Below, piece by piece: positions 1-64,000 of a stretch of DNA of 64,000 nt. Position numbers and translations under genes: made by a program. The notes below the pieces were generated by a model. It was not told where the DNA came from and ran no database searches. It saw only the letters and a program-made list of their open reading frames with translations. This DNA comes from Chryseobacterium binzhouense (GTDB lineage: Bacteria; Bacteroidota; Bacteroidia; Flavobacteriales; Weeksellaceae): contig NZ_VKOG01000004.1 of assembly GCF_007474545.1 (NCBI RefSeq), forward strand, positions 248,001 to 312,000. Reading direction: 5' to 3'. Positions within the stretch are counted from its first letter, which is position 1; every line of letters starts with the position of its first letter.

Positions 1-1537
1 CAATAGACGATTTGGGGTTTTGTTCTCCATCAGATCCAAAAATCTGCCGATGCTCATCATGAAGATTCTGAGAATGAAAATGATACAATTCATTATTAAA
101 TTTCACAATATTTTTTGCGCTGCGCCAGTTATCTTTCAGTACAAGTAAATCTGCCTGCTTTGGAGAAATCTCGGTGTTATTAATAATATCAAGCATCAGT
201 TTACTTTCGCCGCCCCGAAAGCGGTAAATACTCTGTTTGGGATCGCCCACTAAAGTAAAAGAAGTGTTTTCTGTTGAAATACTGTGATCTCTCAACGGAA
301 CAAAATTCTGCCATTGCAATTCTGAAGTATCCTGAAACTCATCAAAAAAATAATGCTGAAACTGAGATCCCACCTTTTCATAAATAAATGCAGACGGCTC
401 GTTTTTCAGATTTTCATTGATTAAAATATTAAACTTAGACAATAGAACCAGATCATTTTCACTCTCAATTTGTCTGAGTTGATCCTGAATATCTTTATTC
501 ACCTTCAAAGGAAGCAGTGCCGAAAGAATTTTTTCTTTTTTTTGAGTTTCAATGTAGAGTAAAATGAGCTTCATCCGGTTTTCCAGAAGCTGTTCCAGAA
601 TTTCTGAAATATCGGCTTCTTTATGTTTTGATTTTGCAGAACAGCCTTTCCTGTATTTTTCTACGACAGATTCTTCGGTTGAGCTTGGAAAGGGAAATCC
701 TATTCTCTTTTTCTCATAAAATTCTACAGCTTTTACAAAAAAACCGCCCAATCCGTTTTTACCCTGTGCAAAATCTTCTATTTCAATATTCCTGTTCTTA
801 TAGAGCTGTATGGATTCCAGAGCGAGTGCTAAAGATCTTTTTTTATTATCAGAAATCTCAGTCCGTAAACTGTTTTTGATATTTTCATAATTATGGTCAT
901 CAAACTCATTATTATTTTTAAGATGTTCATAATGAATATCTTTCACAAATTCCTTTGCAGAATCGTACAGGCTTTTATTGAGATTGATTCTTTCATTATT
1001 ATCAAGACTGTAATCTACATAATCCATAAACGAATCTGAAATTTTATCATTTTCACCAATCTGATCCAGCATTTTATCTACCGCTTCAATCAAAAAAGGT
1101 TCTGCATCAATTTCCAGATTAAAATTTTTCGCCAAACCGAGTTCGTAAGAAAAACTTCGTACTAATCTGGAGTTAAAACGGTCTATTGTTCCAATGTTTA
1201 ATGTGGAATAATTATGAAGAATATAATCCAGAAGTTTTTTTGAGCGATGGTGAAGCTCATCCAGTGTTATCTTTAAACCTTCGTTTTCAAATGCTTTCTG
1301 AATGTTTTTAAGATCATTATTATCCGTATAGCTTTCTGCTGTAAATTTTCCGAGCCACGAAAGAATTCTTTCTTTCATTTCGTTGGCAGCCTTATTTGTA
1401 AAGGTAAGAGCCAGAATATTTCTGATGATCTGCTGCTGATTGGGATACCTGAGACAAATCATCAACAATCTCTGTACAAGAGCATAGGTTTTCCCTGATC
1501 CGGCAGAAGCATTAATGACTGTATAAGAATTTGACAT
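1..1537 (-). CDS. UvrD/RecB-like ATP-dependent helicase (AddA-type), 5' part only
   Basis: The gene reads off the left edge, so only about the first 512 residues are present. Translation of the reverse strand from the ATG at 1537 gives an uninterrupted frame with the superfamily-1 helicase signatures: a Walker A motif ASAGSGKT within the first 20 residues, LALTFTNKAANEMKERI (motif Ia), FFDEFQDTSELQW (Walker B, motif II) and GDPKQSIYRFRGGE (motif III). This pattern is typical of RecB/AddA helicase-nucleases that resect double-strand breaks; a C-terminal PD-(D/E)XK nuclease domain would lie outside the window. It is transcribed divergently from the gene at 1720. The helicase family is secure; whether it is AddA or a stand-alone helicase cannot be decided without the missing half. 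Confidence 0.88.
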   Translation of the reverse strand, partial: MSNSYTVINASAGSGKTYALVQRLLMICLRYPNQQQIIRNILALTFTNKAANEMKERILSWLGKFTAESYTDNNDLKNIQKAFENEGLKITLDELHHRSKKLLDYILHNYSTLNIGTIDRFNSRLVRSFSYELGLAKNFNLEIDAEPFLIEAVDKMLDQIGENDKISDSFMDYVDYSLDNNERINLNKSLYDSAKEFVKDIHYEHLKNNNEFDDHNYENIKNSLRTEISDNKKRSLALALESIQLYKNRNIEIEDFAQGKNGLGGFFVKAVEFYEKKRIGFPFPSSTEESVVEKYRKGCSAKSKHKEADISEILEQLLENRMKLILLYIETQKKEKILSALLPLKVNKDIQDQLRQIESENDLVLLSKFNILINENLKNEPSAFIYEKVGSQFQHYFFDEFQDTSELQWQNFVPLRDHSISTENTSFTLVGDPKQSIYRFRGGESKLMLDIINNTEISPKQADLLVLKDNWRSAKNIVKFNNELYHFHSQNLHDEHRQIFGSDGEQNPKSSI

Positions 1538-1692
1538 TTCGAACTAAAGGATTTTGTGCAATTTAAATAAAATTTAGCTGATAATTTTAACATTTAAGGC
1601 TCAATATTTTAACAGTTATATGCCAACAATCAAAAAAAGTCCTAAATGCCGTTAAGTCTGGTTAAACTTCAATTTAAAATGAAAAATAATTT

Positions 1693-1700
1693 TAGCTTTG
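1693..1700 (+). promoter_or_regulatory. -7 promoter element TAnnTTTG
   Basis: TAGCTTTG matches the Bacteroidota -7 consensus and lies 19 bases before the GTG start of the next gene, which supports that unusual start codon. Confidence 0.6.
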
Positions 1701-1719
1701 TCTATCAAAACAATAATCT

Positions 1720-2466
1720 GTGAAAATTAAACTATTTTTTATTCTTCTTTGTTTTTTCGCTTTGAACGCCCAAGCTCAGGAATATATTTTCGGTAAAATT
1801 GTGGGTGAACAAAATCTGCAAATCTCTGATGTTACCGTGATCAATATCCGGACTGACGAGAGGGTTTTCAGCAATAAAGACGGGCATTTCATGATTTCCG
1901 GAAAAGCAGGAGACATTCTTAGATTTATAAAAATAGGCTTCGACAGACTGGATCATAAAGTCATTCCGGAAAATGCAAAGTCTTCTTTAAATATTAATAT
2001 GATACGATCTGCAATTTTAATTGAAGAAGTTGAAATCAAAAAAGGCATTACCGGAGATCTAAAGAGTGACGCCAACTCGCTCAATGAATCTAAAAAAGTA
2101 GCAAAACTGAAAAAAGATATAGCTCAGTACATCTCTCAAAAGTCAGATCCAAGAATTTTAGCTGCAAGACCCGGGGAATTTGTACAGCCAAAAGGACAGG
2201 GTTTCTCTATTGGAAAAGTAAAAAATAAATGGGATGATCTGGATATGACAATCTATATTGTTGCTGCATTGGGAACTCAGTACTTTACTGATTTACAGAT
2301 TGAGCAGCCGTTTATCCATCATTTCGTGACCTACGTTCTCCAGGGAGGATTTGAAAGAAAAAACATTTTGAAGTACGGTTATATGACTGATGGTGATCTG
2401 ATGAGATTCCAGAGAGCGGTATTAACCAGAATTATGTCTTATAAAACTCCGCAGGCTCAGAAATAA
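1720..2466 (+). CDS. Secreted protein with carboxypeptidase-regulatory-like domain
   Basis: The 248-residue product starts at GTG and opens with a clear signal peptide (KIKLFFILLCFFALNAQAQ, cleavage near residue 19). Residues about 21-100 (GKIVGEQNLQISDVTVINI...NKDGHFMISGKAGDILRFIKIGF) have the layout of the CarboxypepD_reg-like beta-sandwich common at the N-terminus of Bacteroidota outer-membrane proteins. The remainder has no recognisable catalytic motif and there is no TonB-plug or beta-barrel domain, so this is a free-standing periplasmic or surface protein. No ATG fits the signal peptide, and the TAGCTTTG promoter just upstream agrees with the GTG start. Function unknown. Confidence 0.75.
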   Translation: MKIKLFFILLCFFALNAQAQEYIFGKIVGEQNLQISDVTVINIRTDERVFSNKDGHFMISGKAGDILRFIKIGFDRLDHKVIPENAKSSLNINMIRSAILIEEVEIKKGITGDLKSDANSLNESKKVAKLKKDIAQYISQKSDPRILAARPGEFVQPKGQGFSIGKVKNKWDDLDMTIYIVAALGTQYFTDLQIEQPFIHHFVTYVLQGGFERKNILKYGYMTDGDLMRFQRAVLTRIMSYKTPQAQK

Positions 2467-2500
2467 CAATCAACATTGTAATTTTGCAGACGGAAGTATT

Positions 2501-3013
2501 TTAATGATAAACTACATCATAAATTTCGTCTTTTATCTGCTGAATATTTTCTGGTTTATAATTGGCTAAAAGCCATAGCTGAATATTTTTTTTACCCTCT
2601 CCGTAACTGGGCTGAATATACATTTCATCAATAAGATTAAAACCGTTCCGCTGATAAAAGGAAAACCTTCGTCTGGCATTTTCATTCAGGCTTTCCGGCT
2701 CTATTTCCAGAATGATTCTCGGGTAGCTTTTTAGTAAAAATGCTGTAATCTGAGACCCCATGTTACGACTTCTGAACTCATCAAAAACTTCAAAATGCTC
2801 AACAAAAGTAAATTGGGAAAGTTCCCAGATAATAAGGTAGCCTATATTTTGAGCTTCATCCAAAACAGAGAGTACCTTTACTTTGGGATGTACAAATAGC
2901 CTCACAAACTGAAACCACTCTCTCCTCTCATCCTCCGGAAAAGTGGAAGAATAAGAATCAAATATTTTTTTGATTCTGTAATCATCAGCCGAAGTAACTT
3001 GTAAAAACTCCAT
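2501..3013 (-). CDS. GNAT-family N-acetyltransferase
   Basis: The 170-residue protein has the GNAT pattern: VEHFEVFDEFRSRNMGSQITAFLLKSY matches the beta4-alpha3 acetyl-CoA binding region (consensus Q/RxxGxG/A, here RSRNMGS), and RRRFSFYQRNGFNLIDEMYI matches the C-terminal motif B region with the usual FYxxxGF. Substrate unknown. It starts 5 bases after the PspC-like gene and is the last gene of the DUF2851-pspC-GNAT operon. It converges with the gene ending at 2466 and only 34 bases separate them. Confidence 0.8.
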   Translation of the reverse strand: MEFLQVTSADDYRIKKIFDSYSSTFPEDERREWFQFVRLFVHPKVKVLSVLDEAQNIGYLIIWELSQFTFVEHFEVFDEFRSRNMGSQITAFLLKSYPRIILEIEPESLNENARRRFSFYQRNGFNLIDEMYIQPSYGEGKKNIQLWLLANYKPENIQQIKDEIYDVVYH

Positions 3014-3018
3014 CTTTT

Positions 3019-3240
3019 TTAAAGGTCAAAAACACTTGGTCTTCTTGTTATAAAAATATCTTTTACCCAAAGCGTGAAAGCCAGACCCAGATAGATTAAA
3101 AAGAAAAATCCTGCCGTTGCAAATGTGGAATAAATAAAAAATACCCTGAGTTTGGATACAGGAATTCCCAATTTGGCTCCCATTCTGGTAAGAACCCCGA
3201 ACCATTCGCGCTCCATTTTATGACGAAGATTATCAAACAT
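3019..3240 (-). CDS. PspC-domain small membrane protein
   Basis: This 73-residue protein has the PspC layout: an amphipathic start, the segment GVLTRMGAKLGIPVSKLRVFFIY, then one hydrophobic helix (residues about 35-58) and a short basic tail. PspC-type proteins sense or respond to membrane stress in proteobacteria; in Bacteroidota they are usually stand-alone and their role is not established. The start overlaps the end of the DUF2851 gene by 8 bases, so the two are translationally coupled. The call rests on the short conserved core only. Confidence 0.78.
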   Translation of the reverse strand: MFDNLRHKMEREWFGVLTRMGAKLGIPVSKLRVFFIYSTFATAGFFFLIYLGLAFTLWVKDIFITRRPSVFDL

Positions 3241-4507
3241 GATAAGAATCTTTTAAAATTTTAAATCCGATCCCGCAATTTAAGCAATTTTTCACTTCAC
3301 AAAAATGTTTGTGGTGATAAATCAGGCTTTGGCTTATTAAAGAATGATCAATTTTTAAGCCTAAATTTTTCCATTGCTGCACTATGGAATTTTTTTCTGC
3401 CGGAATCCCCGTATAAAAACTAAGAATATGATCTGTAATGCTTTCATTTAGATGTTTTTCATACGTGAATTTTACCGGTAAAACAGCATTAAGAATAACA
3501 ATCTCAATAAACTCAGACGTCAGAATTTTTGGATGATTTATGGTAGATAATTTTCCGAAACTGAAGTGATTATTCCAATATTCAGAAGCCTGTACATCGC
3601 CGAAAATAAGAAGTATCTCATCTATACTTTCAGCCGAAATAATTTTTGAAAATAAATTCTGATGCCTGAAATATAAATCTGCCAACTGTGACAAACGAAT
3701 CGTAGGAAAATTTGGAGGACGAAGCCTGAGAAATTTCGGAGCAACTGTAATTTCTGGAAGATTATATTTAGCTTTTAAAAAATCAAACTCTCTTTTCCAT
3801 ATTCTCATCGGCTCATCTCCAGGATTCTGAAGCCAGCCTGCAATTCCAAAAAACAAAGCCTCCAACTGCGTTTTATTTTGCCTGATTTTATTAACAACCA
3901 TAAAATCTATGGTTTCCGCCAATTGCTTAAAAACAGCTGCATTTATTTTCAGACCAAAGGCATAAGCCAAGTGCTGAAACAACACTGCTTCATAATTGTT
4001 TTTATGAATTTTAAGATCCTGTTCTATCGTTAGAGATTTCTCTTCCAGCCTTCTAAGTAAATTTTCCTCATGGAAGTTTACGGGGATTTTATCAGGACTG
4101 AAAATCTTTTCACATGGAATAAATTGATTTTCATCCATCAAATGCTCATATTTTCTGAAGACATTTTCATCCACATAATGTCTGAGTTCAAGTGTGGGAA
4201 TATTTCTACTTTTATGTTCCTGAATATCTGCATCATTCTGAAAAACAACATGAAGGATAATATTTTTATAATCGGGATTTTGGGAATGCTGATGAAAAAT
4301 CCAGTCAGAAGACTTGATATGAAGCTCTATATTTCCCACCAGGATTAAGTCATTGATTTTAATTTTTGCCATCAAAAAATCCGGCCCGGAATCTGAGTTC
4401 CACTTCCCGTAGTCTATAATTTCAATAGAATTACCATCTATGTCTTTAAAATTATAGTCCGTAAAAATCTTGTAATTCCAGAGGTACTGTAAAAGTTTTT
4501 CGTTCAT
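3233..4507 (-). CDS. DUF2851 family protein
   Basis: The 424-residue protein begins MNEKLLQYLWNYKIF and contains GKWNSDSGPDFLMAKIKI and GNIELHIKSSDWIFHQHSQN, the conserved N-terminal blocks of DUF2851 as I remember the family; the acidic and His residues there resemble a PD-(D/E)XK nuclease-like core (GPDF...GNIELHxKSSDW), which is an inference. The C-terminus has a C-x5-C-x2-C cluster (CEVKNCLNCGIGF) that may bind zinc. No signal peptide; cytoplasmic. It is the first gene of a three-gene operon with PspC-like and GNAT genes. Function unknown. Confidence 0.8.
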   Translation of the reverse strand: MNEKLLQYLWNYKIFTDYNFKDIDGNSIEIIDYGKWNSDSGPDFLMAKIKINDLILVGNIELHIKSSDWIFHQHSQNPDYKNIILHVVFQNDADIQEHKSRNIPTLELRHYVDENVFRKYEHLMDENQFIPCEKIFSPDKIPVNFHEENLLRRLEEKSLTIEQDLKIHKNNYEAVLFQHLAYAFGLKINAAVFKQLAETIDFMVVNKIRQNKTQLEALFFGIAGWLQNPGDEPMRIWKREFDFLKAKYNLPEITVAPKFLRLRPPNFPTIRLSQLADLYFRHQNLFSKIISAESIDEILLIFGDVQASEYWNNHFSFGKLSTINHPKILTSEFIEIVILNAVLPVKFTYEKHLNESITDHILSFYTGIPAEKNSIVQQWKNLGLKIDHSLISQSLIYHHKHFCEVKNCLNCGIGFKILKDSYHV

Positions 4508-5243
4508 CGGGTGTTTTTGTAATCAACACTAAATTATTAAAACTATTTTATAAGTTCCATTTATTTTTAAAATTATTGCGATTTAATAATTATTGTATTG
4601 CTTAAGTAATATCAAAAAGATTAATAGAAATTAAAAACGATATTGATTCCAAATACTTTAAGTTTTGTCGCATTAGCGATTTAGCTTTGCAGAAATAACA
4701 AAAAAACTATTACATAAAAATTTGCGCATATTTAAACACAAAGTCTTATTAAAATAATCTTATACATAAGGAGCAAAGATGAATCAACAGGTTGATTTGA
4801 TGAAGCGATATTTTCATGCTTTGCAAAGCAATTAATTGCCTTTGCATCTTAAAATAAATCTTTGCGTGAAAATTAACAAAAAACTTATTACAGGAATATT
4901 TGACACATATTTAAACGCAAAGTCTTATTAAAATAATTTTATATCTAAGGAGCAAAGTTAAATCAACAGGTTGATTTGATGAAGCGATATTTTCACGCTT
5001 TGCGAAGCAATTAATTGCTTTTGCATCTTAAAATAAAACATTTTGAAAGTAAATCTTTGCGTGAAAAAATCTTAAACCAATAAAGAACATGGGTGAATTA
5101 TACATTAAAAAAATCATTTATATTTGAAAAATTCAAAAATAAACTATTAAAAAAACACGGTTGTGAAACCCACAGCAAAAGCAGTGGATTATTTGTTCTA
5201 AAAATTTCAATTCTGGATAAATTTACATCCAATACAAATATTG
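4508..5243. other. Gene-free stretch of 736 bases
   Basis: No convincing ORF on either strand. It contains the tandem repeat pair described separately at 4697-5067. The rest (5068-5243) is AT-rich; a weak hairpin near 5172-5190 has no T-tract and is not called. Confidence 0.6.
4697..5067. repeat. Two tandem copies of a ~180-bp intergenic repeat
   Basis: Copy A (about 4697-4873) and copy B (about 4875-5067) align along their whole length with scattered substitutions and one ~13-base insertion near the end of B (about 5038-5050). Shared blocks include AAAGTCTTATTAAAATAAT, AAGGAGCAAAG, AATCAACAGGTTGATTTGAT, GAAGCGATATTTTCA and CTTTGCGTGAAAA. In copy B the ends ACGCAAAG and CTTTGCGT form a short inverted repeat; in copy A the left end reads ACACAAAG, one mismatch. 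No ORF is conserved between copies, so this is a non-coding element. Confidence 0.85.
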
Positions 5244-6389
5244 CTACAAAGCAAGCGCTCCTCTGAACTTTTCGATTGTTGCTTTATACATTTGCTCGTA
5301 AATCGGGAGAATATTTTTAAGGTCAAATTTTATTGCCTGTTCTTTAGCATTCAGTTTCATTTGGGCTAAAAGCTCGTCATTGCTCAGCAATTTAATGCAG
5401 TAATTACTCATGGCTTCAACATTTCCTATTTCAGCCAGATAACCTGTTTCACCCTGAATATTAACTTCAGGAATCCCTCCTGCATTCGAACTGATTACCG
5501 GGGTATTTGCCGCCATAGCTTCCAAAGCCGCCAAACCAAAGCTTTCCTGCTCAGACGGAAGCAGAAACACATCTGAAAGCTGCAAAATCCTATACAGATC
5601 ATTGACTTTTCCTAAGAGTCTTATTTTTGAAATCAAGTGCGGATTTTCTTCCAGAAATTGGTTTACTTTTTCCATTTCTGGACCTTCACCGATGATAATC
5701 AGTTTAGACTTAACTTTCTTTTCAACATTTTTAAAAATATTCAGAACTTCTTCTACCCTTTTTACCGGACGGAGATTGGAAACATGGATCAGGATTTTTT
5801 CATCCGGACCAGCGAATTGTGTTCGCTGACATTCATTAATTACATTAAATTCAGAATTATCAATAAAATTGGTAATCACCTGAATGTCTTTTTTAATATT
5901 AAAAAACTGCAGTGTATCTTTTTTAAGACTTTCAGAAACCGATGTAATGGCATCCGATTGATTGATTGAAAATTCCACTGCATGTTTATAGCTTGGATGC
6001 TGACCTACCAAAGTTATATCTGTTCCGTGAAGAGTCGTGACGAGAGGAATATCATTTCCGTCTTCTTTCAGCATCTGCTTTGCCGTAAAAGCAGCATACG
6101 CATAAGGAATTGCGTAATGGGCATGAAGCAAATCCAGCTTATAAAGATTCACAACGCGGTAAATCATGGAGCTCAGCGCAATATCATAAGGCTGATATTG
6201 AAAAAGCGGATATGTCTGTACATTTACTTTATGAAAAAAAATATTAGGATTGGTAATATCTAATCTTGCCGGAAGTGCCGAACTGATAAAGTGTACCTCA
6301 TACCCTTTATTAGCTAGAGACATCCCGAGTTCTGTAGCTACAATTCCGCTTCCACCGTAAGTCGGGTAGCAAAGTATTCCTATTTTCAT
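5244..6389 (-). CDS. bshA: N-acetyl-alpha-D-glucosaminyl L-malate synthase BshA
   Basis: The 381-residue GT4 glycosyltransferase begins MKIGILCYPTYGGSGIVATE, the BshA signature, followed by the acceptor-domain segment LLHAHYAIPYAYAAF and TTLHGTDITLVGQ. The C-terminal nucleotide-sugar domain has SNLRPVKR and LPSEQESFGLAALEAMA with the EX7E-type glutamates. BshA joins UDP-GlcNAc to L-malate, the first step of bacillithiol synthesis. Length fits the family. It follows the GH3 gene by 16 bases and is probably co-transcribed from the promoter upstream of that gene. bshB and bshC are not in the window. Confidence 0.93.
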   Translation of the reverse strand: MKIGILCYPTYGGSGIVATELGMSLANKGYEVHFISSALPARLDITNPNIFFHKVNVQTYPLFQYQPYDIALSSMIYRVVNLYKLDLLHAHYAIPYAYAAFTAKQMLKEDGNDIPLVTTLHGTDITLVGQHPSYKHAVEFSINQSDAITSVSESLKKDTLQFFNIKKDIQVITNFIDNSEFNVINECQRTQFAGPDEKILIHVSNLRPVKRVEEVLNIFKNVEKKVKSKLIIIGEGPEMEKVNQFLEENPHLISKIRLLGKVNDLYRILQLSDVFLLPSEQESFGLAALEAMAANTPVISSNAGGIPEVNIQGETGYLAEIGNVEAMSNYCIKLLSNDELLAQMKLNAKEQAIKFDLKNILPIYEQMYKATIEKFRGALAL

Positions 6390-6405
6390 TTTTCTTTTTT
6401 ATTAT

Positions 6406-8106
6406 TTATTTTGAACAGGATTTTAAGTCCATTCCCATTCCGGCTTTTAAACTTTCATTAACCAAAACAGGTAGCCTTCCTGATATTTTTGTTTTACCAT
6501 TAAGTGCATCGGCAGTTGCATTCATAGAATCTTCATTATTTTCGTATGAAACGAGAACCGTAGACGTTTTAGAAAGATTAATGTCTTTCAAAGCATACGC
6601 ACTTCCAAACACATTTAAAATAACATTTTGATTTTTCTCTAACTGTGTAAGCAGTTTTTTAGATTCTGCTGAGATTTTATACGGTTTATATGCCGTAGAA
6701 TTATCTTTGTGAAAACCAACAATTACCGTAGAATTTGCAGGAATGGAAGATATTTCTGAAGCTTTCTTAATAATAATATTTGAATTTACATTTAGTCTAT
6801 CAGCAAAAGTTTGATAAGGAGCTTCTTCTAGTGGAATGTAATAGTAAGTATTTTCAGGCTTTAGAGGAAGCAGCTTCTTTTCGTCTTTTAATAAAGTTAA
6901 AGCATTTGAATAAAGATTCTGAACCAGCTTTTTGTGGGAATCGTTATTGAGATCATGGTTAATATTTTCAGGATTTCTTGGTATGTATTCATTTAACCCT
7001 AAAAAATATTTGGTAAGCAATATCTTTTTCACACTTTCCTCTACTCTGTTCTGAGAGATTTCTCCAATATCTATCGCTTTCTGAATGAGTTTTTTGCCTT
7101 CTTCGACACCTTGAGAAAACAACATAATATCGTTGCCCGCTTTAAAAGCCAAAGCATCTAATTCTCCGGGCTTGTATTTATTAGCCACCGCGCCCATATT
7201 GAGAGCATCAGTAATAATCAAACCTTTATAATCCAATTTTTCTTTCAATAGCCCTGTGATAATTTTTTTAGAAACAGATGCAGGAATACCTTTTTCGGAT
7301 TCCAGACTCGGAACATACAAGTGAGCCACCATGACGCCCCCGATTCCTTTATTCATCAATGATTTAAATGGAGCCAGCTCTACTTTGTTTAATCTGTCGA
7401 GATCATGAGAAACTACAGGCAGATCCAGATGAGAATCTGTGCTGGTATCGCCATGCCCTGGGAAATGTTTAATAGCGGCAAGAATATGATGATCCTGTAG
7501 ACCATTGGCATAAGACAGTGCAGATTTGGTAACATTGGAAACCTCAGATCCGAAACTTCGGTTTCCGATAATAGGATTATTCGGATTAGTATTTACATCT
7601 ACAACAGGAGCAAAATCCCAGTTGATGCCCATTCTTTTACAGTCTTCTGCTATTTTGGCTGCCATTTCGTAGATCAGCTCTTTATCCTGAATGGCTCCTA
7701 AAGTCATTGCCCATGGGAATTTATGTGCTTTTGCAATTCTTTGATAAAGCCCCCATTCGGCATCCATTCCGATCATCAGCGGAACTTTTGATTTTTGCTG
7801 AAATTCATTCACCAAAGTAATTTCCTTTGCTGCATCATCCTGCATTAAAATTAAACCTCCTATCTTATCATTCAGAACAATATTTCTTACCTGATTGATA
7901 TGATCATCACCTTTATTGGTATACAAAGCAACAATAAAAAGCTGCCCTAGTTTTTCTTCCTGCGAAAGGCTGTTATAGGTTTGGTTTACCCAATCCTGAG
8001 CTTTTCTCAAATCTGCTTTAGACAGGTTTTTAGGCTGATATTGAGCCGAAACCGTTGAAGTGAAAATGATCATCACCGAAAGGCAGCTAAAAACAAATTT
8101 CCTCAT
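6406..8106 (-). CDS. Glycoside hydrolase family 3, beta-N-acetylglucosaminidase-like
   Basis: The 566-residue protein has a signal peptide (about residues 1-21, ending VSAQ). The GH3 barrel carries KHFPGHGDTSTDSHLDLP at about 213-230, the loop with the Asp/His general acid-base dyad (Asp224, His226) that marks NagZ-type enzymes, and ITDALNMGA with the likely nucleophile Asp300. A C-terminal alpha/beta sandwich region follows from about 390. Cytoplasmic NagZ lacks a signal peptide and is shorter, so this is an exported two-domain enzyme, presumably acting on peptidoglycan or chitin-type sugars. It is first in a two-gene unit with bshA. Confidence 0.88.
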   Translation of the reverse strand: MRKFVFSCLSVMIIFTSTVSAQYQPKNLSKADLRKAQDWVNQTYNSLSQEEKLGQLFIVALYTNKGDDHINQVRNIVLNDKIGGLILMQDDAAKEITLVNEFQQKSKVPLMIGMDAEWGLYQRIAKAHKFPWAMTLGAIQDKELIYEMAAKIAEDCKRMGINWDFAPVVDVNTNPNNPIIGNRSFGSEVSNVTKSALSYANGLQDHHILAAIKHFPGHGDTSTDSHLDLPVVSHDLDRLNKVELAPFKSLMNKGIGGVMVAHLYVPSLESEKGIPASVSKKIITGLLKEKLDYKGLIITDALNMGAVANKYKPGELDALAFKAGNDIMLFSQGVEEGKKLIQKAIDIGEISQNRVEESVKKILLTKYFLGLNEYIPRNPENINHDLNNDSHKKLVQNLYSNALTLLKDEKKLLPLKPENTYYYIPLEEAPYQTFADRLNVNSNIIIKKASEISSIPANSTVIVGFHKDNSTAYKPYKISAESKKLLTQLEKNQNVILNVFGSAYALKDINLSKTSTVLVSYENNEDSMNATADALNGKTKISGRLPVLVNESLKAGMGMDLKSCSK

Positions 8107-8123
8107 GAGATTTTGAATATGAA

Positions 8124-8131
8124 CAAAAATA
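8124..8131 (-). promoter_or_regulatory. -7 promoter element for the GH3-bshA unit
   Basis: On the reverse strand the sequence is TATTTTTG, 17 bases before the ATG of the GH3 gene; it fits TAnnTTTG exactly. Confidence 0.55.
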
Positions 8132-8216
8132 CAATTAAAAAAAAGATCAGTACTAAAGTTTTTATAATTTTTGGTATATGTTTTGATCTCATTTAATTAA
8201 TTTAAAACTTTTTTTA

Positions 8217-8759
8217 ATGAAAAAACTATTTCCAATAGCCGCACTTGCATTTTCAAGTCTTTTCATCTTCAGTTGTGATAATGGGAACGATGAGGTTGCA
8301 GTTGTTGACAATACAGTATACGCACAAGTAAAGGATGTTACCGGAACATTTAGTTCATCTAATGGTTATAAACTAACTCAAGGACTAAGTATATCCAATA
8401 CAACAGTAGTCTTAGTTTACAGAAATGTAGGCGCATCTAATAACCCTATTTGGCAATTAATTCCTAAGACTTTTTATTTGGATGATAATCTTGCCTTTCC
8501 AGCAAACAGAGAATTAGATTATAATTTTGATTTTACTACGGGAGATGTAGAAATTAGAACAGAAGCAAATTTTGATCAGGCAACTCAAATGACTAATGTT
8601 GAAACGTCAAGCTTTCTTGTAAATCAGACATTCAGAATTGTTTTAATTCCAGGTATTGCTGGTAAAACTTCAAATCCTGTAAATCATGATGATTACAATG
8701 CCGTGATAAAATATTATAACATTAATGATTCCAATGTTACTAAAACAAAACTAAATTAA
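8217..8759 (+). CDS. Uncharacterised lipoprotein
   Basis: The 180-residue product has a lipoprotein signal (KKLFPIAALAFSSLFIFSCDNGNDE) with the lipid-anchored Cys at about residue 20 followed by Asp-Asn. The mature part is rich in beta-strand-like, Thr/Asn-rich sequence and shows no motif I recognise. It is a single-gene unit transcribed divergently from the GH3 gene and closed by a strong hairpin at 8785-8818. It is likely an envelope lipoprotein of unknown role, common in this phylum. Confidence 0.7.
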   Translation: MKKLFPIAALAFSSLFIFSCDNGNDEVAVVDNTVYAQVKDVTGTFSSSNGYKLTQGLSISNTTVVLVYRNVGASNNPIWQLIPKTFYLDDNLAFPANRELDYNFDFTTGDVEIRTEANFDQATQMTNVETSSFLVNQTFRIVLIPGIAGKTSNPVNHDDYNAVIKYYNINDSNVTKTKLN

Positions 8760-8784
8760 GAATCTTTTCAAATTTTTATAATGA

Positions 8785-8818
8785 AAAAGCTCCGGATGAA
8801 TAATTATCCGGAGCTTTT
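8785..8818. terminator. Bidirectional rho-independent terminator
   Basis: AAAAGCTCCGGAT and ATCCGGAGCTTTT form a perfect 13-bp stem with an 8-base loop between two convergent genes. Both arms end in A/T runs, so it can work in both directions. Confidence 0.85.
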
Positions 8819-8836
8819 AATATTTTGAATAGCTTT

Positions 8837-9385
8837 TTATTCTAAAACAATTTTATTCGGATAAAAAGAAAACTTACCTGTAAAATATTTATATCCGGAA
8901 CAGTTATAGGTTTTAATATTATTCAGCGTTGGTTTTTTCTTATAAGGTATATTTAGCTCATCAAAGCCAGCATCGCTGAAAACCAGAGTTTCACCTTTTC
9001 TATATCGGTCTATTTTAAGGTAATATTGTTTTTCACTATTTTTTTTAATGAACTTAGGAATGATAATGGAATTTGAATCCATTACTTTCGATACTGTTTT
9101 GCAGTGATTATTTTTATAAATCATCAAATCGTTTTCGTCATCTAAACCTTCAACAGATTGTTGAAAATACAATACCTCCGGCGTACTCTCCTCAAATTCG
9201 TCCTTATAATTAAAATTATCTAGAGCAGGAAATTCAATCATTACATTAGAATCTGTATCATTCTTAATGGTTAAGATAAGCAGAGAGTCCTTCTTATTGA
9301 TTACAGGATAGATCTTAATTTCATTATGCGAAAGTTTTTCACATGAAACTAAAGTTAAAATTAAAAATATGACAATTGTTTTCAT
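8837..9385 (-). CDS. Uncharacterised lipoprotein
   Basis: The 182-residue protein begins KTIVIFLILTLVSCEKL, a short lipoprotein signal with Cys at about residue 15. The remainder is hydrophilic with alternating strand-like segments (SLLILTIKNDTDSNVMIEF, EKQYYLKIDRYRKGETLVF), suggesting a beta-sandwich similar in layout to immunoglobulin-like domains; that is only an impression. Single gene, converging with the lipoprotein gene at 8217. No function can be assigned. Confidence 0.65.
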   Translation of the reverse strand: MKTIVIFLILTLVSCEKLSHNEIKIYPVINKKDSLLILTIKNDTDSNVMIEFPALDNFNYKDEFEESTPEVLYFQQSVEGLDDENDLMIYKNNHCKTVSKVMDSNSIIIPKFIKKNSEKQYYLKIDRYRKGETLVFSDAGFDELNIPYKKKPTLNNIKTYNCSGYKYFTGKFSFYPNKIVLE

Positions 9386-9508
9386 TAAAATTTAAACGAT
9401 TTTATTAGAGGCTGAAGCAATTTATCTAAAGTAAGGTAAACTATAAAAAAAATAATCATGGAATTACTCTACTAATTTTTAAAGTTAAAAGACCTGTAAT
9501 AATAAAAA

Positions 9509-9537
9509 AGCTCCAAATTACTATGTAATTTGGAGCT
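9509..9537 (-). terminator. Terminator downstream of ribA
   Basis: AGCTCCAAATTA and TAATTTGGAGCT make a perfect 12-bp stem with a 5-base loop, 11 bases past the ribA stop. On the reverse strand it is followed by a T-run. Confidence 0.8.
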
Positions 9538-9547
9538 CTAATTCGTT

Positions 9548-10135
9548 TCAGTCATCTAAAAAGTGACCGAAAAAGGTTTTCTTCGTCTGCAGATAACTCC
9601 GGCTAATATCGTTTGCCGGAATCTGAAGAGGAATTCTTGAGTTGAGATGAATGTTACTCTCTTCTACAAACTTCACTTTTTCAGGATTATTGGTTAAAAG
9701 ATTAACATCCTTAATATTAAGCTGATTGAGAATTTCAATAGCAATCCCAAAGTTTCGGTCATCGGCAGGAAGTCCCAATTCGAGATTTGCCTGTACTGTA
9801 TCTAATCCTTTTTCCTGTAGCGAATACGCCTTGAGTTTGTTGATAATCCCTATATTTCGTCCTTCCTGACGAAGATAAATGATTACCCCGCCATTTTCAT
9901 GCATAAATTTCATTGCTGAATCAAGCTGCTGACCGCATTCGCATTTTTTAGAATGAAAAACTTCTCCTGTTATACATTCCGAATGAAAACGAACATTAAC
10001 GGGCTTTGAAAAATCTGTAGTTTCGGAAACTATCGCCAAGTGAGGCATCCAGTCATTTTCATCTTCCGAAAAGGCTATCATCCGGAAATTACCGTGCTCC
10101 GTAGGAACATTAGCTTCCGCCTGAATTTTGATCAT
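9548..10135 (-). CDS. ribA: GTP cyclohydrolase II
   Basis: This 195-residue monofunctional RibA opens GTP for riboflavin synthesis. The zinc site is visible as SECITGEVFHSKKCECGQQL (Cys residues of the C-x10-C-x-C pattern), the catalytic loop as LRQEGRNIGI (Arg/Glu of the RxEGRGIG motif), and the C-terminal NTP-binding region as LLTNNPEK. There is no fused DHBP synthase (RibB) domain, so RibB must be elsewhere. It lies 15 bases after the lipoprotein gene at the end of the DUF4292-envC-tatA-DUF4254 operon and is closed by a clear terminator. Confidence 0.93.
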   Translation of the reverse strand: MIKIQAEANVPTEHGNFRMIAFSEDENDWMPHLAIVSETTDFSKPVNVRFHSECITGEVFHSKKCECGQQLDSAMKFMHENGGVIIYLRQEGRNIGIINKLKAYSLQEKGLDTVQANLELGLPADDRNFGIAIEILNQLNIKDVNLLTNNPEKVKFVEESNIHLNSRIPLQIPANDISRSYLQTKKTFFGHFLDD

Positions 10136-10150
10136 TGAATATAATTGTGT

Positions 10151-10594
10151 TTATTTTTTTCCGTTTACAGAATCTTCGATAACAGAGATATTGGTTTTAA
10201 GTCTTACCAGATATCGGTTTAATACCTCGTCATCATCTTTTTTAAGGAATCTTCTAAGCTTTTGAATGCTTTTGTAAGATTTTTCTAAGTTTTTTATTGC
10301 CTTGCTCTTTCCTGAAACATTTCCAGATTCCACAGCATACAGATAGTTCTGCAATGTATATTTCAACACCGTAACCTCTTCGTTTAAGGCTGAATTGGAA
10401 AATCTGGGAAATGAAGAAATAAGATTGGTAATTTCAGAAGCATTTATATTTTCAGTAATATTAATCCCTACTCCTTTAGAGCCTTCCGAATTACTTCCTG
10501 ATGCACTATCCGAAAGAGGTGACAGATTAAGCTTTTCGGTGGCACATGAGGTAATAAATACTGAAATTATTCCGACAATAAAAAGTCTTTTCAT
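10151..10594 (-). CDS. Uncharacterised small lipoprotein
   Basis: The 147-residue protein has the lipoprotein signal KRLFIVGIISVFITSCATEK with Cys near residue 17, a Ser/Gly-rich linker (about 25-45) and a helical C-terminal half rich in Lys and Leu (LEKSYKSIQKLRRFLKKDDDEVLNRYLVRLK). It overlaps the DUF4254 gene by 4 bases (ATGA type), so the two are coupled. No known family recognised; the helical tail suggests a coiled partner-binding region. Confidence 0.65.
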   Translation of the reverse strand: MKRLFIVGIISVFITSCATEKLNLSPLSDSASGSNSEGSKGVGINITENINASEITNLISSFPRFSNSALNEEVTVLKYTLQNYLYAVESGNVSGKSKAIKNLEKSYKSIQKLRRFLKKDDDEVLNRYLVRLKTNISVIEDSVNGKK

Positions 10595-11202
10595 TTTTGC
10601 TCCTTTTGATAAAGGATTGGGTTAAGACTTTCATCATTGTACATTTTCATCTGTTTGTACACCTTCATCTTAACATCACCGTTTTCTATATCTTTCAGCA
10701 GCTGATCTATTGAAGCTGACAGGTCTTCTTTTTGAGAAAGCAGAACATCCAGTTTTTCCTGACATTTTATTCTATGCTCTTCACTTGCAGTTTCTCGGTT
10801 TGCTTCCAAAGCCATATGAAAAACTTTAAGCGATAAAATAGACAACCTGTCTACAGCCCATGCAGGCGTTTCAGTATTGATTTTAGCATCTTTTTTAGGA
10901 TGTACATCTTTATAATGATCCAAAAACCAACCATCTATAAACTCTACCAAATCTGTTCTTTTCTGATTGGAAGCATCAATCATTCTTTTCAGCTGAAGCG
11001 CCTCCACAGGATTGATATTCTCATCTCTGATAATATCTTCTAAATGCCACTGAACGGTATCAATCCAGTTTTTAGCATACAAAATTCGTTCCAAACTTCC
11101 TTCCGGAAAAGGATTGGTTATTGATGTTTCTATATTGTCTAAAATATGATAGTCTTCAACTGATTGATTGAAGACTTTCCAGGCAGTATCCGAAAAATTC
11201 AT
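10591..11202 (-). CDS. DUF4254 domain protein
   Basis: The 203-residue all-helical protein contains NWIDTVQWHLEDIIRDENI, LQLKRMIDASNQKRTDLVEFID and ETPAWAVDRLSILSLKVFHM, the conserved blocks of DUF4254 as I remember it. No signal peptide. In Bacteroidota the family commonly sits next to LPS glycosyltransferase or envelope genes, and here it is in an envelope cluster 14 bases after tatA. Its biochemical function is unknown. Confidence 0.83.
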   Translation of the reverse strand: MNFSDTAWKVFNQSVEDYHILDNIETSITNPFPEGSLERILYAKNWIDTVQWHLEDIIRDENINPVEALQLKRMIDASNQKRTDLVEFIDGWFLDHYKDVHPKKDAKINTETPAWAVDRLSILSLKVFHMALEANRETASEEHRIKCQEKLDVLLSQKEDLSASIDQLLKDIENGDVKMKVYKQMKMYNDESLNPILYQKEQK

Positions 11203-11216
11203 TTAATAAAAGAATT

Positions 11217-11429
11217 TTAATTACTGTTTGTTGTTGTACTCGAAGAGGTATTTTCCGTTTTTGATTCCGGTTTTTCGTCCTCTTTTATTGCATCTTTAAA
11301 TTCTTTGATCCCGGATCCCATTCCTCTCATCATTTCCGGAATTTTTTTACCTCCGAAAAGAATCAGTAAAAGTACCGCAACGATAAGAATATGCTGCCAA
11401 GATAAAGCTAATATTGTTAATGTATGCAT
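11217..11429 (-). CDS. tatA: Sec-independent protein translocase TatA/TatE
   Basis: The 70-residue protein has the TatA plan: a short periplasmic N-terminus, one membrane helix (about residues 9-25, ending LLLILFGGKKIPEMM), the FG(G)KKIPE hinge, an amphipathic helix (RGMGSGIKEFKDAI) and an acidic then Ser/Thr/Asn-rich tail. TatA forms the protein-conducting assembly of the twin-arginine pathway. It is encoded 30 bases after the envC-like gene; tatC is not in the window. Confidence 0.92.
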   Translation of the reverse strand: MHTLTILALSWQHILIVAVLLLILFGGKKIPEMMRGMGSGIKEFKDAIKEDEKPESKTENTSSSTTTNSN

Positions 11430-11459
11430 CGCTATATTTTTTACAAAGTTAATCTTTTT

Positions 11460-13016
11460 TTAATATGTAACCCAACCTAATGGATCTACTGCATTATTTC
11501 CGTTCCAAATCTGGAAATCTAAAGTATATGTACCGTCAAAATCTTCAGCGACAGTTCCTACTATGGTTCCTGCAGACACCTGCTGATTTTTAGAAACAGT
11601 ATTGTCTTTTAAGTTTGAGTAAATCGTAAAATAATCACCATGTTTTACCATTACCGTCTTTGTGCCATCAGCAGAAGGAATTACCTGTGCTACGGTTCCG
11701 GGAAAAACAGCCCTTGCAGAAGTTCCTTTTGACACTGCTATTTTAATCCCATTATTTTCTTCCCAGATAGATTTGAAAACAGGGTGTTGCTGTCTTCCGA
11801 ATCTGTGGGTAATTGTTCCTGATACCGGCATTGCTATTCTCCCTTTATTGGCAGCAAAATTGTTTCCGGCAGCAGTTGACACCCCAAAATTGGTCATTGC
11901 TTTTGTCTCTGCTGCTTTTTTCTCAGCATCTTTTTTCTTCGCCAGATCAGATTCCGCAGCTTTAGCCGCAATCAGCTTATCATTTGCTTCTTTTGACTTC
12001 AATGCGGCTTCATCTGACGCTTTTTTGGCAGCCAGCTTTCTGGCCTCATCTTTAGCTGTAGCTTCATTTCTTGCCGCATCTTCATTTCTTTTTCTTTCTT
12101 CTTCTGCTCTTTTAGCGGCCAAATCAGCTGCTTTTTTTGCTTCTGCCTCAGCAAGCTTTCTTTCTCTTTCTAATGCTTCTGCTTTTGCTTTATTCTCTGC
12201 ATCAATTCTTGCTTTCTCCCGCTCTGCAGCAAGCCTTGCCAAACGTATCTTTTCTGCTTCAGCCTTCTTTCGGCTTTCTTCTTCAGCTTTTGCAATTCTG
12301 ATTTCTTCAGCAATAATAGATCTTATTTTTCCTTCCAGAGCTTTAGACTGAGCCTGCTTCTGCTTCAGTTCGGCAGTTAGCTTATTTTCATTTTTCTTAA
12401 ACTCATTCACCAATTGCTCTTTCTGCTGTCTCTCAACATTGATCGTTGTAAGATCTTTTTGTTGATTAACCAGCAAAACCTCCTTCTCTACTGCTGATTT
12501 TTTCTTTTGCTCAACAGATTTTTTGAGTTCTTGTGCTGCGGTAGTAATTTCTGCCGCTTTTTTATCCTGATACTCAGAATATTCCTTTAAATACTGTACT
12601 CTTCTGAGCGCTTCTCCCAGACTTTTTGATGAAAGAATAAAGGTAACTTTATTCTGCACTCCTTTGTTTTTGTAAGCATTTACCAAAACCTGAGCATAAT
12701 TTTTTCTCAGAACAGCCAGCTCCCGGTTTTGCCTGTTTATTTCTAACTGACGAAGATAAATTTCATCTTCAATGAATCTTTTTTCTTTCTGTGTATTATT
12801 GTAAACTTTTTCTCTTAGTGCTAATTTCTGATTAACATTATTAAGATATGATAGTGATAATTTTGATTCATTTCTGGTTTTCGCCAGTTCTGAATTTATC
12901 TGGGCGATCTGTTTTTTCAGATCTGCATTCTGCTTTTGCAATTGCTCCTTATTTTGCTGACCAAACTGCAATCCGAACGTCAAAATGCCTATTAAAATGC
13001 TAATTCTTTTAATCAT
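11460..13016 (-). CDS. EnvC-like murein hydrolase activator with degenerate LytM domain
   Basis: The 518-residue protein has a signal peptide (about 1-19), a long coiled coil (about 20-230), a Lys/Ala/Glu-rich low-complexity coil (about 235-375) and a C-terminal M23/LytM domain from about 390. The metal ligands of active M23 enzymes are missing: the HxxxD position reads NNGIKI, the YxHL His is Asn (YSNL) and the HxH motif reads LDF. This matches EnvC, which activates amidases rather than cutting itself. It overlaps the DUF4292 gene by 4 bases. A role in cell separation is inferred from family and context. Confidence 0.88.
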   Translation of the reverse strand: MIKRISILIGILTFGLQFGQQNKEQLQKQNADLKKQIAQINSELAKTRNESKLSLSYLNNVNQKLALREKVYNNTQKEKRFIEDEIYLRQLEINRQNRELAVLRKNYAQVLVNAYKNKGVQNKVTFILSSKSLGEALRRVQYLKEYSEYQDKKAAEITTAAQELKKSVEQKKKSAVEKEVLLVNQQKDLTTINVERQQKEQLVNEFKKNENKLTAELKQKQAQSKALEGKIRSIIAEEIRIAKAEEESRKKAEAEKIRLARLAAEREKARIDAENKAKAEALERERKLAEAEAKKAADLAAKRAEEERKRNEDAARNEATAKDEARKLAAKKASDEAALKSKEANDKLIAAKAAESDLAKKKDAEKKAAETKAMTNFGVSTAAGNNFAANKGRIAMPVSGTITHRFGRQQHPVFKSIWEENNGIKIAVSKGTSARAVFPGTVAQVIPSADGTKTVMVKHGDYFTIYSNLKDNTVSKNQQVSAGTIVGTVAEDFDGTYTLDFQIWNGNNAVDPLGWVTY

Positions 13017-13861
13017 TTAATATCAATTTTCTTATAGCTGCCCGGAACGGAATAAGGTGTCTCCATTCTGGAAAATTCAAATTTCGTATTTTCCAGTAAA
13101 ATCTGACTTGATTTTGATCCTTTTATAATTATTTTAACATTTTTCGGAAGCTTTACTTCATTCGGAAAGGTCTCCCAGTTTTCATATACGATTTCAATTG
13201 CATCATTGGATTTCACATCATTCAATTTGACCCAATATAAATTAAAATCATCTGTGTACTGCATTTCCATTTTATATTCTCTTACAACATCATTCGTTAC
13301 TATTTTCTGATTGGCAATAGAAGTAAGCTGATAACCCAGAGAGTTTTTTACAATATTGGAATTACTGTTGGTAATATGCATAAAAGTGCGTCCCATCAGT
13401 ATTTTTTCCAAAATTTTGTAATCAATAAAATTTACATTCAGAAGGTTGTTGAGATAATCAAAATCAGAATCAATATAATTTTTGTTGTATCTGTCAATTG
13501 CCTTAATTCCTTCAGGTGTTATCAAAGCTCTTGCAGCAGGAAATACAAGAAAACTAATGTTTGACCATATTTTTTTATCATTCTCTATATAAATGGTTGC
13601 GTCAAGCGGACTCACCCTTAACTGATCTGCCGTGATTTTACTATTGATCTTTACCGATTCAAATTTTGGATGAATAAAAATTTTCTCGTAAAAAGTAAGT
13701 CTGTCCTGAATATTCTTTGCGTCTTTAGGCAGGTTTTGATCGGTTGATATTTGAGTACTGTCGGTTTCTGACGAGTTCTGAGTCAATCCCTTTTTAGACT
13801 TGCACGAAAGTACAGTTAATATTATAATGAGTAAAAGAGTCCATTTTTTCATAAGAAACAT
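13013..13861 (-). CDS. DUF4292 lipoprotein
   Basis: The 282-residue protein has a lipoprotein signal (KKWTLLLIIILTVLSCKSKK, Cys near residue 20) and then a beta-rich domain. It sits directly upstream of and overlapping the envC-like gene, the usual place of the DUF4292 family in Flavobacteriia; the fold of that family is thought to resemble LolA/LolB lipoprotein carriers, which is recalled, not shown here. Two starts are possible, ATG at 13861 or at 13852 (MKKWTL); the second gives a more ordinary signal peptide. Probably first gene of the operon through ribA. Confidence 0.78.
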   Translation of the reverse strand: MFLMKKWTLLLIIILTVLSCKSKKGLTQNSSETDSTQISTDQNLPKDAKNIQDRLTFYEKIFIHPKFESVKINSKITADQLRVSPLDATIYIENDKKIWSNISFLVFPAARALITPEGIKAIDRYNKNYIDSDFDYLNNLLNVNFIDYKILEKILMGRTFMHITNSNSNIVKNSLGYQLTSIANQKIVTNDVVREYKMEMQYTDDFNLYWVKLNDVKSNDAIEIVYENWETFPNEVKLPKNVKIIIKGSKSSQILLENTKFEFSRMETPYSVPGSYKKIDIK

Positions 13862-13926
13862 TTTTTAATCTGATTCAAAACTTGCATTGTAATCAGATTC
13901 AATGATTTTTTTGCAATATTAACGCC

Positions 13927-13955
13927 AAACCACACAAAATAGTATTGTGTGGTTT
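13927..13955. terminator. Hairpin between nucleotidyltransferase and DUF4292 genes
   Basis: AAACCACACAA and TTGTGTGGTTT form a perfect 11-bp stem with a 7-base loop, 22 bases past the nucleotidyltransferase stop. The T-run is stronger on the plus side, so termination of the leftward transcript is likely but not certain. Confidence 0.55.
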
Positions 13956-13976
13956 TTAGACATCATTTATTTTAGT

Positions 13977-14993
13977 TTATTTAGATAAAAAATCCAAAAC
14001 TGAGAAGTCTCCCAAAGAAATTTCTCTGGCTACTCCAAAGTACTGTGCTGAACTTCCGATCATTGAGTTGGAAAGATTCCCGTGATCAATCACTGTTTTC
14101 TCTTGAATTAAAGAATTGTCAATATTCGAATTAATTACTTTTGTTCCTTTACCCAAAGAAACATAAGGACCAATTTTCGAGTTTGAAATTTCAACACCTT
14201 CTCCTATATAACAAGGCTGAATGATCAAAGAATTCTGAATATTTGCCGACTCAGGATATTGTGTAAAAAGATTTTTCTCATATTCCAGAATCTTACCATT
14301 GGTTTCTACAGTTGCGTTTTTATTTCCGCAATCCATCCAATCATCTACTTTTCCTAAAGAAAACTTGGCATCTTTTTGACGAAGGTTTTCCAAAGCTGTT
14401 GTCAACTGATATTCTCCGCTTACTTTGATATCGTTATCCATGATATAATTAATTTCAGCCATCAGTTTTTCCGCAGAATTGAAATAATAAATCCCGATAA
14501 TGGCAAGATCAGAAACAAAAGTCTGCGGTTTTTCGATAAAATCTGTAATAAAACCATAATCATCCAACTTCACTACACCGAAAGCAGAAGGATCATCTAC
14601 TTTCTTTACCCAGATTACACCGTCTGCATTGGTATCCAAAGTAAAATCTGCTCTGAAAAGCGTATCTGCATAAGCGATTACGACATTTCCCTGCATAGAC
14701 TGTTCTGCACATTTGATAGAATGTGCCGTTCCAAGAGGCTCAAGCTGATGATAAATAGTTCCTTTTGCGCCTAAACTTTCTGCAATTTTAATCAGAGAAC
14801 CTTCAACTTCAGCTCCAAAATCTCCGATTATAAAAGCAACTTCATCAATTTTCTCTCCCGCAACCTTAGCAATATCTTCTACCAGTCTCTGCACAATAGG
14901 TTTTCCTGCAATTGGAATCAGCGGCTTAGGAACAGTTAAAGTATGTGGTCTTAGTCGGGAGCCTTTCCCCGCCATAGGAACGATTATTTTCAT
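13977..14993 (-). CDS. Sugar-phosphate nucleotidyltransferase
   Basis: The 338-residue protein begins MKIIVPMAGKGSRLRPHTL and continues TVPKPLIPIAGKPIV, the nucleotide-binding signature of the RmlA/GalU-type pyrophosphorylases, with the metal-site Asp in IAYADTLF. Residues about 235-320 (YIGEGVEISNSKIGPYVSLGKGTKVINSNID, split here) form left-handed beta-helix hexapeptide turns. It makes an NDP-sugar from sugar-1-phosphate and NTP; which sugar and nucleotide cannot be read from sequence. It follows the flippase gene by 31 bases, suggesting a role in surface glycan precursors. Confidence 0.85.
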   Translation of the reverse strand: MKIIVPMAGKGSRLRPHTLTVPKPLIPIAGKPIVQRLVEDIAKVAGEKIDEVAFIIGDFGAEVEGSLIKIAESLGAKGTIYHQLEPLGTAHSIKCAEQSMQGNVVIAYADTLFRADFTLDTNADGVIWVKKVDDPSAFGVVKLDDYGFITDFIEKPQTFVSDLAIIGIYYFNSAEKLMAEINYIMDNDIKVSGEYQLTTALENLRQKDAKFSLGKVDDWMDCGNKNATVETNGKILEYEKNLFTQYPESANIQNSLIIQPCYIGEGVEISNSKIGPYVSLGKGTKVINSNIDNSLIQEKTVIDHGNLSNSMIGSSAQYFGVAREISLGDFSVLDFLSK

Positions 14994-15024
14994 ATGCTTA
15001 TTTTTTTATAGTTAATTTAATAGT

Positions 15025-16479
15025 TTAATTTTTCCTGAGTATTTTATTAATCATCAATCTTTCATTGTAAGCTAAAAAGGCTATGAACAAAAGAAACAAT
15101 CCGTTTCCTACAAAATAGTTTTCTCTGAAATAGTAGAACGAAATCATTGAAATGACAACAGATAATGATAAATAAATAAGTATTTTCTTGATATTATAAT
15201 GAATAGGATATTGTATTTTTCCCCAAATATATGAAATAATCATCATGCTTGAATAAGTAATTAAAGCTGCAAATGCACTTGCCCAATAACCGTATTTCGG
15301 AATGAAAATAAAGTTGATGAGAATTGTAATTGCCGCACCAATTAAGGAAATATACAGTCCTACTCTGGTCTGGTCAGAAAGTTTGTACCAAATTGAAAGA
15401 TTCAGATAAATTCCTAAAAACAATGCACCCAACATTACAAAAGGAATAATTTCAATACCTTCATAATACAATGGGTTTTTTAAGTACTTTTCTGATATCC
15501 ATTGCAGATTTACCATCAATCCGATGTAGATCAAGCAGTTGCAGATTACAAAAACATCCATCAGAACAGCGTACGTTTTATGATTGTTTTTATCTTTAAA
15601 ACTTGAGAAAAAATAAGGCTCAATTCCCAGTTGATAAGCCTGTCTGAAAACCGTGATAAAGGTTGCGATTTTATACACCGCTCCGTATACTCCTATTTGA
15701 TGCTTAGCCTCTTCTTTCGGTAGTAAAAACTTAAGGAACTGCCGATCTAAGGTTTGATTAACGATTCCTGCCAAACCAGCAATCATTACCGGCCATGAAT
15801 AATTCATAATTCTTTTCCAGAGCTTAAAATCAAATTTTCTGAAACTGAAATTCACAAATTCTTTTCCTACAATTGCTAATGTAATAATACTCTGCACCAA
15901 ATTGGCAATGAATACATATCCTACCCCTATTTCGGGATCGTATTTTATTCCTAAAATTCCATTAGGATAATTTGGAAGCCATTTGATGAAGAAAACGACA
16001 AGAAAATAGTAAACCAAAGAACCGATGACTTTTGATAACATATACAAAATCGGCTTTCCTTCAAGCCTTAAAACAGCAGAAGGAATCGTTGAAAATGCGT
16101 CAAAGGAAAGAATAAAAAGGAAAATTACCAGATAATTGACCTGATCGGGCGTTTCAAAAGCATTTGCCAGATCCTGCCTGAAAACATACCCTAAAATAAG
16201 GTATATGAAACCTGCTGTAAGAATACTCATTGCGCAGGTAGATACAAGCGTTTTTTTATCAATCCTGTCTTCTTGAGCAAAACGGAAAAAGGAAGTTTCC
16301 ATTCCGTGAGTAAGAAAAACCGTAATCACCCCTGCAATAGAATACCAGTCTACAAACGGAGATGATGCAGCCGGACCGTATGCATTGGTAACAATCGGAG
16401 CAATTAAAAACGGGAAAACCCTTATCAAAACTGAGCTTAAACCATATACAGCGGTCTGTCCGAATAATTTCTTATACAA
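15025..16479 (-). CDS. Polysaccharide/lipid-linked glycan flippase (MVF superfamily)
   Basis: The protein has about 12-14 hydrophobic helices and the typical start KKLFGQTAVYGLSSVLIRVF of Wzx/RfbX-type flippases, which move lipid-linked sugars across the inner membrane. The frame is open up to a TTG at 16500, but the reverse-strand promoter element TACATTTG occupies 16505-16498 and would lie on that codon. The next usable start is TTG at 16479 (LYKKLFGQ), giving 484 residues; no ATG is available. It is read divergently from pyrC and is followed by the sugar nucleotidyltransferase. Confidence 0.85.
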   Translation of the reverse strand: MYKKLFGQTAVYGLSSVLIRVFPFLIAPIVTNAYGPAASSPFVDWYSIAGVITVFLTHGMETSFFRFAQEDRIDKKTLVSTCAMSILTAGFIYLILGYVFRQDLANAFETPDQVNYLVIFLFILSFDAFSTIPSAVLRLEGKPILYMLSKVIGSLVYYFLVVFFIKWLPNYPNGILGIKYDPEIGVGYVFIANLVQSIITLAIVGKEFVNFSFRKFDFKLWKRIMNYSWPVMIAGLAGIVNQTLDRQFLKFLLPKEEAKHQIGVYGAVYKIATFITVFRQAYQLGIEPYFFSSFKDKNNHKTYAVLMDVFVICNCLIYIGLMVNLQWISEKYLKNPLYYEGIEIIPFVMLGALFLGIYLNLSIWYKLSDQTRVGLYISLIGAAITILINFIFIPKYGYWASAFAALITYSSMMIISYIWGKIQYPIHYNIKKILIYLSLSVVISMISFYYFRENYFVGNGLFLLFIAFLAYNERLMINKILRKN

Positions 16480-16497
16480 AACTTGTTTTTTAAAATG

Positions 16498-16505
16498 CAA
16501 ATGTA
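16498..16505 (-). promoter_or_regulatory. -7 promoter element for the flippase
   Basis: Reverse-strand TACATTTG fits TAnnTTTG. It overlaps the most upstream in-frame TTG of the flippase and so decides for the downstream start at 16479; the leader would be only about 12 bases. Confidence 0.6.
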
Positions 16506-16561
16506 AATATTAGAATTCACAATTTTCTGATTGATGTCTTAAAAATAACTTCTGAAAAGAT

Positions 16562-16569
16562 TAAATTTG
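16562..16569 (+). promoter_or_regulatory. -7 promoter element for pyrC
   Basis: TAAATTTG fits TAnnTTTG and ends 27 bases before the pyrC ATG. Confidence 0.6.
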
Positions 16570-16596
16570 TGAAATATCAATTTAACTGAAAGTAAA

Positions 16597-17937
16597 ATGA
16601 AAACGCTCATCAAAAATGCAAAGATCGTAAATGAAGGAATTGTTTCTCAAAATGACATCCTTATCGAAAACGACTTGATTTCCAGAATTTCCAACAATAT
16701 TTCTGAAGACAATGTGGATCAGATTATCGACGCTTCCGGAAAATATCTTTTACCCGGAGTGATTGACGACCAGGTACATTTTCGCGAGCCGGGTTTAACC
16801 CACAAAGGCGATATTGAATCTGAATCCCGTGCTGCCATTGCGGGCGGAACCACGAGTTTTATTGAACAGCCAAATACGGTTCCAAATGCCGTTACTCAGG
16901 AATTATTGGCGGATAAATATGAGATTGCTGCGCAAAAATCTTTCGCCAATTACGGCTTTATGATGGGCGGAACCAATGATAATCTGGAAGAAATTCTGAA
17001 AACCAATCCCAGAAATGTTCCGGGAATAAAATTATTTTTAGGCTCATCTACAGGAAATATGCTCGTTGATAATCCTGAAACACTGGAAAAAATATTCAGC
17101 AATACCAAAATGCTGATTGCCGTTCATTGTGAAGATGAAGCGACCATCAGAGCCAATACCGAAAAGTATATTGAAGAGTACGGTGAAGATATTCCAGTTA
17201 AATTTCATCATCTAATAAGAAGCGAAGAAGCCTGCTACATATCATCTTCAAAAGCGATTGAACTTGCCAAAAAAACCGGGGCGAGACTGCACGTATTTCA
17301 TCTTTCAACCGCAAAAGAAATGGAACTTTTCAGAAATGGCATTCCATTAAAGGATAAAAAAATTACGGCGGAAGTTTGTGTCCATCATTTGACTTTCACC
17401 AATGAAGATTACGAAACACGAGGCGGACTTATTAAATGGAATCCTGCTGTAAAGACTCAAAAAGATAAAGACGGACTTTGGGAGGCGTTGCTGGACGACA
17501 GAATTGATGTAATTGCTACTGATCACGCACCACATACCTGGGAAGAAAAACAGAATGTCTATACAAAATGTCCTTCCGGTGCACCTTTAGTACAGCATTC
17601 TTTAGCCGCAATGCTAGAAAATTTCCATACAGGAAAAATTTCTTTGGAAAGAATTGTTGAAAAAATGTGTCACAATCCTGCAGTTTTATTCAGAATTGAA
17701 AAAAGAGGCTTTATCAGAGAAGGCTACAAGGCTGATCTGGCTTTGGTAGATTTGGATACCAACTGGACTGTTGAAAAAGAAAACATACTTTATAAATGCG
17801 GTTGGAGCCCAATGGAAGGGATGAGTTTTCGTTCAAAAGTCACGCATACTTTCGTTAATGGAAATTTAGTTTACGAAAACGGAATAATTAATGAGCAGAG
17901 ATTCGGGGAGCGATTGCTTTTTGAAGTAGAAGAATAA
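16597..17937 (+). CDS. pyrC: Dihydroorotase
   Basis: The 446-residue amidohydrolase closes carbamoyl-aspartate to dihydroorotate in pyrimidine synthesis. Visible motifs: PGVIDDQVHFREPGLTHKGD (metal site and substrate Arg), IEQPNT, the bridging-metal region GIKLFLGSSTG, AVHCEDEATI, HVFHLSTAKE, and VIATDHAPHTWEEK with the catalytic Asp. The first metal His of the usual DxHxH is Gln here (DDQVH), a variant I recall as usual in Bacteroidota dihydroorotases rather than a defect. Single gene with its own promoter and terminator. Confidence 0.93.
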   Translation: MKTLIKNAKIVNEGIVSQNDILIENDLISRISNNISEDNVDQIIDASGKYLLPGVIDDQVHFREPGLTHKGDIESESRAAIAGGTTSFIEQPNTVPNAVTQELLADKYEIAAQKSFANYGFMMGGTNDNLEEILKTNPRNVPGIKLFLGSSTGNMLVDNPETLEKIFSNTKMLIAVHCEDEATIRANTEKYIEEYGEDIPVKFHHLIRSEEACYISSSKAIELAKKTGARLHVFHLSTAKEMELFRNGIPLKDKKITAEVCVHHLTFTNEDYETRGGLIKWNPAVKTQKDKDGLWEALLDDRIDVIATDHAPHTWEEKQNVYTKCPSGAPLVQHSLAAMLENFHTGKISLERIVEKMCHNPAVLFRIEKRGFIREGYKADLALVDLDTNWTVEKENILYKCGWSPMEGMSFRSKVTHTFVNGNLVYENGIINEQRFGERLLFEVEE

Positions 17938-17941
17938 TTTT

Positions 17942-17977
17942 AAAATGCAAATTTGCACAACTGCAGATTTGCATTTT
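17942..17977 (+). terminator. Terminator downstream of pyrC
   Basis: AAAATGCAAATTTGCA and TGCAGATTTGCATTTT pair at 15 of 16 positions around a short loop and are followed by a T-rich run. Confidence 0.8.
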
Positions 17978-18035
17978 TTATTCTGATCTCCCGAAGATTA
18001 AGCTGAAAAACCTGTTCATTATGCAAGAAAAAATA

Positions 18036-18932
18036 TCAATTAAATGACTGCCGAAATTCCAGTGGTGACATACTTGTTTTCTTTTTGAAAAGTGTAGAAA
18101 AAGACTGTGAATGCTCGAATCCCAGTTCATAAGCAATCTCACTTATTGATAATTCAGTCGTAGAAAGTTTCTCTTTTGCCTTACCGATAAGCTTTTCGTG
18201 AATATGTTGCTGCGTGTTTTGTCCGGTGTGAACCCGCAAAAAGTCACTCAGATAATTAGGAGAAATATTCATTGCTTCGGCAATCTGATGAACAGTCAGC
18301 AAACCTTTTTGAGCCGACTCTTGAGCAAAATAATTATTCAGAAACGTCTCAAACTTCGCCAAAATCTGATGATTTCCGCTTTTTCGGGTAATAAATTGTC
18401 TCTCATAAAACCGCTTTGAGTAATTTAGCAGCAACTCTATCTGTGACAGAATAATTTCCTGCGTATGCTGGTCGATACGTTCACATTCCTTATCAATTTT
18501 ATTCAGAATTTCCAACAAATTATTTTCTTCATCTTCAGACAGATGCAACGCTTCATTCACAGCATAAGAGAAAAACCCGTAAGATAAAACCGTTTTTGCC
18601 AAAGAATGTTTCAACAGAAAATCCTCGTGAAAAATCAAAAGATAACCTGTATTTTCACAATCCATCGTCTTTAAATCCAGATATTGTACCTGATTCGGCG
18701 CCGTAAAACTCAAAACTCCTTTGTCATAATCGTAATGTTGCTGTCCGTATTTTATTTTTCCGGTCGCATTCCGTTTTAAGGCAACACAATAATAATGGCT
18801 TACAAATCCTTTCCACACATCATCTTCAATGAAAACACTTTCCGAAAGATTGATGACACTTACCATCGGATGTTTCGGTTCGGGAAGTGATAATAACCGA
18901 TGAAACTGTGAAATAGATTTTATGGTGTTCAT
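18036..18932 (-). CDS. AraC-family transcriptional regulator
   Basis: The 298-residue protein has an N-terminal sensing region of the cupin type and a C-terminal AraC DNA-binding domain (about 195-298): QIAEAMNISPNYLSDFLRVHTG as the first helix-turn-helix and ISEIAYELGFEHSQSFSTLF with the PLEFR ending as the second. It is a close paralogue of the regulator at 20422, with matching blocks such as RFYERQFITRKS(x)NHQIL and STTELS(I/V)SEIAYELGFEHS. It likely controls the neighbouring oxidoreductases; the effector is unknown. Confidence 0.9.
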   Translation of the reverse strand: MNTIKSISQFHRLLSLPEPKHPMVSVINLSESVFIEDDVWKGFVSHYYCVALKRNATGKIKYGQQHYDYDKGVLSFTAPNQVQYLDLKTMDCENTGYLLIFHEDFLLKHSLAKTVLSYGFFSYAVNEALHLSEDEENNLLEILNKIDKECERIDQHTQEIILSQIELLLNYSKRFYERQFITRKSGNHQILAKFETFLNNYFAQESAQKGLLTVHQIAEAMNISPNYLSDFLRVHTGQNTQQHIHEKLIGKAKEKLSTTELSISEIAYELGFEHSQSFSTLFKKKTSMSPLEFRQSFN

Positions 18933-18980
18933 ATTTTGAAATTCTATATAATAAAGGTAATAATTATTTGACTCCGTCGA

Positions 18981-19082
18981 ACCACTTTGTTAGGTTTGGG
19001 CAACTTAATCCGTCTTCCACTCCCGCTTTTTCACTCCACTTTGTTTCGCAAAAAGAGCTACGTTCAAACCTAACGAAGTGGT
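18981..19082. repeat. 102-bp element with 18-bp inverted ends
   Basis: Left end ACCACTTTGTTAGGTTTG and right end CAAACCTAACGAAGTGGT are inverted copies with one mismatch. The interior (about 18995-19067) aligns, in opposite orientation, with 57026-57100: blocks TTTGGGCA, CTTCC, CTCCCGCTTTTT and GCAAAAAGAGCT are shared. It looks like a non-autonomous palindromic (REP/MITE-like) repeat. Confidence 0.75.
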
Positions 19083-19148
19083 TCATCATTCCAAATAAAA
19101 AAATAAAAAAGATGAGATAAGCCAGGGCGCAATCGTATTGCGTTTTAA

Positions 19149-19303
19149 TTTAACCACAAAATGCACAAAAGATATTGCAAAATATTGTTTAGATAATCAA
19201 AGCTCTCAAAAAAATCAAAGATTTAAAAACTTATGTGTTCTTTTATCGGTCTAACAAGAAACTTTAAAAACATCCAAAAACTTTTGTACCTTTTGTGGTT
19301 AAA
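19149..19303. repeat. 155-bp element with 23-bp inverted ends
   Basis: The left end (19149-19171, core TTTAACCACAAAA) and the right end (19281-19303, core TTTTGTGGTTAAA) are inverted copies matching at 21 of 23 positions. The interior is AT-rich with no ORF. Unrelated in sequence to the element at 18981-19082. Confidence 0.75.
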
Positions 19304-19330
19304 TAAAATTCGTGCATTCGTGGCAAAAAA

Positions 19331-20332
19331 TCAATAATCCAAAAGTCCCATCCCAAACTCATCGTAAGTCGCTCCTGTGTCCGTTCCTAAAGGTACAATA
19401 CTTTCCAAGTTTTGTAAATCAGATTCATTCAATTGGATATTTGTCGCTTCAATATTCTGTTCAAGATATTTTCTGCGTTTCGTTCCCGGAATCGGAATAA
19501 TTCCTTTGCTGATAATCCACGCCAAAGCCAATTGTGAAGATGTAATATCTTTTTCTTTCGCCATAATTTCAATCGCTTTTACTAGTTCAATATTTTTATA
19601 AAAATGTGCCTCCTGAAAACGAGGAATTCCTCGTCGGAAATCATTTTCCGGCAAATCGTCAATGGTTTTAATGTTTCCGGATAAAAATCCTCTTCCTAAA
19701 GGAGAATACGCCACAAAGCCAATTCCCAAATCATTCAGAGTTTTAATTACCCCTTTTTCTTCAACTGTTCTTTCAAATAAAGAATATTCACTTTGTACTG
19801 CGGAAATCGGATGAACAGCGTTTGCTCTTCTCACGGTTTCCGAACCAACTTCCGACAAACCAATATAACCGATTTTCCCTTCCTTTACCAAATCGCTCAT
19901 CGCTCCAACGGTCTCTTCAATCGGAACATTTTTATCGAGACGATGCATATAATAAAGGTCGATGTAATCGGTTTTCAGATTTTTCAAAGAACGTTCAACC
20001 GATTTTTTTACATAATCTTTTTGACCGTTGATTTTCCAGGTGACTTGTTCATTGTCATCAATTTCCCATCCGAATTTCGTCGCAATAATGTATTGGTCAC
20101 GATTTCCTTCGATGGCCTTTGCAATCAGCTGTTCATTTTTAAAAGGACCGTACAAATCAGCCGTGTCGAGAAAATTTCCGCCCAATTCCAAAGAACGGTG
20201 AATGGTTGCAATTGATTCTTTCTCATCAGATTTTCCATACATATCAGCATCGCCAAAACCTGTCATTCCCATACATCCCAAACCGATATTCGGGATAATT
20301 AATCCTTGGTTTCCTAATTTTACTTTTTTCAT
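19331..20332 (-). CDS. Aldo/keto reductase
   Basis: The 333-residue NADPH-dependent reductase has the AKR barrel signatures: GLGCMGMTGFGDADMYGKSDE, NFLDTADLYGPFKNEQL with the catalytic Asp/Tyr, IIATKFGWE with the Lys, and IDLYYMHRLDKNVPIEET with the His. The C-terminal IIPIPGTKRRKYLEQN binds the cofactor phosphate. It resembles the IolS/Tas subgroup acting on aldehydes or sugars; substrate unknown. It is read in the same direction as the SDR and AraC genes upstream, which suggests a detoxification cluster. Confidence 0.93.
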   Translation of the reverse strand: MKKVKLGNQGLIIPNIGLGCMGMTGFGDADMYGKSDEKESIATIHRSLELGGNFLDTADLYGPFKNEQLIAKAIEGNRDQYIIATKFGWEIDDNEQVTWKINGQKDYVKKSVERSLKNLKTDYIDLYYMHRLDKNVPIEETVGAMSDLVKEGKIGYIGLSEVGSETVRRANAVHPISAVQSEYSLFERTVEEKGVIKTLNDLGIGFVAYSPLGRGFLSGNIKTIDDLPENDFRRGIPRFQEAHFYKNIELVKAIEIMAKEKDITSSQLALAWIISKGIIPIPGTKRRKYLEQNIEATNIQLNESDLQNLESIVPLGTDTGATYDEFGMGLLDY

Positions 20333-20421
20333 TTATCTTGATTTTTAATAAGACAAAGTTGATGAGAAATCTAAAATCGGATGTATGCAAAATGACGAAT
20401 GTTGTATGAGAATTACTGATG

Positions 20422-21336
20422 TCAGTTAAACGACTTCCGAAACTCCAAAGGTGAAATATCTGTTTTAGCTTTAAATAATTTGCTGAAAGACTGCGAATGC
20501 TCAAATCCCAATTCATAAGCAATCTCGCTCACTGAAAGTTCAGTCGTGGAAAGCTTTACTTTTGCTTTTTCAATCAGTTTTTCGTGAATGTGTTGCTGCG
20601 TCGTTTGCCCCGTCAAAGACTTCAAAAGACTTCCTAAATAATTAGTGGAAATATTTAGTGATTCAGCAATATAATTGGCGGTTGGCAAACCTTTGTTGAT
20701 GACTTTATTATTGAAATAATCTTCCAGAATATTTTCCAATTTATCCAAAATCTGGTGATTGCTCTTTTTTCTGGTGATGAATTGTCTTTGATAAAACCGT
20801 TCGCAGTAATTCAAAATCACTTCAATTTGGGAAATGATGATATTCTGAGTGAATTCATCAATTCCAGATTGGTATTCTCTTTCAATGCCTTTAAAAAGAC
20901 CGATTAAAGTTTCCTCTTCTTTTTCGGAAAGAAACAAAGCTTCATTCACATCGTAACCGAAGAATTTATAATTGTGAATGGTCTTTGCCAAAGGGGTATT
21001 CCAAATGAAATCTGGATGAAAAGCCAAAAGAAATCCCGAAGGTTTTGTGTCGTACTTGTCAATAATCATCCTAACCAATTGTCTGGGCGCAATGAAGCAC
21101 ATTAGACCGCCATCGAAATCATACTGGCTCTGTCCGTAATGCAACTTACCTTGCAGATTCCGCTTGAATCCCATAAAATACAACTCCTGAACCCAGCTGA
21201 TTTCAGGCTCATCAATTTGATATTCTACCTGGCTGTAATCCACCAGACTAACCAGCGGATGCTGAGGCTGAGACAATCCGCAAATCCTGTGAAATTCAGC
21301 AACGGTATCTATAGTGTATAATTTTCTGTTAGTCAT
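20422..21336 (-). CDS. AraC-family transcriptional regulator (paralogue of 18036)
   Basis: About 304 residues from the ATG at 21336; the frame is open to a TTG at 21357 but that adds an unlikely extension. The C-terminal AraC domain shows NYIAESLNISTNYLGSLLKSL and VSEIAYELGFEHSQSFSKLF followed by ISPLEFRKSFN. The N-terminal half aligns with the protein at 18036 through shared phrases (FHRxxxLxxPxHPxVS, GKxxYGQxxYD). The gene lies between the aldo/keto reductase and the SDR and probably regulates one or both. Confidence 0.9.
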   Translation of the reverse strand: MTNRKLYTIDTVAEFHRICGLSQPQHPLVSLVDYSQVEYQIDEPEISWVQELYFMGFKRNLQGKLHYGQSQYDFDGGLMCFIAPRQLVRMIIDKYDTKPSGFLLAFHPDFIWNTPLAKTIHNYKFFGYDVNEALFLSEKEEETLIGLFKGIEREYQSGIDEFTQNIIISQIEVILNYCERFYQRQFITRKKSNHQILDKLENILEDYFNNKVINKGLPTANYIAESLNISTNYLGSLLKSLTGQTTQQHIHEKLIEKAKVKLSTTELSVSEIAYELGFEHSQSFSKLFKAKTDISPLEFRKSFN

Positions 21337-21384
21337 AACCTGAAGAATTAAAGGCAACAGTCCGTCAACTGCTGCCTTACAAAA

Positions 21385-22224
21385 TTAATAATCTGTTGAA
21401 ATACTTAATGTTTTGAAATCAGAAATTTCATTCTGAAGTGTGCTTAATTTATTGTTTGCCATTTGAAAAGCATCGGAACCTAAAACTAAATGAACCGGCG
21501 GATTTTCCATTGCTGCTAATTCTACAAGCGCCACCGCTGCTTTTTCCGGGTCGCCGGGCTGATTGCCATTGATGTCCTGCTCGTGTGCTTTTTGGATTTG
21601 TCTTGTCATCGTATACGCATCAATTTCATTTTCAGGAGTGCGAAGTGAACCTCCGGTAAGAAATTCAGTTCTGAAATATCCGGGATAAACCACCGTAGCA
21701 TTCACGCCAAATTCTTTCGCCTCAGCAGCCAAACCTTCCGTGAAGCCTACGACTGCAAACTTGGTTGCGCAATAGATTCCCCAACCAGGAAAATCTCCGG
21801 TCAATCCGCCAATGGATGCAATGTTGATAACAAGACCGCTTTTCTGTGCTCTAAGATATGGCATTGATTTTCTGATAACATTAAGAGAACCAAAGACATT
21901 GGTATCGAAATTCTGGCGGCTTTCTTTGTCGGTCAGCTCCTCCAAAGTTCCCAATTGTCCGTAACCGGCATTATTCACAATTACATCTAACTTCCCGAAT
22001 TTCTCAACTGTTTTAGAAATCGCTTCTGAAACAGAATTTTCATTCACCAGATCCACTTCCAGTGGAAGAAATTCAGAATTTTCTGCGCTGATGACTTTCT
22101 GTAATTCTGAAATATTTCTTGAAGTTGCCGCAACGAAATAACCTTCAGCTATTAATTTTTTTACTAATGTTAGTCCTAAACCTTTTGAAGCGCCTGTTAC
22201 AAACCATACTTTTTTTGTACTCAT
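21385..22224 (-). CDS. Short-chain dehydrogenase/reductase
   Basis: The 279-residue SDR has the cofactor motif VTGASKGLGL, the NNAGYGQLG motif, catalytic Ser in INIASIGGLTG and the YxxxK pair in YCATKFAVVGF. This is a classical SDR of the kind often annotated as oxidoreductase acting on small ketones or aldehydes. It precedes the AraC regulator and aldo/keto reductase on the same strand. The segment ACAAAGTTGATGA occurs just upstream of both this gene and the aldo/keto reductase gene, a possible shared control site. Confidence 0.92.
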   Translation of the reverse strand: MSTKKVWFVTGASKGLGLTLVKKLIAEGYFVAATSRNISELQKVISAENSEFLPLEVDLVNENSVSEAISKTVEKFGKLDVIVNNAGYGQLGTLEELTDKESRQNFDTNVFGSLNVIRKSMPYLRAQKSGLVINIASIGGLTGDFPGWGIYCATKFAVVGFTEGLAAEAKEFGVNATVVYPGYFRTEFLTGGSLRTPENEIDAYTMTRQIQKAHEQDINGNQPGDPEKAAVALVELAAMENPPVHLVLGSDAFQMANNKLSTLQNEISDFKTLSISTDY

Positions 22225-22438
22225 TTTGATTGTTTTTAATGGGGTTAATTATTTACAGTACAAAGTTGATGATTGATAAACAGAACAATGTGACCAAATC
22301 AAAGATTATTGTAGCCAAAACCAATAATCTAATAATTTGAAATCTGAAAATATTAAAAGATTGTTGAATTATTTTTTTTAAATTTCTGGTTTTAGCCTAA
22401 GTTTCAATTAGAAACAATCATATAAAGCCAGAAAAAGA

Positions 22439-23122
22439 TTATTTCTCTGAAAACCGGAAGCCGATTCCATGAATGTTTTCTATTCTTATATTTTCTTCAA
22501 AAGAAAAAATCTTTCGCAGTCTGGAAATAAAAACATCTAAACTCCGTCCCATGAAATAATCGTCATCTCCCCAGATTGCTTTCAGTATTTCCTGTCTTTT
22601 CAGAACCGTATTTTTATTTTTAATAAAAAAAAGTAATAATTCTGATTCTCTCTGAGTAAGAGAAACCATTTTGCCTGATTGATCTTTTAAAGTATAATTT
22701 TGAGGATCAAAAGAAAAATTGCCTACTCCGTAATTTAGAGAGACGGGTTGTGTCTTTTTTGATCTTTTCAGAAAAATTTCAATTTTGAGAATGAGTTCTT
22801 CAATACTGAAAGGTTTTACCAGATAATCATCGGCTCCAAGCCTTAGACCTTTAATCCGATCTTCCTTTAAAGATTTGGCAGAAATAAAAATAATAGGAAT
22901 TTCAGAATCTGCATTTCTGATGTGTTCTGCAAGTTCAAAACCGTCCATTCCGGGCATCGTGATATCCAGAAGACAAATATCAAAATCGTAATTGCGAAAG
23001 GCTTCCAATGCAGTTTTTCCGTCCGCACAATAGTGAATGTCATAATGATTTTCCAGACTGTCCTGAATCAGAAATGCAATCGTCTGATCATCTTCGGCAT
23101 ATAAAATTTTAGATTTCTCCAT
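22439..23122 (-). CDS. OmpR-family response regulator
   Basis: The 227-residue protein has a receiver domain with the acidic pair AEDD (residues 9-12), the phospho-acceptor Asp53 in LLDITMPGMDGFE and the Lys in DDYLVKPF, then a winged-helix DNA-binding domain (about 130-227: LTQRESELLLFFIKN, GRSLDVFISRLRK, IENIHGIGFRF). It follows its kinase by 5 bases. Target genes are unknown; the divergent DUF1573 gene at 24546 is one candidate. Confidence 0.94.
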   Translation of the reverse strand: MEKSKILYAEDDQTIAFLIQDSLENHYDIHYCADGKTALEAFRNYDFDICLLDITMPGMDGFELAEHIRNADSEIPIIFISAKSLKEDRIKGLRLGADDYLVKPFSIEELILKIEIFLKRSKKTQPVSLNYGVGNFSFDPQNYTLKDQSGKMVSLTQRESELLLFFIKNKNTVLKRQEILKAIWGDDDYFMGRSLDVFISRLRKIFSFEENIRIENIHGIGFRFSEK

Positions 23123-23127
23123 ATCTG

Positions 23128-24381
23128 TTAATTTTGAAAGGGAATAAAGATCATAATAGTAATACCCTGATCTGGATTATTCTCAACCGAGATTTTCCAC
23201 CGGTGCTGCTGTACAATTTTTTTCACGTAAAATAATCCAAGCCCAAACCCACTGACTTCATCAGATTTTCTGGTATTTATTCTGTAAAACTGATCAAAAA
23301 CAGATGAAATATTTTTATCCGGAATTCCTATTCCGTTGTCTTTGAATTTTAAATAAAATCCTTTTGAATCTTTGGTTTCAGAAATTTCAATATGAGGTTT
23401 TCTGTCACAGTATTTTATTGAATTATCTATGATATTATGCACCACATTGCTGAAATGGAATTCGTCTGCCAGTATAGTTGTTTCATTTTCAATTTTTATA
23501 TCAATCCTTACGTTTTCATTTTTTTGACTGATCTGTTGTTTAATATCATTCAGAAAAGATGAAATATTTATTTCCTGAAGATTTAATTTTAGTCCGGAAG
23601 CATCATTTTTAGCAATATTCAAAATTTTTTCGATATGATGATTCAGCTTATTTCCCTGATTGGCAATGATGGCTGTATAAGTCTTTAATTTTTGGCTGCT
23701 TTGAATTGTTTCCTGCTTACCCAAAGCTTCTGCTGCCAAAAGAATAGATGACAATGGCGTCTTGAACTCATGAGTCATATTGTTGATAAAATCACGTTGA
23801 AGTTCGGAGAATTTTTTCTGCTGAATAATGGTGTAAATAGAATACACATAAACAAAAAGTATCACAATGAGAGCAATCGTCAATACATACCAGAATTTCA
23901 GTGAGCTTACAAGATAAGTTGTTTTATCAGGAAACCGTATTGAAAAATAATATACCAGATTTTCATGTTTCGGAAAGCTGATCATCTTTCTTTCCGGCTC
24001 CTGATCTTTAGTTGAGATATATCTTCCGTACACCATGCGATCACTGTGGCAGTTGTAAACCGCATAAACATAATCTGTGTTGATCTGAAATCTGGTAAAT
24101 TCCGTTTTTAAATAATGCTCCAGAATTGTAGGGTCAAATTCGTTGTTAATATCTACTACATAATAGTCATTTGCTATATTCTGTACCGGGTTTTCCGTAA
24201 ACGACGCTTTGGAGCCGTAGAGTTTTTTTACAACTTCCAACAATGCAATATTAACTTTCTGATTAAACTTTTTATCCTCCAGATGATAGGCTTGTCTCGT
24301 CCACAAAAGCTGGGCAATCAAAATTCCGATAATCGCCACAAAACCTAAACTGATAATGATATTAAGTTTTTTTATTTCCAT
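23128..24381 (-). CDS. Sensor histidine kinase
   Basis: About 417 residues from the ATG at 24381 (the frame extends to a TTG at 24393). Two membrane helices (about 5-25 and 160-185) flank a periplasmic sensor region. The HisKA motif is FINNMTHEFKTPLSSIL, followed by the ATPase boxes VVHNIIDNSIKYCD (N), FKDNGIGIPD (G1) and GFGLGLFYVKKI (G2). It pairs with the OmpR-type regulator downstream. The layout resembles the two-component pair often linked to envelope stress in Flavobacteriia; the signal is unknown. Confidence 0.94.
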   Translation of the reverse strand: MEIKKLNIIISLGFVAIIGILIAQLLWTRQAYHLEDKKFNQKVNIALLEVVKKLYGSKASFTENPVQNIANDYYVVDINNEFDPTILEHYLKTEFTRFQINTDYVYAVYNCHSDRMVYGRYISTKDQEPERKMISFPKHENLVYYFSIRFPDKTTYLVSSLKFWYVLTIALIVILFVYVYSIYTIIQQKKFSELQRDFINNMTHEFKTPLSSILLAAEALGKQETIQSSQKLKTYTAIIANQGNKLNHHIEKILNIAKNDASGLKLNLQEINISSFLNDIKQQISQKNENVRIDIKIENETTILADEFHFSNVVHNIIDNSIKYCDRKPHIEISETKDSKGFYLKFKDNGIGIPDKNISSVFDQFYRINTRKSDEVSGFGLGLFYVKKIVQQHRWKISVENNPDQGITIMIFIPFQN

Positions 24382-24484
24382 ATTATGAAACAATATTATT
24401 TAAAAAAACAATGAGAAATACAGCATTAACAACTTATTAACAAACATTAGAGAGCAATTAACAAAATTAATCCTTTATGAGATA

Positions 24485-24492
24485 TACATTTG
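24485..24492 (+). promoter_or_regulatory. -7 promoter element for the DUF1573 gene
   Basis: TACATTTG fits TAnnTTTG; the leader to the ATG at 24546 would be about 47 bases. Confidence 0.6.
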
Positions 24493-24545
24493 TCATATCA
24501 AAATAAAATATTTAGAATAATTATTAATTTAAAAATCGAAATACT

Positions 24546-24962
24546 ATGAAAAAATTTACCATTTCTGCGCTTTTGGCGGCTTTAGCATTTTCACCTATTT
24601 ATGCTAATGTATTTCCTGTTGAGAGCTCTTCTGTTATTAAAGTTATAGCTGATGCCATTAAATGGAAAGCAGAGACTATTGATGTGGGAAATATTCCGCA
24701 GGGAAAACCAAAACTGATCAGATTTGAATTTACCAATACTTCCGGAAAGCCAATTATGATAGAAAATGTTGCGCCATCTTGCGGCTGCACAACTGCCGAT
24801 TATACCAAAACAGAAATTAAACCCGGCAAAAAAGGCTTTGTAGAAGCAAGTTATAATGCTGCAAATCCGGGAGCTTTTACCAAAACCGTCAATGTAACTA
24901 CAAGTGACAGCAAAACACCTAAAACACTTACATTCAAAGGAGTTGTAATTGCTGATAAATAA
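24546..24962 (+). CDS. DUF1573 secreted protein
   Basis: The 138-residue protein has a signal peptide (about 1-20) and one DUF1573 domain: IDVGNIPQGKPKLIRFEFTN, APSCGCTTADYTKTEIKPGK and a final beta strand. The CGC pair with the preceding proline is the family hallmark. DUF1573 domains have an ASPM-SPD-2-Hydin-like immunoglobulin fold and are very frequent in Bacteroidota; function unknown. Single gene with its own promoter and terminator, divergent from the two-component system. Confidence 0.9.
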   Translation: MKKFTISALLAALAFSPIYANVFPVESSSVIKVIADAIKWKAETIDVGNIPQGKPKLIRFEFTNTSGKPIMIENVAPSCGCTTADYTKTEIKPGKKGFVEASYNAANPGAFTKTVNVTTSDSKTPKTLTFKGVVIADK

Positions 24963-24986
24963 CATCAATTTAGTTTTATAGTTGTA

Positions 24987-25016
24987 AAAAGTCTGATAAC
25001 TATTTATCAGGCTTTT
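24987..25016 (+). terminator. Terminator after the DUF1573 gene
   Basis: AAAAGTCTGATAA and TTATCAGGCTTTT form a 13-bp stem with one G-T wobble and a 4-base loop. Confidence 0.8.
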
Positions 25017-25128
25017 ATGTTTTTCAGGGTTAATATCTTGAGCATAGCTTTTCCGAACCGCTAAAAGAAATTTTTATACTAAATTTACAAAACACACATT
25101 ATCTGATTATCGTTAAAATATTCAAAAT

Positions 25129-26010
25129 ATGAATTTGTACACACAACCTATGCTGCGTGAAGGCGCATTACAAGATAAAGTTGCCATTGTTACAGGAGGC
25201 GGAAGCGGACTTGGCAAAGCAATGACCAAATACTTTCTTGAACTGGGCGCAAAAGTAGTTATCACATCCAGAAATCTGGAAAAATTACAAATTACCGCCA
25301 AAGAGCTTGAAGAACAAACCGGAGGAAGAGTACTTTGCGTAGCATGCGATGTACGAAACTGGGATGAAGTAGAAGCCATGAAAGAGGCTGCTTTAAAGGA
25401 ATTCGGAAAAATTGACATTCTTCTGAATAATGCTGCCGGAAATTTTATTTCACCAACAGAAAGATTAACGCATTCTGCCTTTGATTCTATTTTGGATATT
25501 GTATTGAAAGGAACCAAAAACTGTACGCTTTCCATTGGAAAACATTGGATTGATTCTAAAACTCCAGGAACAGTATTGAATATTGTCACAACTTACGCTT
25601 GGACGGGTTCAGCATACGTTGTTCCGTCTGCTTGTGCAAAAGCCGGAGTTTTGGCAATGACAAGATCTTTAGCTGTTGAATGGGCAAAATACGGAATCCG
25701 TTTCAATGCTATTGCGCCCGGTCCTTTTCCTACAAAAGGAGCATGGGACCGACTGCTTCCGGGAGATTTGCAGGAGAAATTTGATATGAGAAAAAAAGTG
25801 CCGCTGAGAAGAGTCGGTGAACATCAGGAACTGGCAAATCTTGCCGCTTATCTGGTTTCTGACTATTCTGCTTATATGAATGGCGAAGTAGTAACCATTG
25901 ACGGTGGAGAATGGCTTCAGGGTGCAGGAGAATTTAACATGCTGGAAGATATTCCGCAGGAAATGTGGGATGCGCTGGAAGCAATGATTAAAGCAAAAAA
26001 ATCGAATTAA
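25129..26010 (+). CDS. 2,4-dienoyl-CoA reductase-like SDR
   Basis: The 293-residue protein has the cofactor loop VTGGGSGLGKAM, NNAAGNFISPTERL and the C-terminal GEVVTIDGGEWL. At the usual SDR YxxxK position it reads VVPSACAKAG, with Ser in place of Tyr; this VPSAxAKAG form is the hallmark of the 2,4-dienoyl-CoA reductase branch, not a defect. Such enzymes reduce dienoyl-CoA in the breakdown of unsaturated fatty acids with NADPH. Single gene with a terminator downstream; no beta-oxidation partner lies nearby. Confidence 0.88.
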   Translation: MNLYTQPMLREGALQDKVAIVTGGGSGLGKAMTKYFLELGAKVVITSRNLEKLQITAKELEEQTGGRVLCVACDVRNWDEVEAMKEAALKEFGKIDILLNNAAGNFISPTERLTHSAFDSILDIVLKGTKNCTLSIGKHWIDSKTPGTVLNIVTTYAWTGSAYVVPSACAKAGVLAMTRSLAVEWAKYGIRFNAIAPGPFPTKGAWDRLLPGDLQEKFDMRKKVPLRRVGEHQELANLAAYLVSDYSAYMNGEVVTIDGGEWLQGAGEFNMLEDIPQEMWDALEAMIKAKKSN

Positions 26011-26039
26011 CTATAATTTCTAACTTTATTAATACCATT

Positions 26040-26069
26040 AAACTCTTTTAAAAATTTTTAAAAGAGTTT
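26040..26069 (+). terminator. Terminator between the SDR and the DUF2589 operon
   Basis: AAACTCTTTTA and TAAAAGAGTTT pair perfectly over 11 bp with an 8-base loop and are followed by TTTTA, separating the SDR from the operon that follows. Confidence 0.82.
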
Positions 26070-26174
26070 TTTATTAGTTACCACTAACATTTACTTAACA
26101 ATACATTTTCCGTTAGGGAAAAACACCCTTTCAATTTCGGTGATTTACCTGCAATGTTTTCTTTTTTAGCGAGA

Positions 26175-26182
26175 TACATTTG
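26175..26182 (+). promoter_or_regulatory. -7 promoter element for the DUF2589/subtilase operon
   Basis: TACATTTG fits TAnnTTTG; expected start of transcription near 26189 gives a leader of about 29 bases before the ATG at 26218. Confidence 0.65.
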
Positions 26183-26217
26183 TACTACAAATTAGTATTA
26201 ACCAAAACAAAATCAAA

Positions 26218-27105
26218 ATGGAAACATTGAAATCGGTGCTGGAAGCCAATCACACCAAAAAATCAAAAAACGAATTAATTGAACTTTTATCCGGAGTACA
26301 GCAAATAATTTCTCCGAATGTGTATGATAAAATTTCAGGAGTGGAAATCTCTGAACTGAAAGATCTTTCAACAAAAGAAATTCTTTCGATCATTGATCAG
26401 TTCAAATCTGCTTATGACGAAAAATGGGAAAAATCTTTAGCCAGCGCATCATCACAAGTCTTAAAAATGATTTCTATGAGAATGGCTGCAGATGATGAAA
26501 TTTTCAGAACTTCTGATGCCTCCAATGCAGATTTTGCTGCCGAACTGGGGAGTATAGACTTTGCTACCGTAATCGGAGGTCCGCTTGATGCTTGTGTGAA
26601 AGCACAATCCAATGCTTCAGTTTCTACAGTAAGTTTTATTAATGAGGTTGGTTTTGAAGCTACTGATCCCAACAATCCCAATAGTCCTAAGAAACTGAGA
26701 ATGGCAGATTTTAAATACAAAAAAAATGTGCCTAACCCTGATTTTGATGACACAAAACCTGAAAGCAATTCTAATCCAAAAACAATTCAGCAGGATGTTG
26801 AACTTTCGGTTCCGTTTATTGCGTTACTGAATGTTCCGTGCTTCAGAATAGAATCCTGTGAAGTAGATTTTAATGTGAAGCTCAATTCTACATACACCAA
26901 AGATGTAAGCAGCAATTTTGGGATTGATGCAGGTGCTTCGGGAGGATGGGGTCCGGTAAAATTCAGTGTAAATGTTTCTTACAAACGTTCTTCAAGCACA
27001 GGAATTAAAGTGGAAAAAGAATATTCTTTAGGAGTAAAAGTACGGGCAACCAACGATGAAATGCCTGCAGGACTGGAAAAAGTTTTAGGTTTGCTCGCTC
27101 AGTAA
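26218..27105 (+). CDS. DUF2589 protein with N-terminal helical extension
   Basis: The 295-residue protein has a helical N-terminal part (about 1-95) and a DUF2589 core from about 107: LGSIDFATVIGGPLDACVKA, TVSFINEVGFE, VELSVPFIALLNVPCFRIES and the C-terminal NDEMPAGLEKVLGLL. Residues 145-190 are a Pro/Asn-rich insertion. No signal peptide or membrane helix. DUF2589 proteins have no established function; the amphipathic strands suggest assembly with themselves or with the next gene product. It heads a five-gene operon with a subtilase. The helical extension appears additional to the core family. Confidence 0.82.
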   Translation: METLKSVLEANHTKKSKNELIELLSGVQQIISPNVYDKISGVEISELKDLSTKEILSIIDQFKSAYDEKWEKSLASASSQVLKMISMRMAADDEIFRTSDASNADFAAELGSIDFATVIGGPLDACVKAQSNASVSTVSFINEVGFEATDPNNPNSPKKLRMADFKYKKNVPNPDFDDTKPESNSNPKTIQQDVELSVPFIALLNVPCFRIESCEVDFNVKLNSTYTKDVSSNFGIDAGASGGWGPVKFSVNVSYKRSSSTGIKVEKEYSLGVKVRATNDEMPAGLEKVLGLLAQ

Positions 27106-27123
27106 ATTTTAAATTTTACGACT

Positions 27124-27822
27124 ATGATAAAATTATCAGATTACCTGGATTATCTCAACAATGAGATAATTCAGGCTCGTAAAAGAGCAGACGAAAACGC
27201 TATTGCCATCGCAAAAGAATACGCCAAACATGAATATCTGAAATATTTTACAGCTCCGAGATATGCTTTACCCAGCGTAAAAATGGAAATCCCTCTAAAA
27301 ATTACTGATATTGATGCAGATGAAAAGTATAATTTTAAAATAAATGAAGATCAGCTGATTGGTGAAGTAAATGAAAGAATCCGTCTCGTCAACAGAGAAA
27401 AAAGGCTTAATATCACAGAAATTTCTAAAAAGCAGATTCAGACTGAAGACTTTAAATCAATATTTAAAAAACTGGAGTCTACCGATCAGAAGTTTGGAAA
27501 GCTTCCCACAACAGAGGTGGTGAAATTAGATTTAAAATCACAGATAAAAACTTTAAATACTGGAATTTTCCGGCCACAGGACGGAAGTTCAGATACAGAA
27601 GTCAACGAGCTAAAGGAAATCTTCTCTAGTGTGTTACTGAATAAATATAAGCTTGTGAACTCCAAACTGAATAATATCTATATTGATCCCAACACAACAT
27701 CCGCAGAAGATAAAGACAAATTATTTATAAATCTTCAGGTTTCGATGGAAGCGGAAGGAATCCGCATCGTGTCTTACAAAGATAAAGACGGTAAAGAAGT
27801 AGAACAAATAACATTTGAGTAA
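27124..27822 (+). CDS. Unknown protein, companion of DUF2589
   Basis: The 232-residue protein begins with a helical segment (LSDYLDYLNNEIIQARKRAD, then EYAKHEYLKYF) followed by APRYALPSVKMEIPLKITDI, a strand rich in alternating hydrophobics. The end, LFINLQVSMEAEGIRIVSY, is also strand-like, resembling the layout of the DUF2589 core. The middle (about 90-190) is charged and helical. No signal peptide. It starts 18 bases after the DUF2589 gene and overlaps the next gene by one base. I know no function; its position suggests it forms a complex with the DUF2589 protein. Confidence 0.7.
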   Translation: MIKLSDYLDYLNNEIIQARKRADENAIAIAKEYAKHEYLKYFTAPRYALPSVKMEIPLKITDIDADEKYNFKINEDQLIGEVNERIRLVNREKRLNITEISKKQIQTEDFKSIFKKLESTDQKFGKLPTTEVVKLDLKSQIKTLNTGIFRPQDGSSDTEVNELKEIFSSVLLNKYKLVNSKLNNIYIDPNTTSAEDKDKLFINLQVSMEAEGIRIVSYKDKDGKEVEQITFE

Positions 27823-28400
27823 TGCAGGAACTGATTCATCATACAACGCAGACTTTGGAGTTTCATCTGGATCAACTTAATAAAATTCAGGAAGTATATC
27901 TTGCGAAATCCTTTGATTTTGACAGCCAGTTTGATACTTTTCTTCATCAATTGCTTGATTATTTTAAAGCCAAAGGAAATACGACTCGCGAATCTGAAGT
28001 TCTGAAAATAATGAGCATGATTGAAACAGTAAAACGTGGCTTTAATCCAGTGAAACTTGAAAATATCAGCTCCGGAAAACGAAATTTGTTGTACGGTTTT
28101 TCTTTTAACGGAATTGAAATGATTCACGGGTTTCTTACTGAGCTGCTCGCAAAAGAACAGAAAAAACTTGATGAATCGGAAGAATTACTTTCAGGCTTGA
28201 TGATTTCTCTTTATCAAAACAATATTCTGGATGATGCTACAATTAAAGAGCTGAATTCTGTTATAAAAATAGGTCAGTTTTGGGAACAGCTGCTTTTACA
28301 GAATACATCTATTGCAGGAATCAACAAAAAACTGAGACTGAGCCTTTTATCAGAAGACATTTATCTCATTATTGAAAAAATACTAACCAAGATCACATAA
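27822..28400 (+). CDS. Unknown helical protein
   Basis: The 192-residue protein is predicted by eye to be all-helical (ELIHHTTQTLEFHLDQLNKIQ, LDESEELLSGLMISLYQNNI) with no signal peptide, membrane helix or catalytic motif. The stop of the preceding gene and this start share one base (TAATG), so they are translationally coupled. A scaffolding or adaptor role in the operon is only a guess from position. Confidence 0.68.
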   Translation: MQELIHHTTQTLEFHLDQLNKIQEVYLAKSFDFDSQFDTFLHQLLDYFKAKGNTTRESEVLKIMSMIETVKRGFNPVKLENISSGKRNLLYGFSFNGIEMIHGFLTELLAKEQKKLDESEELLSGLMISLYQNNILDDATIKELNSVIKIGQFWEQLLLQNTSIAGINKKLRLSLLSEDIYLIIEKILTKIT

Positions 28401-28413
28401 ACATACATCAGCC

Positions 28414-29670
28414 ATGGAAAACGAAAGATACATCGTCCTTTTGAAGGATCAGGCGAAAAGTTCCATCAAAAAAGTGGAAAAAGAACTGGAAGTAAGCATT
28501 ACCTCATCAGAGTTTCTGTCGAAAGACAACCGCTCTTATGAAGTGATTGATGAGGACAACGGAGTTTTATACAAAAATCTCGGAGTAATGGTAGTAGAAA
28601 ATATGGATGAAGACCAGCTGAAAAAAGCCGTGAAAAACGAATCTAATCCTATCATGTACTTTGAGAAAGAAAGAGATTTTTTTCAGGCAGATGAAATGAA
28701 AATTATTGCCGAACTCAAGAAAAAATCGGCTGAGCTTTCCGATAAAATCAGTGAACTGGAAAACTTCATCAACAACAAACCGATTCCTCCAAAAAACTTA
28801 ATTGAACTGGAATGGGGACTTAAAGCAATTGGAATTGACAGAACATCATTTACCGGAAAAGGAATTGATATCTGCATTCTGGATACCGGACTTGAAATGA
28901 CCCATCCTGACTTTTCAGCAAGAACCGTTGAAGGAAAATCTTTCATTGAAGGCGAAGACTGGAATTCTGATCCGAATGGTCACGGAACTCACTGCGCAGG
29001 AATTGCTGCCGGAAATTTACGCTCTGATACCGGAAAACGCTACGGGATCGCAAAAGACTGTAATCTGAAAGTTGCCAAAGTACTTTCAAATCAGGGAAAA
29101 GGAACAACAAGCAGCGTGATTGATGCCATCGACTGGGCTATTACAAAAAAATTCAGAATACTTTCACTTTCACTTGCTGCTCCGGTCGGCATCAACGAAA
29201 AACCGTCCGTACTTTTTGAAACAGTAGGAAACAGAGCTTTGGAAAACAACTGTCTCATCATTGCGGCAGCGGGAAATGACAGCAGCAGACCTTCTCTTCC
29301 AAAACCGGTTTCTGCACCGGCAAATTCGCCTTCTATTATGGCAGTTGCAGCGATTGACGGACAAATGAAAATTGCAAGGTTTTCAAATGCGGGCATCAAT
29401 CCTTTGGAAGGCGGAAACATTGATGTCTGCGCTCCAGGAGTGGATATTTTCAGCAGTTACTCCAAAAATATTAAAAATAAAAACTATTATGCGCCGTTAA
29501 GCGGAACCAGCATGGCAACACCTCATGTTTCAGGTCTTGCAGCCCTACTGATGGAACAGTTTCCGGAAAAAACAGCGAAAGAGATATGGAAACTGATTGA
29601 AACTCAGGCAAAACCTATTGAAGGATTGAAATACAGGGATATAGGAAGCGGTTTAATCCAAATCATCTAA
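28414..29670 (+). CDS. S8 subtilisin-like serine protease without signal peptide
   Basis: The 418-residue protease has all catalytic residues: Asp157 (ICILDTGLEMTHPD), His190 (NGHGTHCAG), oxyanion Asn288 (AAAGNDS) and Ser366 (SGTSMATPHVSG). Residues 1-90 look like an I9-type prodomain (RYIVLLKD strand, helix, GVMVVENMD strand, helix, IMYFEKERDFF strand), followed by a coiled-coil linker at about 93-121. There is no signal peptide or C-terminal sorting domain, so it should act in the cytosol. It begins 13 bases after the helical protein and ends 2 bases before a tiny ORF. Intracellular subtilases are rare in Bacteroidota; the substrate is unknown. Confidence 0.93.
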   Translation: MENERYIVLLKDQAKSSIKKVEKELEVSITSSEFLSKDNRSYEVIDEDNGVLYKNLGVMVVENMDEDQLKKAVKNESNPIMYFEKERDFFQADEMKIIAELKKKSAELSDKISELENFINNKPIPPKNLIELEWGLKAIGIDRTSFTGKGIDICILDTGLEMTHPDFSARTVEGKSFIEGEDWNSDPNGHGTHCAGIAAGNLRSDTGKRYGIAKDCNLKVAKVLSNQGKGTTSSVIDAIDWAITKKFRILSLSLAAPVGINEKPSVLFETVGNRALENNCLIIAAAGNDSSRPSLPKPVSAPANSPSIMAVAAIDGQMKIARFSNAGINPLEGGNIDVCAPGVDIFSSYSKNIKNKNYYAPLSGTSMATPHVSGLAALLMEQFPEKTAKEIWKLIETQAKPIEGLKYRDIGSGLIQII

Positions 29671-29672
29671 GC

Positions 29673-29876
29673 ATGAAAACTTATCTCGCCGTTTTGAAAA
29701 GCGATGTTGACTCCGAAGAATTCAGGGAATTTTTAAATCTTAAAAAAATAAAAATTCTTGATTACTATAAAGTCCTGCAAGTGTTTAAAATACAAAGTGA
29801 TAAAAAACTAAATCCAAAAGATTTCAAAAAATTCTGTATAAGTATTGAAGAAGATCGGAATGATTTAACCATTTAA
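29673..29876 (+). CDS. 67-residue protein resembling a free-standing subtilase prodomain
   Basis: The product starts KTYLAVLKSDVDSEEFREFL and continues KVLQVFKIQSDKKLNPKDFK before CISIEEDRNDLTI. This strand-helix-strand-helix-strand order parallels the prodomain of the adjacent protease (RYIVLLKD / helix / VMVVENMD / DQLKKAVKN / IMYFEKERDF). I9-like proteins of this size are known to act as inhibitors or folding helpers of subtilases, so a trans-acting inhibitor is the best guess. It starts 2 bases after the protease stop and is the last gene before a strong terminator, so co-expression is certain. Sequence identity to the prodomain is low; this is inference from layout. Confidence 0.7.
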   Translation: MKTYLAVLKSDVDSEEFREFLNLKKIKILDYYKVLQVFKIQSDKKLNPKDFKKFCISIEEDRNDLTI

Positions 29877-29886
29877 TTACATCAAA

Positions 29887-29913
29887 AAAGTTTCTCTCTC
29901 GTTGAGAAACTTT
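29887..29913 (+). terminator. Terminator of the DUF2589/subtilase operon
   Basis: AAAGTTTCTC and GAGAAACTTT make a perfect 10-bp stem with a 7-base loop followed by ATTTTTG. The T-run overlaps the -7 element of the next gene. Confidence 0.85.
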
Positions 29914-29920
29914 ATTTTTG
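29913..29920 (+). promoter_or_regulatory. -7 promoter element overlapping a terminator tail
   Basis: TATTTTTG fits TAnnTTTG and lies 25 bases before the ATG at 29945, immediately after the terminator stem of the upstream operon. Confidence 0.5.
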
Positions 29921-29944
29921 TTTAAATTTAATACAACACCAAAA

Positions 29945-30772
29945 ATGAATTTCAGGTTAACTACTCTACTTCTGCTATTTTTTTCATTTATGTTTTCGCA
30001 AAATTTAAAAGTCATGTCATTTAATATCCGGCTGAATCTTGATTCTGATAAAGAAAATTCCTGGACTAACAGAAAACAGGATGCCATTGATCTGCTGAAT
30101 TATTATCAGCCAGATTATTTTGGCGTACAGGAAGCTCTTCCGGAACAAATGAAAGACATTAAAAACGGAATGCAAAACTACGAATACGTAGGCGTAGGAA
30201 GAGATGACGGAAAAGAAAAAGGTGAGTTTTCTGCCTTGTTTTATGATAAGGAGAAACTTCAGGTTTTAAAATCCGGAACTTTCTGGCTTTCTGAAACACC
30301 GGAGAAACCGTCTAAAGGATGGGATGCTGCTTACAACAGAATTTGCACCTATGCTTTTTTTAAAGATAAAAAATCGAAAAAAGAATTTTTAGCAATGAAT
30401 ATTCATTTTGACCATGTAGGAAATGTGGCGAGAGTGAAGTCTGCGGATCTGATTCTGAAAAAAGCAAAAGAAATGAATCCTAAAAATCTTCCAGTCATTC
30501 TGAGCGGGGATTTTAATTTAACTGAAGAAACTGAGCCTGTACAAATACTTTCAAGAAATTTAGACGATACTTTTTATAAATCAGAAACTAAACATTATGG
30601 TCCTGTAGGAACTTTTACCGGATTCAATATCAATGAAATTCCCCAAAACAGAATTGATTATATTTTTGTAAAAGGCTTTACAATAAAATCTCACAGGCAC
30701 ATTAATGACCGAAGAGAAAATCTTCTGTATCCTTCTGATCATTTTCCTGTTTTGGTTGATCTGCAGTTTTAA
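29945..30772 (+). CDS. Secreted endonuclease/exonuclease/phosphatase-fold protein
   Basis: From the ATG at 29945 the protein has 275 residues and a signal peptide (NFRLTTLLLLFFSFMFSQ). The frame opens at 29918, but that would put the start before the likely transcript start. The EEP fold is seen in LKVMSFNIRLN, PDYFGVQEALPEQM (metal Glu), MNIHFDHVG, ILSGDFNLTEE (Asp/Asn) and LYPSDHFPVLVDL (catalytic Asp-His). Such exported enzymes cleave phosphodiester or phosphate ester bonds in sugars, lipids or nucleic acid; the substrate is open. Confidence 0.9.
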   Translation: MNFRLTTLLLLFFSFMFSQNLKVMSFNIRLNLDSDKENSWTNRKQDAIDLLNYYQPDYFGVQEALPEQMKDIKNGMQNYEYVGVGRDDGKEKGEFSALFYDKEKLQVLKSGTFWLSETPEKPSKGWDAAYNRICTYAFFKDKKSKKEFLAMNIHFDHVGNVARVKSADLILKKAKEMNPKNLPVILSGDFNLTEETEPVQILSRNLDDTFYKSETKHYGPVGTFTGFNINEIPQNRIDYIFVKGFTIKSHRHINDRRENLLYPSDHFPVLVDLQF

Positions 30773-30861
30773 TCATAAATTAATCAAATCAACTATCAGA
30801 TGATCAATTGAAAATTGTGGTAAAAAAATTATTTTGCAATAAGAATTTCTATAATTAATGA

Positions 30862-30869
30862 TAGATTTG
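30862..30869 (+). promoter_or_regulatory. -7 promoter element for the FKBP lipoprotein
   Basis: TAGATTTG fits TAnnTTTG; a TTTTG at 30832-30836 may serve as the -33 element. Confidence 0.6.
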
Positions 30870-30908
30870 CAGCGATTAAAATAATTTACTGATCAATAAT
30901 AAATTTAA

Positions 30909-31613
30909 ATGAAAAAACAGATTACTGCATTATTCTGCATAGCAGCATTAAGTGTTTCGTGTGATAAGAAAGATGGCACACAAGGAGACAGCAAGTATAC
31001 GGATGACCAAAAAGCTTCTTACTATATCGGTCTTAATATTGCACAAAATATGAAGCAGGAGGGCTTCAAAGTAGATGCAGATCTTTTGGCACAGGCTATC
31101 AAAGAAGAAATGGAAGGCAAAGAAAAACTGATGCCTGCCGAAGAGATGAATACCTTTATGCAGGAATTTATGCAGAAGCAAAGTGAAAAGAAACATTCTG
31201 AAGCATTAGCACAGGCAGGGGAAAACAAGAAAAAGGGTCAGGAGTTTCTTGCCAAAAATAAAAGCAATCCTAAAGTGAAGACTACCGCATCCGGTTTACA
31301 ATACGAAATATTACAGGAAGGAGATGGTACAACCAAACCTAAAGCATCAGATATTGTACAGGTAAAATATACCGGAAAACTGCTTGATGGAACTGTTTTC
31401 GATTCTACCGATAAAAATGGTGGCGCCCCAATGGATATCAATCTTGGTGCAGTCATAAAAGGATGGACGGAAGGTATCCAACTCATGAGTAAAGGATCTA
31501 AATACAGATTTTACATCCCTTCAGATTTAGCTTACGGAGACAACGGAGCCGGAGCAGCAATTCCGGCAGGTTCTACCATCATCTTTGATGTGGAATTGGT
31601 CAATATAAAATAA
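30909..31613 (+). CDS. FKBP-type peptidyl-prolyl isomerase lipoprotein (FkpA/Mip-like)
   Basis: The 234-residue protein has a lipoprotein signal (ITALFCIAALSVSCDKK, Cys at about 18), a helical dimerisation region of the FKBP_N type (about 30-115) and a C-terminal FKBP domain (about 120-234: VQVKYTGKLLDGTVFDST, GAVIKGWTEGIQLMSKG, IPSDLAYGDNGAG, STIIFDVELV). It assists folding of envelope proteins. Single gene with promoter and terminator. Confidence 0.93.
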   Translation: MKKQITALFCIAALSVSCDKKDGTQGDSKYTDDQKASYYIGLNIAQNMKQEGFKVDADLLAQAIKEEMEGKEKLMPAEEMNTFMQEFMQKQSEKKHSEALAQAGENKKKGQEFLAKNKSNPKVKTTASGLQYEILQEGDGTTKPKASDIVQVKYTGKLLDGTVFDSTDKNGGAPMDINLGAVIKGWTEGIQLMSKGSKYRFYIPSDLAYGDNGAGAAIPAGSTIIFDVELVNIK

Positions 31614-31642
31614 GCTGAAAAATTTTTCAGAATAATAAACAA

Positions 31643-31670
31643 AAAAAAGGAGTACAAAAACTCCTTTTTT
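31643..31670 (+). terminator. Terminator after the FKBP lipoprotein
   Basis: AAAAAAGGAGT and ACTCCTTTTTT form an 11-bp stem with a 6-base loop and a T-rich tail. Confidence 0.82.
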
Positions 31671-31711
31671 TATTAAAAATACTAATCTTAGTGACAGAAT
31701 AAGTTGATTGA

Positions 31712-32353
31712 TTAAGATTCAGCAAAGCCATTTTTTAAAGCAAAAACTGCCAGTCCGACTCTTGTTTTCAACCCTAGTTTTTCACAAAGCTGATCGCGGT
31801 AACTTTCCACAGTTCGCGGACTGCAGAACATTTTTTCAGCAATCTCTTTATAACTGAGTTCGGTTGCCGTATAAGAAAGAAACTCTTTTTCTCTGTCGGA
31901 AATTTTCAGTTCTTTATCATTTTTATTACCATTAAGGGTGGAAAAAATGATTTTCTCTGCCCATTCAGGATAAAAAGTACCTTCAGATGAAAGCTTTGAT
32001 AATGCATGTTCCAGATCTTTGGGATGCGTGTTTTTCAGCATATAGCCTTTTGCTCCGTATTTAATCATCTTGATAACACTTTGGTCATCGCCCTGCATAC
32101 TGAGAGCCATAACCTTGATGTCCGGAAGATTTTTGCGAAGCCACTGAGCAGTTTCAAATCCATCCATAATCGGCATACTGATGTCTAAGAGTATAATATC
32201 CGGCTTTTCCTCAGTAGCCTGAAGTTTTTCGATAAGTGCTTTTCCGTTTTCTGCAACGCCTTTCACTGTAAAACCGGGAAAATTATTAATAATACTTTCA
32301 AGAGCTTTGGCTATCAGTAAATGGTCATCAACAATTATAATGGTTTTCTTCAT
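31712..32353 (-). CDS. NarL/LuxR-family response regulator
   Basis: The 213-residue protein has a receiver domain (VDDH acidic pair, phospho-acceptor Asp57 in LLDISMPIMDGFE, Lys in GYMLKNTHP) and a LuxR-type helix-turn-helix at about 150-213 (ISDREKEFLSYTATELSYKEIAEKMFCSPRTVESYRDQL, divided here for reading). Its start overlaps the kinase gene by 4 bases. It is the last gene of a four-gene unit with a seven-helix membrane protein. Confidence 0.93.
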   Translation of the reverse strand: MKKTIIIVDDHLLIAKALESIINNFPGFTVKGVAENGKALIEKLQATEEKPDIILLDISMPIMDGFETAQWLRKNLPDIKVMALSMQGDDQSVIKMIKYGAKGYMLKNTHPKDLEHALSKLSSEGTFYPEWAEKIIFSTLNGNKNDKELKISDREKEFLSYTATELSYKEIAEKMFCSPRTVESYRDQLCEKLGLKTRVGLAVFALKNGFAES

Positions 32354-33132
32354 GGCTTTATCTGTTTTATTTCAACAAAAGTTCCTTCATTTTCCCGACT
32401 GTGAAGTGTAAATTCTGCATCAATAATAGATGCCCGGTTTCTCATATTGGTAAGACCAATTCCGTTGGAAAGTGTGTTCTGAGTATCAAATCCTACTCCA
32501 TCATCCCGAATCGCCAGCTTCCATCCCTCTTCGTCTGTTGTCTCTAATTTAATGAAAATATTGCTGCATTGAGCATGTTTTATGCTGTTTTGTATAAATT
32601 CCTGAGTAATTCTTAGCAAAACATTTTTATGAACAAAGTCTAAATCTAAAAGATCAATATTACTTTCAAAATGAATAGTACATTTCTGCAGTGAGTTGGC
32701 ATTGCTTACCTCTTCCTGAATTAAGGTTTTAATGTCTTTTTTTGTAATATTATCATCTGTAAGCGTTTTAGAAAGACTTCTTAAATCCTGAAGCGACTGA
32801 TTGAGGATCTGTGAAACCTGATCTATCCGTTCGCTTTCTTCGGGCGCTCTGTTTTCATAAAGAAGCTGTTGCGTATAAAGACTTGCTAAAACAAGCTTCT
32901 GACCAATATTATCGTGCAGCTCCCTCCCGATCTGTTGCATGGTTGCCTTTTGTATTTCAACCTGCGTAGCAAGAAGCTCTCTTTGATGAATTTCATTTTT
33001 TATCTGAATTTCAGTAAGATATTCTGCCTTTCTTTGTTTGTATTTTTTTATATAAACCATTACGGCGACAATAAAAAATACAAAGAAAATGTTGAATAAA
33101 ATAATCGTTAAGAATAATTCTGTTTCCCCCAT
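32350..33132 (-). CDS. HisKA_3-type sensor histidine kinase with single membrane helix
   Basis: The 260-residue kinase has one membrane helix (about 5-27), a short coiled coil and then the NarX/DegS-type dimerisation motif QQIGRELHDNIGQKLVLASL with the phospho-His, followed by ATPase boxes ITQEFIQNSIKHAQ and IRDDGVGFDTQN plus GIGLTNMRNRA. It has no periplasmic sensing domain of its own. The gene overlaps the upstream seven-helix gene by 25 bases, which suggests that protein is the sensor. Confidence 0.92.
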   Translation of the reverse strand: MGETELFLTIILFNIFFVFFIVAVMVYIKKYKQRKAEYLTEIQIKNEIHQRELLATQVEIQKATMQQIGRELHDNIGQKLVLASLYTQQLLYENRAPEESERIDQVSQILNQSLQDLRSLSKTLTDDNITKKDIKTLIQEEVSNANSLQKCTIHFESNIDLLDLDFVHKNVLLRITQEFIQNSIKHAQCSNIFIKLETTDEEGWKLAIRDDGVGFDTQNTLSNGIGLTNMRNRASIIDAEFTLHSRENEGTFVEIKQIKP

Positions 33133-33761
33133 ATAAAAGAACTTGCAAACATAAGATACATAATAACCGCCGAAGCCTGAAAATACAAAGTATATATGCC
33201 CCAGATTTGTTTGTGCTCGTGAATCTGAAGATAAAACGTCCAGTAAGGCAGTGTCCCGATATAAAATAAAGTTACTCCGAGATTGGTATAAAACATAGGA
33301 TTTTTAGCAAATTCCAGAATACGATCCGAATTGACTTGTTTATAATATTCCAGGACTACCAAAAACATCAACAAAACGCTTCCAAATGTATAATTGAAAG
33401 AGAAAATATATTTGTTTTTTAAAAAATAAAGCTCATTGGGTATATAGGCTAATAAAAAAACAGCTGTAAAAATCCAGAACAATACTTTTTTCTTTAAAGA
33501 GACATAAGCATACAGCCAAAAGAAAAATATAAATTCTAATGGTATTACAAAATAGTTGAAAAATAGATGCATAGGAAACGGACTGTATTTTACGCCATAT
33601 TTCCCAAAGGCTTCACAACAAAAAATAAACACCAGATATCCCGCAAAATAGCTGTACAGACTTTTACTTTTTCTAATGAAAGTCATGACAACAGCAATGA
33701 ATGCTGCCAAACCTTCTGAAACAATCATCACATTCTGCAGCAACAAATGTATCTCAGACAT
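33108..33761 (-). CDS. Seven-helix membrane protein, possible sensor subunit
   Basis: The 217-residue protein is almost entirely made of about seven hydrophobic helices (e.g. MIVSEGLAAFIAVVMTF, YFVIPLEFIFFFWLYAYV, FWIFTAVFLLAYI, VIMYLMFASSFIWG). No transporter or enzyme motif is visible. Its stop region overlaps the kinase start by 25 bases and its own start shares a base with the stop of the gene upstream, so production is coupled to the two-component pair. A signal-receiving role for the short kinase is inferred. Confidence 0.75.
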   Translation of the reverse strand: MSEIHLLLQNVMIVSEGLAAFIAVVMTFIRKSKSLYSYFAGYLVFIFCCEAFGKYGVKYSPFPMHLFFNYFVIPLEFIFFFWLYAYVSLKKKVLFWIFTAVFLLAYIPNELYFLKNKYIFSFNYTFGSVLLMFLVVLEYYKQVNSDRILEFAKNPMFYTNLGVTLFYIGTLPYWTFYLQIHEHKQIWGIYTLYFQASAVIMYLMFASSFIWGKQNYS

Positions 33762-34249
33762 TAATACGACTCTACAATTGAATTTCCCGGCGGAATAAGC
33801 GCTCCGTGATTCTGAGCAACCGCTCTGCCTGAAACTTCAAGAGTTACAGCCAACGCATGAGAACTGTCTTCATAAGGATTAAAATCATAATTAAGATCAT
33901 CCTTCTTTTTTGTAGGAACCATGATAAGGGTATGCCTTTTTGCATAATCAGCAGGAATAGGCTCTTGCGGGTCTTCAGGATAAGCTGCATAGTAAAAACG
34001 AATTCCCAAATCTTCGGTTCTTACTTCAGGATCTACTTCATAAGCTTCTTTCTCAATATCTGCAATAAACTTTTTTAATGTTACCATATCAAACCAAATA
34101 GCATTAGCATCCTCCATTCCCATACATTCATTAATCGCCATAAGCTGATTATTACGGTAATTATCTACCTGGCTTTGTATTACTTCCGTAGGGATAACAT
34201 TAGGTTCTCCAAGTCCTTTCTTTACTTTTGTTTCAGCGTTGTTTTCCAT
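33761..34249 (-). CDS. Unknown soluble protein heading a two-component operon
   Basis: From the ATG at 34249 the protein has 162 residues; the frame opens at TTG 34273 but the ATG is preferred. No signal peptide or membrane segment. The stretch VRTEDLGIRFYYAAYPEDPQ and the ending HGALIPPGNSIVESY are its most distinctive features; I do not recognise a family. It overlaps the seven-helix gene by one base (TAATG), so it is the first gene of the unit running through the histidine kinase and response regulator. Confidence 0.68.
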   Translation of the reverse strand: MENNAETKVKKGLGEPNVIPTEVIQSQVDNYRNNQLMAINECMGMEDANAIWFDMVTLKKFIADIEKEAYEVDPEVRTEDLGIRFYYAAYPEDPQEPIPADYAKRHTLIMVPTKKKDDLNYDFNPYEDSSHALAVTLEVSGRAVAQNHGALIPPGNSIVESY

Positions 34250-34352
34250 ATTATTTTGTTTTAAAAATGTCAACGCAAATTAATGAAAAAATAGGATATA
34301 TTGCTTTTTAACTCGTTAAAATTCCCTGATTTTATCGTACTTCGACAAAAAA

Positions 34353-34384
34353 ATAAGTGCCGCAGATTACTCTACAGCACTTAT
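34353..34384 (-). terminator. Terminator downstream of clpB
   Basis: ATAAGTGC and GCACTTAT pair, with an additional inner AGA/TCT match, and the reverse strand continues into a run of seven T. Confidence 0.7.
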
Positions 34385-34416
34385 CATAAAAATAATATAT
34401 ATGAAAAAAAAACTAC

Positions 34417-37011
34417 TTATAAATCTGTCGGTCTGAAAACCAAACCTGTTTCATCAAAATAATCCAGAGTGATTCTGTCGCCATCGTTCACTTTTCCGGC
34501 TAGAATTTCTCTTGATAATCTGTTTAAAACTTCCTGCTGAATTACTCTTTTCAACGGTCTTGCCCCGAACGCAGGATCATATCCTCTATTCATCAGGTAA
34601 TCTACTGCATCCTGTGTTGCCGTCATAATGATATTTCTTTTCGAAAGCATATCATTAAATCCTCTCAGCTGATAGGTAACGATTTTTCCGATTTCCTTTT
34701 TTCTCAATGGCTGGAACAGTACAACCTCATCAATTCTGTTTAAGAATTCCGGACGTAAAGTTTGTTTCAGTAAATCAAAAACTTCAATTTTAGTTTTGTC
34801 AACAATCTCATCCTGATTTTCTTCGGTGATATTCTCAAAATTCTCCTGAATGATATGAGAACCCAAATTCGAAGTCATAATGATAATCGAATTTTTGAAA
34901 TTTACAACTCTACCTTTGTTATCCGTCAATCTTCCGTCATCCAAAACCTGCAACAACGTGTTGAAAACATCAGGATGCGCTTTCTCAATTTCATCTAACA
35001 GTACGACGGAATAAGGTCTTCTTCTTACAGCTTCCGTCAATTGCCCGCCTTCATCATAACCCACATATCCCGGAGGAGCACCAACTAATCTGGAAACGGA
35101 ATGACGTTCCTGATATTCGCTCATATCAATTCGCGTCATATTATTTTCATCATCAAATAAAAACTCCGCTAAAGCTTTTGCCAGCTCAGTTTTTCCAACT
35201 CCCGTTGTTCCTAAGAATAAGAATGACCCGATTGGTTTCTTATCATCACTCAATCCCGCTCTGTTTCTTCGGATCGCATCAGCAACGGCTGTAATTGCTT
35301 CGTCCTGTCCAACTACTCTGTGATGAAGTTCGGTCTCCAGATTCAATAACTTTTCTCTTTCAGACTGAAGAAGTTTCGTTACAGGAATTCCGGTCCATTT
35401 AGCAATCACTTCAGAGATATTTTCAGAAGTTACTTCTTCTTTAATCAATTCATTCTGATGGTTTTGCATTTCGATTTCAAGCTTTTTCAACTCTTCCTCT
35501 TTCTCACGCAGTTTTCCGTATTGTATTTCCGCTACTTTGGCGTAATCTCCTGCTCTTGAAGCTCTTTCTGCCTCCAGTTTCAGAGATTCTATATCTTTTT
35601 TAATCTGCGTTAAATCTTCAGATTTTTGCTTTTCTTTCAGCCATTTGGCGTTGATTTCATTTCTCTGTTCAGAAATTTTCGCAATATCTTCTTTTAAATG
35701 ATCGATTTTTGTCTGGTTCCCTTCTCTTGAAATTGCAGCCAGTTCAATTTCCATCTGCATTAATTTTCTGTCTAAAACGTCCAGTTCTTCAGGTTTTGAA
35801 TTGATTTCCATTCTCAATTTTGCTGAAGCTTCATCAATTAAATCAATCGCTTTATCCGGTAAAAATCGGTCTGAAATATATCGTTGAGACATTTCCACCG
35901 CCGCAATAATCGCCTCATCTTTGATTCTTACTTTGTGGTGCGCTTCATATTTATCTTTAATTCCACGAAGAATAGAAATTGCCGATTCTGTATCCGGTTC
36001 TTCCACCATTACCTTCTGGAAACGTCTTTCTAAAGCTTTATCTTTTTCAAAATATTTCTGATATTCATTCAAAGTCGTTGCGCCGATGGCTCTTAATTCT
36101 CCTCTCGCTAAAGCTGGTTTCAAAATGTTTGCGGCATCCATTGCTCCTTCACCGCCTCCGGCTCCTACCAAAGTGTGGATTTCGTCAATGAAAAGAATAA
36201 TCTGTCCTTCCGATTTAATAACTTCATTGACAACAGATTTCAGACGCTCTTCAAACTCACCTTTGTATTTTGCACCGGCAATCAAAGCACCCATATCCAG
36301 AGAATATAATGTTTTATCCATCAGATTTTCAGGAACGTCACCGCTGATAATTCTGTGGGCGATTCCTTCTGCAATGGCGGTTTTACCAACACCGGGTTCA
36401 CCAATCAGAATCGGGTTGTTTTTCGTTCTTCTGGAAAGAATCTGCAACACTCTTCGGATTTCTTCATCACGCCCGATTACAGGATCCAGTTTTCCTTCCG
36501 CCGCTAATTCGTTGAAGTTTTTAGCGTATTTATTTAAAGACTGATACGTTTCTTCTGAACTTGCAGAAGTTGCTTTCGAGCCTTTTCTTAATTCTTTAAT
36601 TCCCCCTTCCAAAAGACTTTTGGTCACGCCCATATCTTTCAGCATTTTCGAAACTTCGGAATTTGTTTCCAACAACGAAAGCCATAAATGCTCAATCGTT
36701 ACATATTCATCGCCCATTTTTTTAGCGATATTGGGTGCATCAAGCAAAACTTTATTCGCTGATTGTGAAATGTAAATATTACCACCCTGTACTTTCGGAA
36801 GTTTTTCTAAATTCTCACGGTTGCGTTCTCTAACTAAAGCCGCATCTGCTTCGGATTTTTTCAACAAAAAAGGCGAAATATTTTCATCTACCTGGAAAAT
36901 TCCTTCCAGTAAATGTTGAGGTTCGATCTGTTGGTTGCCAAATTCCATTGCTACTTGTTGTGCAGCCTGGATGGCTTCCTGTGATTTTACGGTATATTGA
37001 TTTAAATTCAT
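34417..37011 (-). CDS. clpB: ATP-dependent disaggregase ClpB
   Basis: The 864-residue AAA+ chaperone has the full family plan: Clp N-domain (about 1-145), first ATPase domain with GEPGVGKTAIAEG and ILFIDEIHTLVGAG, the long coiled-coil middle domain (about 400-530) that separates ClpB from ClpA/ClpC, and second ATPase domain with GTTGVGKTELAKALAE and VVLLDEIEKAHPDVF. With DnaK it rescues aggregated proteins. Single gene with a terminator; the upstream region carries a long inverted repeat at 37113-37174. Confidence 0.97.
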   Translation of the reverse strand: MNLNQYTVKSQEAIQAAQQVAMEFGNQQIEPQHLLEGIFQVDENISPFLLKKSEADAALVRERNRENLEKLPKVQGGNIYISQSANKVLLDAPNIAKKMGDEYVTIEHLWLSLLETNSEVSKMLKDMGVTKSLLEGGIKELRKGSKATSASSEETYQSLNKYAKNFNELAAEGKLDPVIGRDEEIRRVLQILSRRTKNNPILIGEPGVGKTAIAEGIAHRIISGDVPENLMDKTLYSLDMGALIAGAKYKGEFEERLKSVVNEVIKSEGQIILFIDEIHTLVGAGGGEGAMDAANILKPALARGELRAIGATTLNEYQKYFEKDKALERRFQKVMVEEPDTESAISILRGIKDKYEAHHKVRIKDEAIIAAVEMSQRYISDRFLPDKAIDLIDEASAKLRMEINSKPEELDVLDRKLMQMEIELAAISREGNQTKIDHLKEDIAKISEQRNEINAKWLKEKQKSEDLTQIKKDIESLKLEAERASRAGDYAKVAEIQYGKLREKEEELKKLEIEMQNHQNELIKEEVTSENISEVIAKWTGIPVTKLLQSEREKLLNLETELHHRVVGQDEAITAVADAIRRNRAGLSDDKKPIGSFLFLGTTGVGKTELAKALAEFLFDDENNMTRIDMSEYQERHSVSRLVGAPPGYVGYDEGGQLTEAVRRRPYSVVLLDEIEKAHPDVFNTLLQVLDDGRLTDNKGRVVNFKNSIIIMTSNLGSHIIQENFENITEENQDEIVDKTKIEVFDLLKQTLRPEFLNRIDEVVLFQPLRKKEIGKIVTYQLRGFNDMLSKRNIIMTATQDAVDYLMNRGYDPAFGARPLKRVIQQEVLNRLSREILAGKVNDGDRITLDYFDETGLVFRPTDL

Positions 37012-37112
37012 ATTGTTTATAATTGATGTTTAACTAATGACAAATGATTTTAAAATATGCATCAAATTCTGTTCAATTCTCACTGTTAAAAAGATGATAT
37101 TTGTTTCAAAAA

Positions 37113-37174
37113 AAGCATTAAGAAAATAAATCAGTCTCAGTTTGTACGTTGTCATCTTCATCTTCTTAATGCTT
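37113..37174. repeat. Inverted repeat upstream of clpB
   Basis: AAGCATTAAGAA (37113-37124) and TTCTTAATGCTT (37163-37174) are perfect inverted copies separated by 38 bases. It could be a control site for clpB or the ends of a small element. Confidence 0.5.
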
Positions 37175-37429
37175 ATCAATCATTTATTCTGAAACGATTA
37201 TCACAAAAAGCATTCTATTATTAATTTTCCAAAAATAAAAGACAAAATTTCCGAATATTACAATTAAGGAACTGTGTTTTAAGACAAAATTTCCGAAATC
37301 AGTTTTTAAATTATATTTTTTACGGGAAACTCTCAACTTTTAATGTTCTTATTCATATCAGTTGGGATAACTAAAAATTACAACGAACAAAATCAATATT
37401 AAAAAGGAGACTTTTAGCTAAAGAATATA

Positions 37430-37437
37430 TATTTTTG
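37430..37437 (+). promoter_or_regulatory. -7 promoter element for the TetR gene
   Basis: TATTTTTG fits TAnnTTTG and ends only 10 bases before the ATG at 37448, implying a nearly leaderless transcript. Confidence 0.55.
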
Positions 37438-37447
37438 CATTGAAATC

Positions 37448-38023
37448 ATGGAGTTAAAAGAAAAACAGATCAAAATACTCGAAGTTGCTGTAGAACTTTT
37501 TAAAGAAAAAGGCTATGTTGGAAGTTCAATGAGAGATTTGGCAACCAAACTGAATATTAAGGCTGCTTCACTATATGCGCATATCCGCTCAAAGGAAGAA
37601 ATTCTGGAATGGATATGTTTTGGTGTTGCTCATGATTTTTTCAAGAAGCTAAAAGAGGTAAAAAACACTGAAGTTTCCGCACACGAAAAGCTTAATCTTT
37701 TTATTGACAACCATCTTTCTATCGTTTTAAAAAACCGGGATGTAACCCACATTTACTCCAACGAATGGAAACATCTTGAAGAAAGACTTCCCGAGTTTGT
37801 CTCTCTAAGGAAAAATTACCAGCAGGAAGTAGAACAACTGATTTCGGATATTTATAAAGCCGAAAACTGGGAACTGAAATCTCCTGCCTTCACTACGAGA
37901 TTCATTCTTCACACTTTAAACAATTCATATTTCTGGTTTAAAAGAAATACAGAAAGCACTTCGGAAATCACCGATGAAATCCGGGATAAAATCCTTTTTG
38001 GGCTTTTAGGAAATCAAAAATAG
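37448..38023 (+). CDS. TetR/AcrR-family regulator
   Basis: The 191-residue protein has the TetR N-terminal DNA-binding domain (EKQIKILEVAVELFKEKGYVGSSMRDLATKLNIKAASLYAHIRSKEEIL, read as blocks) with the helix-turn-helix at about 27-46. The C-terminal ligand domain (60-191) is helical with aromatic residues. It lies 87 bases upstream of an LLM flavin oxidoreductase on the same strand and may regulate it. Effector unknown. Confidence 0.92.
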   Translation: MELKEKQIKILEVAVELFKEKGYVGSSMRDLATKLNIKAASLYAHIRSKEEILEWICFGVAHDFFKKLKEVKNTEVSAHEKLNLFIDNHLSIVLKNRDVTHIYSNEWKHLEERLPEFVSLRKNYQQEVEQLISDIYKAENWELKSPAFTTRFILHTLNNSYFWFKRNTESTSEITDEIRDKILFGLLGNQK

Positions 38024-38082
38024 CTGTTTAGGGAGAGTCACCGTTCTTACCATTCATCAATGTTTTTGAATTTTCATTGATC

Positions 38083-38090
38083 TAAATTTG
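38083..38090 (+). promoter_or_regulatory. -7 promoter element for the LLM oxidoreductase
   Basis: TAAATTTG fits TAnnTTTG, 21 bases upstream of the ATG. Confidence 0.6.
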
Positions 38091-38110
38091 CTGTATCTAA
38101 AATTAACAAT

Positions 38111-39130
38111 ATGGAATTAGGAATAGGAATGTTTGGCGACTTAGCTTTTGACCAAACTACCGGAAAATATAAAGATGCAGGCATCAAAATCCGTGAAATC
38201 ATTGAGCAGGTGAAACTAATGGATGAAGTGGGAATTGATGTTTTTGCAATGGGAGAACATCACCGCCCGGACTACGCCGTTTCTTCACCGGAAATGGTTT
38301 TGGCAGCTGCAGCAAGTGTTACCAAAAACATTAAATTGGCAAGCGGAGTCACTGTTTTAAGCTCTTCCGAACCCGTAAAAGTATATGAAGATTTTGCAAC
38401 ATTAGATTTAATTTCTGATGGCAGGGCAGAAATCTATGTAGGTCGTGGGAGTTTTATAGAATCATTTCCTTTGTATGGTTACTCACTGAATGATTACGAG
38501 CAGCTTTTTGATGAAAAGCTGGAACTTTTATTAAAAATAAATTCAGAAGAAAATGTTTCATGGTCGGGAGAACTTCGGGCTCCGATGCAAAATCAAACGG
38601 TATATCCGAGAGCAAAAAACAATGGAAAACTTCCGATCTGGAGAGCCGTTGGCGGAACACCACAATCTGTTTTGAGTGCTGCCAAACTGGGAATGCCTTT
38701 AGTCGTTGCAATTATTGGGGGAATGCCGATTCAGTTTAAAAATTTAATTGAATTTTATAAACAGGAATACCTTAAAGCTGGTCATGCTGAGTCTGAAATG
38801 CAGATTGCCATTCACTCGCATACTTTTGTAAGTGATGATAAAAAAGTTATTGAAGGTTATTTTTACAATTATAAATCTCAGATGGACAGAATCGGAAAGT
38901 CCAGAGGCTGGGCTCCTTATAACAAAATGCAGTATGAAAGCGGCAGAAGCGAAGACGGAGCATTATTTATCGGAGATCCGGATGAAGTTGCAGATAAAAT
39001 AAATTACATAAAAGAAATTTTCGGAATCACAAGATTTATCGGTCATATGGACGTAGGTGCACCGGAAGATAATGTGATGAGAAAATCTATTGAATTGTTT
39101 GCAACAGAAGTAAAAAATCAGTTGAAATAA
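38111..39130 (+). CDS. LLM-class flavin-dependent oxidoreductase
   Basis: The 339-residue protein has the luciferase-like barrel: MELGIGMFGDLAFD, the conserved FAMGEHHRPDYAVSSPEM, SGVTVLSSSEPVKVYED and DLISDGRAEIYVGRG. These enzymes bind FMN or F420 and act as monooxygenases on small organic molecules; the substrate is unknown. It follows a TetR regulator with its own promoter element in between. Confidence 0.92.
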   Translation: MELGIGMFGDLAFDQTTGKYKDAGIKIREIIEQVKLMDEVGIDVFAMGEHHRPDYAVSSPEMVLAAAASVTKNIKLASGVTVLSSSEPVKVYEDFATLDLISDGRAEIYVGRGSFIESFPLYGYSLNDYEQLFDEKLELLLKINSEENVSWSGELRAPMQNQTVYPRAKNNGKLPIWRAVGGTPQSVLSAAKLGMPLVVAIIGGMPIQFKNLIEFYKQEYLKAGHAESEMQIAIHSHTFVSDDKKVIEGYFYNYKSQMDRIGKSRGWAPYNKMQYESGRSEDGALFIGDPDEVADKINYIKEIFGITRFIGHMDVGAPEDNVMRKSIELFATEVKNQLK

Positions 39131-39213
39131 ACTGTAGATTTTTGTCTACGCAGTATTATTTATTTCCATAACAAAGGAAAAATTGATAAATTCGCAGCGT
39201 TAAAAATTCAAAT

Positions 39214-39648
39214 ATGAAAAAAATATTAATGATGTCTTTAGGCGTTTTTGCGCTTATGTCATGCTCTAATGACGATGAAAACGAAAATGCTGTATCAATC
39301 GTAGGAACATGGAAAGAAAGTAAAATTGTGATTTACAACGGAACTAATAATGCTGTATTAGACACAGAATTACCAGATGACTGCGACAAAAAAAACACTT
39401 ACGAATTTACATCCAACGGAATTTTAAATTCAAAGATATTCTATACAAAATCTGATGGCATATGTGAAGAAGACGGATTTTTTTCTGAAAGCTATACTTA
39501 TGACCCTGCAACAAAAAAGATAACAGTTGCCGGAACCACCACCGATGTCATACAGCTTACTCAAAACGAGCTTCAAATTGTTTATGATGTGAATGACGAA
39601 AATGGAGATGGTGTGGATGATCAAGTTGTCATGTTTATGTATAGATAA
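39214..39648 (+). CDS. Lipocalin-like lipoprotein
   Basis: The 144-residue protein has a lipoprotein signal (KKILMMSLGVFALMSCSNDD, Cys at about 17) and the lipocalin-like pattern IVGTWKESKIVIYNG...KNTYEFTSNGILNSKIF...YTYDPATKKITV. These small beta-barrel lipoproteins are abundant in Flavobacteriia; no ligand is known. The acidic C-terminus (DVNDENGDGVDDQ) resembles a calcium-binding loop, which is inference. Confidence 0.8.
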   Translation: MKKILMMSLGVFALMSCSNDDENENAVSIVGTWKESKIVIYNGTNNAVLDTELPDDCDKKNTYEFTSNGILNSKIFYTKSDGICEEDGFFSESYTYDPATKKITVAGTTTDVIQLTQNELQIVYDVNDENGDGVDDQVVMFMYR

Positions 39649-39671
39649 TAGTTCAACAAAGAGAATAAATT

Positions 39672-39699
39672 AATTCCGCATCTTTACTGATGCGGAATT
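39672..39699. terminator. Bidirectional terminator overlapping a gene end
   Basis: AATTCCGCATC and GATGCGGAATT form a perfect 11-bp stem with a 6-base loop holding the stop codon of the convergent gene at 39684; the right arm lies inside its coding sequence. T-runs flank both sides. Confidence 0.82.
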
Positions 39700-40154
39700 T
39701 TTATATCCTTTTCAGCATCAAGTTCTGATTTATATTCGTTCAGCAGATCAGCAAGTTTTTTTGCAGACATTCCGTAAGTATCGGGAAAGGCTCCTGTTTT
39801 CGATTTCATATTAACAGATTCCAGAAGCTTTTGGTCAAGATCAAAAACCACCATTTTATTAATGAAAATACTTTTGGTTCTAAAACCGCTTACAGCCTGC
39901 CACGGTATAAAGGTCACCCTGAATAAATTTTTCATCTCTATTCCTCTTTCATCAATTTTCAAGTAGGCAGAATCAGGAATCAGGTTAATGATGAAAATTA
40001 ACAAGCAGATTCCGAAGAAAACAATGTTCAGAATTCCGATCAGCATGTTTTTTTCCAGCAATGAAATTCCTAGACCAACAAAGCCTGCACTTATCACTGT
40101 AAGAATAATAGTTTTAATTTTTGACGGTTTTAGAATAATAGGTAAGTTTTGCAT
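39684..40154 (-). CDS. STM3941-family small membrane protein
   Basis: The 156-residue protein has two membrane helices (about 15-32 and 38-57) followed by a soluble domain: DSAYLKIDERGIEMKNLFRV, FIPWQAVSGF and FPDTYGMSAKKLADLLNEY. This last block is the mark of the STM3941 family of two-helix membrane proteins, function unknown. Promoter element TATTTTTG lies on the reverse strand at 40178-40171. The last codons lie inside a terminator hairpin shared with the lipocalin gene. Confidence 0.78.
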   Translation of the reverse strand: MQNLPIILKPSKIKTIILTVISAGFVGLGISLLEKNMLIGILNIVFFGICLLIFIINLIPDSAYLKIDERGIEMKNLFRVTFIPWQAVSGFRTKSIFINKMVVFDLDQKLLESVNMKSKTGAFPDTYGMSAKKLADLLNEYKSELDAEKDIKIPHQ

Positions 40155-40170
40155 AATATTTTTTAATGTT

Positions 40171-40178
40171 CAAAAATA
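40171..40178 (-). promoter_or_regulatory. -7 promoter element for the STM3941-like gene
   Basis: Reverse-strand TATTTTTG fits TAnnTTTG, 16 bases before the ATG. Confidence 0.55.
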
Positions 40179-40224
40179 GGAAACTATATCAACAATTTAC
40201 AAAATAAACCTGTAAGGTTTTTAA

Positions 40225-43200
40225 TTAAGAAACCTCAATCAAACTTCCCTTTTCCTCATCTTTTGTAATATTCAGTGAAACCGGAATTTTCTCTTTCAGC
40301 TCTTCCACGTGCGAAATAATTCCTACAATACGGTTCTCTTTCTGCAGATTCATCAGCGTTTCAAACACGATATTCACCGATTCCAGATCCTGAGTTCCGA
40401 AACCTTCATCAATAAAAAAGAAGTTTTTCTCCGATTGAGCATTCGTTTGCACACTTTCTGCCAAAGCCAGCGCAAGACTCAAAGAAACCTGAAAAGCCTG
40501 TCCTCCCGAAAGCGTTTTTACACTTCGGCTTCGTCCTTCATTCAGATAATCAATGATTTCAAAATCGTTATTTTCATTCAATTGTAAGCTCAGCTGATTT
40601 CTGGTCATCCTATGAAAACGCACATTGGCGTGGTCACATAACTGGCGAAGATAAATTGAAGAAACATACTGCACAAAACCGGCTCCTTTAAAAAGACTGG
40701 TCATGATTTTCAGATTTTCTGCACGTTTCTGAAGCTGCGCCAAATCCTTCAAAAGATTTTCCTTTTTCCTGAATTCCTTTTCTAATCTTTCAATTTCAGT
40801 TGCGATCTTTACCACAGAATCATTGGTTGTTTTTAAATCTTTTTCAAAAGTTCTAAACTGATTTTCAATGGCTAAAAATTCTTCCTCGTTAAATGAAAAG
40901 TCTTTAAGCTTATTTTCCAGTTCAAGAATACTGTTTCTCAGCGTTTCAAACTGAATCCTGAACTGCTGAATTTGATTTCTTATTTCCTGAACATTGATTT
41001 CCTGAGCAAGAATTTGCTGGATTTCCTCCAAAGTGCTGAATTGCTGTTCAGATAAAGCTTTTCCAATCTGATTTTTATTCTCTGAAATTTCTTTTTCCAG
41101 TTCGGAAATCCGTTTTTCCAATTGATGAACAACCGTTTTTTTCTCGGCTAATTTGGGTGAAATTTCTTTCTCGCCTTTAATTAATTGATTGTAATCCTGT
41201 TCAGTTTCAAGGTTTGATTTTGCGAGTTTATGATAAATTTCTTCCACATCAACAATCGTTTTATCTTTGTAATCAACCCATTGCAATGCTTTTAAATTGG
41301 TTTCATTCGTCTTGATTTGCTCTTCTTTTTTTGCTTCATCAAGCCTGAATTTTTCCAAAGCTTTATTGTAACTGTCAAGATTTTGCCTTTCTTTATCCAG
41401 ATTTTTTTGCTCTGAAGAAATTTGCTGATTCAGTTCATCCATTTGTTTTTCAATGGTGAAAGATTGTTGTCTTTTTTGCTCAAAATCATTTTGATTTTCC
41501 GGATTAAATTCTACCCAGTTGAAATTTTTTAAATGTATATCTAAGTTATTTTGAATCTGTTTTAAACTTCCTTCTTCTGATTTCGACTGTTCTTCAAAAA
41601 TCTTTTTACGGTCAAGAATTTTTTCGATTTCCAATGACTGTTTCCGAATGTTTTCTTCTTTAATTTCCAGCTGCCCAATCTGCTTCTGAATATCATTTAA
41701 TTCTGAATTTACATCATCAAAATGTACAATATTCGGATGTTCCAAAGCACCACAAAGCGGACAAGATTCTCCCTCGTGCAATTCGTTGGCAAAGTGAGCC
41801 AGTTTCTGTTGAACATCAAGATGATTCTTTTTTTCAGAAAGGTTTTTTTTCTGATTTTCTAAAACTTCAATCTGATTCTTAAAATCATTTTTAAATGTTT
41901 CAGGATTAATTTCAAAAGGCTTTAATTCATCGGAGATCTTTTCTATTTCAAGTTTTTTTAAACGAATTTTCTCTGATTGAATATTCAAAAATTCCTTTAA
42001 TCTCTTGTTTTCTGAAAACCAATTCCCTACGTTCAGAAGTAAAGTAGAATCTAATTTTTTCGTTTTTAAAAGCTCTGCATTTTTTGAAAGTTCTTCAATC
42101 TTGTTTTGAATTAATTTTTGGTTGGCTTCAACTTCTTTTACTTTTTCCGAGCCTTTTGTTGTTCGTTCTTTTAAAGTTGTAATTTCCTCAGAAAATTTCA
42201 GCATCTGAAGAATCAGACTCAAATCATTTTCCTGAATCTTAGATTGATGTAAAGCTTCATATTTCGGTTGAATTGCAGAAAGTTTATTCCTGATATTTTC
42301 AGACTGAATTTCTGTTTCCTGCATAATTTTGAACTGTTGTTCTTTGCTGCTCTGCTGTTCAGAAATTTCCTTGAGAAGTTTGTTGTTCTCAGAAATTAAG
42401 GGTGTGAAAATACTGAAAACTTTATCGTAAATTTCGGTCTTTGTTTCTAAAATATCAATCTCAGATTTCTTTTGAGTCAGTTTTTCAAAATCTGATCTTT
42501 TCCGATGCAAAAGTTCAAAATCTTCTTTCAAAGTTTTCAGTTTCACATATTTCTGTTCCGTTTCTCTGAAAATTTTCTGTACTTCTTCAAATTTTTGCTG
42601 CTCGGTTTTTAGATGTTCTTTCTGAGCTGAAATTTGTTCTTCATTGATCTCTTCAAAACCTTTTAACTGACCTTCTAACTGATCGAGTTCTGATCTGTTT
42701 TTTACATTTAAAACTGAAACATTATTCTGCAAATCAAAACGCTGAAGACCAAAAATTTCTTTCATCATATTGGTTCGGTCTGTTGCGCCAAGTTCCAAAA
42801 ACTCTTTAAACTGCCCTTGAGGAATAATTATGGTTCGCTTAAAATTAGCATAACTCAAACCAATCACTTTTTCAGCATTTGAATGCTCCAATGGAATCCA
42901 GTTTTCATTTTTCCATTCGTAAAAAGTAACGGTGGGCGTTTTTACATCTTCAAAATTCTTAGAATTTCGTCTGAATTCTCTTGTTGCACGGAATTTTTTG
43001 TTTTCATAATTCAAAAAATCAAACTCAATATAGGATTTGTTCGATTTCAGATTCATCATGTTGTAAGCACGTTTATCTCTTGCATTCAGGCGTTCTGTTT
43101 CGCCATAAAGAGCAAAAGAAACAGCTTCCAAAATAGAAGATTTTCCTGAACCTACCGAACCGAAAATGCCGAACAAGCCGGCTTCCGTAAGATTTTCAAA

Positions 43201-43263
43201 ATCAATTTTCTGCCGTTCCTGATAAGAATATAGACCTTCTAAAGTCAATTGAATTGGAATCAT
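40225..43263 (-). CDS. sbcC: Exonuclease subunit SbcC (Rad50-like ATPase)
   Basis: The 1012-residue SMC-like protein has the N-terminal Walker A (IFGSVGSGKSSILEAV), two long coiled coils around a zinc hook CPLCG at about residue 499, and the C-terminal signature VKTLSGGQAFQVSLSLALAL with Walker B region FFFIDEGFGTQD. With SbcD it forms the Mre11-Rad50-type complex that cuts hairpins and blocked DNA ends. It lies 161 bases after sbcD on the same strand. The window also contains several long palindromes of the kind this complex attacks. Confidence 0.96.
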   Translation of the reverse strand: MIPIQLTLEGLYSYQERQKIDFENLTEAGLFGIFGSVGSGKSSILEAVSFALYGETERLNARDKRAYNMMNLKSNKSYIEFDFLNYENKKFRATREFRRNSKNFEDVKTPTVTFYEWKNENWIPLEHSNAEKVIGLSYANFKRTIIIPQGQFKEFLELGATDRTNMMKEIFGLQRFDLQNNVSVLNVKNRSELDQLEGQLKGFEEINEEQISAQKEHLKTEQQKFEEVQKIFRETEQKYVKLKTLKEDFELLHRKRSDFEKLTQKKSEIDILETKTEIYDKVFSIFTPLISENNKLLKEISEQQSSKEQQFKIMQETEIQSENIRNKLSAIQPKYEALHQSKIQENDLSLILQMLKFSEEITTLKERTTKGSEKVKEVEANQKLIQNKIEELSKNAELLKTKKLDSTLLLNVGNWFSENKRLKEFLNIQSEKIRLKKLEIEKISDELKPFEINPETFKNDFKNQIEVLENQKKNLSEKKNHLDVQQKLAHFANELHEGESCPLCGALEHPNIVHFDDVNSELNDIQKQIGQLEIKEENIRKQSLEIEKILDRKKIFEEQSKSEEGSLKQIQNNLDIHLKNFNWVEFNPENQNDFEQKRQQSFTIEKQMDELNQQISSEQKNLDKERQNLDSYNKALEKFRLDEAKKEEQIKTNETNLKALQWVDYKDKTIVDVEEIYHKLAKSNLETEQDYNQLIKGEKEISPKLAEKKTVVHQLEKRISELEKEISENKNQIGKALSEQQFSTLEEIQQILAQEINVQEIRNQIQQFRIQFETLRNSILELENKLKDFSFNEEEFLAIENQFRTFEKDLKTTNDSVVKIATEIERLEKEFRKKENLLKDLAQLQKRAENLKIMTSLFKGAGFVQYVSSIYLRQLCDHANVRFHRMTRNQLSLQLNENNDFEIIDYLNEGRSRSVKTLSGGQAFQVSLSLALALAESVQTNAQSEKNFFFIDEGFGTQDLESVNIVFETLMNLQKENRIVGIISHVEELKEKIPVSLNITKDEEKGSLIEVS

Positions 43264-43424
43264 AAGAGAATATTTAAAATTTAAACCAATAAGTTGATTT
43301 AGGAAGTGAAGAAATAATTAAGATTTTGAGAGCAAAATTAAGAAATGAATCTTAAGAAATTTATTTCTCTTAACTCATCTGAACAACTTAATATTTCTTA
43401 ATGTTTAAAAATATTTTAATTAAA

Positions 43425-44633
43425 TTATTTTTCGGAAACGATTTCATTAAATAAATTAATGAGTTCTTCATTTGCATCCTGACCACCGTTTTTTGATTTA
43501 AAATAATCTTTGAATAAAGTTTGTATATCCTGACTGAGATTAATCTCACTCAGCTTATTTTCATCAAATTGCTGATGTTTAAATTTAGGAATCAAATATA
43601 TAATTCCGTTGTGTGCCTGATAAATCTTTTTTCGCTCTTCTGCTTTTAAAAAAGTCTGACTTTCTAAAGTAATTTCCACCAGAGAATCAGGGTTCTCCTG
43701 AAGCCATTCTACTGTTTTTTCCACACAGTCAAAGGTCTTTCTTTCCAGACATCTTCCGTTTTTTACAGCAATTTTTTCAAATGAAATCTGCTTATCGGGT
43801 TCTGCTTCAATGATTGATACATATTTGGTCTGCCCCGCTTCGCTAAAGCTATAGCAAAGAGGTGACGAAGAATAAACAACCGGTTTTTCATCGGTTCCGA
43901 TATTTTGAAAACGATGCAGATGCCCCAAAGCGGTATAATGAATCTGTGGAGGAATGATATCTGAAAAAATCAGGTCAGCATTTCCTATTTTAATAGGCTT
44001 CTCCCCTTCCGGTTCATCCAACATAGGTTCGCCTTTTTTATTCATATATAAATGCGTCATCAGAAGATTGACTCCGTTATCATCACAAAATTCATCAGCC
44101 GTTTTTTTCCAGTGTTCTGCTAAAACAGCATTCAGTTCACTTGCTTTATTTTCTCCGAAATATTCTTTCAGACGGATTTCATTGGCATAAGGCGTGTGAA
44201 GAATTCTGACAGGAAAATTCTGATTTTGAAGTTGCAGCTCGATAAATCCTTCTGCAGATTTTGAAATTCTAAAATGCTCCAGTTCAAAAGGATGAACGGT
44301 CGCTTTTGGATGACCTATTAAAATGATTCCGCATTCTCTTGCAAGAGGATCCGGTGCATCAATCAAGCTTGGAGAATCATGATTTCCTGAAATGGCAATG
44401 ACGGGCCGTCTTCCGTTTAAAGATAAACGCTTTAAAGTTTTATAAAAAAGTTCTACTGCTTCAACGCCCGGATTGAAATTATCAAACAAATCTCCGGCAA
44501 TTAAAACCAAATCAACATTCTGTTCATCAGCAATCTGAACGATTTCGTCCATAACCAAAACCTGCTCTTCCAATCTGGAAAAACGGTCGAGACGTTTACC
44601 TAAATGCCAATCGGCAGTATGTAGAATTTTCAT
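43425..44633 (-). CDS. sbcD: Exonuclease subunit SbcD (Mre11-like nuclease)
   Basis: The 402-residue metallophosphoesterase begins MKILHTADWHLGKRL and shows the metal-site motifs LVLIAGDLFDNFNPG, AISGNHDSPSL, LMTHLYM and TALGHLHRFQ. It is the nuclease subunit of SbcCD. Its ATG overlaps the stop of a 56-residue ORF (ATGA), indicating coupling. sbcC follows downstream. Confidence 0.96.
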   Translation of the reverse strand: MKILHTADWHLGKRLDRFSRLEEQVLVMDEIVQIADEQNVDLVLIAGDLFDNFNPGVEAVELFYKTLKRLSLNGRRPVIAISGNHDSPSLIDAPDPLARECGIILIGHPKATVHPFELEHFRISKSAEGFIELQLQNQNFPVRILHTPYANEIRLKEYFGENKASELNAVLAEHWKKTADEFCDDNGVNLLMTHLYMNKKGEPMLDEPEGEKPIKIGNADLIFSDIIPPQIHYTALGHLHRFQNIGTDEKPVVYSSSPLCYSFSEAGQTKYVSIIEAEPDKQISFEKIAVKNGRCLERKTFDCVEKTVEWLQENPDSLVEITLESQTFLKAEERKKIYQAHNGIIYLIPKFKHQQFDENKLSEINLSQDIQTLFKDYFKSKNGGQDANEELINLFNEIVSEK

Positions 44634-44800
44634 AAAATTTTCGTTTCCTCTTCCTGTTGAGCTGCTAATTTAGCCTTTGTATTCTCGCGCATTTCCTTTA
44701 ATCGGTTTTTTCTTTTCAATTCAGCTTCCTGAATTTTACGTTTTTTATTGTCGATTTTCTTTTTATGCAGTTTTCTGTTGGCATCGGTATTTCTGCTCAT
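44630..44800 (-). CDS. 56-residue basic ORF coupled to sbcD
   Basis: The frame from ATG 44800 to TGA 44630 encodes a 56-residue protein that begins MSRNTDANRKLHKKKIDNKK and ends with an Ala/Gln/Glu-rich helix. About a third of residues are Lys or Arg and the whole is likely one long helix. The stop overlaps the sbcD ATG by 4 bases. A small nucleic-acid-binding or ribosome-associated peptide, or a leader for sbcD coupling, are possible. It is not a family I recognise. Confidence 0.6.
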   Translation of the reverse strand: MSRNTDANRKLHKKKIDNKKRKIQEAELKRKNRLKEMRENTKAKLAAQQEEETKIL

Positions 44801-45113
44801 TTCAACTTAAAATTGGTATTGCTAAATTAATCTATTCTGAAGAGAAAACTTTATTAATTGATAAGAGCTTAGTTAAAATCTATTGTTTTATATTCGAAAT
44901 TGCTATGACATTATCATCAAACCTGATGTTAATCTTAAATTTAAACGCAAAGTTTTTAACGCAAATAGTAAGAATGCAAGGCAAATAAAATTTGCTTCGC
45001 AGAGCTTGAAAATACAGGAACTCTCAATTTAAAGCAAAACTGTTTATTTCTTCTTACGTTTTGCTTTTTGAACAACTCAATTAAAGTGAAAGAAATTTTA
45101 AATTTCACAAAAA
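44801..45113. other. Gene-free stretch of 313 bases
   Basis: No convincing gene. Around 44940-45070 the sequence TTTAAACGCAAAGT and later GCTTCGCAGAGC resemble pieces of the tandem repeat at 4697-5067, so it may hold a decayed copy. Confidence 0.45.
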
Positions 45114-45137
45114 ATGAATTCTTATCTTTACATCATT

Positions 45138-45389
45138 ATGGAACAGCAGTCTAAAGATCCGCTTCACGGAAAAAGGCTTGATGCAATTCTGGAAGACTTG
45201 GTAGAATATTATCAAGGTTTTGAGAAATTGGGCGAACAAATCAACATTAAATGTTTTACCGACAATCCGAGCATAAGTTCTTCGTTGAAATTTTTGAGAA
45301 AAACACCATGGGCAAGAACTAAGGTTGAAAGTCTGTACCTGTATGTTTTAAGACAAAAGAAAAAAGAAGAAAAAAATAAAGAAAAGTGA
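45138..45389 (+). CDS. VF530-family DNA-binding protein
   Basis: The 83-residue protein from the ATG at 45138 reads KDPLHGKRLDAILEDLVEYY, FTDNPSISSSLKFLRKTPWA and ARTKVESLYLYVLR, the VF530 pattern (a helical fold thought to bind DNA, first seen in Vibrio fischeri). An in-frame ATG at 45114 exists, but the near-consensus promoter TATCTTTA at 45123-45130 lies after it, favouring 45138. The C-terminus is a Lys/Glu-rich tail. Role unknown. Confidence 0.85.
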   Translation: MEQQSKDPLHGKRLDAILEDLVEYYQGFEKLGEQINIKCFTDNPSISSSLKFLRKTPWARTKVESLYLYVLRQKKKEEKNKEK

Positions 45390-45545
45390 AGCCTGAAAAT
45401 ACTGATTCATTTTTGCCCGTTAAGTTTGTATTGAATGCTTTTCGAAAAGTAGAGTTACAATATTTCTTTCAAAAAAAACACTGAATTAATATTTTAAATA
45501 AAGTTAAATAAACTCGCTCATTCCGATCAATCATTTCAAAAAGAT

Positions 45546-45553
45546 TATATTTG
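45546..45553 (+). promoter_or_regulatory. -7 promoter element for the SlyD-like FKBP gene
   Basis: TATATTTG fits TAnnTTTG; the transcript should begin near 45560, leaving a leader of about 35 bases to the ATG at 45595. Confidence 0.6.
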
Positions 45554-45594
45554 TACGGTTAATCGTGATGAATTTTCACGGAAAAAAGAAAAAT

Positions 45595-46095
45595 ATGACA
45601 ATTGAAAACAATCATGTGGTAGCTGTAAAGTATATTCTTCACACTATCGAAGAAGACGGAAGCAAGGTTTTGGTAGAAGAAACTACAGCAGAAAATCCAC
45701 TTACATTTTTATATGGTGTAGGAATGATGATTCCTAAATTTGAGCAGAACATTCTAGGTCTGAAAGCAGGTGATAAAGCAGATTTTACCATTCAGCCGGA
45801 AGAAGCTTACGGTCAAAAACAGGAAGATGCAATTGCACAGCTTCCGATTGACATGTTCCAGGAAAGCGGAATTCCGCCTGTGGGAGCTATTTTACCTTTA
45901 TCTGACAACCAGGGAAATAATTTTCAGGCATTCGTAGTAGAGGTTACTCCTGAAGTTGTTGTGGCAGATTTGAATCATCCAATGGCGGGTAAAGTTTTGG
46001 ACTTCCAGGTAGAAGTATTAAATACAAGACCTGCAACTGAAGAAGAATTATCACATGGTCACGCTCACGGAATTGACGGAAACGAAGGTCATTAA
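45595..46095 (+). CDS. SlyD-like FKBP peptidyl-prolyl isomerase
   Basis: The 166-residue protein has the split FKBP domain of SlyD: VVAVKYILHTIEEDG, ENPLTFLYGVGMMIPKFEQNILGLKAGDKADF and an inserted flap with EEAYGQKQEDAIAQLP and GAILPLSDNQGNNF, ending VLDFQVEVLNTRPATEEEL and a short His-containing tail (HGHAHGIDGNEGH) that may bind metals. It acts in the cytoplasm as a folding helper. The upstream ATG at 45565 would add ten residues unlike the family, so 45595 is chosen. Confidence 0.9.
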   Translation: MTIENNHVVAVKYILHTIEEDGSKVLVEETTAENPLTFLYGVGMMIPKFEQNILGLKAGDKADFTIQPEEAYGQKQEDAIAQLPIDMFQESGIPPVGAILPLSDNQGNNFQAFVVEVTPEVVVADLNHPMAGKVLDFQVEVLNTRPATEEELSHGHAHGIDGNEGH

Positions 46096-46115
46096 AAAAA
46101 TCTTCTAAATAATAT

Positions 46116-46145
46116 AAAATGTCCGGCAGAAATGCTGGACATTTT
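46116..46145 (+). terminator. Terminator after the SlyD-like gene
   Basis: AAATGTCCGGCA and TGCTGGACATTT form a 12-bp stem with one G-T wobble and a GAAA loop, followed by TTTATT. Confidence 0.82.
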
Positions 46146-46222
46146 TATTAATATTGATCTGTTGAAAGAAAATATCAAAAAAAATTCTTTAGTAAGACAA
46201 AATAATGTACCTCAGTTTTTAT

Positions 46223-46600
46223 TTACTCTAAAAATTCACCGTTCACATAAAACCATCGGTTCTGAATCATTTTAAATGTAGATAATTCGTGATGAATTTG
46301 TTTCCGTCCGTTTTCATCTGTATAATAAGCTTTGAATTCCACTTTGTTCAAAGATGGTTTATTTACGATTTCCAGTTTTGTCCATTGATTACTTTCACCC
46401 CATTCCTGCAAATCATTAGTGTTATGAAACTGTCTTTTACTCGGCGCAGTAGTTTCCATTAAGTACGTTCCATTCGGAATAGCAAATGCAGAATACCTCG
46501 ACCGCATCAAAGCTTCTGCTGTTGGAGCATTTTTTTCTTTTGTATGGTATGGTTTACAGCATTCTTCATAGGTTTTACCGGAGCAGCACGGACAGTTCAT
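46223..46600 (-). CDS. YchJ-like SEC-C protein
   Basis: The 125-residue protein begins MNCPCCSGKTYEECCKPYH, a SEC-C-type zinc motif (CPCxSGxxYxxCCxPxH), followed by ALMRSRYSAFAIPNGTYLME, typical of the YchJ/UPF0225 family with an NTF2-like C-terminal domain (VEFKAYYTDENGRKQIHHE, RWFYVNGEF). Function unknown. Single gene, converging with the SlyD-like gene. Confidence 0.9.
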   Translation of the reverse strand: MNCPCCSGKTYEECCKPYHTKEKNAPTAEALMRSRYSAFAIPNGTYLMETTAPSKRQFHNTNDLQEWGESNQWTKLEIVNKPSLNKVEFKAYYTDENGRKQIHHELSTFKMIQNRWFYVNGEFLE

Positions 46601-46667
46601 TACAGATATTTTAAAGGCAAAAATCGTTAAAAATATACATTGTTGAAATAATTATAACTATAAATTT

Positions 46668-46693
46668 AAATCCCGGCACTTTTGTACCGGGAT
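46668..46693 (-). terminator. Terminator downstream of cysS
   Basis: AATCCCGG and CCGGGATT form an 8-bp stem, 19 bases past the cysS stop; the reverse strand continues T-rich. Confidence 0.65.
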
Positions 46694-46712
46694 TATTAAA
46701 TTTTTACGGGTT

Positions 46713-48179
46713 TTAATTTACAACATACGTCGTACCATCTCTTCCGTCTTTCAGCTCAATGCCTTCTGCAAGAAGTTTATCACGAATCTGATCGGATAGT
46801 TCAAAGTTTTTTGATTTTCTTGCCTGATTTCTCAATTCAATCAGAACTTTTAAGGTCTGATCCAGTTTTTCATTATTGTTTTCTTCAATGGTCTGAAGTC
46901 CTAAAACATCGAAAACCAAAGCATTTAAAGTAGATTTCAGTTCCTCTAAATCTTTCGTTGAAATAGTTTCTTTGCTATCATTCAAAACAAAAATATATTT
47001 TACCGCTTCAAATAAATGCGCAATCAGAACCGGAGAATTAAAATCATCCGTTAATGCTTCATACGCTTTGTTTTTCCATTCTTCAATACTGAAACCAGAT
47101 TGCATTTCGTCATTAGGAGTGATGCTGTTCAGAAGTTTGATCGCTTCCATCAATCTTATGAAACCTTTTTCACTCGCCATCATTGCATCATTTGAAATGT
47201 CTAAAACACTTCTGTAATGTGCCTGCAAAAAGCAGAAACGAACAATTGAAGGATGGAAAGGCTTTTTAAAGAAATCATTTTCCCCTGTTACCAACTGCAT
47301 CGGCAGAATATAATTTCCGGTAGACTTGCTCATTCTTTGTCCGTTCATAGTCAGCATATTTGCGTGCATCCAGTAATTTACAGGAGAAGTATCATTGCAG
47401 GCTTTTCCCTGTGCGATTTCACATTCGTGGTGCGGAAATTTAAGATCCATTCCGCCTCCGTGAATATCAAAAGTTTCTCCCAAATATTTTGTACTCATTG
47501 CAGTACATTCCAGATGCCATCCCGGAAAACCTTCGCCCCAAGGCGAGTTCCATCTCATGATATGTGCCGGAGAAGCCTTTTTCCACAATGCGAAATCCTG
47601 CGGATTTTTCTTTTCACCTTGTCCGTCCAAATCACGGGTATTGGCAAAAAGTTCTTCGATATTTCTTTTTGAAAGTTCACCATAATTCAGACCTCTTCTG
47701 TTGTATTCCAACACATCGAAATACACAGAACCGTTGCTTTCGTAAGCAAATCCTCTTTCAATTAACTTTTGAGTCAGCTCAATCTGCTCTACGATATGAC
47801 CGGTTGCAGTTGGTTCAATATTCGGAGGAAGCAAATTGAACATATCCAGAACTTTATGAAAATCTACCGTGTATTTCTGTACGATTTCCATTGGTTCTAA
47901 TTTTTCGAGACGGGTCTGTTTCACGAATCTGTCGTTGTTCACATCTCCATCGTCCGTAAGGTGACCTGCATCGGTAATGTTTCTGACGTAACGAACTTTA
48001 TAGCCCAAATGCATCAGACTTCTGTAGATAAAGTCGAAAGAAAGGAAAGTTCTTACATTTCCCAAGTGCACATTGCTGTAAACCGTCGGTCCACAGACGT
48101 ACATTCCGACATTTCCTTCTAAAATCGGCTTGAATATTTCTTTTTCTCCCGCAAGCGAGTTGTATATTTTTAGTTGCAT
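46713..48179 (-). CDS. cysS: Cysteine--tRNA ligase
   Basis: The 488-residue class I synthetase has [20 protein letters not shown] (zinc Cys and the HIGH-type motif, here HLGN), the zinc residues in [10 protein letters not shown] and HHECEIAQ, and the KMSKS loop as [10 protein letters not shown]. The anticodon-binding region follows from about 350. Single gene with terminator. Confidence 0.96.
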
Positions 48180-48306
48180 TTATTTAATTTGATTTAATGA
48201 TTTTAAATTTAGTCTAAAGTTTATCAATTAAAAGATTTTCACCTTTTAACAGCAGGTATAGCAGCAACAAATAATAGTTGTTACAAATATCTTGTCTGAA
48301 ACTTTT

Positions 48307-48599
48307 TTAAATTTTATCATTTATTTTATTTTTTAAATAAGATGAAATTTTTCTATAAAAATTAACTTCTCCATCCTTTAAATCTACATTGTTTGTTGGG
48401 AAAATTGTAATTCCAATCATAGGTGTTTGATGTAAAGTAATTAAAATTTAATCAACACTAAAATCGTAATACATTGTTTCCAAACCATCATCAATTTTCT
48501 GAATCAGAACTCCTTTAAATTGATTTGTAATTTCTTTTACAAAAAAATCAAATATAGGGTTATTGACTTATTGTAAAGATAAATTTCAAAATTTGGCAT
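48307..48599 (-). pseudogene. Decayed small gene behind folE
   Basis: Five bases past the folE stop an ATG (48599) opens MPNFEIYLYNK; after one frameshift the reading continues NNPIFDFFVKEITNQFKGVL, IQKIDDGLETMYYDFSVD, reaches a TAA, and goes on in the same frame as ILITLHQTPMIGITIFPTN and VDLKDGEVNFYRKISSYLKN to a final stop at 48307. The pieces read as one protein of roughly 95 residues broken by a frameshift and a stop codon. The content reminds me of small uncharacterised immunity-like or DUF3630-type proteins, with low confidence. Confidence 0.55.
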
Positions 48600-48604
48600 A
48601 GCAA

Positions 48605-49270
48605 TTAATCCAATTTCGCATGACTTCCCACATAATGCAGAAACTCCTGTCTTGTGATAGGATTAGTCCTGAAAATACCGCTTAATTCTGCTGTGATCGT
48701 AGAACTTGCGGTATCTTTTATTCCCCTGCAATTAACACAAAGGTGTTTTGCATCAATGATACAGGCAACGTCTTTCGTTCCTAAAGCTTCTTTTAAAGCA
48801 TTCACAATCTGCATCGTCAGTCTTTCCTGAACCTGTGGTCTTTTTGCGTAGTAATCCACAATCCTATTGATTTTCGAAAGACCGATTACTTCACCGTTCG
48901 AAATGTAAGCAACATGCGCCCTTCCGATGATCGGCAAGAAATGATGCTCACAAAATGAATATACAGTGATATCTTTTTCCACCAACATCTGGCGGTATTT
49001 ATATTTATTTGAAAACGTGGAAATTCCCGGTTTGTTTTCAGGAAGAAGTCCCCCGAAAATTTCATTTACATACATCTTGGCAACACGTCTCGGAGAATCT
49101 TTTAAGGAGTCATCGGTCATGTCTAAGCCAAGGGTTTCCATAATCTCTCCAAAAAGTTCGGTAATTTTTTCTATTTTTTCTTCCGGCGATTTCTCAAAAG
49201 CATTTTCACGAATCGGCGTATGCTCTTTTCCTGTGAAAATATCATCATCGTTGTCGGTAAAATCAACCAT
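48605..49270 (-). CDS. folE: GTP cyclohydrolase I
   Basis: The 221-residue enzyme makes dihydroneopterin triphosphate, the first step towards folate. Motifs: VYSFCEHHFLPIIGRAHVAY (zinc Cys-His-His), GLSKINRIVDYYAKRPQVQE and HLCVNCRGI with the second zinc Cys. An N-terminal extension of about 25 residues is acidic. Promoter element at 49287-49294. The methionine cluster with metF, which uses the folate made here, is 1.3 kb away on the same strand. Confidence 0.96.
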   Translation of the reverse strand: MVDFTDNDDDIFTGKEHTPIRENAFEKSPEEKIEKITELFGEIMETLGLDMTDDSLKDSPRRVAKMYVNEIFGGLLPENKPGISTFSNKYKYRQMLVEKDITVYSFCEHHFLPIIGRAHVAYISNGEVIGLSKINRIVDYYAKRPQVQERLTMQIVNALKEALGTKDVACIIDAKHLCVNCRGIKDTASSTITAELSGIFRTNPITRQEFLHYVGSHAKLD

Positions 49271-49286
49271 TTTTATTTAATTTGCA

Positions 49287-49294
49287 CAAAAATA
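49287..49294 (-). promoter_or_regulatory. -7 promoter element for folE
   Basis: Reverse-strand TATTTTTG fits TAnnTTTG, 16 bases before the ATG. Confidence 0.6.
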
Positions 49295-49365
49295 CGGATT
49301 ATATCTTTTTAAATAATTTCAATTTAGACGAAAATATCATCTTTTAACCTATCACAAAACAAAAT

Positions 49366-50520
49366 ATGATCACTGTTGAAAAAGTACATACTGAAAGTCA
49401 AAAGAAAGAATTTCTGGAATTTCCCGTTAGGCTTTATCAGCATAATGATCATTATATAAGACCTTTGGATCAAGATCTTGAATCTATTTTCAGTCCCGAA
49501 AAAAATAAATTTTACAAAGATGGTGAATGCGAAAGATTTCTTTTTAAAAATGCTAAGAATGAAACTGTAGGAAAAGTTGCCGTTTTCATCAACAAAACTT
49601 ATCAGCAACAACAGCCCACCGGAGGAATCGGTTTTTTCGATTGTATCAATGATCAGGAAACAGCAAATTTCATTTTTGATCATTGCAAAAACTGGCTTCA
49701 GGAAAGAGGCATGGAAGCGATGGACGGACCAATAAATTTCGGGGAACGCGATAAATTCTGGGGATTGGTTATTGAAGGTTTTCTTGAGCCTTTGTACGGA
49801 ATGAATTACAATTTCCCTTATTACAAGGATCTTTTTGAAAATTATGGTTTTAAAATTTATTTTGAACAGCTATGTTTTTCAAGACCTATTTTCTCTGAAG
49901 TTTCGAGGCTTTTTACATTAATGCACGCCAAACACAGTAAAAATCCTGATCTTTCTGCAAAACCCATGACGAAAAACAATCTGGAGAAATTTGCCAAAGA
50001 TTTTACCGAAATTTATAACAAAGCATGGGCTGCTCACGGAGAAGGAAAATGTATGCAGGAATCTAAAGTGCTGAAAATGTTCAAAACGATGAAACCCATC
50101 ATTAATGAACATATTTCATGGTTTGTCTATGAAAACGAAAAACCGATTGCCATGTGGATGAATCTACCCGACACCAATCAATGGTTTAAATATCTGAATG
50201 GAAAATTCGGACTTTTGGAAAAACTAAAATTTCTTTGGATAAAAAAATTCAAAAAGAACGAAAAAATGGTCGGTCTGGTGTTCGGTGTCGTTCCGGAATG
50301 GCAAAGAAAAGGTATTGAAGGCTACATGATCTGGGAGGGAACACAACATTTGAGAAAACATACTGATTTTAAAGTGACAGAAATGCAGTGGATCGGGGAT
50401 TTTAATCCCAAAATGATTAAAATTGCGGAAAATCTTGATACCACAGTCACGCGAAAACTAGCAACGTACCGTTATCTTTTTGACAGGAATAAGGAGTTTG
50501 AAAGACATCCCATTTTATGA
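49366..50520 (+). CDS. GNAT-like acetyltransferase, long form
   Basis: The 384-residue protein contains two parts: an N-terminal region (EFPVRLYQHNDHYIRPLDQD, GGIGFFDCINDQETANFIFD, GPINFGERDKFWGLVIEGF) and a C-terminal GNAT motif (LVFGVVPEWQRKGIEGYMIW) with the QxxGxE-type acetyl-CoA loop. Such double-length GNAT proteins are common in Bacteroidota; the substrate is unknown. Single gene, divergent from folE, ending directly on a long palindrome. Confidence 0.8.
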   Translation: MITVEKVHTESQKKEFLEFPVRLYQHNDHYIRPLDQDLESIFSPEKNKFYKDGECERFLFKNAKNETVGKVAVFINKTYQQQQPTGGIGFFDCINDQETANFIFDHCKNWLQERGMEAMDGPINFGERDKFWGLVIEGFLEPLYGMNYNFPYYKDLFENYGFKIYFEQLCFSRPIFSEVSRLFTLMHAKHSKNPDLSAKPMTKNNLEKFAKDFTEIYNKAWAAHGEGKCMQESKVLKMFKTMKPIINEHISWFVYENEKPIAMWMNLPDTNQWFKYLNGKFGLLEKLKFLWIKKFKKNEKMVGLVFGVVPEWQRKGIEGYMIWEGTQHLRKHTDFKVTEMQWIGDFNPKMIKIAENLDTTVTRKLATYRYLFDRNKEFERHPIL

Positions 50521-50521
50521 T

Positions 50522-50560
50522 TTATATGGTTTCGGCGGCTTCGCCGCCGAAACCATATAA
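50522..50560. repeat. 39-base perfect palindrome
   Basis: TTATATGGTTTCGGCGGC and GCCGCCGAAACCATATAA form an 18-bp perfect stem with a TTC loop, starting 2 bases after the preceding stop codon. It is unusually GC-rich in its core for this genome and may be a mobile palindromic unit in addition to a terminator. Confidence 0.85.
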
Positions 50561-50561
50561 A

Positions 50562-50587
50562 AAAGTTCTGCATTTCTGCAGAACTTT
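50562..50587. terminator. Bidirectional terminator between GNAT gene and metF
   Basis: AAAGTTCTGCA and TGCAGAACTTT form a perfect 11-bp stem with a TTTC loop between convergent genes, directly next to the palindrome at 50522-50560. Confidence 0.82.
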
Positions 50588-50609
50588 AAAATATTCATTT
50601 TTCACTTTA

Positions 50610-51569
50610 TTAGAATAGCGCTCCGGCTACCTTTTTTATATTGTCGCTCTTCCCCATCGAATAGAAATGCAGAACCGGAACTCCGAATTCCAGCAATTCT
50701 CTGCATTGCGTAATTGCCCATTCGATTCCGATTTGTTTTACGGCTTCATTATTTTTGGCATTTTCCACTTCATTAATCAGTTCTTCCGGAAGATCAATTT
50801 TAAAAATCTGCGGTAAAACCTTTAAATGCTTTTTCGTAGCAATCGGTTTAATTCCCGGAATAATAGGAACGGTAATTCCCATTTCACGGGCTTTTTTCAC
50901 AAATTCGATAAATTTTTTATTATCAAAAAACATTTGGGTCACGATATAGTCTGCTCCTGCATCAACTTTTTGCTTCAGCCATTTCAGATCATAATTCATT
51001 GAAGGTGCTTCCATGTGCTTTTCGGGATAACCGGCAACGCCGATGCAGAATTTGTTATGTTCATCACAAATTTCATCCTGATTATGGAGATATTTTCCTC
51101 TTCCCAGATCATTAATCTGGTGAACCAATTCCATTGCACTTCCGTGACCTCCCTGAGTCGGCTCAAAATACTGATGTCCTTTCATCGCATCGCCTCTGAG
51201 AGCCATCACATTATCAATTCCAAGATACATACAGTCTACCAGAAGATATTCTGTTTCCTCTTTGGTAAAACCTCCGCAAAGCAAATGTGGAACGGTATCT
51301 ACATTATATTTATGCTGAATTGCCGCACAAATTCCCAACGTTCCGGGACGCATTCTTGTAATTCTGCGTTCCATTAATCCGTTTCCTTTGTCGATATAAA
51401 TATATTCTTCTCTGGAAGTGGTAACGTCGATGAACGGCGGTTTAAATTCCATTAAAGGATCAATATTTTTATAAAGATCTTCAATCCCAATTCCTTTTTG
51501 GGGCGGAACAACTTCAAGAGAAAATAACGTTTTTCCGTTTGCGTTTTTTATATGGTCTGTGATTTTCAT
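50610..51569 (-). CDS. metF: Methylenetetrahydrofolate reductase
   Basis: The 319-residue flavoenzyme reduces methylene-THF to methyl-THF, the methyl donor for MetH. Motifs include LFSLEVVPPQKG (family start FSLEFFPP), DVTTSREEYIYI, VPHLLCGGFTKEE, NVMALRGDA, KFCIGVAGYPEKHMEAPSM, KQKVDAGADYIVTQMFFDN and VPIIPGIKPI. It closes the methionine cluster, 30 bases after a small secreted protein gene. Confidence 0.96.
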   Translation of the reverse strand: MKITDHIKNANGKTLFSLEVVPPQKGIGIEDLYKNIDPLMEFKPPFIDVTTSREEYIYIDKGNGLMERRITRMRPGTLGICAAIQHKYNVDTVPHLLCGGFTKEETEYLLVDCMYLGIDNVMALRGDAMKGHQYFEPTQGGHGSAMELVHQINDLGRGKYLHNQDEICDEHNKFCIGVAGYPEKHMEAPSMNYDLKWLKQKVDAGADYIVTQMFFDNKKFIEFVKKAREMGITVPIIPGIKPIATKKHLKVLPQIFKIDLPEELINEVENAKNNEAVKQIGIEWAITQCRELLEFGVPVLHFYSMGKSDNIKKVAGALF

Positions 51570-51599
51570 TATTTATCGTTAGCGTAATTTGTATAGTTT

Positions 51600-52079
51600 T
51601 TAATTTTTATAAATCCAGTCTGTAATTAAAATATTGGATTCTCCACAGTTAGAATATGAATCTAAAGCAAATGAAACTTTAAAACGGTATTTTCTGTTGT
51701 TAAAAGCTTCAAAGAAATTGCCGTTTTGAAGGACAGCAAAATCAGACTTCATATTTACTTCGTAAACATATTTTTTATTGGGTTTAAGCTTAATATCCTT
51801 ATCCTTATAAGTAAAACAATCAATATCTTTTTTTGCAAGATTCATCTTTTCGAAAGACTGATTTTCTTCATTATACAACTCTAAATTTTCCAATCTCATA
51901 TTGCAGAAATTGATTTCCTTTCGAATTTTAAATATTTTATAATCCGTATTCTTAATTGTCAGCTTAAATTTCCCTGTTTCGTTTAAATTTTCTGAATGAA
52001 TCAATATCTGATAGCTACACTTTTGAGAAAATGCGGACCAGCTTATCATTACAAAGAAAAATGAAAAAAGTTTTTTCAT
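51600..52079 (-). CDS. Uncharacterised secreted protein within the met operon
   Basis: The 159-residue protein has a signal peptide (KKLFSFFFVMISWSAFSQK) and a beta-rich mature part with four Cys (about positions 21, 60, 88 and 143) that could form disulphides. It begins 3 bases after metH and lies 30 bases before metF, so it is co-transcribed with methionine genes although nothing in it points to methionine. No family recognised. Confidence 0.65.
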   Translation of the reverse strand: MKKLFSFFFVMISWSAFSQKCSYQILIHSENLNETGKFKLTIKNTDYKIFKIRKEINFCNMRLENLELYNEENQSFEKMNLAKKDIDCFTYKDKDIKLKPNKKYVYEVNMKSDFAVLQNGNFFEAFNNRKYRFKVSFALDSYSNCGESNILITDWIYKN

Positions 52080-52082
52080 AAT

Positions 52083-54752
52083 TTAAATTTCATTTGCCAA
52101 ATTAGGATTCAGCCATTTTCTAGCTTCCTGCAAAGCAATTCCTTTTCTTACCGAATAATCTTTCAACTGATCTTCAGCAATTTTTCCCAGTCCAAAATAT
52201 TTGGCGTGCGGACTTCCGAAATAATATCCCGAAACCGAAGCAGTCGGAAACATCGCTAAACTTTCAGTAAGATAAACACCGATATTTTCTTCCACTTTCA
52301 GTAAATCCCAGATCGCGTGTTTTTCCAAGTGATCAGGACACGCAGGATAACCAGGAGCAGGACGAATTCCCTTATACTTTTCAGCAATCAATTCTTCATT
52401 GGTTAAATTTTCCTGATTGGCGTACCTCCAATATTCCGTTCTTACTTTTTTATGTAAAAATTCCGCGTAGGCTTCTGCGAAACGGTCTGCCAAAGCTTTT
52501 ACCATGATCGCGTTGTAGTCGTCATTCGCTTTTTCGTATTCCTGCGCCAATTCATCGGTTCCGAAACCGGTTGTTACACAGAAAGCTCCCATATAATCGG
52601 TTTTTCCTGAACTTTCAGGGGCAATAAAATCACTCAACGCCAGATAATCTTTCCCTTTGGAACGCTGAGCCTGCTGTCTTAAAGTAATGAACTTCGTTTT
52701 TTGTTCGTTATTTTCATCAAAAATTAAAATATCGTCCGTTTCCGTAGAATTGGCTTTAAAAATTCCGAATACTGCTTTTGCCGTTAATAATTTTTCGTCT
52801 AAAATCCTCTTCAAAATAATCTGCGCATCTTTTAATAGTTCTCTTGCCTGAGCTCCTACAACCTCATCTTCTAAAATTTGCGGATATTTGCCATGAAGAT
52901 CCCAGCTTCTGAAAAACGGCGACCAGTCGATGAAAGGTAATAATTCTCTCAGATCCTGATTTTCAACAACGGTAATTCCTAACTGATTGGGTGTAAAAAT
53001 TTCTTCATTTTCCCAATCGATTTTAAATTTATTCTGCCTGGCTTCTTCAATAGAAACGTAGTCTTTTTCTACCTGTCTGTTCAGGAACTTTTCACGGAAT
53101 TCGGAATATTCACTTTTCAGATCATCAACGTATTCCTTATTTCTGTCGCCCAGTAATGAACTTACCACATTGACCGCTCTGGAAGCATCATTGACGTGAA
53201 CTACGGCATTTTTATATTTTAAATCAATTTTTACGGCTGTATGTGCTTTTGAAGTTGTTGCACCACCAATTAGTAAAGGGAAATTTAAATTCTGTCTTTC
53301 CAGTTCCTGCGCAATGTACACCATTTCATCCAGACTTGGTGTAATTAATCCGCTAAGTCCGATCACATCAACCTGATGATCAATTGCAGCCTGAATAATT
53401 TTTTCAGCCGGAACCATTACGCCAAGATCTACAATTTCGTAATTGTTACAGCCTAAAACGACGCTTACAATATTTTTACCGATGTCATGAACGTCTCCTT
53501 TTACCGTTGCCATAAGGATTTTTCCGTTGGCTGGTTTTGTTCCGTCTTTTTCTGCTTCGATGAATGGCTGTAAGTAAGCCACCGCTTTTTTCATCACCCT
53601 TGCAGATTTTACAACCTGCGGTAAGAACATCTTTCCGCTTCCGAATAAATCTCCGACAACGCCCATTCCGGTCATTAAATTGATTTCAATCACGTGAAGG
53701 GGTTTTTCTGCCTGTAATCTTGCTTCTTCCACATCTTCTTCAATAAAACGGTCGATTCCTTTTACTAAAGAATGCGTAATCCTTTCCTGTAAAGGTTTTG
53801 TACGCCACTCAAGTTCTTCAACTTTCTCTTTTTTGACTGATTTATGTTTTTCAGAATAATCTAAAAGTCTTTCTGTTGCATCATCTCTTTTATCGAGAAT
53901 CACGTCTTCAACGAGTTCCAGAAGTTCTTTATTAATTTCATCATAAACCTCCAACATGGCAGGATTTACAATTCCCATGTTCATCCCTGCCTGAATCGCG
54001 TGATAGAGGAAAACCGAGTGCATTGCTTCTCTTACCGTATCATTTCCACGGAACGAGAACGAAACATTGGAAACTCCTCCACTTACGGATGCATACGGAA
54101 GATTCTGGCGAACCCATCTTGTTGCTTCAATAAAATCGATGGCGTTTCTGCGGTGTTCATCCATTCCCGTTGCCACAGGGAAAATATTTAAGTCGAAAAT
54201 AATATCTTCAGCAGGGAAATTTAAACGATTCACTAAAATATCATAGGAACGTTTTGATATTTCGATTCTGCGTTCGTAGGTATCGGCTTGTCCCACCTCA
54301 TCAAAAGCCATGACAATCACAGCAGCACCGTATCTTTTGATGGCTTTTGCCTGTTTGATGAATTCTTCTTCACCTCCTTTTAAGCTGATGGAATTGACCA
54401 CACATTTTCCCTGTGCAACCTGCAATCCGGCTTCCAGAATTTCCCATTTCGAAGAGTCGATCATCAGAGGAATTCTTGCGATGTCCGGTTCTGAGGCAAT
54501 AAGGTTTAAAAATTTAATCATGGAAGCTTTTCCATCGATCAGTCCATCATCAAAATTGACATCAAGAATCTGTGCACCGCCTTCAACCTGATGACGTGCA
54601 ATATTGAGCGCTTCCCCGAATTTTTCTTCTTTTATTAATCTTAAAAATTTCTTTGAACCGGCAACATTGGTTCTTTCACCAACGTTGATAAAGTTGCTTT
54701 CCGGTGTTATAATTAAAGGCTCAAGCCCTGATAATCTTAAATATTTCATCAA
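52083..54752 (-). CDS. metH: Methionine synthase, C-terminal part (pterin, cobalamin and activation domains)
   Basis: The 889-residue protein lacks the homocysteine-binding domain and starts at the pterin domain ([33 protein letters not shown]). The cobalamin domain has [20 protein letters not shown] with the axial His of DxHxxG and [15 protein letters not shown]. The activation domain that binds SAM is at the end ([33 protein letters not shown]). The homocysteine half is a separate gene at 55929. It starts one base after the desaturase stop and is followed 3 bases later by a small secreted protein. Confidence 0.96.
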
Positions 54753-54753
54753 T

Positions 54754-55845
54754 TTATTCTTCTAAAATAAAATATGCATTATTCGCATTTTGCTTCAGCA
54801 AATCCACATGTTTGCCCAAAGCGGTAAAAATCGGAAACCGTTTATAGCCGAGATTATATTCTTTGGCAAACTGCTCGATTTCTTCTGTAATTTCATTATA
54901 ATAGGCATAACTGTAATTCGGAAAAAGATGGTGGGCAACGTGAAAGTTGAAATTTCCCAATACATTTCTTACAAACCAGTTATTTTCTTTTAAATCGTTG
55001 GTGACTTCAAACTGATGGTGAAGCCAGCTAAAAGGAAGTCCGTTTTTCTCATCAAGTTTCGGAAAGGCATTATCGGGAAGCGGGTGCAAAGGCAACAGGA
55101 CAAAAAGCGCAAAAATACTCGCCGCAATAACCTGTAAAAACCACGCTCCCAAAGCCAAACCTAAAGACACTTTAAAAAACAGAACAGGAACTGCAATCTG
55201 ATAGAAAAAGTAAAACAGTTTATACGTCACCATTTTAATTTTTTCTTTTACCGGAATCGCTCCCTGCGTTTTCAGAATCACTCTTTCGTTATCAAAAAAA
55301 TCTCTGAAATCACGGATAAACATCCAGTTGAACAGATATAAAGGATAGACCAGAAAGAAAAAAAAATGCTGATATTTCTGAATGCCTTTCGCTTTGATCC
55401 ACGGAACGATTAAAAGCAATCCGCTCTGCTCAATGTCTGTGTCCCAACCGTCCACATTCGGATATGCGTGATGTGCTGCAATATGTCTTTTTTTCCATAT
55501 GTAGGAATTCGCTCCCACAAAATCGAAAATCTGTAAAACCAGGCTGTTCAGTCTTTTACTTTTAAAAATATTATTGTGAGCCGCTTCGTGAATTAAATTC
55601 AGATAAATTAAAACAAGAGAAAGTCCCATTAAAATAAAACTCAAAATGTAAACAGAAGGCTGGTCTGCATTTAAAAGTGCAAAGACATATAAACCAAAAT
55701 AGACCAAAGGCAGAATAACTGCTTTGATCTGAATATAAATATCCCTGTTTTCAGGAATGGATTCTACTCTTTGGTTCACTTTTTTTCTGAGTTCATTAAA
55801 TAATCTGGCATCTTCCGGATCTTTAAAGTAAATAGGTTTTTCCAT
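54754..55845 (-). CDS. Membrane fatty acid desaturase
   Basis: The 363-residue di-iron enzyme has the three His boxes HEAAHNNIF (HxxxH), [11 protein letters not shown] (HxxHH) and [10 protein letters not shown] (HxxHH), and about four membrane helices. It resembles the linoleoyl-CoA/acyl-CoA desaturases of Bacteroidota. The gene is inserted between the two metH genes: 83 bases after the first and one base before the second, so it is translated with the methionine genes, which is unexpected. Confidence 0.92.
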
Positions 55846-55928
55846 TATATTTAATTTTGTGTGATAATTAAAGATAATATTAAAAACTGTTCCTTTTTCT
55901 TATGATTTAATTAAAAAATTCTATTATT

Positions 55929-56939
55929 TCAGACAAATTCCTTCAATTTTCTTGGCGGATATTGCGAAACCAGATCTGCAATTGCCTTGATATGATCCGG
56001 TGTTGTTCCGCAGCAACCTCCAATGATGTTGATTAATCCTTTTTCTACATATTCTTTGATCTGACTAGCCATATCTTCCGGTGTCTCATCATACTTCCCG
56101 AAAGCGTTCGGTAAACCCGCATTCGGATAAGCTGAAACAGCAAATTCTGAATTATGAGCCAGTGTTTCCAGATAAGGCGTTAATTGATTTGCTCCTAAAG
56201 CGCAGTTAAAACCTACACTTAAAAGATTTAAATGGGAAACTGAGATCAAAAACGCTTCCGCAGTCTGTCCGCTCAATGTTCTTCCCGAAGCATCGGTAAT
56301 GGTCCCTGAAACCATGATTGGAATCTTGATATTTCTTTCGTCCTGAAGTTCGTCGATAGCGAAAAGGGCTGCTTTTGCATTCAATGTATCGAAAATGGTT
56401 TCTACCAAAAGAATGTCTGATCCTCCGTCTAGTAAGGCTTCGCACTGTTGTTTGTAAGCGATTCTCAGTTCATCAAAAGTAATGGCTCTGTAGCCGGGAT
56501 CATTCACATCGGGGCTTAAACTTGCGGTTCTGTTGGTTGGACCGATAGAACCTGCTACAAATCTTGGTTTATCCGGATTTTTCGCAGTGTACTCGTCGCA
56601 GGCTTTTCTTGCAATTTTTGCAGAATCGTAATTCAGTTCGTAAACCAAATCTTCCATGTGATAATCTGCCATGGCAATGGTTGTTCCTGAAAATGTATTG
56701 GTCTCAATAATATCTGCTCCTGCTTCAAGGTATTTTTTGTGAACTTCTTCTATTGCTTGAGGCTGCGTTAAGGACAACAAATCATTGTTCCCTTTTACCG
56801 GATGTTCCCAATCTTTAAATCTTTCTCCACGATAGTCTTCTTCTTCGAATTTATAGCGCTGAAGCATGGTTCCCATCGCTCCGTCGAGAATTAAAATTCT
56901 TTCGGATAATGCTTTGTATAGTTGTTCTGAATTTTTCAT
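55929..56939 (-). CDS. Methionine synthase, homocysteine-binding part
   Basis: The 336-residue protein is the N-terminal S-methyltransferase module of MetH as a separate gene: [40 protein letters not shown] and [20 protein letters not shown], with the zinc Cys residues in [13 protein letters not shown] and [14 protein letters not shown]. It must work together with the product of 52083 to transfer the methyl group from methyl-THF to homocysteine. Located between metZ and the desaturase. Confidence 0.95.
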
Positions 56940-56953
56940 TTATTATATTTTTT

Positions 56954-56996
56954 CCATAGGCTGCACTACGGTTATTATTGTTGAACCTTTCGGGTT
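56954..56996 (+). repeat. Short intergenic repeat, copy 1
   Basis: CCATAGGCTGCACTACGG followed by TTATTATTGTTGAACC and TTTCGGGTT matches 58408-58451 with a few substitutions, in the same direction, in the next intergenic space of the met cluster. Confidence 0.7.
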
Positions 56997-57025
56997 TTAT
57001 AATGCTGAATCTTTCACAGCCCGAC

Positions 57026-57100
57026 TTGAGCGGAGCTCTTTTTGCCGCAGCGAAGCGGAGGCAAAAAAGCGGGAGCGGAAGGCGGATAAAGCTGCCCAAA
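57026..57100. repeat. Palindromic intergenic repeat, second copy of the 18995-19067 interior
   Basis: Read on the reverse strand it begins TTTGGGCAGCTTTATCCG and continues CCTTCCGCTCCCGC; it contains a nested hairpin with arms GGCAAAAA and TTTTTGCC around CGAAGC. The sequence matches 18995-19067 closely in opposite orientation. Confidence 0.75.
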
Positions 57101-57105
57101 GCAAA

Positions 57106-58272
57106 TTAATCCAATGCCTGTTTCAAATCTGCAATGATATCTTCCACATTTTCCAGACCTACCGAACAACGAACCAAACCTGCAGTAATTCCGACTTCGT
57201 TTCTTTCTTCATCGGATAATTTGGAGTGCGTTGTAGAAGCGGGATGCGTTACAATAGTTCTCGTATCGCCTAAGTTTGCAGAAAGGGAACACATTTTAAT
57301 TTTATCTAAAAAGTTTCTTCCGCCTTCAATGCCTCCCTTGATTTCGAAGGCAACGATGTTTCCTCCTAATTTCATCTGCTTTTTCGCAATTTCATAGCTT
57401 GGATGAGATGGCAAGAAAGGATATTTTACCAGTTCTACATTTGGATGACTTTCTAAAAACTCAGCGACTTTTAAAGCGTTTTCACAATGTTTTTCTACAC
57501 GAATTGCCAATGTTTCCAGACTTTTAGACAAAACCCAGGCGTTGAAAGGTGACATTGCAGGTCCTGTATTTCTGGCGAAAAGATAAATTTCACGAATTAA
57601 ATCTTCTCTTCCGACTGCAACTCCGCCTAAAACACGACCTTGTCCGTCAATTAACTTGGTTGCGGAATGCACCACGATGTCTGCTCCGTATTTTATCGGC
57701 TGTTGCAGATAAGGTGTTGCAAAGCAGTTATCCACAATGAAAATTAAATTGTGCTTCTTTGCAATCTGTCCGAAAAATTCTAAATCCAACACTTCAATCG
57801 CAGGATTGGTAGGTGTTTCCAGATAAAGAATTTTTGTGTTTGGCTGAATATATTGTTCAACATTTTCTGCATCTTCTGCTTTGAAATAGGTTGTTTCAAT
57901 ATTCCATTTCGGGAAATATTTTGTGAACAAAGTATGCGTAGAACCGAAAACAGACTGACAGCTTACAATATGATCTCCTGCATTTAGCAAAGTCGCAAAT
58001 GTGGAGTAAATCGCTGCCATTCCAGTTGCAAAAGCATATCCTGCTTCTGCACCTTCCATTTTGGCAATTTTCTCGGTAAATTCGGTTACGTTCGGATTGG
58101 AAAAACGGCTGTATAAATTTTTTGGTTTTTCTTCCGCAAAGCTCGCTCTCATGTCTTCCGCATCCTGAAAAATAAAGCTGGATGTGAGATACAAAGGTGT
58201 TGAATGCTCATCAAACGGGGTTCTTTCAGTCTGGGTTCTTATGGCAAAGGTTTCAAAATTTTCGTTTTCCAT
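57106..58272 (-). CDS. metZ: O-acylhomoserine sulfhydrylase (MetZ-type, PLP)
   Basis: The 388-residue Cys/Met-metabolism PLP enzyme has TPLYLTSSFIFQDAEDM, the region YSRFSNPNVTEFTEKIAKME, DNCFATPYLQQPIKYGADIV and the PLP Lys in VVHSATKLIDGQGRVLGG. It uses O-acetyl- or O-succinylhomoserine and sulfide to make homocysteine. Placed between the ACT-homoserine dehydrogenase and the first metH gene, it is part of the methionine operon. Cystathionine gamma-synthase or lyase activity cannot be excluded from sequence. Confidence 0.92.
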   Translation of the reverse strand: MENENFETFAIRTQTERTPFDEHSTPLYLTSSFIFQDAEDMRASFAEEKPKNLYSRFSNPNVTEFTEKIAKMEGAEAGYAFATGMAAIYSTFATLLNAGDHIVSCQSVFGSTHTLFTKYFPKWNIETTYFKAEDAENVEQYIQPNTKILYLETPTNPAIEVLDLEFFGQIAKKHNLIFIVDNCFATPYLQQPIKYGADIVVHSATKLIDGQGRVLGGVAVGREDLIREIYLFARNTGPAMSPFNAWVLSKSLETLAIRVEKHCENALKVAEFLESHPNVELVKYPFLPSHPSYEIAKKQMKLGGNIVAFEIKGGIEGGRNFLDKIKMCSLSANLGDTRTIVTHPASTTHSKLSDEERNEVGITAGLVRCSVGLENVEDIIADLKQALD

Positions 58273-58407
58273 ATAGTTTAAAATGTAACAATGTATCAGT
58301 TTAGCAATGTACCAATGAGATGCTTCGACAAGCTCAGCATGATAATTGTAATGAATATTGGTAACTGCTACATTATTAAATTGTTATATTAATATTATTA
58401 TTTCGTA

Positions 58408-58451
58408 CCATAGGTTTTACCTACGGCTATTAATATTGAACCCTTCGGGTT
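58408..58451 (+). repeat. Short intergenic repeat, copy 2
   Basis: CCATAGGTTTTACCTACGG followed by CTATTAATATTGAACC and CTTCGGGTT; the partner of 56954-56996. Confidence 0.7.
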
Positions 58452-58462
58452 CACAGGTTCTT

Positions 58463-60007
58463 TTATTTTGTTTCACTTACTCTTAGAATGTCTCCGAAAA
58501 CGCCTCTTGCTGTGACAATTGCTCCGGCTCCGGCTCCCATGATAACGATTGGGTTTTCGCCGTAACTTTCGGTGTAGATTTCGAAGATTGAATCTGATCC
58601 ATTTAATTGTCCTAATGCGGAAGTTGCCGGAACGGAAATTAATTTCACATCAAGTTCCCCTTTTTCTTTCTGTAAATCTCCGTGAAGATCTCCTACATAT
58701 CTTAACACGTATCCTTCCTGCTGATTTTCTTTGATTTTCTGATATTCAGCATCTAATTCGTCCAGTCTTAAAAGAAATTCTGATTTGGAAACAGAAAGCA
58801 GATTTTCAGGAACCAGATTCTGAATGTTGATGTCTTCAAATTCATTAATTAAATCTAATTCTCTCGCCAAAATCAGTAATTTTCTTGCCACGTCGTTTCC
58901 TGACAGATCTTCTCTCGGATCGGGTTCGGTATATCCTTTTTCCAACGCTTCATTGATGATGGTGGAAAACTTATCGTCTCTTAAAGAAAAATTATTGAAA
59001 ACATAGCTTAATGTTCCCGAGAAAACGCCTTTAATTCTGGTAATATTTTCTCCTGAAAGATGTAGAAGTTTAATGGTGTCGATCAATGGTAAACCTGCTC
59101 CCACATTGGTTTCGTAGAGATAGCGTCTGTTGTTTTTGTTCAACGTATATCTTAGTTGACGGTATTCTGAAATCGGAAGAGTATTGAAAATTTTATTGGA
59201 AGAAACCAGATCGAAACCGTTTTCCGCCAATGTATGATAATTTTTTACAAAATCTTTACTTGCCGTATTATCCACAACGATTAGATTTTCCAATTGATTT
59301 TCTTTGGAGAATTTAATCAGCTCCTGAACATCAGAAGGATTTTCTGCCGTTAAAACCTCGTCATTCCAGTTGTTGTCGAAACCTTTTTTGTTAAAAGCTA
59401 TTTTTCTGGAATTGGCAACTGCAACTACTTTAAGATCTATTTTTTTGCGTTTTTTAATTTCTTCTGAAGATTCCAGAACCTGCTCTATTAAAGTTTTTCC
59501 GACGTTTCCGTGACCAATAATTGCAAGATGAACGGTTTTCGGTTTTTTGGAAATTTCAGATTCGATGATATTTTTTGCTTTTTCGTCCTGTGAAGATGTC
59601 ACAACGATATTTACCCGTTTTTCGGCTGCAATCTGGTTTAAAAGCAATGGGAAAACATTATTTCTTGCGAGTTCCGCCAATACTTTGTTGAAGTCTTCTG
59701 CAACAAATCCTATAACTGAGACATTATTGATGCTGTAAATCTGGGAAACCTTTCCGGATTTTCTTTCCGCTTCAAATTCATCAATAAGGCAATTCACCGC
59801 TTTTTCGGAATCGTTTTCATGAACTAAAATGGAGATTCCGTTTTCAATTGCCTGCTGGGAAATTACTCCCACACTGATTCGCGCTAAAGTAAGCGCTTTG
59901 AAAATTCGTCCGTCAATCCCGATTTCCCCTAAGAAATCCTCACCTTCAAATTTGATGATGGATCTGTTTTTTAAGAATTTTATTTCGTTAGCATTACTCT
60001 TACTCAT
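58463..60007 (-). CDS. Homoserine dehydrogenase with N-terminal ACT domains (ThrA without kinase)
   Basis: The 514-residue protein begins with two ACT-like segments (about 14-150): IDGRIFKALTLARISVGVIS with NGISILVHENDSEKA, and INNVSVIGFVAEDFNKVLAE with RVNIVVTSSQDE, as found at the end of aspartokinases. Homoserine dehydrogenase follows (about 158-514) with GHGNVGKTL, TNVGAGLPLIDTIKLL and KGVFSGTLSYVFNNF. It thus looks like ThrA after loss of the aspartokinase catalytic domain. The start overlaps metX by 8 bases. It makes homoserine for methionine and probably is inhibited by an amino acid through the ACT region. Confidence 0.93.
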   Translation of the reverse strand: MSKSNANEIKFLKNRSIIKFEGEDFLGEIGIDGRIFKALTLARISVGVISQQAIENGISILVHENDSEKAVNCLIDEFEAERKSGKVSQIYSINNVSVIGFVAEDFNKVLAELARNNVFPLLLNQIAAEKRVNIVVTSSQDEKAKNIIESEISKKPKTVHLAIIGHGNVGKTLIEQVLESSEEIKKRKKIDLKVVAVANSRKIAFNKKGFDNNWNDEVLTAENPSDVQELIKFSKENQLENLIVVDNTASKDFVKNYHTLAENGFDLVSSNKIFNTLPISEYRQLRYTLNKNNRRYLYETNVGAGLPLIDTIKLLHLSGENITRIKGVFSGTLSYVFNNFSLRDDKFSTIINEALEKGYTEPDPREDLSGNDVARKLLILARELDLINEFEDINIQNLVPENLLSVSKSEFLLRLDELDAEYQKIKENQQEGYVLRYVGDLHGDLQKEKGELDVKLISVPATSALGQLNGSDSIFEIYTESYGENPIVIMGAGAGAIVTARGVFGDILRVSETK

Positions 60008-60947
60008 TGTACAAAATATTTTTAATGATCGTATTTAATTGTTTATATTCCATTAAGAAGGCATCGTGCCCGTGAATTGAGGTGATCTCGTGATAAAAAA
60101 CATTCTCCTTTTTCTCTTTCAGCTTTTTAAAACACATTCTGATTTCAGAGGCGGGGAAAAATAAATCGGTATCAACAGAGATCATGTGCATTCGTGCCTG
60201 AATTTTTTCCAATTGATTTTCATTAACATTGATATTCATCAGCAAATGATTCATCAGCTTGTAAGCCTTTAAACTAAATCTTTCGGCTAAGACATTTCCG
60301 TGATAAACGAGCCAGTCTTCTGATTCTAACTTCTGCTTTTCCTGATTGTATTTATTTTGAAATCTGTCATTCAAAGATTGCGGCGTTCTGTAACACAACA
60401 TCGCATGGATCCTCGCTTTTTGAAGAGGCTCGTCATTCTGATTCAATAAAAATTTCTGAACCAGACATTGTGCATGAAGCCAGTCGTGAGTTTTGAAATC
60501 GCAGGCAACAGGAATGAAAATTTCAGCAAGAGCCGGATTTTTAACCAGCATTTCCCAACCGATTCCTCCTCCCAGAGAACCTCCGATAATGGCGTGTAAA
60601 CTTTTAATATTCAACATTTCAAGACCTTTCAAAAAGATATTCGCAATATCCGAAGGCGTGAAATCTTCATATTCGTCAATAAAAAAATCATCAAATCCGT
60701 TTCCGGGAATATTGAAGCACAGAATTGTATATTGGTCGGTATCGATTACCTGATGTTCTCCAACCAGTTGTTTCCACCATCCTTTTTCTCCGGAAACATT
60801 GGAATTTCCGGTTAAAGCATGATTCACTAAAATGATCGGGGCAGAAAACAGGTCTTTTCCGAAAAGCTGGTAGCTTAACGGAATGTGATATTCCTTACCG
60901 GAATTGGTTTTATACGAAAAATTAATATAGTTTAGTTCTGTTTTCAA
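60000..60947 (-). CDS. metX: Homoserine O-acetyltransferase-like alpha/beta hydrolase
   Basis: The 315-residue alpha/beta hydrolase has LVNHALTGNSNVSGEKGWW, the nucleophile elbow GGSLGGGIGWEM (Ser), Asp in MISVDTDLFFP and His in SIHGHDAFLMEY, as in MetX. It is shorter than usual MetX (about 350-380) and its loop reads FNIPGNGF in place of the common GCCGPTGP. It acetylates homoserine with acetyl-CoA. First gene after the SAM riboswitch and overlapping the homoserine dehydrogenase by 8 bases. Confidence 0.88.
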   Translation of the reverse strand: MKTELNYINFSYKTNSGKEYHIPLSYQLFGKDLFSAPIILVNHALTGNSNVSGEKGWWKQLVGEHQVIDTDQYTILCFNIPGNGFDDFFIDEYEDFTPSDIANIFLKGLEMLNIKSLHAIIGGSLGGGIGWEMLVKNPALAEIFIPVACDFKTHDWLHAQCLVQKFLLNQNDEPLQKARIHAMLCYRTPQSLNDRFQNKYNQEKQKLESEDWLVYHGNVLAERFSLKAYKLMNHLLMNINVNENQLEKIQARMHMISVDTDLFFPASEIRMCFKKLKEKKENVFYHEITSIHGHDAFLMEYKQLNTIIKNILYNE

Positions 60948-60982
60948 TTCTATTATACTTTTTGATAATACAATTTGAAAAT

Positions 60983-61011
60983 GCCATAAGAAATGGCTGA
61001 AAGAACTTCAG
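60983..61011 (-). promoter_or_regulatory. Likely expression platform of the SAM riboswitch
   Basis: After the aptamer the reverse strand forms two small hairpins, CTGAAGTTCTTTCAG (61011-60997) and GCCATTTCTTATGGC (60997-60983), the second followed by ATTTT. These could act as a terminator/anti-terminator before metX. Confidence 0.45.
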
Positions 61012-61014
61012 TAA

Positions 61015-61118
61015 GTTATCTGTCCAAAATAATTCTGGTAGAACGTAGCACCTTCATTGCCTGCGCAAAGGGTTGCTAAGGTTTCACAGGGTCTAATCCC
61101 TCAACCTTTCTTGATAAC
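61015..61118 (-). ncRNA. SAM riboswitch (S-box type)
   Basis: On the reverse strand the region reads GTTATCAAGAAAGGTTGAGG, then GATTAGACCCTGTGAAACC, TTAGCAACC, GCAATGAAGGTGCTACGTTC and ends GATAAC. P1 is formed by GTTATC with GATAAC; AAGAAAGGT-GAGGGA, GAAACC, CAACC and AAGGTGCTA are the conserved S-box core. It lies 68 bases upstream of metX and should switch off the methionine operon when S-adenosylmethionine is abundant. Confidence 0.92.
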
Positions 61119-61147
61119 ATTTTCAATATGTGAATGATCGAATGGTA

Positions 61148-61155
61148 CAAATATA
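61148..61155 (-). promoter_or_regulatory. -7 promoter element for the riboswitch-met operon
   Basis: Reverse-strand TATATTTG fits TAnnTTTG, placing the transcript start near 61141, about 23 bases before the aptamer. Confidence 0.65.
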
Positions 61156-61306
61156 AAACTTTTCTTTTAAATATTTATAAAAATTTAATTTAACCTCTCA
61201 AAACCCCATAAACAAAGGCGTTTCGGGGAAATATTAAATTTAATTAAAATTTATTAAGTTGGAGTTTTTTCTTAAAAAAACTAACTTCGTGAGTAAATGC
61301 GATAAA

Positions 61307-63919
61307 ATGATTGCTGAAAAACATAGATTACAAGATACAGAATGGAAAAACTGGGGTCCTTACGTGAGCAACAGACAGTGGGGAAATGTACGTGAAGATT
61401 ATAGCCCCAACGGGAATGCATGGCATTTTGCCAACCATAATATTGCAGAAAGCCATACCTACAGATGGGGAGAAGAAGGAATTGCGGGAATCTCAGATAC
61501 CAAACAGCTTTTTTGTTTTGCTCTTTCGTTTTGGAATAAAAAAGATCAAAGAATAAAAGAACGTCTTTTCGGATTGAGCAATCCGCAGGGAAACCATGGT
61601 GAAGACATTAAAGAAATTTTTTACTATCTGGATAATACGCCTACTCACAGTTATATGAAGATGGTGTATAAATATCCGATTAATGAATTTCCTTATGACG
61701 ATATTGTAGCTGAAAATGCGAGACGCTCTAAAAAAGAACCTGAGTATGAATTATTCGATACCGGAATTTTTGATAACGACGAATATTTTGATATTTTCAT
61801 AGAATATTGTAAATCTGACGCAAATGATATTCTGATAAGGGTTACGGTATGTAACCGAAGTGACAAATCTGCTCCGATTGTCGTTCTACCAACTACATGG
61901 TACAGAAACAACTGGAAGTGGGGATATAATGAATATAAAGGTCAGGTAGAAGCCGGAAAAGAAGGCTGTATTAATGTTTTACACGAAAGTATTCCTATCA
62001 AAAAGTTTTATTCTAAAAACAAGAACGCTGAAAGGGTTTTCTGTGAAAATGAAACAAATCATCCTAAATTACACGGTACTCCTGCTGTAGAAAACACTTA
62101 TTATAAGGACGGGATAAATGATTATATTATTCATCATAAAAAAACTATTAATCCCGAACAAAAAGGCACAAAAGCAGCATTCGTTATTGAAGAGACTATT
62201 GGAGCAAAAGATTCAAAAATTTTTGAATTTCGTCTGTCTCCTTATGATATGGAAGATGCGTTTTACCAGTTTGATGAAATTTTTGATGCCCGAATTAAAG
62301 AAGCTGATGAATTTTACCAAGAAATACAGCATGATATTTATGATGAAGACGAAAAAAATGTACAAAGACAAGCATTTGCCGGACTTCTATGGAATAAACA
62401 ATTCTATCATTATAATGTTGGAAAATGGCTGAAAGGCGATCCTAATCATGAGGCTCCGAGAGATTTTGACAATTATGTCAGAAACACAGAATGGGAACAT
62501 CTCCACAATAAAGATATTATCTCCATGCCCGACAAATGGGAATATCCTTGGTATGCGACATGGGATCTGGCGTTTCACTGCGTTCCTTTTGCCATAATTG
62601 ATGCTGAGTTTGCGAAAAACCAGTTGCTTTTACTTACAAAAGAATGGTATATGCACCCTAACGGACAGATGCCTGCTTACGAATGGAATTTAAGCGATGT
62701 AAATCCACCAGTTCATGCATGGTCTTGCTTCAGGGTTTTTAAAATTGATGAAAAAATGAACGGCAAACCCGATTTGCTTTTCCTGGAGAAAGTTTTCCAA
62801 AAATTATTGCTGAATTTCACATGGTGGGTAAACAGAAAAGATAAAAACGGTAAAAATATTTTTGGCGGCGGATTTTTAGGTCTGGATAATATCGGTGCAT
62901 TTGACCGGAATATGGAGCTTAAAGATGGTGAACATCTGGAGCAGGCAGACGGAACGAGCTGGATGGCAATGTATGCTCTTAATATGATGAGAATGGCAAT
63001 GGAACTCGCACAATATTATCAGGTGTATGAAGATATGGCTATCAAATTTTTTGAACACTATCTCTACATTGCAGAAGCCATGGAAAATCTTGGTGACGGA
63101 AAAGAAGGACTCTGGAACGAGGAAGACGGATTTTTCTATGATGTACTCCAACTCGCAAACGGAGAAAGTGTTTCGTTGAGACTGAGAAGTATTGTCGGTT
63201 TAATCCCAATGTTTGCTGTTGAAATCATAGACCATCATCTTTTAGATAAAATGCCGAACTTCCGCGAAAGAATGGATTGGGTTCTAAAAAACAAACCAGA
63301 TCTCACCAAACTTGTTTCACACTGGGAAGAAGAAGGCACCGGGAGAAAACATCTGATGAGCATTCTCCGAAAAACAAGATTGACCAAGGTACTCAACCGT
63401 ATGCTTGACGAAAAAGAATTTCTGAGTTCATACGGCATTCGTGCCATGTCTAAGATTTACGAAAAAGATCCTTTTGTTTTTACGGTTCATGGTAATAAAA
63501 ATGTTGTTTACTATACTCCTGCAGAAAGTGACAGCAGAATGTTTGGCGGAAACAGCAACTGGAGAGGTCCGATATGGTTTCCTATCAACTTTCTGATTGT
63601 GGAAAGCCTGCAAAGATTCCATTTTTATTATGGAGACAGCTTAAAAGTTGAATTTCCGACAGGAAGTGGAGAAAAAAAGAGTTTGGATGAAGTCGCTCAA
63701 AATATCAGTGGAAGACTCTGCTCTATATTTTTGAAAGATGAAAGCGGACAGCGTGCTTTTAACGGAGGTAATTACAAATTAAATTATGATCCTCATTTTA
63801 AGGATTATATTACTTTCTATGAATATTTTCATGGAGATAACGGGCGTGGTGTCGGAGCTTCACATCAGACAGGATGGACTGCTACTGTTGCCAAACTATT
63901 AAAACCCCGACTCTCTTAA
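61307..63919 (+). CDS. MGH1/GH63-like glycoside hydrolase
   Basis: The protein from ATG 61307 has 870 residues (a frame to TTG 61259 exists, but a near-consensus TAACTTCG at 61282-61289 lies inside that extension). It has no signal peptide. Segments LQDTEWKNWGPYVSNRQWGN, WEYPWYATWDLAFHCVPFAI, GQMPAYEWNLSDVNPPVHAW, GPIWFPINFLIVESLQRFHF and GASHQTGWTATVAKLL mark the (alpha/alpha)6 barrel of GH63 mannosyl/glucosylglycerate-hydrolase-type enzymes. Likely acts on alpha-glucosides or compatible solutes in the cytosol; substrate unproven. Confidence 0.88.
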   Translation: MIAEKHRLQDTEWKNWGPYVSNRQWGNVREDYSPNGNAWHFANHNIAESHTYRWGEEGIAGISDTKQLFCFALSFWNKKDQRIKERLFGLSNPQGNHGEDIKEIFYYLDNTPTHSYMKMVYKYPINEFPYDDIVAENARRSKKEPEYELFDTGIFDNDEYFDIFIEYCKSDANDILIRVTVCNRSDKSAPIVVLPTTWYRNNWKWGYNEYKGQVEAGKEGCINVLHESIPIKKFYSKNKNAERVFCENETNHPKLHGTPAVENTYYKDGINDYIIHHKKTINPEQKGTKAAFVIEETIGAKDSKIFEFRLSPYDMEDAFYQFDEIFDARIKEADEFYQEIQHDIYDEDEKNVQRQAFAGLLWNKQFYHYNVGKWLKGDPNHEAPRDFDNYVRNTEWEHLHNKDIISMPDKWEYPWYATWDLAFHCVPFAIIDAEFAKNQLLLLTKEWYMHPNGQMPAYEWNLSDVNPPVHAWSCFRVFKIDEKMNGKPDLLFLEKVFQKLLLNFTWWVNRKDKNGKNIFGGGFLGLDNIGAFDRNMELKDGEHLEQADGTSWMAMYALNMMRMAMELAQYYQVYEDMAIKFFEHYLYIAEAMENLGDGKEGLWNEEDGFFYDVLQLANGESVSLRLRSIVGLIPMFAVEIIDHHLLDKMPNFRERMDWVLKNKPDLTKLVSHWEEEGTGRKHLMSILRKTRLTKVLNRMLDEKEFLSSYGIRAMSKIYEKDPFVFTVHGNKNVVYYTPAESDSRMFGGNSNWRGPIWFPINFLIVESLQRFHFYYGDSLKVEFPTGSGEKKSLDEVAQNISGRLCSIFLKDESGQRAFNGGNYKLNYDPHFKDYITFYEYFHGDNGRGVGASHQTGWTATVAKLLKPRLS

Positions 63920-63945
63920 TTGAGATTATAACTTTGGAGAATCAT

Positions 63946-63984
63946 AGAGTTTGAGAGTTGAAAATATTTCTTCTCTCAAACTCT
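63946..63984. terminator. Hairpin after the GH63-like gene
   Basis: AGAGTTTGAGAG and CTCTCAAACTCT make a perfect 12-bp stem with a 15-base AT-rich loop; flanking GGAG/CTCC extends the symmetry. There is no strong T-run, so it may be a terminator or part of an intergenic element cut by the window edge. Confidence 0.5.
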
Positions 63985-64000
63985 GTTACTCTCCCACTTT

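Follow-up and report, generated by a model that had tools for sequence, protein, structure and literature searches.

A conserved five-gene operon of Bacteroidota joins a DUF2589 protein to a leaderless subtilase

Introduction

Why does a subtilase gene sit in an operon that opens with a member of DUF2589, a family with no assigned function, and do the five genes of that operon belong together at all? The question is raised by a locus of Chryseobacterium binzhouense (family Weeksellaceae) within a window of 64,000 nucleotides, by which we mean the whole stretch of DNA analysed. An initial annotation of this DNA described the set as a self-contained intracellular protease module, in which the protease is held by its own I9-like prodomain and by a separate mini-prodomain acting in trans, with the DUF2589 protein and its two partners as substrate, scaffold or trigger; a stress or defence role was considered possible. 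The same annotation proposed counting how often the genes occur together across genomes and named accidental adjacency as the outcome that would speak against a module. In the open-licence literature that was searched, the accession PF11655 was absent and the family name DUF2589 occurred in one paper.

Results

Five genes kept as one unit

Five intact open reading frames, here called A, B, C, S8 and E67, occupy positions 26218..29876 on the forward strand with gaps of 18, -1, 13 and 2 nt, confirming the operon layout of the initial annotation (Table 1). The proposed promoter was likewise borne out: the element TAnnTTTG, whose consensus we take to be that of a Bacteroidota-type promoter, is present in the 160 nt preceding A at 44 of 56 loci, whereas base shuffles predict 6.5, and at 39 of the 56 its first base lies 35-52 nt ahead of the A start codon; the 160-nt interval lacks it at 12 of the 56. 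At the other end, the hairpin and T-rich tail of the suggested strong terminator are present; as shuffles yield such sites equally often (three terminator-like sites found, shuffle mean 2.9), the hairpin is a plausible, unproven terminator. No RNA family reached the gathering score in 25900-30100. Judged by eye, none of the five products has an obvious N-terminal signal peptide, as the annotation had stated, and the protease appears to stay inside the cell.

Table 1. Positions of the operon features within the window
Feature	Positions	Strand	Basis
TAnnTTTG element, Bacteroidota-type promoter	26175..26182	+	sequence; kept ahead of A among relatives
Gene A, DUF2589 protein, 295 aa	26218..27105	+	PF11655 2.4e-25; orthologues in S8-bearing loci
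A N-terminal tail, residues 1-108	26218..26541	+	tail lengths, conservation, purifying selection
A conserved core, begins ELGSIDF	26542..27105	+	alignments
Gene B, 232 aa, no known family	27124..27822	+	no Pfam match above cut-off; motif
Gene C, 192 aa, no known family	27822..28400	+	no Pfam match above cut-off
Gene S8, leaderless subtilase, 418 aa	28414..29670	+	PF00082 1.2e-52
S8 conserved N-terminal region, residues 1-89, prodomain position	28414..28680	+	alignment; no Pfam family
Catalytic D157	28882-28884	+	by motif; invariant 15/15 orthologues
Catalytic H190	28981-28983	+	by motif; invariant 15/15 orthologues
Catalytic S366	29509-29511	+	by motif; invariant 15/15 orthologues
Gene E67, 67 aa, putative protease inhibitor	29673..29876	+	distribution, alignment, median distances
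Hairpin and T-rich tail, terminator-like	29887..29913	+	10-bp stem

Across 148 genomes of the family Weeksellaceae, C and E67 have an identical distribution (15 genomes), and the order A-B-C-S8-E67 is found in every one of the 15 genomes bearing C. The same order recurs in Bacteroidales, Flavobacteriaceae and Saprospiraceae. An S8 open reading frame longer than 300 aa is present at 50 of 81 loci, and 47 of these 50 have the exact order; two of the three exceptions (L128 and L148) carry E67 on reading, and the third (L157) has a divergent B-like frame and a frame of 65 aa. The co-occurrence count thus shows the genes to be kept together. Distances co-vary closely among A, B, C and S8 (Spearman 0.90-0.94; 26 loci) and less so for E67 (0.77-0.81), the most divergent of the five by median distance. 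The same SDR gene lies close to the operon at 13 of the 14 family loci fetched, as expected of vertical inheritance. Four DUF2589 records came from plasmids, and their annotation, as shown, has no operon of this kind; narrower samples gave DUF2589 in 2/98 and, in another, in 1/27 genomes. All five genes, and the A tail by itself, look to be under purifying selection, with dN/dS of 0.03-0.12 against three relatives where computable; dS exceeded 1 in many cases, and two of the three E67 comparisons were saturated. We conclude that the five genes constitute one conserved, selected unit, which is inherited jointly across a phylum.

The subtilase and the 67-residue protein

With its S8 domain and intact D-H-S triad, the fourth product is a member of peptidase family S8. 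Inhibitor_I9 was detected at the N-terminus of 0/15 S8 orthologues at E up to 1. The proposed intracellular protease module persists as a conserved leaderless unit, while an I9 prodomain in its protease finds no support at the sequence level.

The reading of E67 as an I9-like mini-prodomain fared no better. I9 prodomains have a ferredoxin-like fold. E67 gives no Pfam match above cut-off, Inhibitor_I9 is found in 0/15 of its orthologues at E up to 1, hhalign comparisons with three I9 domains and with the S8 N-terminus are not significant, and pairwise shuffles against the S8 N-terminus are negative over 16 loci. One profile column shuffle against the S8 N-terminus was mildly favourable (z about 4.3, 0/300 as high), but it is not relied on because a B N-terminal window scores nearly the same in that test (27.5, against 30.4 for E67). 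An I9-type identity of E67 thus lacks support at the sequence level.

A-B-C is a core with more than one kind of protease

The assignment of the first gene to DUF2589 stands: A matches PF11655 over residues 118-294 with 90.1 bits (cut-off 23). Between A and B, there is weak similarity over one short motif (12.7% probability). Trypco was not matched by A (the window protein), B or C in Pfam scans, and a relationship of B to Trypco was rejected, with no match among 21 B members; domain matches of single C members look like coiled-coil noise.

Two observations go beyond the initial annotation, namely that A-B-C is a core, found also without a protease or the 67-residue protein, and that a sister group of this core is accompanied by other proteases. 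The N-terminal tail of A measures 106-126 aa in 45 S8-linked rows and 63-92 aa in seven sister-clade rows, against an extension of only 6-10 aa in 23 other rows, apart from one of 28 aa, which is a start-site effect. On the A-core tree, all tailed rows form one clade (95/89), which splits into an S8 clade (97/94) and a mixed-protease clade (100/97) and includes every protease-linked member. The tail was gained once on this tree, so that the link between tail and protease amounts to one evolutionary event, and a test on independent pairs, having a single pair, has no power. An adjacent protease was not seen at three tailed loci (L163, L165 and L166), and the absence of proteases beside untailed A is a judgement by eye, since, beyond the 20 neighbours scanned by Pfam (below), the others among 147 open reading frames of 52 loci were assessed in that way.

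The sister group carries trypsin-like, caspase and predicted metallopeptidase variants at one locus each and papain at two, several of these loci being metagenome-assembled. At L162, a papain C1 protease (1.1e-16) is followed by a chagasin-family I42 inhibitor (2.6e-12; both Pfam), and at L161 a trypsin-like protease (Pfam) is followed by a short open reading frame, these being the two sister loci with a small frame 3' of the protease. The L161 frame resembles the N-terminal third of its protease (its score was reached by 3, 8 and 13 of 1000 shuffles, and that of the other two thirds by 262-597 of 1000), and BLASTP between the two found nothing. At L181 a caspase adjoins A (6.8e-29; Pfam), L185 has the second papain C1, with only part of A at the contig start, and L171 has an HExxH motif predicting a metallopeptidase. 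The papain-chagasin pair and the trypsin-like protease with its N-domain-like frame lend indirect support to the earlier proposal of a protease with a separate trans inhibitor.

Pfam scans of 20 proteins neighbouring DUF2589 genes gave 11 with a hydrolase domain, one inhibitor, four with other domains and four unmatched; these neighbours were picked by eye, so 11/20 is a count within that set and not a measure of enrichment. The first scan yielded trypsin-like, papain, amidase, caspase, M15 peptidase and patatin domains, and the second another papain, CHAP, muramidase, PI-PLC and metallophosphoesterase. M15- and patatin-like genes (families by homology) lie 5' of A' at 7/7 loci, with gaps to each other and to A' of up to hundreds of bases. 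Some DUF2589 members, at loci with untailed A, have leaderless wall hydrolases and phospholipases next to them.

Discussion

We tentatively favour a reading, possible though somewhat short of probable, in which A-B-C is switched through action of the protease on the A tail, with the small protein holding the protease in check. A, B and C would form an assembly, the ancestral core that elsewhere is free of proteases, and the N-terminal tail of A would keep this assembly off or tethered. The subtilase would act on the tail, as a substrate to be removed or as a docking site, and thereby switch A-B-C, the presumed output. E67 would bind the protease and hold it inactive until a signal or a change in stoichiometry. 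A precedent comes from fungi, in which the gasdermin HET-Q1 is under the control of the HET-Q2 subtilase (PMC10989679).

Rather unlikely, in our estimate, is an arrangement in which A-B-C serves the nearby hydrolases, its cargo or effectors, as scaffold, carrier or export device, while E67 or chagasin shields the cytosol of the producer in the manner of an immunity protein and the A tail is a docking adaptor for the protease. The hydrolases among the scanned neighbours, the M15- and patatin-like genes ahead of A' and a contractile injection system in the same genome all speak for it; however, the scanned neighbours were hand-picked and do not measure enrichment, the M15 and patatin genes lie up to hundreds of bases from each other and from A', and by eye no same-strand hydrolase neighbour is seen at, e.g., Flavobacterium L164, L167 and L168 or Tenacibaculum L172, L173, L177 and L180. 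Moreover, T6SS VipB is found in 0/148 family genomes and a sheath match in only 5/15 operon genomes, with a sheath model that is insensitive here. The wall hydrolases and phospholipases beside untailed A fit such a cargo arrangement equally.

We consider it quite improbable that A-B-C is a proteostasis adaptor through which the subtilase receives damaged or regulatory proteins, E67 being a brake and A itself no substrate. The stable chromosomal neighbourhood and strong purifying selection would suit a role of this kind, but A-B-C occurs without the subtilase in many lineages and the sister clade exchanges protease types, which would be odd for a dedicated adaptor.

An anti-phage system, in which infection frees the protease from E67 and so activates a lethal A-B-C, appears highly improbable. 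Protease-activated effectors are established in defence (PMC12799240; PMC9079055), and the S8 domain gives matches to the subtilase and IetS defence models (best 6.2e-26 and 4.2e-14) of a kind that any generic S8 domain might give. Against the NCBIfam anti-phage S8 peptidase, it scores 23.8 bits, with a cut-off of 900. PADLOC matches to 102 flanking proteins from 14 loci are scattered and a few are strong, the latter including single proteins matching mad3, PDC-M37B and DolB (1e-43 to 1e-34; not mapped to loci), yet none of A, B, C and E67 is matched and the SDR neighbourhood is stable. The A query reached one viral-contig locus and one phage record, and the S8 alignment no viral-contig locus; 62 phage records match the S8 protein, which we take to be general subtilases because all are below 60% identity and none covers 80% of the protein. 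The stress or defence role once considered thus finds no clear support. Accidental adjacency of unrelated genes has a negligible probability, given the exact order at nearly all S8 loci, E67 at two of the three exceptions and the identical distribution of C and E67.

A broader version of the switch that we favour, itself distinctly unlikely, would make DUF2589 systems a new class of protease-gated device, in which an A-B-C assembly gained one tailed A and the resulting lineage went on to take up proteases of five catalytic types (subtilase, trypsin-like, papain, caspase and metallopeptidase) as interchangeable triggers, in some cases with a small brake. A-B-C might then be membrane-active or lytic, possibly so given the leaderless wall hydrolases and phospholipases nearby. 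An amphipathic-strand analysis of the A core decides nothing. From the comparison itself, DUF2589 gains a set of partners, B and C, and an evolutionary history. If the proposed switch is true, the bacterial proteins controlled by neighbouring proteases gain a family in which neither gasdermin nor nuclease homology was detected, and the switch accounts for unrelated proteases adjoining one core.

Several known systems share parts of this design. VMAP ternary conflict systems have interchangeable peptidases (trypsin or caspase) and small Trypco1/2 neighbours (PMC7159879), whereas vWA, MoxR and VMAP are absent by Pfam from the five genes and three flanking genes, and Trypco is unmatched. Separate small inhibitors of subtilases are described for Bacillus subtilis, where IPI acts on Isp1 (PMC3901451), and for Plasmodium, as a propeptide-like SUB1 inhibitor (PMC6993865); IPI has an Ig-like fold (PMC3901451), and E67 is likened to these proteins by its proposed role. 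In bacterial gasdermin operons, a core effector that bears an autoinhibitory terminal segment is encoded with a caspase-like or trypsin-like protease (PMC9079055), but A has no Pfam gasdermin match and no significant match to a solved structure in the PDB, as compared at the level of sequence, and here the extra segment is N-terminal, a separate small protein follows the protease, and B and C are partners. HET-Q1/HET-Q2 resembles our proposal in that a terminal fragment is cut from one protein by an S8-family protease, which thereby controls it (PMC10989679); that pair is fungal, its target belongs to a different family to judge by sequence, and the portions consulted do not describe E67, B or C. 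Finally, canu (caspase-nuclease), HamMAB and Avs nucleases illustrate how proteases are repeatedly recruited as gates of their partners (PMC12799240). No nuclease domain was found in our operon, and whereas in those systems a nuclease-protease pair moves between systems, here it is the class of protease that changes over one core.

A conserved five-gene unit

Layout of the five-gene operon in the window; known domains are confined to A and S8 among its products
Feature	Coordinates	Strand	Product	Remarks
Operon A-B-C-S8-E67	26218-29876	+		gaps of 18, -1, 13 and 2 nt
A		+	295 aa	DUF2589
B		+	232 aa	no known domain
C		+	192 aa	no known domain
S8		+	418 aa	S8 protease (subtilase)
E67		+	67 aa	no known domain

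The five genes are one unit, and their adjacency, on which the initial annotation had built a protease module, is not accidental. C is present in 15 of the 148 genomes sampled from the family Weeksellaceae, E67 occurs in exactly those 15, and the order A-B-C-S8-E67 is kept in every one of them (14 loci and the window). In a wider set, comprising the best 80 of 330 A relatives from named genomes and one viral contig, an S8 ORF of more than 300 aa is present in 50 of the 81 loci, 47 of them with the exact five-gene order; two of the remaining three (L128 and L148) carry E67 on reading. In L157 the B-like ORF is divergent (186 aa) and an ORF of 65 aa stands where E67 would sit, and L142 is a short contig running into the S8 gene. 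Split genes occur at L127 (S8), at L129 (several genes) and at L136 and L160 (A in both), and represent either assembly errors or decay. The unit was found in records titled Chryseobacterium, Kaistella, Amniculibacterium, Petrimonas, Paludibacter, Tenacibaculum, Leeuwenhoekiella, Lewinella, Saprospiraceae and Bacteroidales, the closest named A orthologue among the best 80 of 330 relatives being that of Chryseobacterium echinoideorum (93% identity).

Across 26 loci, protein distances among A, B, C and S8 are correlated at 0.90-0.94, and E67, the most divergent of the five (median distance 0.70), correlates with the others at 0.77-0.81. In 13 of the 14 family loci, the gene immediately 5' of A, or the one before that, is an SDR gene like that of the window, a pattern that fits vertical inheritance accompanied by losses. 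Within 160 nt upstream of A, 44 of 56 loci have a TAnnTTTG element, where base shuffles would give 6.5; in 39 of the 56 it starts 35-52 nt 5' of the A start codon. The S8 catalytic triad is invariant in 15/15 orthologues, and dN/dS between the operon genes and three relatives is 0.03-0.12 wherever computable, with dS often above 1 and, for E67, saturated in two of the three comparisons.

The A-B-C core and its proteases

The core of the system is A-B-C. Seven loci of the same genus encode a shorter A' together with B' and C' and lack both S8 and E67, all seven with M15-peptidase-like and patatin-like genes 5' of the trio (by homology to the L186 copies), and two genomes (G091 and G116) contain both kinds of locus. 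Comparable trios are present in further families and classes, and L094 links C and C', matching both models (3e-8 and 2e-6). Of 296 phylum genomes, 19 contain DUF2589, as do 14 of 395 genomes of the class; the two samples overlap.

Other DUF2589 surroundings were also observed. A 1398-aa ORF whose start presumably resembles the SpvB/RHS family follows A'B'C' at L103:2622-6815. At L212, L215 and L218 a tandem pair of DUF2589 genes precedes a small paired-cysteine ORF and a further conserved gene, which makes a second DUF2589 architecture, and two Vibrio plasmids (L187 and L190) have DUF2589 genes no more than about 10 kb from genes annotated with TcdA/TcdB domains. In the open-licence papers searched, the accession PF11655 is absent and the term DUF2589 appears in a single paper, in a passage on up-regulated Archaeoglobus genes.

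In a sister group of loci the protease has been exchanged; each alternative is represented by no more than two loci, and several of the genomes concerned are metagenome-assembled. In L162 the gene after C encodes a papain-family protease (1.1e-16) and the next one a chagasin-family inhibitor (PF09394, 2.6e-12). L185, where A is only partial at the contig start, also has a papain-family protease (2.8e-12) after C, and in L161 this place is taken by a trypsin-like enzyme (PF00089, 21.1 bits; cut-off 20.6). In L181 the genes 5' of A encode an amidase and a caspase-domain protein (6.8e-29), and the contig ends shortly 3' of A; in L171, A is preceded by a protein of 633 aa that has an HExxH motif and ricin-type repeats and matches reprolysin below threshold (0.068).

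An N-terminal tail in one clade of A proteins

Tail length was taken as the A residues before the conserved ELGSIDF block. Tails of 106-126 residues characterize 45 S8-linked rows and two contig-cut rows (L142 and L158), and seven rows (L161, L162, L163, L165, L166, L171 and L181) have 63-92 residues. The other 23 have 6-10, except L061 with 28, where the ORF begins 5' of the aligned start. Two collections supplied some of the same loci, so that the number of distinct cores is 42 for the 47 long rows and 22 for the 23 short ones. In a maximum-likelihood tree of the A core alone (52 rows after thinning), for which the program issued a long-branch warning that included L092 and L181, tailed proteins form one clade (95/89), divided into S8-linked (25 rows, 97/94) and mixed-protease (7 rows, 100/97) groups. 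On this tree the tail thus arose once, which makes its link to proteases a single event, followed by protease exchange.

Beside three tailed A proteins (L163, L165 and L166) no protease was seen; two opposite-strand ORFs near that of L163 are candidate secreted M16 peptidases. S8-type tails are conserved (mean 0.67 vs 0.80 for the core; 31 rows), most strongly at their start and at the junction, and several mixed-clade tails look low in complexity. Those of L171, L162 and L163 have a high content of lysine, arginine and alanine, much like basic DNA-binding tails.

Identity of E67

E67 co-occurs with the protease and diverges fastest, and two sister loci have a small ORF at its position. Its proposed identity as a mini-prodomain is plausible by position only, the sequence tests being negative or equivocal: Pfam I9 did not match any of 15 members, PDB sequences gave no significant match, hhalign for an I9/prodomain origin was not significant, and pairwise shuffles were negative over 16 loci; a profile shuffle was positive but not specific. 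In L161, a 72-aa ORF without a Pfam match follows the trypsin-like protease and resembles its N-terminal third: with three scoring schemes, 3, 8 and 13 of 1000 shuffles reached the observed score, vs 262-597 for the other two thirds. BLASTP between the two gave no match, and the likeness, from a single locus, is suggestive only.

Proposed mechanism and related systems

The main rival suggestion is that A-B-C carries hydrolases as cargo, in keeping with the hydrolases next to other DUF2589 loci (11 of 20 scanned neighbours, chosen by eye, without background control) and with the contractile machine of the own genome. However, VipB was found in 0/148 family genomes and a sheath match in 13/148, including 5 of the 15 operon carriers, with a model that is insensitive here, so a dependence of A-B-C on a contractile machine is not supported. 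That machine, a Pvc/Afp-type injection system encoded some 190 kb away from the window in the 3.61-Mb host genome (at 45-64 kb of contig C11), comprises Pvc16_N, CIS_tube, tape-measure, two tail tubes, two sheaths, spike/hub and baseplate J proteins. A defence role is possible but weakly supported, with single strong PADLOC matches to mad3, PDC-M37B and DolB (host loci unmapped) but otherwise scattered hits among 102 flanking proteins of 14 loci, mostly one member each and at most 4 per family.

The most economical account is that the protease, which E67 would restrain, would act on the tail of A and thereby change the A-B-C assembly. Published analogues are HET-Q2 and HET-Q1 (PMC10989679), proteases acting on bacterial gasdermins (PMC9079055) and gated nucleases (PMC12799240).
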